Shown here piece by piece: positions 1 to 45,210 of a stretch of DNA of 45,210 bases. A program made the translations under genes and the position numbers. This DNA comes from Parcubacteria group bacterium (GTDB lineage: Bacteria; Patescibacteriota; JABMPQ01). Below the pieces are notes generated by a model. The model was not told where the DNA came from. It saw nothing but the letters and a program-made list of their open reading frames with translations, and did not search any database. Numbering within the stretch: position 1 is the stretch's first letter; the number at the start of each line of letters is the position of its first letter. Location of the stretch: assembly GCA_013202585.1 (NCBI GenBank), contig JABMPQ010000008.1, positions 1-45,210 of the forward strand. The letters run 5' to 3'.

Positions 1-1350
1 TATCCCCTGATAGAAAATTTTATCTACGATAATAACATCGGCACTAAGGACTATGAGGATAATGAGCTGATTGCTTATAAGGTTAATGAGCAACAACCAA
101 ATGATTGTTTTCTGAAACTAGACTCGGGCTGGGGAAAGCTCAAAACAACTCCCACCCGTAAATGGCGGCACCTGACTGAGCAAGCTTCACTTAAAATTAT
201 CAACCCAACTGATGATGTCCGAAAATTGAAAATTGAGCTAAATATAAAAGCCAATAACAAAGATAATCCAGCAAATTTCACTCTTTACCTTAACGATGAA
301 CAATTAAATTCGTATACTATTGGACCACACGAAACTACTCTAGTGTTGTATCTAGATGATGTTCAGCCAGGCGAAAATGTTCTAAATTTTTCAGTTTCAG
401 ATAACAACGACGAACTTGCCTCTAAAAATGATGTTATAATTTCCCAGATAAAATACCAAAACATAACTGACGGCAGGCAATCAGCTCTAGTGGATATTAT
501 CGCCCAAGATGAGGATGACTTCACTATCGCAGAGATACCTTTTCTTGATACCTATCGCCTGGCTGATAAAACGGACACTCCTCATCTAGCCGATAAAAAA
601 ATTATCTCTGCTCAGGATCTGATAATCGAATCGGATACGGCAAGCAAGATAAGTAGCCTGACTGATTATCAAAGCAATAATGTTTTCTATTATCATAAAT
701 ACCCAATTCTAAAAGATACTTACCGCGACAGTGACGATTCCTATAGATACCATGACATCTACACTCGTAACTACTACCATAAATACTTGATGAGCAGGGT
801 ATTAAACTATCATAGAATCAAGTACTTGATCATCAGAAAAGATTTATTGGACACGGAAAAAGCGGCGAAGATTGTGAGCTATTGGCAGGAAAACGATAAT
901 TTGGAGACTGTTTATGAAGACCAGCAGAATCTACTTTTAAAGCACGTGAATTTTTCCTCAAATAAAAGTGGGGCAATTATTCCTGTGCTTGTTACCGATA
1001 ATTGGGGTGGAACCTCATCAGCTAGTGATAATAAAAATTATTTCCGTCAACCTTTTAGTAATTCTATTATCGAAATAAAAAATCTTACTGAAGAGGAAAC
1101 GGAAGTGTCCTTGAAATTCAGAACTTTTTCTTGTCTGAAAGGTAAGCAAAGAACTCTAAAACTATCTCTTGATGATACGGAGAGAGGCGAGTATCTTATT
1201 ACTAAAAGCCATACCAAAATAAATGAAAAGATTAGGCTTAAACCAGGATCCAATTACGTTAAGCTAGACATCTATGATGAACAGGGAGAATTGATGACCG
1301 CTGACAACAAAAACTGCACCATCAATTTAATCGACCTGGAAATAGAATAA
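1..1350 (+). CDS. C-terminal part of a surface/membrane-associated protein, 5'-truncated by the window edge
   Basis: Frame 1 is open from base 1 (YPLIENFIYDNNIGTKDYEDNELIAYK...) to TAA at 1348-1350, so the track's TTG start at 226 is probably not the real start. No family recognised. Confidence 0.7.
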   Translation, partial: YPLIENFIYDNNIGTKDYEDNELIAYKVNEQQPNDCFLKLDSGWGKLKTTPTRKWRHLTEQASLKIINPTDDVRKLKIELNIKANNKDNPANFTLYLNDEQLNSYTIGPHETTLVLYLDDVQPGENVLNFSVSDNNDELASKNDVIISQIKYQNITDGRQSALVDIIAQDEDDFTIAEIPFLDTYRLADKTDTPHLADKKIISAQDLIIESDTASKISSLTDYQSNNVFYYHKYPILKDTYRDSDDSYRYHDIYTRNYYHKYLMSRVLNYHRIKYLIIRKDLLDTEKAAKIVSYWQENDNLETVYEDQQNLLLKHVNFSSNKSGAIIPVLVTDNWGGTSSASDNKNYFRQPFSNSIIEIKNLTEEETEVSLKFRTFSCLKGKQRTLKLSLDDTERGEYLITKSHTKINEKIRLKPGSNYVKLDIYDEQGELMTADNKNCTINLIDLEIE

Positions 1351-2775
1351 ATGAATATCGCTAATTCCGCTATTATCAAAATATTCAGAAATACTGCTTG
1401 GCTAATCTCGGCTGAGATAGTTAACAAGGGATTGTTGTTTTTTCTTACTATCCTAACTGCTCGCTATCTCGGTGCTGATGGTTACGGTAAATTTTCTTTT
1501 GCCATTAGTTTCGTTACTATTTTTGGCGTTCTCATCGACTTCGGTCTTAATATTCTGACTATCAGAGAGGTGTCTAAAAACAAAGGGGAGGCTTCTCGCT
1601 ACCTCGGCAGTATTACTCTGATTCGTATTATTCTGACCGTCATAACTGCCTTGATTGTTGGGGTAACATTACTATTCATTGATAAAGAAACAGTTGTTTA
1701 TCAGCTAGTGCTTGTTTTACTCCTCTTCATCGTATTAACTAAATTTAACGAATTGTTTCAGGGGATTTTCCGCGCTTACGAGATAATGAAGTTTGAAGCT
1801 GCTGCCAAAATTATTCAGGGAATAGTACTTTTTGCCGTTACTATGATTTTTATCTGGCAACGGATGCCACTACTATATTTTGCTTATGCTTATGTGGCTG
1901 GAGCTGGTGTTACCACTTTGTACAATGTACTTTCAATTCGCAGTCGCTTTGCTAGATTCTCTTTTAAAATCGACCTTACTTTCTGGAAGAAAACTTTGCG
2001 CGAAGCCTGGCCGTTTGCCCTCAGCTATGCTTTTATTAGTATTTATTACCACCTGGACAGTATAATATTGGCTTTTATTCACTCCGACCAGGAGGTGGGA
2101 TGGTATAATGCTGCCTATAAGCCCATTATATTCCTCATAGCGGTGCGTAATCTCTATTTAGGGGCTATTTACCCTAGTTTGGCTAAATACTATCCTAAAG
2201 CCACTGACAAAATTAAAGAGATATTTATTATTAACGAAAAACTAGCTATCATCATCGGTGCTGGAATAGCAGCTGGGGGAGTGGTGTTAGGACCAAAGAT
2301 TATCGATTTATTGTATGGGCCAGCTTACCAAAATAGTGCGATTGCTTTTCAAATATTATCACTAGGAGCAGCTGTTATTTTCTTCGACCTGTTATTCCCT
2401 AGCTTCCTCAATGCTATCGGCCGCCAGAAACTATACATGAAAGTAGTGATGGTGGGAGCCATAATTAATGTAATATTCAATTTCCTCTTAATACCAAAAT
2501 TTCACTTAATAGGAGCAGGTATAGCCACAGTTTTGGCTGAAATAGTCGTTTTTGCTTTAGCCTATTATTTTACCAATAAAATTATTAGGATTAAGATTGC
2601 TAAATTATTCATTAAGCCCGCAATAGCCGCTTTTCTGATGGGTGTATTTATATTTTTGCTGTCTAGTTACTTGCATGTGCTATTGTTGACTTTGCTTGGT
2701 TTTGTTGTATATTTAGGGCTATTGTTTGTTCTGCGAGCTATTCCTAGAGACTTTATAAAAAAATTACAAGTATGA
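1351..2775 (+). CDS. Polysaccharide flippase (Wzx/MATE-like oligosaccharide transporter)
   Basis: Multi-TM protein; N-terminus 'NTAWLISAEIVNKGLLFFLTILTARYLGADGYGKFSFA' is typical of polysaccharide biosynthesis flippases. Confidence 0.9.
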   Translation: MNIANSAIIKIFRNTAWLISAEIVNKGLLFFLTILTARYLGADGYGKFSFAISFVTIFGVLIDFGLNILTIREVSKNKGEASRYLGSITLIRIILTVITALIVGVTLLFIDKETVVYQLVLVLLLFIVLTKFNELFQGIFRAYEIMKFEAAAKIIQGIVLFAVTMIFIWQRMPLLYFAYAYVAGAGVTTLYNVLSIRSRFARFSFKIDLTFWKKTLREAWPFALSYAFISIYYHLDSIILAFIHSDQEVGWYNAAYKPIIFLIAVRNLYLGAIYPSLAKYYPKATDKIKEIFIINEKLAIIIGAGIAAGGVVLGPKIIDLLYGPAYQNSAIAFQILSLGAAVIFFDLLFPSFLNAIGRQKLYMKVVMVGAIINVIFNFLLIPKFHLIGAGIATVLAEIVVFALAYYFTNKIIRIKIAKLFIKPAIAAFLMGVFIFLLSSYLHVLLLTLLGFVVYLGLLFVLRAIPRDFIKKLQV

Positions 2776-4271
2776 AAGCAATAATTTTAGCAGCGGGGAT
2801 GGGCACCCGATTAAGACCTCTTACTGATGTAATTCCAAAAACATTAGTGCCTGTAGCAAACAAGTCTATTTTGGGTCACCAAATAGAAAGTTTGGCCAAT
2901 AATGGCGTTCAGACCATAGTTATCTGTGCTGGCTACAAACACGAGGAAATAATCAACTTTTGCCGGAAAAACTATCCTAAACTAGACATCAGATTTGTTA
3001 TCAACAAAGATTACGAGACTACAAATAATATGTACTCGCTTTATCTTACTCGGAAATATTTAACTGGTGATGTCTTTTTAATGAACGCCGACGTTGTTTT
3101 TGATGAGAATGTCATTTCTGGAATGATAAGTATGAATAATTCAGTTGTTGCTACTGAAGTTGGTACCCATAATATCGAATCGATGAAAATTACAGCCAAC
3201 AGCAACAATATAATTACTAATATCTCAAAAGGGATTAGTAAAAAATCAGCTCATGGTTGTTCTATTGATGTTTACAAATTTGCCAAAAATGACGTCTTGA
3301 CAATAAAGAATAGATTAATTGAGATAATCGAACGTAAAAAGGATCTGAACCAATGGACAGAGGTAATGCTACAAAAACTATTTAAAGAAAAGAAAATTAA
3401 AGCCACTCCTTACGATATAGGTGATAGTAGATGGTTTGAAATCGATAATTTTAATGACCTAAATAAAGCTGAAAGCATCTTCAATAACAATCTAAACATT
3501 ATTGCAAAAAGGAAAATATTTTTTATTGATGGGGACGGAACCTTAACTTTAGGTAGTAAAATAATGAAGGGTGCTGATAAATTAATAGAGAAGTTAAAGG
3601 CTAAAAAATATTTATTCTATATTTTAACTAACAATTCTTCCAAAACTAGAAAAGAACATTATCAGAAATTTGTATCTGCTGGCTTAAAGATAAAACAAAG
3701 CGATATTATTATTTCCAGTGATAGTTTGATAAATTACCTTATTCAAAAAAAAATCAAAAACATCCACTTAATAGCTAGTAAAAAAATAACTAATTATTTT
3801 AAGAAGCACGGCTTTAAAGTAAATAGCTCAAATCCCAAAGCAGTGGTATTAACATACGACACCGAGATTAACTACGACAAATTAGTCAAAGCAACTGACT
3901 TAATAAATAAAGAATTGCCGTATTTTGCCACTCACATTGACAACCTATGTCCTACTGAAACCGGTTATGTTCCTGATATAGGTACTTTTATTGAAGTATT
4001 GAAAATGTCTACTGGCCGTCGTCCCGATCGAACCTTTGGCAAACCCGCCAAGGATATGATAAAGCCATATTTAAAAAAACATGGCTTAAAATATTCTGAT
4101 AGTGTAGTTATTGGAGACCGACTCTATACGGACATAAAAATGGGAGCCAATTCTGCCTTAATGACAGTTCTCACGCTCTCTGGCGAAACGAAAAGAGAAG
4201 ATTTAATTAATAGTAAGATATTATCTGATATTACAATTAGAAATGTGTCTGATTTGGTAAAGTTTTTATAA
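2772..4271 (+). CDS. Fusion: LicC-like sugar/polyol-phosphate nucleotidyltransferase + HAD-IIA (NagD-like) phosphatase
   Basis: N-terminal 'MKAIILAAGMGTRLRPLTDVIPKTLVPV' NTase signature; second domain from about residue 248 'IFFIDGDGTLTLG...YILTNNSSKTR...VVIGDRLYTDIKMGANSALMTVLTLSGET'. ATGA overlap with the upstream gene. Confidence 0.9.
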   Translation: MKAIILAAGMGTRLRPLTDVIPKTLVPVANKSILGHQIESLANNGVQTIVICAGYKHEEIINFCRKNYPKLDIRFVINKDYETTNNMYSLYLTRKYLTGDVFLMNADVVFDENVISGMISMNNSVVATEVGTHNIESMKITANSNNIITNISKGISKKSAHGCSIDVYKFAKNDVLTIKNRLIEIIERKKDLNQWTEVMLQKLFKEKKIKATPYDIGDSRWFEIDNFNDLNKAESIFNNNLNIIAKRKIFFIDGDGTLTLGSKIMKGADKLIEKLKAKKYLFYILTNNSSKTRKEHYQKFVSAGLKIKQSDIIISSDSLINYLIQKKIKNIHLIASKKITNYFKKHGFKVNSSNPKAVVLTYDTEINYDKLVKATDLINKELPYFATHIDNLCPTETGYVPDIGTFIEVLKMSTGRRPDRTFGKPAKDMIKPYLKKHGLKYSDSVVIGDRLYTDIKMGANSALMTVLTLSGETKREDLINSKILSDITIRNVSDLVKFL

Positions 4272-4280
4272 AAATTAATA

Positions 4281-5315
4281 ATGACTGCTAACTCTAAACT
4301 AAAAGTCTCCGTCTGCGGTCTCGGTAATTTTGGTTTTGCTATTATTAAACATCTTTCAGAAAATGCTGAGTGGGTTGGTTTTAATTTGTACGGTTGCGAT
4401 CAAGATAAAAAACTTTTAGAAAATTTACGAACTAAACATCAGCATCTCATCCACCATCCAGAGACAAAGATCAATAATGATGTCATTTTCGTTGATAGTC
4501 TGGAAGAATTAATAGCAGGAGCTGATGTTCTGATTTTGGCTGTTACTTCGACGGCTATCAAAGAAGTAATCAGGGCGGTAAAACCTCACATTAACAAAAA
4601 ACTGATCATTCTTAATACGGCTAAGGCTTTGGACAATAGTACGGGAAAAAGATACTCTGAAATAATTACTGAAGAGTTGGTTGATTTAGAATATCCTTGG
4701 ACGTTTGCCACTCTGGCCGGCGGCACCATTGCTAGTGACTTATTCAAAAGCGAACCGCTCGGTATCGACATTGCCTCTAAGGATGAAAAATCTTTGTCTT
4801 TATTGAGTGATATTTTTACCTCTGACAACTTAAACGTCTATACCACCACTGATTTGAAGGGGGTTGAATACGCAGCTGCTTTTAAAAACGCCATCGCCAT
4901 TTTAGCCGGCATTGTTAAAGGGTTAGGTTTTTCTTACGGCTCAGAAACACATTTAATCTCCCGGACGGCCGGTGAAGTAGAGGATTTAGCCCTTAGCTTA
5001 GGCGCTAAACCAGAGACCTTTGCCGTCAAAAGTCAATGCTGGGGTAATGACATGATAATGAGCTGTACTGGCAACACCCGTAACCGGGAATTCGGCATTC
5101 TACTGGGGCAAGGTCTCAGTATCGAGCAAGCTGCTAAGAAGATGAAAGAAGAAAACAAAACCGTCGAGGGAATAAACACGCTGCAAGCGATAAAAAAAGT
5201 AATCGGGGATGACTCGAGTAAATACCCTCTACTCTATAACCTGCACGAAATCGTTTATAATAATCAGGATCCGCGCCAAACCCTGCTTGATTTATTACGC
5301 AGTAATACAATCTAG
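4281..5315 (+). CDS. gpsA: NAD(P)-dependent glycerol-3-phosphate dehydrogenase-like protein (GpsA family)
   Basis: Rossmann 'VSVCGLGNFGFAIIKHLSEN' and C-terminal 'GVEYAAAFKNAIAILAGIVKGLGFSYGSETHLISRTAGEVEDLALSLGA...CTGNTRNREFGILLGQG'. Confidence 0.85.
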   Translation: MTANSKLKVSVCGLGNFGFAIIKHLSENAEWVGFNLYGCDQDKKLLENLRTKHQHLIHHPETKINNDVIFVDSLEELIAGADVLILAVTSTAIKEVIRAVKPHINKKLIILNTAKALDNSTGKRYSEIITEELVDLEYPWTFATLAGGTIASDLFKSEPLGIDIASKDEKSLSLLSDIFTSDNLNVYTTTDLKGVEYAAAFKNAIAILAGIVKGLGFSYGSETHLISRTAGEVEDLALSLGAKPETFAVKSQCWGNDMIMSCTGNTRNREFGILLGQGLSIEQAAKKMKEENKTVEGINTLQAIKKVIGDDSSKYPLLYNLHEIVYNNQDPRQTLLDLLRSNTI

Positions 5316-6547
5316 TGGAAAAGAATAGTTGGTTGGACAATTCGAAATGGTTGGGACGTTCCCTTAGTAGACTATCTCTTCATTTAGTCTATTTTTTGTC
5401 TTGGCTAGCCCCGCGAGATGAAAAAACGATTGTCTGTGGCAGCGGTGATGGCGAAAGATTTGCTGACAATGCTAAATATTTCTTTTTACATTTAGCTAAT
5501 AATAAAAAGGGTGAGGTGCGAGCGATCTGGATCTCTAAAAATAAAAACATTGTTCGGAAACTTCAAGATAGAAAATACGAAGCTTACCGTCCCTGGTCGT
5601 GGCAGGGCATAAAAAGCCTGCTTAAGGCTAAACACTTTGTCACTGATGCCTTCTCTGACGCTACTAATTATTGGCTTTCCGGGGGTGCTAAAAAGATAAA
5701 TCTCTGGCACGGCATACCATTGAAAAAAATTAGCTACGATGCCAAGCGCGGGCAGGGGAGTCAATATTTTAATGCCCGCGGAATAAAAAAAATACTCTAC
5801 TATCTCGGCATGCCCTGGCTCTACGAAAAAAATGATTGTTATCCTATTTCATCTGAATTTTGGCGGAAATATTTTTCCTCAGCCTTTCAAGCTCCAAAAA
5901 ACAAATTTATCATTACTGGCCATCCTCGTCATGACATATTTTTTAAAGAATTCGCTAATTGTGATGTCGGCTCCAGTCAATCAGCTTACGAGCAAGTTAA
6001 GAGTTTGAAAAAAAATAACAAGCTAATATTTTATCTGCCCACTTATCGTGATAACGGCGCCAACCCTTTCGAAGCTAGTAATTTTGATTTTGCTGCTTTG
6101 AATTCATTCTTAGAGCAAAACCAGGCCGTTTTTATCTCTAAATTACACCGTTTATCTAAATCAAAATCCTCAAAACAAGCCAACTATTCACGAATCATTA
6201 ATCTGCCTTTCGAAACAGACGTTTATCATATTTTGGCTCAGATCGATGTCCTAGTTACTGACTACTCCTCAATTTATTTTGATTTTCTTTTACTCGACAA
6301 GCCAATGGTTTTCTTCTCTTATGATCTAGAGGAATACATGGCTAATCGTGAACTCTACTTTGATTATAATGAATTTACTCCGGGACCCAAAGCTGACTCC
6401 TTCGATAATCTCTTGGGTTCCCTAAAAGAAATTCTAGGCGGGGAAGATAAATACCAAGCGCAAAGAGAAAAATTACGTGATCTGTGCTTTAAATATCAAG
6501 ATGGGGAAGCGGGGGAAAGGATATATCAAGCAATATTCAAAAAGTGA
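5315..6547 (+). CDS. CDP-glycerol glycerophosphotransferase-like (TagB/TagF family)
   Basis: 'NLWHGIPLKKI', 'TGHPRHD', 'FYLPTYRDN', 'VLVTDYSSIYFDFLLLDKPMVFF' are Glyphos_transf signatures. GTG start overlaps the preceding TAG by 1 nt. Confidence 0.9.
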   Translation: MEKNSWLDNSKWLGRSLSRLSLHLVYFLSWLAPRDEKTIVCGSGDGERFADNAKYFFLHLANNKKGEVRAIWISKNKNIVRKLQDRKYEAYRPWSWQGIKSLLKAKHFVTDAFSDATNYWLSGGAKKINLWHGIPLKKISYDAKRGQGSQYFNARGIKKILYYLGMPWLYEKNDCYPISSEFWRKYFSSAFQAPKNKFIITGHPRHDIFFKEFANCDVGSSQSAYEQVKSLKKNNKLIFYLPTYRDNGANPFEASNFDFAALNSFLEQNQAVFISKLHRLSKSKSSKQANYSRIINLPFETDVYHILAQIDVLVTDYSSIYFDFLLLDKPMVFFSYDLEEYMANRELYFDYNEFTPGPKADSFDNLLGSLKEILGGEDKYQAQREKLRDLCFKYQDGEAGERIYQAIFKK

Positions 6548-6548
6548 A

Positions 6549-7724
6549 CTATTTCTTTAATAGTGAGACGTATTCTCTTTCTATCATTTTATAATGCGCA
6601 GCCGGGCTAAAATCCCGACAACGCTGGAAGGCATTTTTACTCATCTCCTCTAAAATTTCAGGATTATCTAGTAGATAGGTAATCTTTTTTGCTAAGTCGG
6701 AATGGCTGTTCGGTGCAAAAAGTAGCCCGCTCTTTTTATCCTCAATTACCTCCGGTATTCCGCCAATGTTACTGCCGATAACTGGTCGACTGCTTGAAAA
6801 AGATTCTAGAATGACTAGGCCAAACATTTCCATATACACACTGGGCAAGATTGTCATGGCGGTCTCATGGTAATAAGCCTCTAATTGCGAGTGATCAATT
6901 TTACCTCTGAAACTGATTTTATCGGTCAAATCTAGTTTTTTTGTCAGAGCAATCAATTTATCTTTTTCGGGACCGTCACCAATTATTTCAAGTTTTGCCT
7001 TGGGATGCTGACGTAACACTAAAGGCATAGCCTTCACTAAAACATCTACCCCCTTATCTTTGCTCAGGCGGCCAACAAACAAAAGATGATGAAAATTAGA
7101 TAGTGGTTGGTGACTTTTACCCTGATTAACAGAAAAATTTGGAATGTAGCTAATATTATTAACTCCTAAACTTTTAGCAAACTCCTTTTTTAAGACAATC
7201 GCTGGACAAATAAATTTATCTACATATCTTCTTAGGCAGAATCGATAACCCGCTGTTTTAAGAAACTTTAAATTATAATACCAACTACTCCACCATTTAC
7301 TTCTCTTGGCCGAATAACAGTGTTTATAAAGACATTTAGTAGAAAATCCATACTTACAGGGTTTTTTATCTTGATAAATAAACCAAGTGCGTGGACAAAG
7401 ATGCCTAAAATCATGCACTGTCATAATCACTGGCACTTTAAGTTTTTTAGCGGCCACGATCGGAGCCGGAGAGAGCGCCCGAGAGAAAGTATTAATATGA
7501 ATCAAATCAGGCTTGAAACTTTTAATAACCTTTTTAGTTTGAAAGTAATATTTTCCACTAAACCATCTACTAAAAAAAGTGCTAAAATCTTCTTTGTGCT
7601 TCGTGCTGCCCCATAATTTAACCTGATGCCCATGCTCCTTAAGTAACTTTACTAAATTAAAAGTATAGGTTTCACTTCCTCCCAAATTTACTTGGATGAA
7701 ATCATTTATTACTAGAATTCTCAT
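6549..7724 (-). CDS. Glycosyltransferase family 4
   Basis: 'NLGGSETYTFNLVKLLKEHGHQV', 'LLFVGRLSKDKGVDVLVKAM', 'PSVYMEMFGLVILESFSSSRPVIGSNIGGIPEVI'. Confidence 0.92.
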   Translation of the reverse strand: MRILVINDFIQVNLGGSETYTFNLVKLLKEHGHQVKLWGSTKHKEDFSTFFSRWFSGKYYFQTKKVIKSFKPDLIHINTFSRALSPAPIVAAKKLKVPVIMTVHDFRHLCPRTWFIYQDKKPCKYGFSTKCLYKHCYSAKRSKWWSSWYYNLKFLKTAGYRFCLRRYVDKFICPAIVLKKEFAKSLGVNNISYIPNFSVNQGKSHQPLSNFHHLLFVGRLSKDKGVDVLVKAMPLVLRQHPKAKLEIIGDGPEKDKLIALTKKLDLTDKISFRGKIDHSQLEAYYHETAMTILPSVYMEMFGLVILESFSSSRPVIGSNIGGIPEVIEDKKSGLLFAPNSHSDLAKKITYLLDNPEILEEMSKNAFQRCRDFSPAAHYKMIEREYVSLLKK

Positions 7725-8004
7725 CTTTCTTTTTGTTTTTAAAATGATTTAGCAAGAGATATGCTAATCCCACCGTGATCAATAGTAATATTACCAAAAC
7801 AACACTAACAATATTTATCGCTACTCCCAATAAATTAGCATAAAACATTACTGTCGGTATCAAAACTAGAGAAATAGTTGCTGCTAGAGCTGATCTGGCC
7901 ACCAATCCTACTCGTGGGAAAAATATGTAGGAATAAACAAGGCCGGGAATAATTAATAATCCCAACCCGCCAACAACTTGTAAAATACTCAATATTAAAC
8001 TCAT
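7702..8004 (-). CDS. Small membrane protein, unknown function
   Basis: 100 aa with hydrophobic segments and a basic tail; overlaps the downstream GT start by 23 nt. Confidence 0.6.
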   Translation of the reverse strand: MSLILSILQVVGGLGLLIIPGLVYSYIFFPRVGLVARSALAATISLVLIPTVMFYANLLGVAINIVSVVLVILLLITVGLAYLLLNHFKNKKKDENSSNK

Positions 8005-8012
8005 AAATTTAA

Positions 8013-9554
8013 TTAATTATCGGGAAAAGTAGCTAAATCGCGGTAGACAATTAACTCACCAGTAGAATGAACTGGAACAAATCGATCAGGGCTTAAATTC
8101 TCTTGAATTCTCTCATCTTCCTTGATAACTAAGAACACTCTTTGTAAATTATCTTCCTCACTCTCTTCAAGATATTTTCCAACTTTGAAAAATAATTTTA
8201 TATAAACTTTCTTCTCCGGAATCACATCGCTCCAAGTCCAAATCAAGCTTTTATAATTAAAAACATCAAGATAGATAACATCTTCGGTGGCCACATTAGC
8301 CAGCAGCCACTTATTGAGTTCCCGAACTTCACTAGTATAAGATGAATCCGCCCCATAGAAGTTATCTTCTTGTTCCTGTTCTTGCTCAGCCTGCTTAAAT
8401 AATGAAGAAAAAGAAATTACAAAAAAAGTAATAATCAATAGAGGAACAATAACAGCCCTCCAGCGAATTTGTTTTATTAAATAATATAAGCCATAGGCCG
8501 CTACAACGACTAGCGGATAACCAATATACCAGAAAAGACGCATCGGCAGTAGCTTAATATATAGCAGGGGAGCTTTGGAAAGAATCAAAGGCACTAACAG
8601 CCAGGCTAAAATAATAACTTCAAATAGATACGGTTTTTTATTTCTGATCAAATAAATCAGTCGGCCTATTAAAATAATTAGCCCCAACATGCCTGCATAA
8701 ACAACAAAATCATTTCCCAGTAATTGTGGATAAAGCTCCCACGACCGCATTAATTTATAAAGACTATTATCAGGTTCAACCTTACCAAATAATTGAAAAA
8801 TAGTAGATTCGTAACCGGTAAACAGTAATGCCACTGCAAAAAACAGGCCGGCCAATAAAAATACTAAGATATTGCGCCAACGTAATATCTTTTGCCGAAT
8901 CACGTTATCACTCAAAGACGCCAGAAACATTACACCCAGTATTATTAAGCCAATAAAAGAGCTGAGCTGGTGATAAAATAACAAAGAATTTACGGTCAGT
9001 AGAGTCAGAGCCAGATAGAGAATAAGGCGTTTATTCCCCTGAGCTTTTTTAAGCTGCTGCAAGAAGGTGAAGAATAAATAGACCAAAAATACAATAATTA
9101 AATCACCGAACAGATTTTGAAAGTGATAGCCAGGCTCCGTAAAATAACGCAGTGATCTCCCTAAGCCAGCGCTTGCTAGTAGGAAAACAATAATAGCTAG
9201 CTTGGTACTTTTCAAGCGGGCAATAACAAAAAGTAAAATTGGGATAATACAGCCAGCCAGCAGAGAAAGAAAAATCACTGAGTGGGCAAAAGACAATCCT
9301 GTTAACAAATGAGTAATTTCTAAAAGGATGTGGAGATTAGGCGTAAAATAGATATCACCTGGCTTCCCCCAATACTCGGCAATAGCAACGTAATCGGGGA
9401 TCGAGCCAGTTTTATCAATAATGCGTGACCACAAAACAGCCATATAAGAATCGCCAGCTGGAGCAAAGCCCTGGGTAATAGCCGGGATCAGACGTATTAA
9501 AAAAGTCAGCCCAGCTAACAAAATAATTATTAAATTTATTAAACGTTTATTCAT
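8013..9554 (-). CDS. Multi-TM membrane protein, possibly a GT-C-like glycosyltransferase
   Basis: About 12 hydrophobic segments followed by a C-terminal soluble tail ('SSYTSEVRELNKWLLANVATEDVIYLDV'), typical of oligosaccharyl/GT39-like proteins. Confidence 0.7.
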   Translation of the reverse strand: MNKRLINLIIILLAGLTFLIRLIPAITQGFAPAGDSYMAVLWSRIIDKTGSIPDYVAIAEYWGKPGDIYFTPNLHILLEITHLLTGLSFAHSVIFLSLLAGCIIPILLFVIARLKSTKLAIIVFLLASAGLGRSLRYFTEPGYHFQNLFGDLIIVFLVYLFFTFLQQLKKAQGNKRLILYLALTLLTVNSLLFYHQLSSFIGLIILGVMFLASLSDNVIRQKILRWRNILVFLLAGLFFAVALLFTGYESTIFQLFGKVEPDNSLYKLMRSWELYPQLLGNDFVVYAGMLGLIILIGRLIYLIRNKKPYLFEVIILAWLLVPLILSKAPLLYIKLLPMRLFWYIGYPLVVVAAYGLYYLIKQIRWRAVIVPLLIITFFVISFSSLFKQAEQEQEQEDNFYGADSSYTSEVRELNKWLLANVATEDVIYLDVFNYKSLIWTWSDVIPEKKVYIKLFFKVGKYLEESEEDNLQRVFLVIKEDERIQENLSPDRFVPVHSTGELIVYRDLATFPDN

Positions 9555-9560
9555 TTTTAT

Positions 9561-10763
9561 TTAAACTTCTTCAAGAATTTCTTTGACTTGTGGCGCTAAC
9601 TGTGACCACTGCATGGACTTAACCCGTTCGTGACCAGCCGTAAATTTATCTGCCGATTGCTGGTTAGTCAGGATCACCTTCAAAACACGCGCCAAATCAG
9701 CTGGATTATCAGGCTTTGCCATAGTACCCAAGCCCCGTAGCAACTCTTTCCTAACACCTACATTTGACGTGACCACCGGTTTATTCAAATAGAGAGCCTG
9801 TACCACGCGCGATGAAGACTTTGCTCTATTGGTAAGACTATCATCAACCGGATCTACTACCACATCCGCTAACTCTATCAGGGAACGAACTTCAGCTAGC
9901 TGATAACGACCATAAAAGATTATTTTATCAGCTACTTTTAGTTTTTTGGCTAAATCCTCTAGCTGTTTTCGATCTTCGCCTGAGCCAGCCAGCACTAACA
10001 CTACCTGTTCAAGATCATTAACTAAGACACTTAGTGATTTTAATAAAATATCTAGCCGATGACCAGAGCTGATACTCAAACTACCACAATAAAGTACTAT
10101 TTTAGTATCAGGCTTCAGATTATGTTTTTGTAAAAATCCGGCGTGGCTAAACAATATTTTGTTCTTACTAATATCAGATAAGCCCGTAGGAACATAAAAT
10201 ATTTTATCAGCTGGCACGCCTGATTTACAGTAATGCTCCTTTAAGAAGGGGGAGCAAGCAATAATGGCCGAGCTAAACTTTACTCCTAACTTTTCGGTCA
10301 TCCTTAAAACCCACCGCTGCAATTTACTTTGAGTCTTATTGGCTTCAACCTCCAAGTCATCAGAATCTAAGACTATTTTTTTGCGCCTAAGCAGCTTCAC
10401 TAATATCGCTGGCAACAAATTCTGCGGGTGTGGTTTAACAACATAAATAATATCGCCCTTAGAGCGAAATAAGCTTGCAAATATTTTCAAGGTTGACCAC
10501 ACGACTGTGACAACTAAACTAATTCCTGAGCGATATTCTTTACTGCCACCCTCCTTTTTAGTCACCGCCATTTGTCCGACATATTTTACCGCCAAGCCAT
10601 CCTGCTCAAATACCTTCTTGTCAGCCCTTTTATAATCATGATGAAGAGCAATAATCTCACTCTTGATATCAAACTGCCTCTTCAGCTCTCGCAAGAGGGG
10701 AATAATCCGCCCTACCATCGTCGAACTCTCCAAGCTTTGACTAGCGACAACTGTTAATTTCAT
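9561..10763 (-). CDS. Glycosyltransferase family 4
   Basis: Start reassigned to ATG at 10761-10763 (MKLTVVASQSLESS), giving an ATGA overlap with the upstream gene. 'ILFSHAGFLQKHNLKPDTKIVLYCGSLSISSGHRLDILLKSL' is GT4-like. Confidence 0.85.
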   Translation of the reverse strand: MKLTVVASQSLESSTMVGRIIPLLRELKRQFDIKSEIIALHHDYKRADKKVFEQDGLAVKYVGQMAVTKKEGGSKEYRSGISLVVTVVWSTLKIFASLFRSKGDIIYVVKPHPQNLLPAILVKLLRRKKIVLDSDDLEVEANKTQSKLQRWVLRMTEKLGVKFSSAIIACSPFLKEHYCKSGVPADKIFYVPTGLSDISKNKILFSHAGFLQKHNLKPDTKIVLYCGSLSISSGHRLDILLKSLSVLVNDLEQVVLVLAGSGEDRKQLEDLAKKLKVADKIIFYGRYQLAEVRSLIELADVVVDPVDDSLTNRAKSSSRVVQALYLNKPVVTSNVGVRKELLRGLGTMAKPDNPADLARVLKVILTNQQSADKFTAGHERVKSMQWSQLAPQVKEILEEV

Positions 10764-11821
10764 GATTTCGGGATTAAATCCTGAAAAACTTGTTGATACT
10801 TTTGGACAATAGTGCCCCAACTGTAATTATCTTTGACAAACTGCCTGGCCTGGCGACCAAATTGCACCCTAGTATTATCGTCAGTTAATAAGCCATTTAT
10901 AACTTGTAAATACTGCGCTATATCTTGCGATTTTACTAACAAACCATTGCCTTTATGCTGAATAGCATCCTTTATTCCTTCCATGTCAGAAGCTACTACT
11001 GGCAATTCATGGGCAGCTGCTTCCAGGGCCACGATACCAAAGCCTTCCATGTCGCCCGGAACTTTTATATTAGGCATAATAAAAATGTCAGAATTACTAT
11101 ATATGATCCTCAGTTCATCGTCTGACACTCTCCCCAAAGCAAAAATTCGATCGGCCACTTTTTGTTTGTCAGCCGCTTGCAATATTTTTTCTTTATCCTC
11201 GCCGTCGCCCACAATAACGTAAATCACATTTTTCTCTAATCCTGGCAGGACATTCTCGATGAACCATTGTACACCCTTCCTTTTAACTAACCGGCCAACT
11301 GTTAGTAGGACTTTTTTCTGAGATAAATCGGTTTTCAATATCTTCTCCAAATCGCCACGAGATCGCTCAACAGCCTCGGGCAAATCAATACCGATCGGAA
11401 CAATGACAGTATTAGGGAAACCGTTATTTTTAGCTTCTGTTTCTGTTTGTCGGCTGATACAAATGTACTGGTCAAACTTTTTGCCAAAGTACTTGATATA
11501 GGATTGATAAATTTTAGATTGATAAGTAATATCCAGTCCGTGCAAAGTAACCGCCACTGGTTTTTTAGATAATTTTTTGATCACCCAGCCAACAATAGAT
11601 AAAACTGGATCACCAATATGAACCACGTCCACCTTCCGAGCTATAATCAACCCCTTAATTAGAGCCCAAGGAATAAAAAAAGGTAAGTTTTTCTTACCTC
11701 TCTTATTGGCAATAATAAATGCATCAGCAATCTTAGAAAAATTGCTAGTTACCTGATAGCTGAGATTTTCCATTCCTCCCGTTACTGGCGGATATGTTCT
11801 GGTAATGAATAAAGTTTTCAT
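10760..11821 (-). CDS. Glycosyltransferase family 4 (PimB-like)
   Basis: 'TRTYPPVTGGMENLSYQVTSNF', 'LLTVGRLVKRKGVQWFIENVLPGL', 'EGFGIVALEAAAHELPVVASDMEGIKDAI'. Confidence 0.92.
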   Translation of the reverse strand: MKTLFITRTYPPVTGGMENLSYQVTSNFSKIADAFIIANKRGKKNLPFFIPWALIKGLIIARKVDVVHIGDPVLSIVGWVIKKLSKKPVAVTLHGLDITYQSKIYQSYIKYFGKKFDQYICISRQTETEAKNNGFPNTVIVPIGIDLPEAVERSRGDLEKILKTDLSQKKVLLTVGRLVKRKGVQWFIENVLPGLEKNVIYVIVGDGEDKEKILQAADKQKVADRIFALGRVSDDELRIIYSNSDIFIMPNIKVPGDMEGFGIVALEAAAHELPVVASDMEGIKDAIQHKGNGLLVKSQDIAQYLQVINGLLTDDNTRVQFGRQARQFVKDNYSWGTIVQKYQQVFQDLIPKS

Positions 11822-12771
11822 CTTTCATATAACCTTTTTTTCTGATAATAAAGGACTTCTTCTTGAATATTGCGTTGCCGGCCTAACATGTCAGCCACTA
11901 GAGCTAAAATCCAAAGCAAAAAGCCTAATATTAAAGCCACTGCCCCAACTATTATTAAGCTCTGGTAGGGAGAGGTGCCGCCCGTCTGACACCAATGCAC
12001 AAACACGAAGGTGATTATGGCTACACCCATGAGAAAAATCACCGAGCCAATCGCTCCAAAAAATTTCAACGGCTTGTAATCCCGCAGGGCTCTAACGATA
12101 ATAGCGGTCGTTTTCCAACCATAAGTAAAAAGATTATTCGCTACCCGCGACTTGCCATGTTCCCGCACCCCTCTTACTTTACAAGGCACTTCTTTCATTA
12201 CTAAGCCTTTCTTGGCTAGATCAATAAAGCTTTCCTGAGTATAAGTGAAAACACCGAATAAATTTAGACGCATAGCTGCTTCCTGAGAATAAGCCCGAAA
12301 TCCACAAGAAACATCCGTGAACTTTTGTTTAGTAATAAAGTTGATTATTTTTACCATTAACTTATTGCCAAACTTTTTTAATGCCGGCATTTTTGGCACT
12401 AAATCTTTTTCCTTAAAACGACTACAGGTTACAAAATCTGCTTTGCCTTGCAAAATAGGGGAGGCTAATTTGGAAATATCCTGCGGATTAAACTGACCAT
12501 CAGCATCAATATTAACAATCACGTTGGCCTTTCTCCTCAACGCTTCTTTCATTCCCACTGTAAAAGCGCCACCTACTCCTTGATTTTGCTTCAGGCTAAC
12601 AACTACTGCTCCCGCTTCCTGAGCTAGCTTGGCAGTCTGGTCAGTTGAGCCATCATTGATAACTACGACTTCTACCTGATCAACTCCCGCCAAATCACGC
12701 GGGATCTTATTGATCACCGTCGCGATCGTCTTAGCTTCATTGTAAGCCGGGATTATGACTACTAATTTCAT
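11818..12771 (-). CDS. Glycosyltransferase family 2 (polyprenyl-phosphate glycosyltransferase, DPM1/ArnC-like) with C-terminal TM helices
   Basis: 'LVVIIPAYNEAKTIATVINKIP', 'VVINDGSTDQTAKLAQ', 'VIVNIDADGQFNPQDI'; two C-terminal hydrophobic helices. Confidence 0.92.
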   Translation of the reverse strand: MKLVVIIPAYNEAKTIATVINKIPRDLAGVDQVEVVVINDGSTDQTAKLAQEAGAVVVSLKQNQGVGGAFTVGMKEALRRKANVIVNIDADGQFNPQDISKLASPILQGKADFVTCSRFKEKDLVPKMPALKKFGNKLMVKIINFITKQKFTDVSCGFRAYSQEAAMRLNLFGVFTYTQESFIDLAKKGLVMKEVPCKVRGVREHGKSRVANNLFTYGWKTTAIIVRALRDYKPLKFFGAIGSVIFLMGVAIITFVFVHWCQTGGTSPYQSLIIVGAVALILGFLLWILALVADMLGRQRNIQEEVLYYQKKRLYER

Positions 12772-12787
12772 TTTGACTATTATTAAT

Positions 12788-14071
12788 TTAGCGGCCGATG
12801 CCTTGATAATCTACTTTCGACTTAGCAAAGCTGTCTTTATCGAGGCAATTTTTACCATCAACAACGGCTAAAATATTATTCTTTTCCAAATCAGCTACAC
12901 TCAAACCCTTAAATTCATCATGGTCAGTAGCGATCACTAAACAATCTGATTTCTTTAATACGTCTGCCAAGCTACTGGCGTTCGATTCATCTTTAACATA
13001 GGGGTCGTAAATGTGCAGCTCAGCTCCTACTTTTTTCAACAAATCAATAATCTCATAGGCTGGTGACTCCCGTGTATCACTGATATTTTTTTTGTAGGCC
13101 AAGCCTAAAATTCCAATATTAGTTCCCTTGATTGATTTTTGATGGTCATTGAGAGCTTGCGTAATCAAATCAACTGTAAAAGTTGGCATATAATTATTAA
13201 TTTCCCGGGCCAAGCGCAAAAACTCATGCGTGAAGCCGCTAGCTTTAGCTCGCTCAATCAGATAATAAGGATCAACTGGGATACAATGTCCGCCCACCCC
13301 ACAGCTCGGATAATGAGCCAAAAAGCTGAATGGTTTGGTGGAAGCACCATTGATCACGTCCACAATGTCAATATCCATTTTATTGAATGACTGAGCCAAT
13401 TCATTAACGAAAGCAATATTTATATCACGAAAAGAGTTCTCAACAATTTTTACAGCCTCAGCTTCTTTCAGTGACTTCATCATCATTACTTTACCTTCGA
13501 GAATTTCCTCATAAAAATCCTTGGCGACTTTAGCGCTGGTTTTATTAATTCCTCCCACCACGCGGGGAATGTTAATCACCGTCCATTTTTCATTACCAGG
13601 ATCAATTCGCTCCGGACAATGAGCCAAATGAAAATCTTTACCAGCCTTAAGGCCCGACTCCTCTAAAATAGGCTTTACCACTTCAATAGACACGCCGGGA
13701 TTTACCGTTGACTCCAAGACAACTAGCTGACCTTTTTTAAGATATTTAGCCACTGATTGACTAGCGCTTTTAACTGGTCCCAGGTTTGGCAGATAACTAT
13801 CGCTGACGGGAGTAGGAACACAGATGATAATAACTTGGGCATCAGCTATATTTTTAAAATCTTCTGCTGCCTTAATCTTCTTTTTTTTAATTTCTTCACC
13901 TAAATGTCCCGGCTCTATTGCTATTGGAGCTACACCTTTATTAATGCTGGCAATAGTCTCTTTATTGATATCAATGCCCTCAACCTGCCAGCCTTTGCGC
14001 GAACACAAACAAGCTAGAGGCAAGCCAACATACCCCAATCCGACTATGGCAACTGTCTTATTTTCTATCAT
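12788..14071 (-). CDS. Nucleotide-sugar dehydrogenase (UDP-N-acetyl-D-mannosamine/UDP-sugar dehydrogenase family)
   Basis: 'VAIVGLGYVGLPLACLCSRKG', 'VVLESTVNPGVS', 'PCGVGGHCIPVDPYYL'-like motif (PSCGVGGHCIPVDPYYLIERA), 'ILGLAYKKNISDTRESPAYEIIDLL'. Confidence 0.93.
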   Translation of the reverse strand: MIENKTVAIVGLGYVGLPLACLCSRKGWQVEGIDINKETIASINKGVAPIAIEPGHLGEEIKKKKIKAAEDFKNIADAQVIIICVPTPVSDSYLPNLGPVKSASQSVAKYLKKGQLVVLESTVNPGVSIEVVKPILEESGLKAGKDFHLAHCPERIDPGNEKWTVINIPRVVGGINKTSAKVAKDFYEEILEGKVMMMKSLKEAEAVKIVENSFRDINIAFVNELAQSFNKMDIDIVDVINGASTKPFSFLAHYPSCGVGGHCIPVDPYYLIERAKASGFTHEFLRLAREINNYMPTFTVDLITQALNDHQKSIKGTNIGILGLAYKKNISDTRESPAYEIIDLLKKVGAELHIYDPYVKDESNASSLADVLKKSDCLVIATDHDEFKGLSVADLEKNNILAVVDGKNCLDKDSFAKSKVDYQGIGR

Positions 14072-14101
14072 ATTTAATGATTAATATACCCCTTTAAGAT
14101 A

Positions 14102-15571
14102 TTACTTATTGCGGCTTTTGTACACCTTAATTTTGGACTTAACTACGGCCAACTCTTCTTTAGTGAAAAACCGAGATATTAATATTAAAACCGCAAAAGT
14201 TACCAATAATAGTAAGTTATACAGAGCATCAGCTAGCGTCAAATCAGTGGCCGCATATAGCCATTTTGCGCCTAGAATTAAGGTAATGATAACTAGTAAT
14301 TTTAGCAAGCGCGACCACTCATATCTTACTTGGTAAAATCGTTGCGTGATCGCGTATGTTAGAACAACCACTAAAATAAAGCAAATCAGGGTAGTCATGG
14401 CCGCTCCCTGCATACCGTAGAGCGGCACGAGGAAATAGTTGAGCAGTAGATTGAGTCCAGCCGGGATGCCGATCATTAGCGGATAATATTTTGATTTTTC
14501 TTTAATATGGAGGCCGGGGACGAGAGCAAAGTGCAAGCCATATAAAACATAAGAAAAAGCTACTAGCGGGATAATCTGATAAGCCGGATGAAATTGCGGG
14601 TCAGCAAATAGCTTGATGATCTGGGCGCCAAATAGAGACAAGCCGAGAGCTGCCAGCGAACCGAGGAAGGCAAGGTAGGTGAGTGTCTTGGCGTAAATTT
14701 CTTTACAGTCAGGACGTGAGGCGACAGCAAACGATACCTTCGGCCAAGCCAGCTGGAAAGGGTAAACTAGTAAAATGTAAATTAGAAATCCAATCTTGTA
14801 TCCCAACGAGTAAAGACCGACTTCGGTAAAGTCAGCAAAGTGCTTAATAAAATAACGATCAGATAAATCCATGATCCACATTGCCAGCGACGCCGGGATG
14901 ACAGCCAAGCCGAAGATTGATAGTTTGCGCAGATACTGGCACGAGAAAGTAAATCGAAACGAGCGGAGAATTGTGGGCAGAAAAATAAAAGCGAGGGCGG
15001 TTTGGGCGATCAGATTACCCAAGAGGATGCCCATTACACCTAGCTGTAATTTAATAACAAAAAAAGTATTGAGTGCCAGGATAAAAGTGAATTTGATTAG
15101 TGAAAGGAGAGTAAAAGTCTTTGATCTTTCTTTTGAACGCAGAACGGCAAAAGAGAGGTTAAGGAAAATAACAACTAGGTTGGTGGCCAGAATTAAGTAT
15201 ATTAAGTTAGTTTGGCTGGAATCATCGAGAATAGCCCCCGTAAAAAACTTCGCTCCTAGGGCTAACAGTAAAGTGACGGCTGAGGCGATCGGCAGGACAA
15301 AAATATACATGGTGCCAATTAACCGCCGACGCTCCTCATCTTCTTTACAGTCCCGCTCGTGCACCTTCATGAGGGCCGAAGCAAAGCCAAGCGAAAGAAC
15401 AATATTGAGAATCAACAGAATCGTATTCAAAATCTCTAATTGACCATATTCAGCGGGGGAGAGATAGCGGGTGTAGACCGGAATCAAAACAAACCCAATC
15501 AAGCTTTGCAGAGCCGAGCCGATGAGGTAAATAAAAGAGTGTTTAAATAGTCGTTTTATTTGGTCAAACAT
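14102..15571 (-). CDS. Polysaccharide flippase (Wzx-like)
   Basis: Multi-TM; 'FIYLIGSALQSLIGFVLIPVYTRYLSPAEYGQLEILNT'. Confidence 0.9.
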   Translation of the reverse strand: MFDQIKRLFKHSFIYLIGSALQSLIGFVLIPVYTRYLSPAEYGQLEILNTILLILNIVLSLGFASALMKVHERDCKEDEERRRLIGTMYIFVLPIASAVTLLLALGAKFFTGAILDDSSQTNLIYLILATNLVVIFLNLSFAVLRSKERSKTFTLLSLIKFTFILALNTFFVIKLQLGVMGILLGNLIAQTALAFIFLPTILRSFRFTFSCQYLRKLSIFGLAVIPASLAMWIMDLSDRYFIKHFADFTEVGLYSLGYKIGFLIYILLVYPFQLAWPKVSFAVASRPDCKEIYAKTLTYLAFLGSLAALGLSLFGAQIIKLFADPQFHPAYQIIPLVAFSYVLYGLHFALVPGLHIKEKSKYYPLMIGIPAGLNLLLNYFLVPLYGMQGAAMTTLICFILVVVLTYAITQRFYQVRYEWSRLLKLLVIITLILGAKWLYAATDLTLADALYNLLLLVTFAVLILISRFFTKEELAVVKSKIKVYKSRNK

Positions 15572-15641
15572 ACTAAGATTTTAGCAAGATTAGGGGAAAA
15601 AGAGAATGGGATTAGGGAGAGAGTAATCCAGCCGCCAAACC

Positions 15642-15670
15642 TTGACATTATATTATAATCATGCTATTGT
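15642..15670 (+). promoter_or_regulatory. Sigma70-type promoter with extended -10
   Basis: TTGACA (15642-15647), 17-nt spacer, TATTGT (15665-15670) preceded by TGC. Confidence 0.6.
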
Positions 15671-15746
15671 GGTAATAAGCCTGATCCGTGGTGGAACAGG
15701 TACAACCACAGGCCGTAGTGAGCCTACTTCGAAAGGAGAAATCACG

Positions 15747-16148
15747 ATGTATAAAAGATTCAGTATCGTAAACCAAGCGCAACTGGTAAAACTGCTGGAG
15801 AAGAAGGGGTTGCACGAATACGGAGGTCTCCAGGAACTGCTACGGTTCCTGTACGAGATCCAACTCCTGGCTCTGCTAGGAGAAACCAATTACAAGGGTG
15901 CGGCCCTGGATCAAGATGGGTCTATGGAAAGGTTTTTCAGCGGAGACACAAAGGAGCATAAGAAGCTCACCGAGGCTCTGGGGGAGGCTCACCGGGTTTC
16001 AGTGTACATCCGGAAGCCGACAACAGATCCCGGGGGGTATTTCATTCAGGCAGACCTGATGTTCCATCACAGGGGCAAGAGAGAATCTTTCTACACCTTA
16101 AAGGTATGGTCCTCGGTCAGCGGATCTCTGCTCACGGACATACTCTAA
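15747..16148 (+). CDS. Orphan protein of unknown function (134 aa)
   Basis: Start set at ATG 15747 with strong SD (GAAAGGAG, 15731-15738); own promoter and terminator; GC-richer codons than neighbours. No family recognised. Confidence 0.75.
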   Translation: MYKRFSIVNQAQLVKLLEKKGLHEYGGLQELLRFLYEIQLLALLGETNYKGAALDQDGSMERFFSGDTKEHKKLTEALGEAHRVSVYIRKPTTDPGGYFIQADLMFHHRGKRESFYTLKVWSSVSGSLLTDIL

Positions 16149-16189
16149 AAACCCCTTTCTACCTCGAACCTTCACAACGCTAGTACACA

Positions 16190-16217
16190 AGAGATCTCCA
16201 CCCGGATCTCTTTTTTT
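16190..16217 (+). terminator. Rho-independent terminator of the orphan gene
   Basis: AGAGATC (16190-16196) / GATCTCT (16205-16211) followed by a T-run. Confidence 0.8.
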
Positions 16218-16271
16218 ATTAGCAAATCAACGCCCCATAACTCAATCTCCTCTACCCCAATCCCTGATCTT

Positions 16272-16291
16272 TGCTACAATGTGGGTATAAT
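16272..16291 (+). promoter_or_regulatory. Probable extended -10 / -10 elements for the UDP-galactopyranose mutase gene
   Basis: TGCTACAAT (16272-16280) and TATAAT (16286-16291) just upstream of ATG 16304; no clear -35. Confidence 0.4.
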
Positions 16292-16303
16292 TTCACGCAT
16301 AAA

Positions 16304-17410
16304 ATGCCTACTAAAAATATTCTTATCGTCGGCGCCGGCATCACTGGTATTACCTTAGCTGAGCGCTGCGCCCAAGCTGGCCACCAAGTCACCGTGATTG
16401 AAAAAAGAAAAGAGATTGGCGGTAATTGCTACGATTACCAAGATAAAAACAGGATTACCATCCACAAATATGGTCCTCACATTTTTCACACTGATAATCA
16501 GGAGGTTTGGGATTATTTGTCGGGATTTACCGACTGGCATCATTACGAACATCAAGTCTTAGGATCAATCGACGGTCAGCTGATACCAATTCCTTTTAAC
16601 CTCAATACGTTGCATCAGGTTTTTCCGACTGAGCAAGCAGAAAGGCTAGAGAAAAAATTACTGGCAGAATTTTCCCCGGGCGAGAAAGTGCCAATTTTAC
16701 AACTCCGGCAAACCAAAGATAAAGATCTCAAATTAATCGCCGATTTCGTCTACGAGAAAATATTCCTTAACTATACTAAGAAGCAATGGGGACTTGAACC
16801 AGAGGAAATCGATCCGGAAGTTACCGGCCGAGTACCGATTCTAATCTCGCGCGACAACCGCTACTTTCAAGACAAATATCAGGGTATTCCCAGTGCTGGC
16901 TACACTAAGATGCTGGCCAAAATGCTAGAGCAGCAAAACATAACTGTTCGCCTCAATACCGACTACCAGCAACTAGCTGATCGCCAAACCTTCGACCAAA
17001 CGTTCTACACCGGACCAGTCGATGAATATTATAAATACAAACTCGGCCGACTGAAATATCGTTGCTTTAAATTCGAGCTCAAAGCAATCGCCCAAGATTC
17101 TCACCAGCCAACCGCCACTGTCAATTATCCCAACGATCACGATTACACCCGCATTACCGAATTTAAAAAATTCCTCCCGTCAACTAACAAGAAATCTACT
17201 GTAATCGGCCTTGAATATCCGGGCGAAGAGGGAATCACTGGTTGGCCTATTCTCAACGATGACAACGATAAAATTTTGCGCAAATATCAGGCAGAAGCAA
17301 AAAAATTATCTGACATCCACTTCGTTGGCCGACTAGGAGAATTCAAGTATTATGATATGGATGATGCCGTAGCCAATGCCTTGGCAATATTTAATAAACT
17401 CGGTAAATAA
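16304..17410 (+). CDS. glf: UDP-galactopyranose mutase
   Basis: Start reassigned to ATG 16304. 'ILIVGAGITGITLAERCAQAGHQVTVIEKRKEIGGNCYDY', 'YGPHIFHTDNQEVWDYL', 'TGPVDEYYKYKLGRLKYRC', 'VGRLGEFKYYDMDDAVANAL'. Confidence 0.95.
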   Translation: MPTKNILIVGAGITGITLAERCAQAGHQVTVIEKRKEIGGNCYDYQDKNRITIHKYGPHIFHTDNQEVWDYLSGFTDWHHYEHQVLGSIDGQLIPIPFNLNTLHQVFPTEQAERLEKKLLAEFSPGEKVPILQLRQTKDKDLKLIADFVYEKIFLNYTKKQWGLEPEEIDPEVTGRVPILISRDNRYFQDKYQGIPSAGYTKMLAKMLEQQNITVRLNTDYQQLADRQTFDQTFYTGPVDEYYKYKLGRLKYRCFKFELKAIAQDSHQPTATVNYPNDHDYTRITEFKKFLPSTNKKSTVIGLEYPGEEGITGWPILNDDNDKILRKYQAEAKKLSDIHFVGRLGEFKYYDMDDAVANALAIFNKLGK

Positions 17411-17411
17411 T

Positions 17412-18119
17412 ATGACAGAACCACTCATCAGCATAATAATCCCCGTCTATCAAGGCGAAAAGACCATCAAACAATGTCTTGACTCTATTTTCGCCCAAAC
17501 TTTTACTGATTTTGAGGTGATTGTGGTCAATGACGGCTCGACTGACAACACGGCTGGTATTCTGACAAAATATCGCTCGCGGATAAAATTGATCAATCAA
17601 GATAATAGCGGCAACGCCAACAGTGCTCGTAACCGAGGTTATCAAGAAGCTAGCGGGAAATATCTTCTCTTTTGCGACGATGATATTGTGATGGAGCCGA
17701 CTTTACTGCAAAAAATGCTAGATACTCTAGAACACGACCTCAGCATTTCCTACGCTTATAGCTCATTTTATTTTGGCTGGAAACAATTTAAGTTGTGGCC
17801 CTTCGACGCCGGCAAGCTTCGTCAGATGCCATATATTCATACTTGTTCGTTGATCCGCCGTGAACACTTTCCTGGCTTCGATGAAAAGATCAATAAACTC
17901 CAAGATTGGGATCTCTGGCTCACTATGTTAGCCGCCAATCATACTGGCACCTGGATCCCAGAATTCCTCTTCAAAGTCCGACCCAAAAAAGAGGGGATTA
18001 GCTCTTGGCTACCATCAGCTTTTTATAAAATTCCTTGGCAAAAATTTGGCATTAAAATAAAGTCATTGGAAAAATATCAGGCGGCAGAAAAGATTATCAA
18101 AGATAAACATAATCTGTGA
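17412..18119 (+). CDS. Glycosyltransferase family 2
   Basis: Start at ATG 17412. 'LISIIIPVYQGEKTIKQCLDSIFAQTFTDFEVIVVNDGSTDNTAGIL'. Confidence 0.92.
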   Translation: MTEPLISIIIPVYQGEKTIKQCLDSIFAQTFTDFEVIVVNDGSTDNTAGILTKYRSRIKLINQDNSGNANSARNRGYQEASGKYLLFCDDDIVMEPTLLQKMLDTLEHDLSISYAYSSFYFGWKQFKLWPFDAGKLRQMPYIHTCSLIRREHFPGFDEKINKLQDWDLWLTMLAANHTGTWIPEFLFKVRPKKEGISSWLPSAFYKIPWQKFGIKIKSLEKYQAAEKIIKDKHNL

Positions 18120-18997
18120 CCAAACCTACCCTCTCCATCATCATCGTCAACTGGAACACGAGCAAACATCTCAAATGGTGCCTGCATTACGTTTACACCC
18201 GTACCAAAGGCATCGACTTTGAAGTTTTTGTCGTGGATAACGCCTCTCGCGACAGCAGCGTAAAAATGGTCAAAGAAAATTTCCCTAACGCTAAATTAAT
18301 CCGCAATAAATCCAACGTCGGTTTTGCCAAAGCTAACAATCAAGCCATCCGCCAAGCCCAAGGAAAATATATTTTACTGCTCAACCCTGATACCAAGATA
18401 ACTGAACAAGCACTGGTAAAAATGGTGGAGTTTATGACGAAAAATGATAAAGTAGGGATATTGGGCTGTAAGCTTCTCAACCCTGATGGCACCCTGCAGC
18501 CTTCCTGCCGCAAATACCCTTCGTTGTTTTCTCAGGTAATAATTTTACTGAAATTGCACAATCTATTCCCGAATCTCAAAGCCATCCGAGATTACTATAT
18601 GCTTGACTGGCTCCACGATGAGATCAGGAAAGTTAACCAGGTGATGGGGGCCTGTTTCCTAGTGCGTCGCCAGGTTTTTGACCAAATTGGCCTGCTCGAT
18701 GAAAAATATTTCATCTGGTTTGAAGAGGTAGATTTTTGTCGACGAGCACACGCAGCCGGTTGGGATACTTACTTCACTCCGGATGCCGAAGTTATCCATG
18801 AAAAAGGGGCTGGCTTCAACCAAGTCCTCAGTCCCAAAAAGCAAACTTGGTTCAATCAAAGTCTCCTGCGCTATTTCCGTCAACATGAATCGTTTCTAGC
18901 TTATTTGATATTATTGAGTTTTTATCCGACCAGTATGTTACTGACTGTAATAGCTAGCCTCTCACGTAAACTGATTAAAAAACGAAAGGAATTTTAA
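18116..18997 (+). CDS. Glycosyltransferase family 2 (rhamnosyltransferase-like)
   Basis: 'LSIIIVNWNTSKHLKWCLHYV', 'GFAKANNQAIRQAQGKYILLLNPDT', 'GLLDEKYFIWFEEVDFCRRAHAAGW'. GTG start overlaps the previous stop. Confidence 0.93.
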   Translation: MTKPTLSIIIVNWNTSKHLKWCLHYVYTRTKGIDFEVFVVDNASRDSSVKMVKENFPNAKLIRNKSNVGFAKANNQAIRQAQGKYILLLNPDTKITEQALVKMVEFMTKNDKVGILGCKLLNPDGTLQPSCRKYPSLFSQVIILLKLHNLFPNLKAIRDYYMLDWLHDEIRKVNQVMGACFLVRRQVFDQIGLLDEKYFIWFEEVDFCRRAHAAGWDTYFTPDAEVIHEKGAGFNQVLSPKKQTWFNQSLLRYFRQHESFLAYLILLSFYPTSMLLTVIASLSRKLIKKRKEF

Positions 18998-19000
18998 TAA

Positions 19001-20593
19001 ATGTCCCAAATCAACTGGCTCAAAATATTTGACCCTAAAAAGCTCCTCCTACTCACTGGCGCCTGCCTAGCGATCTATTTATTATCCTTTCTCGGCTACA
19101 TCCTCCCTTTCCTTAATTATCTCTTTTTCGGCGCCATATTAATCGCCACTTTCTACTTCACGCGCCAGAAGCTAGAATACGGCGTCTATATTCTGATCGC
19201 TGAATTAATCATTGGCGTCAAAGGCTATCTTTTCTCGCTTAATTTAGGTGGCTTTGTTTTATCACTCCGTATCGCTATTTTTTGTATAGTAATGCTAGTC
19301 TGGCTTTTAAGTAAAAACAAAGACAAGTTTAAATTTTTCGGTTCGCGTTATTTTCGACTTTATCTACTGCTAACCATTGCCCTTCTCGTCGGAGTCATCA
19401 CCGCCCTGATCAACGGCAATTCAATCAAAAACATCTTTTTCGACATTAATGGCTATTTTTACCTGGCTCTAATAGTTGTTTTATTTTGTGCCCTCAAAAG
19501 CAAGAAAACCCTGCGCCAAGCCCTGCAAATAGTAATAGCTGGCAGTATTGCCATTAGCCTTTTTACATTTTACTGTATCGGTGAATTCACCATCTTTCAT
19601 CAAGAATCCCGTCCCGATATGGCCGAAGCCATCTCTACCGAACAAACAATCGAGGAAGAAGAGGAGGCTGGCACTAAAATATCTCATTCCATCACTGCCA
19701 AAGAAGAAATATCCAAAATGAGTCTCACTAGAGACTTCGCCAACCAAAAACCGCCTCTCTATCGTTGGGTAACGGACACTAGTGTTGGAGAAATATCATA
19801 TTTGGCTGGCCCGTTTTTCCGCTTTTTTACTCCTAGCCAATTATACTGTCTGATTGGCCTGGCCATAACACTCACTTTCTTACTTAGAGAAAAAGTCACC
19901 AAGAAAAAAACTCTATTCTTATCCACAATTGTTGCCCTTAATTTAGCCGCTCTTATTATTGGTTTCTCTCGTAGCCTCTGGATTGGTTTACTGGCCGTTT
20001 TTCTATTTTTGCTATTCAATTTGCCGCGAAAAAAATCGGCTCAGATTATTTTATACGCCATTGGTGTCGCCTCAATTATTATAATTCTAACCGGCACGCT
20101 TTTGCCGTCCGTCTATGATCTGGTGGAACAACGCGTAACCAGCATTATTCACCCGACCGAAGAGCGGTCAGGAGCCAATCGTTTTAACTTACTAGAGCCA
20201 GTATTTGCCAAAATTGGCGAGCACCCGCTAGTTGGCTCCGGTTTTGGTACCACTATTGAATACGAGAGCGTGGTGCTGGAAAAATACGGCACTCTCCGCG
20301 TTTTTGCCTTTGAATGGTCATATTTGGATACTATGATCGAAATCGGCCTGATTGGACTACTTATATATCTGCTTTTGATTCTAAAAGTTTTCCGCACCGG
20401 ATACAGCAAGGGAATAGCGCCAGCCGACAAAATCCTCCTGGTCGGCTTATTAGCCGCTTTATTTGGCATAGTTATTACTAATACCACTACCCCTTATTTA
20501 AATCATCCGCTGGGTATCGGTTTTCTCCTGCTCACTATGACAACCATAGCCATTTCTTCTAGTCCTCAACCAAATGACAGCAAAAAATCCTAA
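19001..20593 (+). CDS. O-antigen ligase / polymerase-like membrane protein (Wzy/WaaL)
   Basis: Multi-TM; 'HPLVGSGFGTTIEYESVVLEKYGTLRVFAFEWSYLDTMIEIGLIGLLIYLLLI' matches the O-antigen ligase domain layout. Confidence 0.85.
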   Translation: MSQINWLKIFDPKKLLLLTGACLAIYLLSFLGYILPFLNYLFFGAILIATFYFTRQKLEYGVYILIAELIIGVKGYLFSLNLGGFVLSLRIAIFCIVMLVWLLSKNKDKFKFFGSRYFRLYLLLTIALLVGVITALINGNSIKNIFFDINGYFYLALIVVLFCALKSKKTLRQALQIVIAGSIAISLFTFYCIGEFTIFHQESRPDMAEAISTEQTIEEEEEAGTKISHSITAKEEISKMSLTRDFANQKPPLYRWVTDTSVGEISYLAGPFFRFFTPSQLYCLIGLAITLTFLLREKVTKKKTLFLSTIVALNLAALIIGFSRSLWIGLLAVFLFLLFNLPRKKSAQIILYAIGVASIIIILTGTLLPSVYDLVEQRVTSIIHPTEERSGANRFNLLEPVFAKIGEHPLVGSGFGTTIEYESVVLEKYGTLRVFAFEWSYLDTMIEIGLIGLLIYLLLILKVFRTGYSKGIAPADKILLVGLLAALFGIVITNTTTPYLNHPLGIGFLLLTMTTIAISSSPQPNDSKKS

Positions 20594-21587
20594 AGTCTCT
20601 GTTTCTATTGTTAGCTACAATAGCCAAAAATATTTGGTTAGTTGTTTGCGTCACTTAATAGAACAGTCATACCCAACCATAGAAATTATCTTAATTGACA
20701 ACGCTTCACAGCAAGATCCGGCTATTCAAATCAAAAAACAGCTACCCGACCTGAATTTTAAATACCAGCGCAACCGGAAAAACTTAGGCTACACTGGCAG
20801 TCATAACATTGGTATTGCTAAAGCTACCGGGGAATACATTCTTTGCTTAAACCCTGATGTTTTTCTCGATAAGGACTATATTAAAAACACTGTCGCCCTG
20901 ATGGAAAAGAATAAACACATCGGTGCCATTCAGGGTAAAATATTTAAGTGCAGATTCGATGGTCAACTAGAAAAAACTAACGAAATTGATTCGCTGGGAA
21001 CAAAAATCTTACTTAGTCATCAGTATGTTGAATTAGGAGGAGGGGAGACAGCGGCAAAATACCAAACAGCTACCGAAATTTTTGGCGTATCGGGAGCAGC
21101 GCCAATGTTTCGCCGGGCAGCTTTGGAAGAAATTAAAAGTGGCCAACAATATTTTGACGAATCATTTCACACCTACAAAGAAGATATTGATATTTCTTGG
21201 CGACTACGCCACGCCAACTGGCAATGTTGGTTAATGCCACAAGCCATCGCTTGGCACGATCGCTGGGAAACAGGCAGCACTGAAAACGATCGTCACGAGG
21301 AAGTAGTGCAAAGACGTCGACAAAAAAGTAGCCATATTAACTTTTATTCTTACCGTAATCATTTCCTGGTAAATTTAAAAAATGAGTTTTGGTTTAACTT
21401 AATTATTTATGTACCATATATCGCCTGGTATGAAATTAAAAAGTTTTTTTACCTGTTTTTATTTGAAAGAAGTACTTTGCGTGGGCTAGGTGCTGCCTTG
21501 AAGTTACTCCCGTTGACTCTCCGTCAGAGGCGTGATATTTTAAGAGGGAGTAAAATGAAACCTTCCGACATCAGAAGGTGGTTTTAA
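20574..21587 (+). CDS. Glycosyltransferase family 2
   Basis: 'VSVSIVSYNSQKYLVSCLRHL', 'GYTGSHNIGIAKATGEYILCLNPDV', 'FHTYKEDIDISWRLRHANW'. Confidence 0.92.
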   Translation: MTAKNPKVSVSIVSYNSQKYLVSCLRHLIEQSYPTIEIILIDNASQQDPAIQIKKQLPDLNFKYQRNRKNLGYTGSHNIGIAKATGEYILCLNPDVFLDKDYIKNTVALMEKNKHIGAIQGKIFKCRFDGQLEKTNEIDSLGTKILLSHQYVELGGGETAAKYQTATEIFGVSGAAPMFRRAALEEIKSGQQYFDESFHTYKEDIDISWRLRHANWQCWLMPQAIAWHDRWETGSTENDRHEEVVQRRRQKSSHINFYSYRNHFLVNLKNEFWFNLIIYVPYIAWYEIKKFFYLFLFERSTLRGLGAALKLLPLTLRQRRDILRGSKMKPSDIRRWF

Positions 21588-21598
21588 TTTTTAATATT

Positions 21599-22429
21599 AT
21601 GGCTAAAGACTTATCTGTCATTGTTGTAAACTACAAAACTCCTAGTTTATTGCGGCAGTGTATAAAATCCATCCAAAAAAATCCCCCTAGTTGTAATTAC
21701 GACATTATTGTTGTTGACAACAATTCCGAAGACGAAACAGTGGAAATGATGGAGGATGATTTTCCGGAAGTAGTTTTAATTGCCAATGAAAAAAATCTGG
21801 GTTTTCCTAAAGCCGTTAATCAGGCTCTGCGTAAGTCAGATAGTAAATATATCCTTTTGTTGAATCCTGATATTACTGTCTTGGGCGAATCTTTGGATAA
21901 AATGATGGCTTACTTGAACGTGAAAGAAAGTATCGCGGTTTTGGGACCAAAATTAATCAACCCCAATGGCTCAATTCAGTATTCTTGCTTTAAATGGTTT
22001 ACTTCACCGCGGGTGGCTCTTTACCGACGCACTCCGTTTGGTAAATTGACCCGCCAGAAGGAATTAGTCGATGATTTCCTGATGGCTGACTGGGATCACA
22101 AGGAAAGTAGGGAAGTAGCTTGGATTCTCGGTTCCTGCATGATGGTACGACGCAAGGCCATTGATCAAGTTGGTTTAATGGACGAAAGATTCTTCATGTA
22201 CATGGAAGACGTCGACTGGTGCCGCCGTTTTTGGCAAAAAGGCTGGAAGGTATTTTACTTTCCCGAAGTAGAAGTAGTACATTATTATGCTCGAGCCTCC
22301 GCCTCCGAATCAAATATATTTTTGTCCATGTTTAATCGACAAACCAGAATTCACATTAAGAGTGCTATTAAATATTTCTTTAAATATTTAAACGAGGATA
22401 AGAAAAAAAGAGCGCCCATTATCAAATAA
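21599..22429 (+). CDS. Glycosyltransferase family 2
   Basis: Start set at ATG 21599. 'LSVIVVNYKTPSLLRQCIKSI', 'GFPKAVNQALRKSDSKYILLLNPDI', 'MDERFFMYMEDVDWCRRFWQKGW'. Confidence 0.92.
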   Translation: MAKDLSVIVVNYKTPSLLRQCIKSIQKNPPSCNYDIIVVDNNSEDETVEMMEDDFPEVVLIANEKNLGFPKAVNQALRKSDSKYILLLNPDITVLGESLDKMMAYLNVKESIAVLGPKLINPNGSIQYSCFKWFTSPRVALYRRTPFGKLTRQKELVDDFLMADWDHKESREVAWILGSCMMVRRKAIDQVGLMDERFFMYMEDVDWCRRFWQKGWKVFYFPEVEVVHYYARASASESNIFLSMFNRQTRIHIKSAIKYFFKYLNEDKKKRAPIIK

Positions 22430-22445
22430 TTTAGCCTAAACAAAA

Positions 22446-24431
22446 ATGCCCAGATCACCAAAATTGATTACGAAGCAGTCCGGTCGGAAAAAGACAAAGT
22501 CCTCTCAATCAAACCAGAAAAATTATAAACGGACTAAAATCACTCTATTAGTCCTGTCAGTTTTGTTAATCATCGCTGTAGCTGTCAGTACCCTCAGCAT
22601 CAAACCAGCTGTCGGTGCTTATTATTCCGCTATGGACGGTAAACGGAATGTCTTGCAAGCCCAAGAATATTTAACCGCCCAAAATTTTTCGGCTGCTTCA
22701 CGGTCGCTACAGGAGGCAGAGAGTAATTTTACCAGCGCTAAAGATAATCTGGGTAAATTAAGTTGGCTACGTATTGTTCCTGGTGCCGGTCGGCAATATA
22801 AAGCGGCTAAGCAAATGGCAATTACAGGTGAATTACTAGCCAAGTCCTTAGTCTCGGTGTCAGAAACTGTAGTAGAGATCACTGAACCGATTAGCGGTGA
22901 GGATGCCAGCGCCAACAATATCAGCTCCGAGGAAAAGCGGGCGATGCTACAAAATTTGTACCGTTCTACTCCTACCCTGCAATCAGCTCTATCAAATTTG
23001 AAATTGGCAGAAATAGAGGCCGATAAAATTCCGGAGAAATACCTAGTCGAACAATTAGATGAAGCATCTGGAGTTATTGGAGATAATATTCCGATGTTAA
23101 AAGACTATATAGAAGGAGCCATGATTGCTTCTCGATATTTACCCGCTCTAGCTGGTTACCCCGAAGAGGAAACATATTTATTTTTGTTCCAAAATAACGG
23201 AGAGCTCCGCCCAGGGGGAGGCTTCATTGGTAGCTACGGTATTATCAAGATGAAAGACGGCGAGCTGACGCAAATGGAAACTGACGATACTTATAATCTT
23301 GACAAGGAATCCGAGGCTCAAGTTGACGGCCCTTGGCAAATACCCACCTTACTCAGTCCAGGCATTCCTAGTTGGTATTTCCGTGATTCAAATTGGTCGC
23401 CAGATTTTCCTACTAACGCCGAGAAAGCCGAGTGGTTTTACCACGAAGAGGGTGGTACTGAACCAGAATTTGGTGGGGTAGTAGCCATTACTCCTACTTT
23501 TATTGAATATTTGATGGAATTAACTGGCTCAATTAAAATTGCTGATCATCCAAAGACTTTCACTTCGGAAAACGTAACTGATTTGATCCAGCACCACGTC
23601 GAACAGCGATTTGTTGATATCGGACTTCCCGAAGCATACCGCAAAAACATTATCGGTGAACTAGCCAACGTTATCACTGATCGCTTATTTTCTTTGCCCC
23701 GAGAAGAATGGGATGATCTCTTTTTGGTCTTAGGAAAATCGATCGACGAGAAACATTTATCTTTATATTTTAATGACGACGACATCGAAAAATTCTTCCG
23801 CGATCGAAATTGGGCTAGTCAAGTACAGGATACTACGGTTGATAACGATTACTTAATGGTAGTTGACGCTAATCTAGCCAGCCGCAAAACCGACTTCTAC
23901 ATGGAAAGAAGCTGGAATTATCACCTCGATCTAACTGGCGAGAAACCAACCGTTAAGCTTGAGTTGCAATATCATAACACTGCTCCCGGAATTAGCTGGA
24001 AATATACTCGTTATCGTACCTGGACACGAGTGTTCGCCCCAGCTGATAGTACTGTTGTCAAAGTCACCGGCAGTGCAACTGATAAAAAATACTATCCTAA
24101 GTTGGACAACAATTACGAGGTAAATCAAGAACTAGGCAAAACAGCTATTGGTACTTTCTTCGTTGTTGAGCCCGGTGCTAAAAAAACTATTACCTTCGAA
24201 TATGAACTGGCCGAAAAAACGGAAGAGTACCTAGCTAACAATAGTTACAATTTGTTAGTACAAAAACAGATTGGAACTCTTAAGCCAGATTTGAACATCA
24301 CCATTGATTTCCCTGACGATGCTAAGCCCAGTAACGTGAGCGGCGAAGGCGAAAGCAAGATAGAAGGCAATCGAGTGGAAATAGATTCCGATTTGTTAGT
24401 TGATAGAGATTTTACTGTTGATGTAAATTAA
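22446..24431 (+). CDS. DUF4012 domain membrane-anchored protein
   Basis: Single N-terminal TM helix, then 'ETYLFLFQNNGELRPGGGFIGSYGIIKMKDGEL', characteristic of DUF4012. Confidence 0.88.
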   Translation: MPRSPKLITKQSGRKKTKSSQSNQKNYKRTKITLLVLSVLLIIAVAVSTLSIKPAVGAYYSAMDGKRNVLQAQEYLTAQNFSAASRSLQEAESNFTSAKDNLGKLSWLRIVPGAGRQYKAAKQMAITGELLAKSLVSVSETVVEITEPISGEDASANNISSEEKRAMLQNLYRSTPTLQSALSNLKLAEIEADKIPEKYLVEQLDEASGVIGDNIPMLKDYIEGAMIASRYLPALAGYPEEETYLFLFQNNGELRPGGGFIGSYGIIKMKDGELTQMETDDTYNLDKESEAQVDGPWQIPTLLSPGIPSWYFRDSNWSPDFPTNAEKAEWFYHEEGGTEPEFGGVVAITPTFIEYLMELTGSIKIADHPKTFTSENVTDLIQHHVEQRFVDIGLPEAYRKNIIGELANVITDRLFSLPREEWDDLFLVLGKSIDEKHLSLYFNDDDIEKFFRDRNWASQVQDTTVDNDYLMVVDANLASRKTDFYMERSWNYHLDLTGEKPTVKLELQYHNTAPGISWKYTRYRTWTRVFAPADSTVVKVTGSATDKKYYPKLDNNYEVNQELGKTAIGTFFVVEPGAKKTITFEYELAEKTEEYLANNSYNLLVQKQIGTLKPDLNITIDFPDDAKPSNVSGEGESKIEGNRVEIDSDLLVDRDFTVDVN

Positions 24432-24440
24432 TTCAGACAT

Positions 24441-24589
24441 TTAGCTGTCCTGATATACCGGAGAAAAACCTTGATCGGCTGAGCGGGCACGGTTCCCCGA
24501 TTTGATCGGGGGGAGCGAAGCCGATCACGGAGTTAGATTTCCACGCTGGGGAAATTTAACGTGTTTTCGAGGTATGTCAGGACAGCTAA
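24441..24589. repeat. Foldback element or structured RNA: 19-bp terminal inverted repeat enclosing two nested hairpins
   Basis: TTAGCTGTCCTGATATACC (24441-24459) vs GGTATGTCAGGACAGCTAA (24571-24589), one G.U; inner stems 24472-24480/24519-24527, 24495-24501/24505-24511 and 24532-24542/24550-24560. Confidence 0.85.
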
Positions 24590-24601
24590 CAACAAACTAC
24601 C

Positions 24602-25837
24602 ATGAATGAAGTCAGACTCAACCTAAAAAACAAAAAAGTCTTCACTACCTATCTAGTGATTGTTTTGTTACTGGTTAGCTTTATGGCCGGCTTGTACCTT
24701 GGTCGTAGTCAGCATGTACAAAATAATCTACGAGAGCAAAACGTCGAACTAGCAAATTTAAACTCTGATAAAACAGAAAAGGTGGATTTCAATCTGTTTT
24801 GGGATGTTTGGGAAACGATTGAGAAAAAATATATTAATGATCTAGATTATCAAAAGATGTTGCGCGGTGCCATTACTGGCATGGTGGCTTCACTTGATGA
24901 CCCTTATACAGCCTATATGGATCCAGAAACCAGTCAGGAATTTCAGGAAGAGATTACTGGTACTTTTGAAGGAATCGGGGCAGAAATTGGTATTAAAAAG
25001 AATAACCTAACTATCATTTCTCCTTTACCTTCCTCGCCAGCCGAACAAGCCGGCATTAAAGCCCGCGATATCATTATCAAAATCAACGGCGAGGATGCTA
25101 CTAGTATGAACTTAATTGAAGCGGTATCTAAAATGCGTGGAGAGAAAGGCTCGCAAGTCACCCTCAGCATTATTAGAAACGGTTGGGAGGAAACTAAAGA
25201 CATCACTATTACCCGTGACACGATCGAAGTTAAGAGCGTCACTTGGGATTTGAAAAAGCAAAATAATAAATCAATTGCCTATATTGAGCTATCATATTTC
25301 GGCGGAGATACTTCCACTGAATTTAAAAGAATTGTTACCGACATTATGGCCTACGAAGTAGATGGAGTTATTTTAGATCTACGTGGTAATTCTGGTGGAT
25401 ATTTAGAAAGCTCGATTGAAGTCGGCAGTGAATTTGTTGCCAGCGGACAAATAGTTGCTATAGAAGAATTTTCCGATGGCCAAAAAGATGAATATAAAGC
25501 GAAAAATGGTTCCCGTTTAGTTACTATCCCCACAGTAGTATTAATTGACGAAGGTTCAGCTAGTGCTTCTGAAATTGTGGCTGGTGCCTTGCGTGACCAC
25601 CGACAGTCCAAGCTCATTGGTATGAAATCTTACGGCAAGGGCTCGGTTCAAGAATTAGAACATTATGACGACAATTCTTCCTTACGAGTGACTGTAGCCA
25701 AATGGCTCACTCCTTCTGGTAAAAACATAAATGGCGAGGGCTTAAGTCCTGACATTGAAGTTGATTTATCAGACGAAGATTATAATAACGATAGAGATCC
25801 ACAATTAAATAAAGCCCTGGAAGTTATTACTCAATAA
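24602..25837 (+). CDS. S41 family C-terminal processing peptidase (CtpA-like, PDZ domain)
   Basis: 'FEGIGAEIGIKKNNLTIISPLPSSPAEQAGIKARDIIIKING', 'VDGVILDLRGNSGGYLESSIEVGSEFV', 'VVLIDEGSASASEIVAGALRDH', 'GMKSYGKGSVQ'. Confidence 0.95.
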   Translation: MNEVRLNLKNKKVFTTYLVIVLLLVSFMAGLYLGRSQHVQNNLREQNVELANLNSDKTEKVDFNLFWDVWETIEKKYINDLDYQKMLRGAITGMVASLDDPYTAYMDPETSQEFQEEITGTFEGIGAEIGIKKNNLTIISPLPSSPAEQAGIKARDIIIKINGEDATSMNLIEAVSKMRGEKGSQVTLSIIRNGWEETKDITITRDTIEVKSVTWDLKKQNNKSIAYIELSYFGGDTSTEFKRIVTDIMAYEVDGVILDLRGNSGGYLESSIEVGSEFVASGQIVAIEEFSDGQKDEYKAKNGSRLVTIPTVVLIDEGSASASEIVAGALRDHRQSKLIGMKSYGKGSVQELEHYDDNSSLRVTVAKWLTPSGKNINGEGLSPDIEVDLSDEDYNNDRDPQLNKALEVITQ

Positions 25838-25840
25838 TTT

Positions 25841-26122
25841 ATGGAATTCCCCAAGAAAAAATTTGAATCTTTGTGGCGCAAATTCAAAGCCAGTATCAAT
25901 CTTTTTTTCGACAAAAAAGTCCCTTGGATTTACAAAATCATCCCGGTTATTTCGATTATTTATTTAATATTCCCGTTTGATTTCATTAGCGATTACCTGC
26001 CGATATTAGGACAATTGGATGATCTAACCGTCATTGGTGGTTCATTAGCCATTTTCACTAAGCTCGCTCGTCAGTATAAGCAAAAAAATGAACAAGGGAG
26101 TGAATCTCAAGATAAAAGGTAA
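25841..26122 (+). CDS. YkvA/DUF1232 family membrane protein
   Basis: 'VPWIYKIIPVISIIYLIFPFDFISDYLPILGQLDDLTVIGGSL' matches the DUF1232 motif. Confidence 0.85.
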   Translation: MEFPKKKFESLWRKFKASINLFFDKKVPWIYKIIPVISIIYLIFPFDFISDYLPILGQLDDLTVIGGSLAIFTKLARQYKQKNEQGSESQDKR

Positions 26123-26363
26123 GGTGCAGGGAGTATTTTTTCGTGTTAGCGCTCAAGAGAAAGCGCAAGAGCTCGATTTGATGGGTTGGATCAAAAATAA
26201 AACTGACGGAACAGTTGTTATCGAAGCAGAGGGCGAAGAACAGAGGCTACAAGAGTTAATTAATTGGTGTCAAGCTGGACCAGAATATGCTAAAGTGGAC
26301 GATATAAAGGTCGAATGGCAAACACCGACAGGAAAATTCAAAGATTTCACTATTAATCACTAA
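26088..26363 (+). CDS. acyP: Acylphosphatase
   Basis: 'LKIKGKVQGVFFRVSAQEKAQELDLMGWIKNKTDGTVVIEAEGE'. Start may be ATG 26088 or GTG 26100; overlaps the previous gene. Confidence 0.92.
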   Translation: MNKGVNLKIKGKVQGVFFRVSAQEKAQELDLMGWIKNKTDGTVVIEAEGEEQRLQELINWCQAGPEYAKVDDIKVEWQTPTGKFKDFTINH

Positions 26364-26372
26364 AAGAATCAC

Positions 26373-26816
26373 ATGAAGGTAGCACTAAAAGAAGACGTTG
26401 AGAAGCTAGGCAAAAAAGGAGATATTAAAGAAGTAGCTGACGGTTACGCCCGCAATTTTTTAATTCCGCGCGGTTTAGTAGAAATGGCCACAGAGGCAGT
26501 CATTAAACGAACGGAGAAAATTCGCCAAGCGAGAAAAGTAACCGATGTGAAAGAACAAAAAGAATTATCTAAATTGGCTGACCAGGTTGCCGGCCAGAAA
26601 ATAAAGCTTAAGGCTAAGGCTAAAGACGATAAACTTTTTGGTTCAATTGCTGCTGCTGATATCGCTCAGGCCATTGCTGACAAAACTAAGGTAGAAATAG
26701 ATAAGAAAATGGTTGTTTTACCAGAACCCATCAAGAAAGTGGGGGAATACGTCGTGAAAATAAAATTTGTCGATGATGTCGAGGCGGAGGTAGTGGTTAA
26801 GGTAGTGGCAGAATAG
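26373..26816 (+). CDS. rplI: Ribosomal protein bL9
   Basis: 'MKVALKEDVEKLGKKGDIKEVADGYARNFLIPRGLVEMATE'. Confidence 0.95.
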   Translation: MKVALKEDVEKLGKKGDIKEVADGYARNFLIPRGLVEMATEAVIKRTEKIRQARKVTDVKEQKELSKLADQVAGQKIKLKAKAKDDKLFGSIAAADIAQAIADKTKVEIDKKMVVLPEPIKKVGEYVVKIKFVDDVEAEVVVKVVAE

Positions 26817-26854
26817 AAAAATCAGTAGCTAGTAATTAATAATTACTAAAAAAC

Positions 26855-28492
26855 ATGACTAAATATATTTTCGTCACCGGTGGCGTTATTTCCGGATTAG
26901 GTAAAGGTATCACCTCGGCTTCAATTGGCCTCCTTTTGAAAAACAAAGGCTATAAAGTAGCCAACGTTAAATGTGAAATGTACGTCAACATTGACGCTGG
27001 CACTATCCGCCCCACTGAACACGGGGAGGTTTTTGTCACCGAAGATGGTGTCGAAACTGATCAGGACATCGGTAACTACGAGAGATTCCTCAATCACGAT
27101 AATCATGCCGAAAACTTTATAACCACTGGTCAAATTTACCAAACGGTTATTCGGAAAGAGCGTAATTTTGAGTATGAGGGAGAAGATGTCGAGGTAGTCC
27201 CACATGTACCAGAAGAAATTATTCGTCGCCTCAAAGCGGCCGGCAAAGACCCGGAAATAGACTTCGTTATTAGTGAATTTGGTGGGACAGTAGGGGAATA
27301 TCAAGGTGTGTTATTTCTGGAAGCAGCCAGAATGATGGAGGTCAAAAATCCCGAGAATGTAGTTCATATCCATGTTTCTTATCTACCGACTCCTAAAACG
27401 ATCGGGGAAATGAAGACTAAGCCGGTACAATATTCGGTGCGAACTCTAAATGCCGCTGGTATAAAACCTCATTTTGTCGTCGGTCGAGCGGAATATCCGC
27501 TAGATGACAAAAGAAAAGAAAAGCTTTCCCAATTCTGTAGTGTTCCAGCCGATCACGTAATTTCTAATCATGATGTTGAATCAGCTTATGAAGTGCCCAT
27601 GGTACTGGCTAAACAGAAGCTCGGTGAAAAAATACTAAAGCAATTTGGCTTACCATCCGAGAAAAAAGCTAGTCAGCCAAAAGATTTGCTTAAAGAGTGG
27701 GGCGAGTTAGTCAAAACCATCAAAAGTGTTAAAAAAGAAATTAAAATTGGTATTGTTGGTAAATATTTTGCTACCGGCGAGTTCACTCTAGAGGACTCGT
27801 ATATCTCTGTTATTGAAGCTATCAAACACGCCTGTTGGCATCACAAGGTGAAACCAGTAGTGCAATGGATCAATGCTGAGGTCTACGAAAAAGATGCGAA
27901 AAAAGTCAAAGAATTAGACGAATATGATGGGATAATTATCCCGGGCGGCTATGGCAAGCGGGGGACAGAGGGCAAAATAAAGGCCTTAGAATATGCCCGT
28001 GAAAATAAGATCCCTTTCTTGGGATTATGCTACGGCTTACAAATGGCAGTAATCGAATTCGCTCGTAATGTCTGTGACCTCAAAGGAGCTAATTCGGTCG
28101 AAATTGACCCTCAGACGCCTCATCCCGTTATTAACCTATTGCCCGAACAAGAAAAGCTTATTAAAGAGAAAAAATATGGCGGCACTAATCGCCTCGGCGC
28201 TTATCCTTGTGTACTAGAAAAGGGAAGTATTGCCCATAAAGCTTATGGCACTGATAAAATTAGCGAGCGTCACCGCCATCGCTATGAATTTAACAATGAA
28301 TACCGTGACCAACTGACCAAGGCTGGACTACAGATCGGGGGAATATACGAAAAATGGGACTTAGTTGAAATAATTGAACTACCTGATCACCCTTTCTTTG
28401 TTGGCACCCAATTTCATCCTGAATTTCAATCGCGACCGCTAGATCCTCATCCGCTATTTAAGGAGTTTATTGGAGCGGCTAAGGGCAAGTAG
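26855..28492 (+). CDS. pyrG: CTP synthase
   Basis: 'TKYIFVTGGVISGLGKGITSASIGLLLKNKGYKV' plus GATase domain 'IPFLGLCYGLQMAVIEFARNV', 'FFVGTQFHPEFQSRP'. Confidence 0.97.
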   Translation: MTKYIFVTGGVISGLGKGITSASIGLLLKNKGYKVANVKCEMYVNIDAGTIRPTEHGEVFVTEDGVETDQDIGNYERFLNHDNHAENFITTGQIYQTVIRKERNFEYEGEDVEVVPHVPEEIIRRLKAAGKDPEIDFVISEFGGTVGEYQGVLFLEAARMMEVKNPENVVHIHVSYLPTPKTIGEMKTKPVQYSVRTLNAAGIKPHFVVGRAEYPLDDKRKEKLSQFCSVPADHVISNHDVESAYEVPMVLAKQKLGEKILKQFGLPSEKKASQPKDLLKEWGELVKTIKSVKKEIKIGIVGKYFATGEFTLEDSYISVIEAIKHACWHHKVKPVVQWINAEVYEKDAKKVKELDEYDGIIIPGGYGKRGTEGKIKALEYARENKIPFLGLCYGLQMAVIEFARNVCDLKGANSVEIDPQTPHPVINLLPEQEKLIKEKKYGGTNRLGAYPCVLEKGSIAHKAYGTDKISERHRHRYEFNNEYRDQLTKAGLQIGGIYEKWDLVEIIELPDHPFFVGTQFHPEFQSRPLDPHPLFKEFIGAAKGK

Positions 28493-28514
28493 TCATTAGT
28501 CATTGCCAAACATA

Positions 28515-28545
28515 AAAAACAGCCCCGTCTATGTGGGCTGTTTTT
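28515..28545. terminator. Bidirectional terminator between convergent pyrG and rpmA
   Basis: AAAAACAGCCC (28515-28525) / GGGCTGTTTTT (28535-28545). Confidence 0.88.
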
Positions 28546-28564
28546 AGTATTATGTTGGTGAAAT

Positions 28565-28846
28565 TTACTTCGCTCCCACCACATTCACAAAACAACGTTG
28601 GACTAAATTACCATCAAAAGCTCGCACCTTCTTCTTCTTAAACTGCACTACACCATCTTGGACAGCAAACAAAGTATCATCACTACCACGTTGTACATTC
28701 ATACCGGGATGATATTTGGTACCACGCTGGCGCACGATAATACTGCCAGGCTTTACTGGCTGCCCAGCATATAACTTAACACCAAGTCGTTTTGATTTTG
28801 AATCACGTCCGAGCGCTGTGGAGCCGCCCGCTTTCCGATGAGCCAT
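28565..28846 (-). CDS. rpmA: Ribosomal protein bL27
   Basis: '[61 protein letters not shown]'. Confidence 0.96.
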
Positions 28847-28987
28847 TTTCGTAATTTATAGTATAGATACAGATTAAACGAGCTCTTGAAAAGTGTCAAG
28901 GGAAGTGATAAGGTAGGGACAAATGAGTGGGTTGTAGGCCGCGGCGATAGGCCGGGGGTGTTTGTTTGTAGTTATTTTATTAATTAA

Positions 28988-29151
28988 GGGGCTATCACCA
29001 AGCACGCTTTCGTAACGAAATTTCTCAATTTCGGCCATAATCGTTTCAAAACCTTTTGGCTTATCTTAACAGATAGGCCGCAAGGTTTGCTCAACAATTC
29101 TGCTTCGAAATTGAGAAATTTCGTTACGAAAGCGTGCTTGGTGATAGCCCC
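28988..29151. repeat. Perfect 46-bp inverted repeat flanking a 72-nt centre with a nested hairpin
   Basis: 28988-29033 GGGGCTATCACCAAGCACGCTTTCGTAACGAAATTTCTCAATTTCG is the exact reverse complement of 29106-29151; inner stems 29049-29055/29082-29088 and 29058-29066/29071-29079. Confidence 0.97.
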
Positions 29152-29164
29152 ACAAGGAGGGAAC

Positions 29165-29560
29165 ATGAACAAACTAAAGGTTTTTTGGCGTGCGCACCAA
29201 AATAAAGTCATTCTGACAATCGGGGGAGTTTTACTGGCGATTGCCAGCTTCGGTGCTGGACGGCTAACAGTGCTAGAAAAATCAGAACCAGTGGTAATTG
29301 AGGATCCGGTTGAGCAAGTGAGTCAGTGTCCAAAATGTGCTGTTAATAAAGAAACGGCCGACGACGCCGAAGAAGAAGACGAGGACGAAGAGGAAGTAGA
29401 GCAAGGTGACTACGTCGCCAGCAAAAATGGCTCTAAGTATTACTTAACGACCTGCTCCGGCGCTAACCGAATAAAAGAGGAAAACAAGGTTTGGTTTGAC
29501 ACTGTCGATGAGGCCAAAGCCGAAGGTTACGAACCAGCCAAGAATTGTAAGGGACTTTAA
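29165..29560 (+). CDS. Membrane-anchored small protein with acidic linker and Ada-like Cys-containing C-terminal domain
   Basis: Start at ATG 29165 with SD AAGGAGGG directly after the inverted repeat; one TM helix, CPKC motif, acidic stretch, 'VASKNGSKYYLTTCSGANRIKEENKVWFDTVDEAKAEGYEPAKNC'. Confidence 0.75.
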   Translation: MNKLKVFWRAHQNKVILTIGGVLLAIASFGAGRLTVLEKSEPVVIEDPVEQVSQCPKCAVNKETADDAEEEDEDEEEVEQGDYVASKNGSKYYLTTCSGANRIKEENKVWFDTVDEAKAEGYEPAKNCKGL

Positions 29561-31929
29561 TGCCCGAATTACCCAAAAAATATAATATCGGTGAGCGCGA
29601 AAAGCACTGGCAAGACTTCTGGGCTAAGGAAGATGTTTTTGCTTTTGACGAGAAATCTGATAAGCCGATCTATTCGGTTGATACACCGCCGCCGTATGTC
29701 TCCGCTGACCACTTGCACACTGGTCATATCATGAGCTATTCGCAAGCTGAATTTGTCGTGCGCTACAAACGAATGCGCGGATTCAATGTTTACTACCCGA
29801 TGGGTTTTGACGATAATGGTCTGCCGACTGAGAGATTTGTCGAAAAAAAGCACAAGGTAAATAAGAAAACAATTTCCCGCCCCGATTTTATTAAGTTGTG
29901 CCTAGAGGAGACCAAGAAAGGAGCTGAGACTTATCGGAAATTATGGACTGACCTCGGCATCTCCGTCGATTGGTCAAAGACATATAGTACCATCAATGAT
30001 CTCTGCCAGCGCCGATCGCAGTGGAGCTTTATTGATCTATACAAAAAGGGGAAAATTCAACGCGCCAAAAAACCAATCCTCTGGTGCACCACTTGCCAAA
30101 CCGCTATTGCTCAGGCCGACCTGGACGCGGAAGAAAGAAAAGGCAAGATCGCCCACATCAAAGTTAAAGTAAAAGACACTAAAGAAGATCTGATCTTTGC
30201 CACTACTCGCCCCGAATTACTACCAGCTTGTATGGGTATTTCCGTTAATCCCGATGATAAACGCTATCAACATCTGATCGGCAAGACAGTTGTTTTGCCG
30301 CTGACTGGCCAGGAATTGGAACTGACGGCGGACAAGGAAGGCGTCGATCCGGAATTCGGTAGCGGCGTGGTATATTTCTGCTCCTACGGTGGGGGAGAAT
30401 GTATTGAGTGGATGTCCCGCCACCCGGAAGCTAAGCCGACCCACATTCTTGATCCTGGCGGTAAATTTAATAAGCTAGCTGGAAATTACGCTGGACTAAG
30501 TGTGGGCGAGGCGCGTAAAAAAATATTAGCTGATCTCGACAAGGCAGGAGCGCTCGTAAAAATCGAGTCGCTAAAAAACGTTACTCACGTCCACGAACGC
30601 TGTGGTACTGACGTTGAATATATCCCGACCGAGCAGTGGTTTATAAAGCTTCTGGATGATAAAGATAAGTTGCTGGAATTTGGCGCCAAGCTTAACTGGC
30701 ACCCGGCCGATATGGCCAAAAAATACGTTGATTGGGTAGAAAGCTTAAAATGGGACTGGTGTATTTCGCGCCAGCGCTACTACGGTGTACCCTTCCCGCT
30801 TTGGTACTGTAAAGAATGTCAGGAAGTTATTTTGCCAGAGGAAGACAAGTTGCCCGTCGATCCTTCGACTGATACACCCGACAAACCTTGTCCCAAGTGC
30901 GGCAGCAAAGAATTCACCCCTGAGCTAGACGTAATGGATACTTGGATGACTTCGTCAATGACCCCTTATATTATCCGTGACGTTGCTCAGGACGACCGGG
31001 TTTTCCCCAATACTTTACGTCCCCAAGCCTTTGAAATCATTCGCACTTGGCTGTTTTACTCAGTCGCCAAGGCTTACCTTCACGATGACAGTATTCCGTT
31101 TAAAGATGTCATGATCTCCGGTCACGGCTTGGATGAACACGGGCGGAAAATATCAAAAAGCTTGGGCAATTATGTAGAGCCAAGCGCTATTTTGGAAGAA
31201 TACGGAGCCGACGCTATCCGCTACTGGGCCACAGGCGCTTCTTTGGGTGCTAATATGCGCTATAGCGAAGAGGAAATCAAGAAGGGCAAAAAGACAGTTA
31301 ACAAACTCTGGAACGCAACTAAGTTCTGCCTGTCGCATTTTGAGGACTTAGATTTGGATAAGAAAGTCGAGCTCGAGCCAGCTGATCAGTGGGTCTTAGA
31401 TGAGCTTTATAATACTATTGTGAACGCTACGAAAGATTTTGATAATTACGAGTATTCCAAGGCGCGAAATAACACAGATGCCTTCTTCTGGCAGACATTC
31501 ACTGATAATTACTTAGAATTCATTAAATATCGACTGTATAACCAGGAAGAAGTGGGTGAGGAGTCGTTTGTAGCGGCTCAGCAAACGCTATACGTCTGCA
31601 TATCAGCCATTTTAAAGCTCTATGCGCCTATTATGCCCTTTATCACTGAAGAGCTCTATCAGGCTTATTTTAAAGATATTGATGGCGCTACTAGCATCCA
31701 TGTTTCGGCTTGGCCTGAGGCAAAGGGGGAGTGGAGCATGGACGAAAATAAGCGGCAAGAATTTATTGATGCACTAGATGTTATATGGAAAATACGAAAG
31801 TATAAATCCGACCAACAAATTTCATTAGGGAAAGAAATAGATGAATTTGCCGTTAAAAACAAAGATTTGCCCGAAAAATACTTCAAATTCATTGAAAAAG
31901 CAGCTAGAGTCAAAAAGTTGATAAAATAA
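29560..31929 (+). CDS. valS: Valyl-tRNA synthetase (short form)
   Basis: 'SVDTPPPYVSADHLHTGHIMSYSQAEFVVRYKRMRGFNVYYPMGFDDNGLPTERFVEK', 'WCISRQRYYGVPFPLWYC', 'KISKSLGNYVEP'. Confidence 0.95.
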   Translation: MPELPKKYNIGEREKHWQDFWAKEDVFAFDEKSDKPIYSVDTPPPYVSADHLHTGHIMSYSQAEFVVRYKRMRGFNVYYPMGFDDNGLPTERFVEKKHKVNKKTISRPDFIKLCLEETKKGAETYRKLWTDLGISVDWSKTYSTINDLCQRRSQWSFIDLYKKGKIQRAKKPILWCTTCQTAIAQADLDAEERKGKIAHIKVKVKDTKEDLIFATTRPELLPACMGISVNPDDKRYQHLIGKTVVLPLTGQELELTADKEGVDPEFGSGVVYFCSYGGGECIEWMSRHPEAKPTHILDPGGKFNKLAGNYAGLSVGEARKKILADLDKAGALVKIESLKNVTHVHERCGTDVEYIPTEQWFIKLLDDKDKLLEFGAKLNWHPADMAKKYVDWVESLKWDWCISRQRYYGVPFPLWYCKECQEVILPEEDKLPVDPSTDTPDKPCPKCGSKEFTPELDVMDTWMTSSMTPYIIRDVAQDDRVFPNTLRPQAFEIIRTWLFYSVAKAYLHDDSIPFKDVMISGHGLDEHGRKISKSLGNYVEPSAILEEYGADAIRYWATGASLGANMRYSEEEIKKGKKTVNKLWNATKFCLSHFEDLDLDKKVELEPADQWVLDELYNTIVNATKDFDNYEYSKARNNTDAFFWQTFTDNYLEFIKYRLYNQEEVGEESFVAAQQTLYVCISAILKLYAPIMPFITEELYQAYFKDIDGATSIHVSAWPEAKGEWSMDENKRQEFIDALDVIWKIRKYKSDQQISLGKEIDEFAVKNKDLPEKYFKFIEKAARVKKLIK

Positions 31930-31940
31930 CCCTTTTTTAT

Positions 31941-33128
31941 ATGTCCCGCCAAGACGCCCCCCCAATCTACCTCGACCACGCCGCGACCACGCCAGTTGAT
32001 CCGGAAGTTTTTGCCACCATGAAACCATACTTCACAGAGCATTACGGCAATCCCGCTTCAATTCACACGGTCGGGCAAAAAGCGATCATCGCTGTTGATG
32101 AGGCGCGTGAACAAGTAGCTGATTTTCTCGGCTGTAAAACGGGGGAGATCATTTTTACCTCCGGAGCCACCGAGAGCAATAATTTTGTTCTTAAAGGGGT
32201 GCTAGCAGCGGCCAAAATTCAGAAGCCGCATATTATTACTTCTACTATCGAACATCCCTGTATTCTTGATACTTGTCAGCACTTGGAGAAAAGGGGAGTG
32301 GAAGTGACCTATCTGCCCGTGGACAAAGAGGGGGTGCTGAACACTAAAAGTGTTCAAGAAGCAATCAAAGAAAATACTGTTCTCGTGACCATAATATATG
32401 CCAATAATGAAATTGGAACCATCCAACCGATCGCTGAAATAGGGGAAATCATTAAAAAAGCTAATCAAGAACGTAAAAACAAGATTATTTTTCACACCGA
32501 TGCCGTCCAAGCTATACAATATTTAGACTGTAATGTCAAGAAGCTGGGAGTTGATTTACTATCATTATCCGGCCATAAATTTTACGGACCAAAAGGAGTC
32601 GGGGTCTTATTTGTGAAAGAGGGGACGTTAATTGAGAAAATTCAGCATGGCGGCCACCAGGAGTATAATAAACGAGCGGGGACACTTAATGTGCCAGGGA
32701 TAGTTGGCTTAGGCAAAGCGACAGAATTAACTAGTAAAAATCGCGTCGCCGATAGTAAAAAACAGCAAAAATTACGTGATCTGTTAATCAACAGCATCCT
32801 AAAAAATATCCCCGATTCTCACTTAAACGGCTCAAATAAGCACCGATTACCCAATAATGCTAATATTAGATTCGATAAAATAGAAGGGGAGAGTATTATG
32901 CTACATCTAGACTTCGAAGGTATCGCCGTTTCTACTGGCTCCGCTTGCACCAGTGGCACTCTGGAGCCCTCTCATGTCCTCCTAGCCATCGGTGTTGCCA
33001 AAGAGCAGGCTCATGGTAGTATTAGGTTTACACTAGGAAAAGATACCTCCGAGGCTGACATTAAAAAAGTATTGGAGGTATTACCGCCGATAGTGAAAAA
33101 ATTACGTCAGATGTCACCTTTAAAGTAA
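31941..33128 (+). CDS. Cysteine desulfurase (NifS/IscS family)
   Basis: 'IYLDHAATTPVDPEVFATMKPYFTEHYGNPASIHTVGQKA', 'SLSGHKFYGPKGVGVLFVK', 'STGSACTSGTLEPSHVLLAIG'. Confidence 0.95.
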   Translation: MSRQDAPPIYLDHAATTPVDPEVFATMKPYFTEHYGNPASIHTVGQKAIIAVDEAREQVADFLGCKTGEIIFTSGATESNNFVLKGVLAAAKIQKPHIITSTIEHPCILDTCQHLEKRGVEVTYLPVDKEGVLNTKSVQEAIKENTVLVTIIYANNEIGTIQPIAEIGEIIKKANQERKNKIIFHTDAVQAIQYLDCNVKKLGVDLLSLSGHKFYGPKGVGVLFVKEGTLIEKIQHGGHQEYNKRAGTLNVPGIVGLGKATELTSKNRVADSKKQQKLRDLLINSILKNIPDSHLNGSNKHRLPNNANIRFDKIEGESIMLHLDFEGIAVSTGSACTSGTLEPSHVLLAIGVAKEQAHGSIRFTLGKDTSEADIKKVLEVLPPIVKKLRQMSPLK

Positions 33129-33153
33129 ATATATTTGAATTATTTTGAACGCC

Positions 33154-33264
33154 TGTGTTGTATTTTTTCGCAGCTGCGGGTATCTGAGGAGTCCCGACCT
33201 GCCTGCCGGCAGGCAGGTCTGATCGGGGGACGACGAGTTCCCGCAACAAAGAAAAAGCAACACA
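33154..33264. repeat. Foldback element containing a perfect 24-nt palindrome
   Basis: Outer TGTGTTG/CAACACA (33154-33160/33258-33264), TTTTTC/GAAAAA, TGCGGG/CCCGCA (33175-33180/33240-33245); palindrome GACCTGCCTGCCGGCAGGCAGGTC (33196-33219). Confidence 0.75.
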
Positions 33265-33293
33265 AAGACGCTCTGTAGATTAATAAAGCTATT

Positions 33294-33686
33294 ATGGCAA
33301 ACATATATTCCCAAAAAGTAATGGACCATTTCCGTGACCCGCATAACATGGGCTCGATTAAAGACCCTGATGGCGTGGGGGAGGTTGGTAACCCTTCTTG
33401 TGGCGATATAATGAAGTTATATATTAAAGTCGGCAAAAATGAAGCTGGAAAGGAAAAAATATCCGACATCAGTTTTGAAACTATGGGTTGTGCCGCCGCT
33501 ATTGCTACTTCCTCAATGATCACTGATATGGCTCTGGGTAAAACTTTGGCCGAAGCAATTGAAATAACGAACCAAAACATTGCTGAAAAACTGGACGGCC
33601 TGCCACCAACTAAAATGCATTGTTCTAACTTGGCGGCTGATGCCCTTAAAAAGGCAATCGCCGATTATAAATCTAAAAACAAATAA
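33294..33686 (+). CDS. Fe-S cluster assembly scaffold (IscU/NifU-N family)
   Basis: 'YSQKVMDHFRDPHNMGSIKDPDGVGEVGNPSCGDIMKLYIKV', 'ETMGCAAAIATSSMITDM', 'KMHCSNLAADALKKAI' (three conserved Cys). Confidence 0.94.
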   Translation: MANIYSQKVMDHFRDPHNMGSIKDPDGVGEVGNPSCGDIMKLYIKVGKNEAGKEKISDISFETMGCAAAIATSSMITDMALGKTLAEAIEITNQNIAEKLDGLPPTKMHCSNLAADALKKAIADYKSKNK

Positions 33687-33697
33687 TAATATATACC

Positions 33698-34717
33698 ATG
33701 ACCACACCTAATGAAGCTAAAAAGAAACGTAATTACCTCGCTTGGATCTTTGGCTGCCTCGGAGTTTTTGTGCTAGTTGGTAGTTTGGTTGCTAATCTAG
33801 TACTCAGCATCGTACTGCTAAGCGCAGACTATAGCCAGACCACAAGTTACGCCTCAGCTTATAACGAAAACTGCCTAGAAGGAACCTGCGAAAACGCCAA
33901 TAAAATCGTCGTGATTGATGTTAGTGGAACTTTGCTTTTCGACGATGGAGCCACTAGCCTTTTCAATCCGATGGCTCCAACCGTAGAATCAATCGGCCGG
34001 CAACTAGATCAAGCAGTTGACGATCCTGATGTCCAAGCTGTTATTCTTAATGTGAATAGCCCGGGCGGTAGCGTGACAGCTAGTGATTATTTGTATAATA
34101 AAGTGGTCAAGGCGCGGGAGTCTGGCTTAGTAGTTACCACTTATATCAAAGATATTGGTGCTTCTGGCGCTTATTATATGGCGGCTCCTTCCGATGCCAT
34201 TATGGCTAACCCAACTGCTTTAACTGGCTCTATTGGAGTAATAATCTCTACCTTAAATTACGAGGGTCTCTACGAGAAACTAGGTCTAAAAAGCGTGGTC
34301 TATAAATCTGGTGCCAGTAAAGATTTATTATCTTCAACCCGCGAACAGACGGAAGACGAGAAAAAAATCTTGCAGGGAATAGTAGATGAGACCCAGGAGC
34401 GCTTCTTGGGAATTGTTAAGGAAAATCGACCAGTAACTGACGGAAATGTAGCCACAATATCCGACGGACGTATTTTTACCGCTCAACAGGCTAAAGAAGT
34501 TAACTTAATTGATAGTACCGGCTATTTCCAGGATGCTTTAACTAAAACGGCAGAGACAGCTAATCTATCGGAATACTCAGTGGTTCAATACGAACAACCT
34601 TTCACTTTTGGTCAACTTTTTGGTGGTCTGGGAGCGCTGGTAAAAAATGATGTAGTAGGGGAATTGAAGAAAGAAATTTACTCTAATCGATCAGAGGTCC
34701 TTTATTTGTGGCAGTAG
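33698..34717 (+). CDS. sppA: Signal peptide peptidase SppA-like serine protease (S49)
   Basis: N-terminal TM helix; 'VQAVILNVNSPGGSVTASDYLYNKV', 'YIKDIGASGAYYMAAPSDAIMANPTALTGSIGVI'. Confidence 0.94.
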   Translation: MTTPNEAKKKRNYLAWIFGCLGVFVLVGSLVANLVLSIVLLSADYSQTTSYASAYNENCLEGTCENANKIVVIDVSGTLLFDDGATSLFNPMAPTVESIGRQLDQAVDDPDVQAVILNVNSPGGSVTASDYLYNKVVKARESGLVVTTYIKDIGASGAYYMAAPSDAIMANPTALTGSIGVIISTLNYEGLYEKLGLKSVVYKSGASKDLLSSTREQTEDEKKILQGIVDETQERFLGIVKENRPVTDGNVATISDGRIFTAQQAKEVNLIDSTGYFQDALTKTAETANLSEYSVVQYEQPFTFGQLFGGLGALVKNDVVGELKKEIYSNRSEVLYLWQ

Positions 34718-34768
34718 ATTTTTTAATAACTAGAGGCAGCTCATTGACAAAGGGGCAAGGAGGGACAA

Positions 34769-35126
34769 ATGATATTGGCAACACTCTGTTACCTCGTCAA
34801 AGGGCAGCCTATCACCGAAATCCTGCTAGGATTAAAAGTGAAGGAAGCTCTCGGGCAAGGTAAATACAATGGCCTGGGTGGGAAAAAGGAAGCGGGTGAG
34901 ACGATAGAGGTAACGGCCATCCGAGAAGTGTATGATGAGACAGGGAAATCGGTAAGAGTTAGAGAGCAAGACCTAGAAAAAGTCGCTGTCTTATATAGTC
35001 ATTTTCCAGCCAGAAGTGAATGGGATGCTGCCACGTGTTATAGCTGGAGAGAAGGTGAGAGTCGCCATGACCTTCGCTGATGACAACGAGACCGTTGATC
35101 AGATATCAGTGGAAACGTTGGTTTAG
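34769..35126 (+). pseudogene. MTH1-like NUDIX hydrolase with apparent internal deletion and frameshift
   Basis: Frame 2 (34769-35080) has 'YNGLGGKKEAGETIEVTAIREVYDETG' but loses homology after 'SEWDA'. A NUDIX-like tail 'LPRVIAGEKVRVAMTFADDNETVDQISVETLV*' continues in frame 3 to TAG 35124-35126. Confidence 0.6.
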
Positions 35127-35165
35127 ATGGACCTAAAAAAAACATGGCGAATAAGGAGTGGGAAG

Positions 35166-35390
35166 ATGGCCCAAAAAATGGCTTGTTGCGAGGAATCTCA
35201 ACGAGAAGATAGAGAACCCGTCGTTACTGATGTTCTTGAACATCCGTCATCGGGGGGAAGTGTCAAAGTGTCATTCACTTTACGATGCGCTCATTGCAAC
35301 CAAGTTGTTGCGAAAGTCCAAAACGTGTCTGGACGGGAACTTCGGAGACGACAAGCTTCGGCTACAACAACACCAACCCCTACCACGTGA
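35166..35390 (+). CDS. Small orphan protein with CxxC motif
   Basis: ATG 35166 with SD AAGGAG (35153-35158); 'MAQKMACCEESQRE...VKVSFTLRCAHCNQVVAKV'; followed by a strong terminator. Confidence 0.55.
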   Translation: MAQKMACCEESQREDREPVVTDVLEHPSSGGSVKVSFTLRCAHCNQVVAKVQNVSGRELRRRQASATTTPTPTT

Positions 35391-35399
35391 AAACGCACC

Positions 35400-35427
35400 G
35401 AGCAACCTCATTAGTTGCTCTTTTTTT
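35400..35427 (+). terminator. Rho-independent terminator
   Basis: GAGCAAC (35400-35406) / GTTGCTC (35414-35420) then TTTTTTT. Confidence 0.9.
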
Positions 35428-35429
35428 AT

Positions 35430-35508
35430 AAAGGGCTTCGCCCTTTGTTTACTTGTTCGCTCGCCCCGCAAGCTTGCGGGGGCAACTCCCTGCCTGCCGG
35501 CAGGCAGG
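35430..35508. repeat. Array of three consecutive perfect hairpins/palindromes
   Basis: AAAGGGC-TTC-GCCCTTT (35430-35446); CCCCGCAAGCTTGCGGGG (35464-35481); CCTGCCTGCCGGCAGGCAGG (35489-35508). Confidence 0.85.
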
Positions 35509-35705
35509 ACTGCGTAAATAAACTCCGACTTTAAAAGGGGACTACAAACATATTTTCCAGAAAGTTCACAAAATATTTCTCGCGAAAAACTAATTGCTCT
35601 TCGAGATATAACACATAACAGAGATACAAGCACCGCAGGGGACAACACCGCAAGCCCTAGCCCAAAGGAATATCTTACGTCGCACAATGTATGTTATCAG
35701 ACGTA

Positions 35706-36209
35706 TCATTCAGGATGGTGTTTAAAACCACGCTCCATATAACTTTTATACTTTCTCATTTGACTTCTAATATCTATTAAATGCTTAATTTCTTCTTTAG
35801 TATATGATCTCTTATACTTCTTGTGTTTATATACAATACCAACAGCCTCGACCCACAACTCAAAATCATATTTCTTTTTCGCTCTTAGCGGATACTGCTT
35901 GAAAAAAGGCATTACCTTATTGTAAACGTCATCTATATTTTGAATCCCATACCGCGCCTGCGAAATTATTTTCTTCTTTAGAATATAAATTTTCCCACAC
36001 TTAAGCGTATTTTTTATCCCATAAAGAATATTAATATCATCTTTTCTGACATTAATCGCAAAATACGGCAACCATCTATAATATGTCGGTTTACCTTCTC
36101 TTTCATACCTAGTCTCCTTGCGATAAGTTAAATAAAAACAGCCTTCGCCATCAACAAAGCCTGCGATATAATCACCGGGTAATTTGTCCCCTCCTTTTAC
36201 CATTAACAC
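35706..36209 (-). CDS. Free-standing LAGLIDADG homing-endonuclease-like protein
   Basis: 'LPGDYIAGFVDGEGCFYLTY' LAGLIDADG motif and 'FELWVEAVGIVYKHKKY...EEIKHLIDIRSQM'; strong SD on the minus strand (GAGGAGGGG). Confidence 0.88.
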   Translation of the reverse strand: MLMVKGGDKLPGDYIAGFVDGEGCFYLTYRKETRYEREGKPTYYRWLPYFAINVRKDDINILYGIKNTLKCGKIYILKKKIISQARYGIQNIDDVYNKVMPFFKQYPLRAKKKYDFELWVEAVGIVYKHKKYKRSYTKEEIKHLIDIRSQMRKYKSYMERGFKHHPE

Positions 36210-36269
36210 TCCCCTCCTCTACTATGAAATTTGACTAATTATACATATTGATGTGTAATATTATTTCCC

Positions 36270-36713
36270 CTACTTCCCCTGCGACCAATTAATAACATCT
36301 GGTATAGCTGACAGCGGCATAAATATTCTAAACACCTCGCCATCAGTCATGGTAAACTTAACACTTTTACTTTTCTCGGCGCCAAGTCGGCCACCATCAC
36401 GATCAGTTTCTTCAACTTGTGGTTTATTGTCTGGTCCCAATACTATCGGATCTTCTTTACCACCTTGCGGCTTAGCATAAAATCGACCCTTGTCAGTTAT
36501 GGCAAATACTACTGATTTACCACCAACTGTTACTTGTCCGCCAGTTAAGAGTCCAGCAATCCCAGCCGCTATAGTCTCGCCACCCGAGACATCGGGGTCA
36601 AAAAAACCACCACTGCCCTTTATAACTTTCTCACCCTCCTCTAAGCCAAAAAAATTACTCCAATAGTCACCGCCGCCGCCTAGTCCACCAAAGAGATTAC
36701 TTAGAAATCCCAT
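36270..36713 (-). CDS. Hypothetical protein, Gly-rich N-terminus
   Basis: 147-aa ORF; 'MGFLSNLFGGLGGGGDYWSNFF'; no family recognised. Confidence 0.6.
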   Translation of the reverse strand: MGFLSNLFGGLGGGGDYWSNFFGLEEGEKVIKGSGGFFDPDVSGGETIAAGIAGLLTGGQVTVGGKSVVFAITDKGRFYAKPQGGKEDPIVLGPDNKPQVEETDRDGGRLGAEKSKSVKFTMTDGEVFRIFMPLSAIPDVINWSQGK

Positions 36714-36727
36714 TTGTTTACGATTAA

Positions 36728-37675
36728 TTATTGATTAGCCAATTTCCCAGGTAATTCTGAAATAGCAGCTTCAACACTATTTGTAACTCCACCCTGAGCC
36801 GCCATCTTTGCTTCGAAAGCTTTCATCGGATCATCTGGTTTTTCTCCTTTATCCCAAGCTTTAAAATTTTGTATTGCTTCTTCTATGCCCACGACATCAA
36901 TGTCATTTTTTTGTAACAAACTCATAACATCATCTAATCTACCTAAGTCTTCAGTATCTTCATAGTCTCGAAACGCCCGATTTACCTCCATATAGTCATC
37001 GACTAAACCGCTTTGTTGTTCTAATTGGGGAAAAGATTTTTTTAACAGTAACAGAGCTGCCTCCCGCCTAGGAATGCCATCTTCTTTATATTCTTTAGCC
37101 GTAGCAGTCTCTTTTTTAACTTTTATGACTGCGTCGGTTAATCCTAACTCGCTATTCCCTGCTACTTCTGCTCTTACTAGGGCAAATAATTCTAAGGGTG
37201 GTCGGTTCCCCTCTTTCATAACGATATTTGCCATACCTGTCCGCAAGTCAGATGGTAAGTGTTCATCTGTAACTAGTTGTTTAATTTTATCTGTTCTTTC
37301 ATAAACACTCTCTGGATCTGTTAACATCGCATCAATAGCTTTTATAAATCCCTCTTTGTCTCCTGATTGTAAATTCTCACTTAATGGTCCTGGCAAATTC
37401 CCCAGTTTATCATAGGAAGCAAAAAGATGGCTGCCATGATCGTGACATTCTTTATAATAATGTAAAACTTTCTGCGCTTGCTCAGCCGTCTCAACGGTGG
37501 TCGGCTCTACTTCATATTTAGCCGCAATTCTCTCGGCACTTGTTGGCACAACTACCTCTGGCTCTTCAGGGGCGGCCGCATCTTGAGATTGAGGTTCAGC
37601 TTCTTGACCTTCTTCTTGCTCAGCTTCTTTCTCAATTATTGGGTCGTCTATTATGGGTTGGTCGCCTGTAGCCAT
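36728..37675 (-). CDS. Hypothetical acidic protein
   Basis: 315-aa ORF with Glu/Gln/Pro-rich N-terminus; 14-nt spacing to the next gene suggests an operon. Confidence 0.65.
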   Translation of the reverse strand: MATGDQPIIDDPIIEKEAEQEEGQEAEPQSQDAAAPEEPEVVVPTSAERIAAKYEVEPTTVETAEQAQKVLHYYKECHDHGSHLFASYDKLGNLPGPLSENLQSGDKEGFIKAIDAMLTDPESVYERTDKIKQLVTDEHLPSDLRTGMANIVMKEGNRPPLELFALVRAEVAGNSELGLTDAVIKVKKETATAKEYKEDGIPRREAALLLLKKSFPQLEQQSGLVDDYMEVNRAFRDYEDTEDLGRLDDVMSLLQKNDIDVVGIEEAIQNFKAWDKGEKPDDPMKAFEAKMAAQGGVTNSVEAAISELPGKLANQ

Positions 37676-37693
37676 AATTTTATTATAATTATT

Positions 37694-38956
37694 TTATAAC
37701 CCCGGCAAATATCGTAATGGATCCACCGGCACACCATTAACACGCACTTCTAGATGAAGATGCGCACCGGTAGTCATCAGGCCAGCTCCCTTAGTACCTG
37801 GTGTACCCCCGGACAATCCAATCACCTGTCCCTCCGTCACATATTGCCCAGCGGAGACAAAACTAGCGCTAGTATGTCCATAGACCGTCGAAAGATCATT
37901 GGCATGCATCAACAAGATATAGCTATAACCATATCCCGCGTCCCGGTAACGCACCACGTAACCATCAGCTGGAGCATACATCGGCGTCCCCTGTGGTGTC
38001 GGAAGATCAATCGCGTAATGATTCACACCAAAATAAGAAGCATAACTCGGGTCCATAAAATAAGCGGAAATGCCTTTGTAAGGATTCACCGGCCAGGACA
38101 ATGTCCCGTCTCCTTTTATCTTATCCCACTGATTATCAGATTCCTCATGCCTATTAGCCAGCTGTTTCCGAATCTCCCGCTCCAAATCTCTAATCTCAAC
38201 ATTAATATTTTCCTGTTCCTTACGCGCCTTCTCTAGTAGAGCCTGATATTTATCTTCCTGCGCTTGGGTCTCACCTAATATTTGCTGCTTGTTTTCTTTT
38301 TCTTCATCGAGATTACTTTTACTGATATCTAATTTATCAGACAACCCCTGCAAAGAATCCCGCTTAGCCTCCAGCACCTGCTTTTGCCAGGCTAGATCTT
38401 GTTTTAATTGTTTTACTACCTCTAGCACTTCCTGTCCTTTATTCTCCAACGTCTCTGTATTCTGCATCTCATTCAAGTAGTCGGAGAAAGATCTATTAGA
38501 AAACATCATCTCCACCGTTGTCTTCTGGTCCTGCTGATACATAATACGGATAAACTCAGCCAGCACCTCTTTTTGCTTATTAATCTCTGCTTCTTTTTGT
38601 TTAATCTCTGCTTGCTTAACAGTGATTTCTTTCTTGGTGGTATCGATCTTCAATTCCGTTTCCTGGATTTTGGTTTCGGTCTTCTCAATTTCACCGTCTA
38701 AAATAGAAATTTGGTTGTTTAGGCTCTGTTCTTCCTGCTGTTTCTTGGTAATTTCCTCTTCAATGGTAGAAACTTGCTTTTCTAGCTCGTTGATCTCCTT
38801 CTGACGTTCGCTGACATCTTGATTGAGATCTTCAACATCGTCCTCGGCTAAAAGTATTTTCCCACTATAAAATGGGCAAAGCACCAAAAAAGCGCTTAGT
38901 GTCAAGATAAGCGAGAAACTGAATTTGTGATTTGTTTTATAAATATTCATTCTCAT
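37694..38956 (-). CDS. Secreted coiled-coil M23 family peptidase (EnvC/murein hydrolase activator-like)
   Basis: Signal peptide, long coiled coil, C-terminal 'GVNHYAIDLPTPQGTPMYAPADGYVVRYRDAGYGYSYILLMHANDLSTVYGH...GAHLHLEVRVNGVPVDP'. Confidence 0.93.
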   Translation of the reverse strand: MRMNIYKTNHKFSFSLILTLSAFLVLCPFYSGKILLAEDDVEDLNQDVSERQKEINELEKQVSTIEEEITKKQQEEQSLNNQISILDGEIEKTETKIQETELKIDTTKKEITVKQAEIKQKEAEINKQKEVLAEFIRIMYQQDQKTTVEMMFSNRSFSDYLNEMQNTETLENKGQEVLEVVKQLKQDLAWQKQVLEAKRDSLQGLSDKLDISKSNLDEEKENKQQILGETQAQEDKYQALLEKARKEQENINVEIRDLEREIRKQLANRHEESDNQWDKIKGDGTLSWPVNPYKGISAYFMDPSYASYFGVNHYAIDLPTPQGTPMYAPADGYVVRYRDAGYGYSYILLMHANDLSTVYGHTSASFVSAGQYVTEGQVIGLSGGTPGTKGAGLMTTGAHLHLEVRVNGVPVDPLRYLPGL

Positions 38957-38966
38957 ATCACTTAAC

Positions 38967-38995
38967 AGTATATCACATTATTATACAAATGTCAA
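38967..38995 (-). promoter_or_regulatory. Consensus sigma70 promoter for the M23 peptidase gene
   Basis: Minus strand: TTGACA (38995-38990), 17-nt spacer, TATACT (38972-38967) with TGA extended -10. Confidence 0.75.
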
Positions 38996-38997
38996 AA

Positions 38998-40455
38998 TTA
39001 AATGTCAAGCTTTTTTATCGCCATCTCGATTCTAGTCAGCACTTTCTCCTTCCCCAACACGCCGGCAATTTCAAACGGACTAGGACTATTCTGCCGACCA
39101 CATAACGCTATGCGTAACGGCCAGAGCATCTCACCCGTATTAATCCCCTCTTGTTCAATATATTCCTTGGTAATTTTTTCAATGTTTTCAATAGTGAAAT
39201 CTTTGTCTGTAAGATTTTCGTAAAATGCCAAACTTTTTTCTAAATTTGGCTTCACATCTGAACGTTCCATTTTTTTCCAGACTAGAAGATCAGCATCATA
39301 TTCTAACTCATCAGTGAAGAAATATTCAACTGCTTCGGCAATTTCCGAAAACTTCCGGATACGTTCCTGTTCTAGAGCAACGGCTTGCCCAATGTAATCA
39401 GACTCATACTCCCCTACTTTGATCCCGGCTTTTTCCAAAAACGGCAAACATTTCTCCGCAAATTTATCCAGTGACATCTCACGAATATATTGACCGTTGA
39501 TTGAATCTAATTTTTCGATATCAAATATTGCCCCCGCTCGATTAACGTTGGCCAAATCGAATTCCTTCACTAACTCCGGCAGAGAAAACTTTTCTCGCTC
39601 GCTCTTAGGATTCCAGCCGAGAAAGACCATAAAGTTAACCAGCGCCTCTGGTAAATAACCTTGTTCTTTATAATCTAAAAAAGCGGTCGCTCCGTGCCGC
39701 TTACTAAGTTTCTTTTTATCGGAACCAAGGATCATTGGCAAATGAGCATACTCCGGTACATCCCAATTAAAGGCTTGATAAAGTAAAATGTGCTTCGGTG
39801 TCGAAGGTAGCCACTCCTCTGCCCGGATAACGTGCGAAATCTTCATTAGGTGATCGTCAACAATCACCGCCAAATGATACGTTGGAAAGCCATCAGACTT
39901 AAGAATAACCTGGTCATCGAGGGTATCATTTTTGATTGAAATTTTGCCATGGACGATATCTTTGAAAGCGGTAATACCTTCGGGAATCTGGAAGCGAATG
40001 ACGTGCGGCTCGCCAGCTGCTAGCTTCTCCTTGATTTCGGCCTCGGACAACTGTAGACAGCGGCGATCATACTTAGGCGCTTGCTTATTTTTCTGTTGCT
40101 CTTGGCGCATCTCATCTAACCGCTCGGGGGTACAAAAGCAATGATAAGCCTGATGACTACCAATCAACTTATAAGCATACTTTTTATACAAATCCTGTCG
40201 CTCCGATTGCACGTAAGGTTCATACTCCCCTCCTTTATCCAGTCCCTCGTCATAATCCATGTTTAGAAACTCTAAGCTCTCTTTAATCTTTTCAACACTA
40301 CCTTCCACTAAACGTGTACGGTCAGTATCCTCAATGCGCACAATAAATTCACCCTGATTGTGCCGGGCAAAAAGCCAAGCAAACAGAGCACTACGAATAT
40401 TGCCAATGTGGGGACTGCCAGTCGGTGAAGGCGCAAAACGAGTACGAACAGACAT
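38998..40455 (-). CDS. gltX: Glutamyl-tRNA synthetase
   Basis: 'VRTRFAPSPTGSPHIGNIRSALFAWLFARHNQGEFIVRIEDTD', 'KLSKRHGATAFLDYKEQGYLPEALVNFMVFLGWNP'. Confidence 0.97.
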   Translation of the reverse strand: MSVRTRFAPSPTGSPHIGNIRSALFAWLFARHNQGEFIVRIEDTDRTRLVEGSVEKIKESLEFLNMDYDEGLDKGGEYEPYVQSERQDLYKKYAYKLIGSHQAYHCFCTPERLDEMRQEQQKNKQAPKYDRRCLQLSEAEIKEKLAAGEPHVIRFQIPEGITAFKDIVHGKISIKNDTLDDQVILKSDGFPTYHLAVIVDDHLMKISHVIRAEEWLPSTPKHILLYQAFNWDVPEYAHLPMILGSDKKKLSKRHGATAFLDYKEQGYLPEALVNFMVFLGWNPKSEREKFSLPELVKEFDLANVNRAGAIFDIEKLDSINGQYIREMSLDKFAEKCLPFLEKAGIKVGEYESDYIGQAVALEQERIRKFSEIAEAVEYFFTDELEYDADLLVWKKMERSDVKPNLEKSLAFYENLTDKDFTIENIEKITKEYIEQEGINTGEMLWPLRIALCGRQNSPSPFEIAGVLGKEKVLTRIEMAIKKLDI

Positions 40456-40458
40456 CTG

Positions 40459-40908
40459 TTATTTCTTAAACATATAATCTTTATTAATCTCGGCGTCGGA
40501 TTTTTCCCAAGGATAATTTATCCAGATGTCACTGGGCACTTCCTCTAGATAAATATCGGGATCAATCGAGCGTCGCGGCTTAGTATGCAAAACAGCCATT
40601 AGGAAATTATAACCTAACTCTTGCATTTTACCAGAGACATTTTCCAGCGTTTCCCCGGAATCACAGACATCATCGACTACTAAGATTTTAGTGGCCTTAA
40701 TGTCACCAGAAGCAACGGCCGACTTATCCAGCTGTTCAATTAATTTAGTCTCACTAAAAAAATTCGAGAGATGCACGGCAATCGGCCACGCTCCCCGCGC
40801 CGGACCGTAGATATGAGTGAATTTTTCCTGCTTTAATTTCTCAACGAGCTGATCCATCAACCGTCCAAAATCCGAATACGAGATGAATTTTCGGGTGATT
40901 TTGTTCAT
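40459..40908 (-). CDS. Phosphoribosyltransferase (HPRT/xanthine PRT-like)
   Basis: 'ATKILVVDDVCDSGETLENV' PRPP-binding motif; 'YGPARGAWPIAVHLSN'. Confidence 0.9.
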   Translation of the reverse strand: MNKITRKFISYSDFGRLMDQLVEKLKQEKFTHIYGPARGAWPIAVHLSNFFSETKLIEQLDKSAVASGDIKATKILVVDDVCDSGETLENVSGKMQELGYNFLMAVLHTKPRRSIDPDIYLEEVPSDIWINYPWEKSDAEINKDYMFKK

Positions 40909-40934
40909 ATGTAGATTGAAAGGCCGCCGCCCTT

Positions 40935-42953
40935 TTACCGCAGATTCACCAACTTAACTCGATCACTGTAGAAATCAGTCACAAACAACCAGTCATCCCG
41001 CACAGCCATTCCTTTCGGACCGGTCCAGCGAGCAGTGTCTTTATCGCCATCGGCTAGTCCACGTGTGCCTGAGCCCGAAACTAAACGAGTATGTCGAGAA
41101 GCAACATTGACCGCTCGTACTCGTAAGTTACCAGCTTCGCTGAAGAAGATGTCACCATCAGCCCCTACTTCAATGTATTCCGGAATAAACAGCTTAGCCT
41201 GTGAAACATGGCCTTCCTGGTAGCCCGGCAGACCGGAAGCATTTACCAGAGTAGTAACATTCTTGGTCTCAATGTTTATTTCCTTAATCGAGTGATTGTA
41301 TTTATCAGCGATATAGAGAGTGCGGCCATCATCGGCAATAGCAATAGTGAAAGGACCATTGAACTTCGCCCACGGACCAAAGCCATTAACATTACCAGCC
41401 TCTCCTGTTCCGGCGATATGAGAAGTATAGCCAGTGTCTACATCAACGCTACGAATACGATTGCCCGAGCCCTCAGCAATATACAAAGTGCTTTCATCGG
41501 GTGATAAGGCAATACCAGTCGGACGATTGAAGTAAGCACAGCCCGCTACTCCAGCTTCAAAAGTATCTGGACAAGGACCACCTTCTTGGTAACCGTTATC
41601 AGAGTTGTAAGCGTTGATCTCTCCCGCTCCAGTAATGTAAGTTGTGGTACCAGTAGTTACGTCGAGCTTTCTAATCCGATGATTATTGCGATCGACTACA
41701 TAAAGAGTTTCGCCATCGCTGGAGGCCGCCATATCTGTTACGTCACTAAAGCGTACGGCTGAGCCCGTACCTTCTGTGTAGCTATCCATGGCATGACCAG
41801 CAACCTCACTCAATTCATTAGTAACGAGATTATACTCAGCTATTTTGTTATTTTCGGAAATATAGAGCTTGTAGCCATCAGCTGATAATTCTAAGGCCTG
41901 CGGTCGACCCAAGAGAGCTATATCACGCGCCCCAAATTCATTACCGTAACGATGTTTACCCGCTACGTGCTGCTGGTCGGTACCGTCTAGAGCCATCGAG
42001 TAGATACTGGAACCGCCCTTGTATAAGACGTGCATAGCCACATCTGTTACTACTCCATCGGAATCAACTTCTTTTTTGAACAACAAATCTGAAGCCCAAT
42101 TGAGTAGTTCTGATTCCCGCTGCCTCTTGACTAATGTTGTTTCTTTTGTCGTCAGATCAACCTTATGAACTTCATACCAGACACCTTGCGCTCCGGCCAC
42201 TGCGTAAAGATCGGTACCATAAACGCCAATCCCGCCCAAATCAGCAAAACCACCAGCAATACGCTCTCGCGCCGACTGACCAAAAAGATCAACCTGTTCG
42301 ATACTATTATTTCCAGCCTGGAGAACATAAATAAACTGTCCGCGCCAAGTCATCTTAGTCGGTATATCAAAATTTCCTGCCACTTCGATTACTGGACCGC
42401 CGTTTACCTTAGTACGAAGAACTCGATTGTTTCCTGTGTCAGCAATAAAAAGATCTTCACCGCGGATCATCAAGCCTTTGGGTCGAGAGAGGCCATCACC
42501 GACAATTGTCGATATATTATCGCCATCGATCTTGCGAATGCTGTTATTCAAAGTGTCAGCGATAAATACTCGCCCGAGACTATCGACTACTACATCTTCC
42601 GGATAACCTAATTGAGCGTAATGCCGAAAGCCATCTTGGCTACCAAATTCACCCGTGCCAGCATACTTTTCGATCGTGTTGGTTTGGCTATTGATTTTGC
42701 GAATAACATTGTTGGTCGTGTCCGCGATAAGGATATTGCCATCAATATCCATCGAGAAACCTTGGGGAACATCAAGATAGGCTTCGGTAGCATCCTCACC
42801 ATCACCAGCATAAGTTTTACCAATAGCGGTGCGACTGTCACCATAAGCAGCTAAAGTGAGAGCGGGAACAAGTAGCAATAATAATCCCCCCACCAGACAA
42901 CTCAAAAGCAGCGAACGTTTTTTGAACATGTTTTTGTTTTTAATTATTTGCAA
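40935..42953 (-). CDS. Secreted NHL-repeat beta-propeller protein
   Basis: Signal peptide (likely start MFKKRSLL at 42929) then repeated 'YPEDVVVDSLGRVFIADTLNNSIRKID'-type NHL units. Confidence 0.92.
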   Translation of the reverse strand: MQIIKNKNMFKKRSLLLSCLVGGLLLLLVPALTLAAYGDSRTAIGKTYAGDGEDATEAYLDVPQGFSMDIDGNILIADTTNNVIRKINSQTNTIEKYAGTGEFGSQDGFRHYAQLGYPEDVVVDSLGRVFIADTLNNSIRKIDGDNISTIVGDGLSRPKGLMIRGEDLFIADTGNNRVLRTKVNGGPVIEVAGNFDIPTKMTWRGQFIYVLQAGNNSIEQVDLFGQSARERIAGGFADLGGIGVYGTDLYAVAGAQGVWYEVHKVDLTTKETTLVKRQRESELLNWASDLLFKKEVDSDGVVTDVAMHVLYKGGSSIYSMALDGTDQQHVAGKHRYGNEFGARDIALLGRPQALELSADGYKLYISENNKIAEYNLVTNELSEVAGHAMDSYTEGTGSAVRFSDVTDMAASSDGETLYVVDRNNHRIRKLDVTTGTTTYITGAGEINAYNSDNGYQEGGPCPDTFEAGVAGCAYFNRPTGIALSPDESTLYIAEGSGNRIRSVDVDTGYTSHIAGTGEAGNVNGFGPWAKFNGPFTIAIADDGRTLYIADKYNHSIKEINIETKNVTTLVNASGLPGYQEGHVSQAKLFIPEYIEVGADGDIFFSEAGNLRVRAVNVASRHTRLVSGSGTRGLADGDKDTARWTGPKGMAVRDDWLFVTDFYSDRVKLVNLR

Positions 42954-42969
42954 ATTTAACTTTGACTTA

Positions 42970-42999
42970 ATTTTACCACTATTCCCTGTTTAGTATCAA
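42970..42999 (-). promoter_or_regulatory. Candidate sigma70-like promoter for the NHL-repeat gene
   Basis: Minus strand: TTGATA (42999-42994), 18-nt spacer, TAAAAT (42975-42970) with TGG extended -10. Confidence 0.45.
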
Positions 43000-43069
43000 C
43001 TACTAATTTTGCCCAAAACTTGTTTTGGCAGCAAAATTAAGTATCCCGATAAGCACAGCGACATCGGGA

Positions 43070-44176
43070 CTAATTGATTTTTTCCACCATTCCTCTCTCC
43101 GTATTCACCTTCACCTTATCCCCAGTTTGTAGGTTTTTGGTAGCGCTCTTAGTGCTCACTAAACAAGGCTTTTTCAGCTCCCGGGCAACAATGGCGGCGT
43201 GACTGAGGAGGCCGCCTTGATCAGTAACAATTGCCCCAGCCTTTTTCATCAGGGGTAAATAGCGTATATCGGTATTTTGGCAAACTAGGATATCGCCAGC
43301 CGGAAAATTCACCTGGTTAATATCTTTCGCCTCGACTATTATTGCTCGTCCGACAACAACACCTGGATAGACAGACACTCCCCGGATTACTGGCTTGTCC
43401 TCCTCGCTATTTAGACTCGCCAACGATGGCAATGGGATCTCACGCGCTACTACTCGATTGTAATCAATAAAATATAGTTTATTACCCGGCCAAATCATCG
43501 CCTCAAAATATCCGGCTAAATATTGATGATGAAATTGCGCCTGGACTAACTGCGTCAATTTTTCTCTATCTTTTCGGCTAGTTATTAATAAACTTTTTAC
43601 CATATGCTGAGCTTGAGTGGCAGCAGTTTCAATCCTCTCCGGCCGCCAGTGCCACTCTGCAAAATCGTAAAGAAATTGATACGGAGTATGCTCCGTCAGC
43701 CCGCGAGTCAATTGAGCGTGTAAGCCCTGAATAATCTCACCGAAGATCCCGTCTGAGTTGACCACAAAAATAGCTGACCAAGACGTCTTATCAGAATGCG
43801 GTGGAATGTAGACAGTATATTGACTGGGATCAATTTTTAACTTTTTAAACCAAGTATCATAACATTCTTGTACCGAGAGTCCTCTATTGCGCAATTTAGG
43901 TAGCGATTTATCTTTAGGGATCAGACGCATAGTACAAAGTCGTTCGCCATTTTCTGCTAAGAAGCGAGAAAAGCGGGGTGATTTATTCATCATTTCCGCA
44001 GCTGGAAAAACGTCGGGCACCAAGAAAGGAAAGTCTATTTCTTTATGTAAAAGAGTTAACCTCTGGTCGCGCGTTTCATCTTCTTGACGCAGTTGCTGAG
44101 ACAGCTTCTTTTTACCTAGCTGCTGGTACCACTCCCCAACTGAAGGAAGATTTTTTGTGACAATGGGGGTTTTCAT
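43070..44176 (-). CDS. Protein with C-terminal PEP-utilising enzyme mobile (phosphohistidine swivelling) domain
   Basis: 'PVIRGVSVYPGVVVGRAIIV...GDILVCQNTDIRYLPLMKKAGAIVTDQGGLLSHAAIVARELKKPCLVSTKSAT'. Confidence 0.9.
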   Translation of the reverse strand: MKTPIVTKNLPSVGEWYQQLGKKKLSQQLRQEDETRDQRLTLLHKEIDFPFLVPDVFPAAEMMNKSPRFSRFLAENGERLCTMRLIPKDKSLPKLRNRGLSVQECYDTWFKKLKIDPSQYTVYIPPHSDKTSWSAIFVVNSDGIFGEIIQGLHAQLTRGLTEHTPYQFLYDFAEWHWRPERIETAATQAQHMVKSLLITSRKDREKLTQLVQAQFHHQYLAGYFEAMIWPGNKLYFIDYNRVVAREIPLPSLASLNSEEDKPVIRGVSVYPGVVVGRAIIVEAKDINQVNFPAGDILVCQNTDIRYLPLMKKAGAIVTDQGGLLSHAAIVARELKKPCLVSTKSATKNLQTGDKVKVNTERGMVEKIN

Positions 44177-45006
44177 GATCGGCGAACTTTTTCTTTATAT
44201 ACTGCCCAAGTAAATTTGGCGGTGGCGGTAAAAATCCTACCTACTCGTTGTGGCTGTTTAATTAAACGCCAAAGCCATTCCAGGCCAAGACTCCGCATAA
44301 AACCTGGCGCCCGCTGCACCTTGCCCGCTATAAAATCATAGGCGCCCCCTACTCCGATAGCTACTTTGACGCTCGGCAGCTTGGCCAAATTGCGCGCGAT
44401 CCATTTTTCTTGCCTAGGATGACCATAAGCGACGAGGAGAACGTCGGGTTGAGCTTTGTTAATACGCTGGCAACTTTCTTGATCGCCCTTGACTGATGCT
44501 TCTCCTTCGTAAGTGCCCGCAATTTTCAGTCCAGGGAATTCCTTTTGTAGTATCGCCGCTGTTTTACCTCCTACTCGTAAGCGCCCTCCCAGTAAATACA
44601 GTGATTTACCTTCTTGAGTACAGAGCTTAGCTAACGGCCGCACCAAATCAGTTCCCGAAATCCGCTCGGGCAACGCACTACGACAATAGCGCGGATAAAA
44701 AACTAAACTGGCACCGGTATAAACTACTTGCCAAGCTGCCTGAAAAACACGTAGGAGCTTATTTTTAGCAGCCGACAACGAGAGAAACTTAGCCGCCCAG
44801 AGGAGACCAATGCCATCCGGAATAGAAATGTCAGCTTGATTGAGAATTTCTCTGAATTCATTATCCTCCTGCGCCGCCATAATAAATTCGGGGTTGGTAG
44901 TAACAAGATGATGTTGATTTTCCGAATGCAAAAAAACGCGGAGTTGCTTAAAAACCTCGGGAGTGGTTATTTTATCTACTTTTGTCTCTAGTATTTTTAA
45001 ATCCAT
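44173..45006 (-). CDS. WecG/TagA/CpsF family glycosyltransferase (GT26)
   Basis: Start reassigned to ATG 45004-45006 (MDLKILETKV). 'LVTTNPEFIMAAQEDNEFREILNQADISIPDGIGLLWAAKF', 'VLLVAYGHPRQEKWIARNL', 'VGGAYDFIAGKVQRAPGFMRSLGLEWLWRLIKQP'. Confidence 0.94.
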   Translation of the reverse strand: MDLKILETKVDKITTPEVFKQLRVFLHSENQHHLVTTNPEFIMAAQEDNEFREILNQADISIPDGIGLLWAAKFLSLSAAKNKLLRVFQAAWQVVYTGASLVFYPRYCRSALPERISGTDLVRPLAKLCTQEGKSLYLLGGRLRVGGKTAAILQKEFPGLKIAGTYEGEASVKGDQESCQRINKAQPDVLLVAYGHPRQEKWIARNLAKLPSVKVAIGVGGAYDFIAGKVQRAPGFMRSLGLEWLWRLIKQPQRVGRIFTATAKFTWAVYKEKVRRS

Positions 45007-45112
45007 GAATAATTGCTGTTTTAGCCGCCTCACAGTCATTAAATTAGCAAATTCATTATAGCAGCCATCCGGCAGCAGCTCAAACAAAAAAGCACCTTGC
45101 CGCATTCAAAAC

Positions 45113-45210
45113 CTATTGCCCCACCCTAGAGCCTTGAGCATAATTGGCTAGATTAAAGTAAATAATGCCAATATGCAAAGGATAACATTCTTCGAGAGGT
45201 AGGTAATAGA
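45113..45210 (-). CDS. C-terminal fragment of a protein running off the window edge (possible TPR-like tail)
   Basis: Minus frame open from the edge to TAG at 45113-45115: ...YYLPLEECYPLHIGIIYFNLANYAQGSRVGQ*. Confidence 0.35.
   Translation of the reverse strand, partial: YYLPLEECYPLHIGIIYFNLANYAQGSRVGQ

Follow-up and report, generated by a model that had tools for sequence, protein, structure and literature searches.

A probable MITE-type hairpin element family in one genus of Patescibacteria, with one copy carrying perfect arms

The palindrome upstream of a membrane-anchored protein gene

The window (the whole stretch of 45,210 nucleotides that was analysed, on contig JABMPQ010000008.1 of a Parcubacteria group bacterium) contains one strong inverted repeat, the palindrome at positions 28988-29151, according to a repeat search over its full length. 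It is preceded by a promoter-like sequence and followed by the Shine-Dalgarno sequence of a gene encoding a small membrane-anchored protein. The features of the site are listed below.

28886-28914, + strand: promoter-like sequence TTGAAA-N17-TAAGGT, putative in function
28983-28987, + strand: ATTAA, left copy of a presumed 5-bp target-site duplication, decayed
28988-29151, + strand: whole copy of the probable MITE, 164 bp, subfamily A, forward orientation (family search, covariance model, alignment)
28988-29033, + strand: left arm, 46 nt, with right-arm-type CGCTTTCGTAACGAAA where the left arm of the family has CCATTTCTACTGCAA
29034-29105, + strand: centre, 72 nt, with an inner stem-loop, typical of subfamily A
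29106-29151, + strand: right arm, 46 nt, exact reverse complement of the left arm
29152-29156, + strand: ACAAG, right copy of the presumed 5-bp duplication, decayed, overlapping the start of the Shine-Dalgarno sequence
29154-29161, + strand: Shine-Dalgarno sequence AAGGAGGG
29165-29560, + strand: gene for a small membrane-anchored protein, found in the same context in the sister species

The geometry described in an earlier note on this DNA was reproduced in full. The two 46-nt arms, 72 nt apart, are 100% exact reverse complements, whereas exact inverted repeats reached no more than 11-15 nt in 20 random windows of matched dinucleotide make-up; the predicted fold of the strand has a free energy of -110.4 kcal/mol (z -18). 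The inner hairpin of the centre is present, with AAACCTT (29049-29055) facing AAGGTTT (29082-29088) around GGCTTATCT-TAAC-AGATAGGCC (29058-29079), and the right arm ends 2 nt before the Shine-Dalgarno sequence of the gene starting with ATG at 29165. The peptide KLRNFVTKACLVIAP, which the note had pointed out on both strands, is indeed read from both in the list of open reading frames; this follows from the palindrome and is no evidence of coding.

The repeat family and its insertions

The palindrome belongs to a dispersed repeat family. In the 1.22-Mb genome that contains the window, about 24 loci of the family were identified: 11 two-ended copies, 7 copies cut by contig ends, and 6 derivatives with internal deletions, roughly 27-66 nt long. 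The census combined searches with the 164-bp query, a subfamily-B query, a covariance model and the end pattern. Ten subfamily-A copies were used to build the covariance model, which retrieved the full-length copies of both A and B; subfamily B, the second subfamily, was detected with its separate query, and the end-pattern search contributed the short derivatives. Several draft contigs end inside family copies. Among the 7 cut copies, C31/C76 and C50/C18 were each read as two halves of one copy, since their flanking genes adjoin in the sister species (G001). G001 was the only genome of the genus searched besides that of the window, and it yielded 4 full copies plus a remnant. Matches were confined to these two among the seven genomes of the class, and none was found in 56 more distant relatives.

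The elements are about 164 bp long and non-coding, and are bounded by paired GGGnCTrTyrCC ends, which pair in all full copies; every full copy examined forms a hairpin over its whole length. The insertion targets are AT-rich intergenic DNA. The element ends were placed by eye from the pairing ends, prior to the duplication test. Over 16 copies, the 5-nt flanks agree at 51 of 80 positions, with 30.3 ± 4.2 expected from re-dealt flanks (z 4.95); the signal is specific to this length, none being seen in the same copies at lengths 3, 4 and 6-9. The duplications have decayed in most single copies, including that of the window, whose own flanks ATTAA and ACAAG agree at 3 of 5 positions, so that significance is reached only over the family. 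Perfect 5-bp duplications, ATTTA and AGATC, flank two copies in G001.

Further evidence for transposition comes from empty orthologous sites in G001, which were found for C38a, C50/C18 and C14b and are consistent with a single 5-bp target. The C38a site reads CTCCTT-ATTAA when empty and CTCCTT-TTAA-(element)-ATTAA when filled; that of C50/C18 reads TATACTGC-AATAA when empty and AACAT-(element)-AATAA when filled; and the C14b locus, minus the element and one 5-bp copy, has the length of the empty site and differs from it by a few substitutions. The sites matching the G001 copies G1C15a and G1C15b align poorly in their intergenic part, and the C67 site is occupied by unrelated sequence in G001. 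Finally, an identical 21-bp nested insert occupies the same position in C38a and C22b. Either one of them is thus a copy of the other or both derive from a parent copy, which indicates propagation by duplication.

A MITE-like element was one of the options named in the earlier note, together with a search for further genomic copies and target-site duplications, and it is this option that is borne out: both were found, along with paired ends and empty sites in the sister species. The family consists of short non-coding sequences with terminal inverted repeats, occurs in dispersed copies, and shows a duplication of fixed length and orthologous empty sites, as MITEs do. We therefore consider it to be a MITE-type non-autonomous DNA transposon whose whole length forms one hairpin, the perfect arms of the window copy being secondary (probability about 0.82). 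The insertions of this MITE family are demonstrated, and in the genomes searched it is restricted to a single genus of small-genome bacteria; a limited literature search retrieved nothing on MITEs in Patescibacteria. The element inserts into AT-rich intergenic DNA and duplicates a 5-bp target; its mobilisation would presumably depend on a transposase that acts on the paired ends in trans.

No transposase with matching ends was found in searches for Y1_Tnp, Tn3 and DDE_Tnp_1 in the two genomes, that of the window being 79% complete. Several candidate origins were rejected. First, REP/BIME sequences mobilised by a Y1 (RAYT) enzyme do not fit, as PF01797 is absent from both genomes and a 5-bp duplication is present. 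Second, miniature elements of the Tn3 family (TIMEs) have a 5-bp duplication, GGGG-type ends and AT-rich targets; their resemblance to the window family is by description only, and an origin from Tn3 was dismissed, since PF01526 is absent from both genomes and no convincing 38-bp end was seen. Third, an insertion sequence was noticed on G000 C49 (bases 8-929), encoding a DDE_Tnp_1 transposase in a 272-aa ORF; it is unrelated to the MITE family and was rejected as its parent because its 17-bp ends, ACCTGAATCCGGAAACC, differ from the family ends. Finally, a phage or plasmid origin was discarded, with no match in viral contigs (three exact patterns) or in phage and plasmid records (distant blastn).

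Among known elements, the family resembles Correia/NEMIS of Neisseria (about 105-155 bp), which are also short and intergenic, have terminal inverted repeats, lie near genes and yield a long stem-loop transcript (PMC2229807); however, Correia elements have TA ends and a 24-bp terminal repeat instead of GGGnCTrTyrCC and a 5-bp duplication, and there is no sequence match. ERIC (127 bp) and YPAL (about 168 bp) of enterobacteria are similar in size, whole-element hairpin and intergenic location, and filled and empty sites are known for YPAL (PMC2229807). On the other hand, ERIC has TA ends, and YPAL has duplications of 3 to 26 bp and internal inverted repeats, in contrast to the 5-bp duplication and pairing ends of the present family. 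QMITE2 of Coxiella, with terminal inverted repeats of 23-29 bp, direct repeats of 7-9 bp and a transcript fold of about -113 (PMC10969869), is near to the family but differs in sequence and duplication length. The C36 copy lies inside the loop of a hairpin, AAGCAATCTAC...GTAGATTGCTT, which is intact in the sister species. This position, together with the difference between species in the hairpin at the window site, recalls the stem-loop replacement of the IS1272 type (PMC5678879), where, unlike in the window family with its 5 bp, no target duplication occurs.

Arm matching, the perfect copy and strand polarity

The arms of the window copy match at 46 of 46 positions, while those of 12 other full copies (8 from the same assembly, of subfamilies A and B, and the rest from G001) have 34-39 matches over 46-48 aligned columns. 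The outer 18-bp stem varies between copies but is matched within each copy: a copy's own arms give 307 Watson-Crick cells of 339 in the outer stem, compared with 221 ± 10 for swapped arms (0 of 5000). In the structure of subfamily A, double changes affect 21 of 60 pairs (12.6 when shuffled), and the pairing disappears when the partners are shifted along. Inside the stem, left arms have CCATTYCKRCTGC and right arms, read as the reverse complement, mostly CGCTTTCGTAACGA; this mismatch is conserved in the 12 other full copies and lost in the window copy. In 12 of 12 comparisons the left arm of the window copy is nearer to the right arms of the other copies than to their left arms. The arms are thus perfect because the left one has right-arm sequence.

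The proposal of the earlier note that perfect identity reflects recent homogenisation is supported by the imperfect arms of the 12 other copies and by the right-arm sequence found in the left arm. On this view, an imperfect palindrome would have had one arm rewritten to match the other, most probably through intramolecular template switching when the hairpin was replicated, or else through conversion with another copy. The former is an established mechanism for imperfect palindromes (PMC7202029, PMC8604942, PMC8794818), and right-arm sequence in the left arm is its expected product. Either template-switch correction or inter-copy conversion is likely to be behind the perfect arms; conversion may have contributed, but alone it leaves the identical outer ends unexplained. 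Copies with differing arms and a single perfect copy provide a natural test of compensatory selection versus template-switch copying in the arm matching of palindromes.

A technical origin was considered as well. Contig breaks inside several family copies show that these repeats troubled the assembler, which could have built the left arm of a real element from right-arm reads in place of a true arm reading CCATTTCTACTGC. Such an error is very unlikely, as distinct arms were kept in the 12 other full copies and another assembly also has an element at the window site. Since that element is related to the window copy, a foldback artefact of the whole element, which the note had named as a refutation, is likewise unlikely.

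The imperfect copies have a strand polarity. In 12 of 12 of them the reverse-complement strand folds better as RNA, by 6-25 kcal/mol, and it also folds better as DNA. Mismatches of the outer stem on the displayed strand comprise 25 A.C and 4 G.U, the A.C mismatches being G.U on the other strand; the skew has p 0.003 against the swapped-arm background, with cells that are not independent. In the window copy, most of the polarity is lost. The copies lie in mixed orientations to host genes, and the polarity is therefore a property of the element and not of a host transcript. It would be accounted for by selection acting on a folded single strand or, alternatively, by strand-biased deamination.

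These observations, together with the double changes in 21 of 60 pairs, could be taken to mean that the family is primarily a structured RNA or single-stranded DNA under selection, in which the reverse-complement fold is kept and mobility is secondary. We regard this as rather unlikely: the orientation to host genes is mixed, no promoter was found in the window copy, where the polarity is also largely gone and the conserved internal mismatch absent, and no Rfam family reaches its gathering score, generic long-hairpin microRNA models alone being hit, far below it. An equally doubtful possibility is a mobile hairpin steered by the fold of the reverse-complement strand, with compensatory and G.U-tolerant changes kept whatever the orientation of insertion. 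If it holds, a folded single strand, RNA or DNA, would be part of the propagation or protection of the element, a single-strand role despite the 5-bp duplication typical of a double-strand DNA transposon.

The downstream gene and other repeats

In the sister species a subfamily-B element in the opposite orientation occupies the same site; its flanks are similar, and the promoter-like sequence is again found upstream. The element was therefore exchanged or newly inserted since the species split, and the history of the locus is not that of a simple shared insertion. The promoter-like sequence reads TTGAAA-N17-TAAAGT in the sister species; its window counterpart falls below the threshold of the promoter scan. 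A transcript initiated from 28886-28914 would carry, in a long 5'-UTR, a 164-nt hairpin that ends two bases short of AAGGAGGG, and a putative effect on the 29165 gene, such as 5'-end protection or RNase III-type double-strand cleavage, is possible. For about half of the other copies, too, a start codon is no more than some 25 nt away, and these copies occur in both orientations; the shortness of intergenic gaps could by itself account for this closeness.

Neisserial and enterobacterial MITEs are known to act on transcripts as 5'-UTR-type hairpins (PMC2229807), and the location of the hairpin between a conserved promoter-like sequence and the Shine-Dalgarno sequence, with an element there in the sister species too, would suit a 5'-UTR hairpin that acts in cis, as an attenuator or RNase III site, and is selected because it controls the 29165 gene. 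It is nevertheless unlikely that the element is kept for this purpose. The same family occurs beside many unrelated genes in both orientations, and the fixed orientation to host genes that a cis-regulator would need is ruled out by the mixed orientations across the family. Subfamily and orientation differ between the species at the site, as expected without selection for the 29165 gene. In addition, the stem is followed by no T-tract, which, with the mixed orientations, speaks against the strong attenuator, read as a Rho-independent terminator, suggested in the note.

The note had also suggested an invertible switch, in which inversion of the 72-nt centre between the arms would control the 29165 gene. 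Perfect arms would allow inversion, and the element at the same site in the sister species has the opposite orientation; however, it is of a different subfamily and not a flipped version of the window sequence. The promoter scan found no promoter-like site in the centre, no recombinase is evident among the neighbouring open reading frames listed, the centre itself is nearly palindromic, so that a flip would alter little, and the arms are imperfect in other copies. A switch is thus extremely improbable.

Several other repeats were noticed. A 20-bp perfect palindrome, CCTGCCTGCCGGCAGGCAGG, is present in the window at 33198-33217 and 35489-35508 and also in G000 C30, C38, C46, C50 and other contigs. 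Exact counts among 29 genomes are 23 in the genome of the window, 1 in the sister species, 4 in G005 and 1 in G012; in at least four cases it is nested in the loop of a hairpin element of the family. Another small palindrome, CCCCGCCGAGGCGGGG, or its complement is found inside two short derivatives of the family (G000 C70 and G000 C14:18106-18171). A repeat of about 145 nt, GGATAGCCAAAGC...CTTAAG, is common to the ends of G000 contigs C17, C14 and C7 and is probably a separate mobile or repeated element. A CIRCE-like repeat, TTAGCACTC...GAGTGCTAA, lies a short way downstream of the element on G000 C67, where it follows a promoter-like sequence and precedes an HrcA-like gene, an arrangement found in the sister species too.
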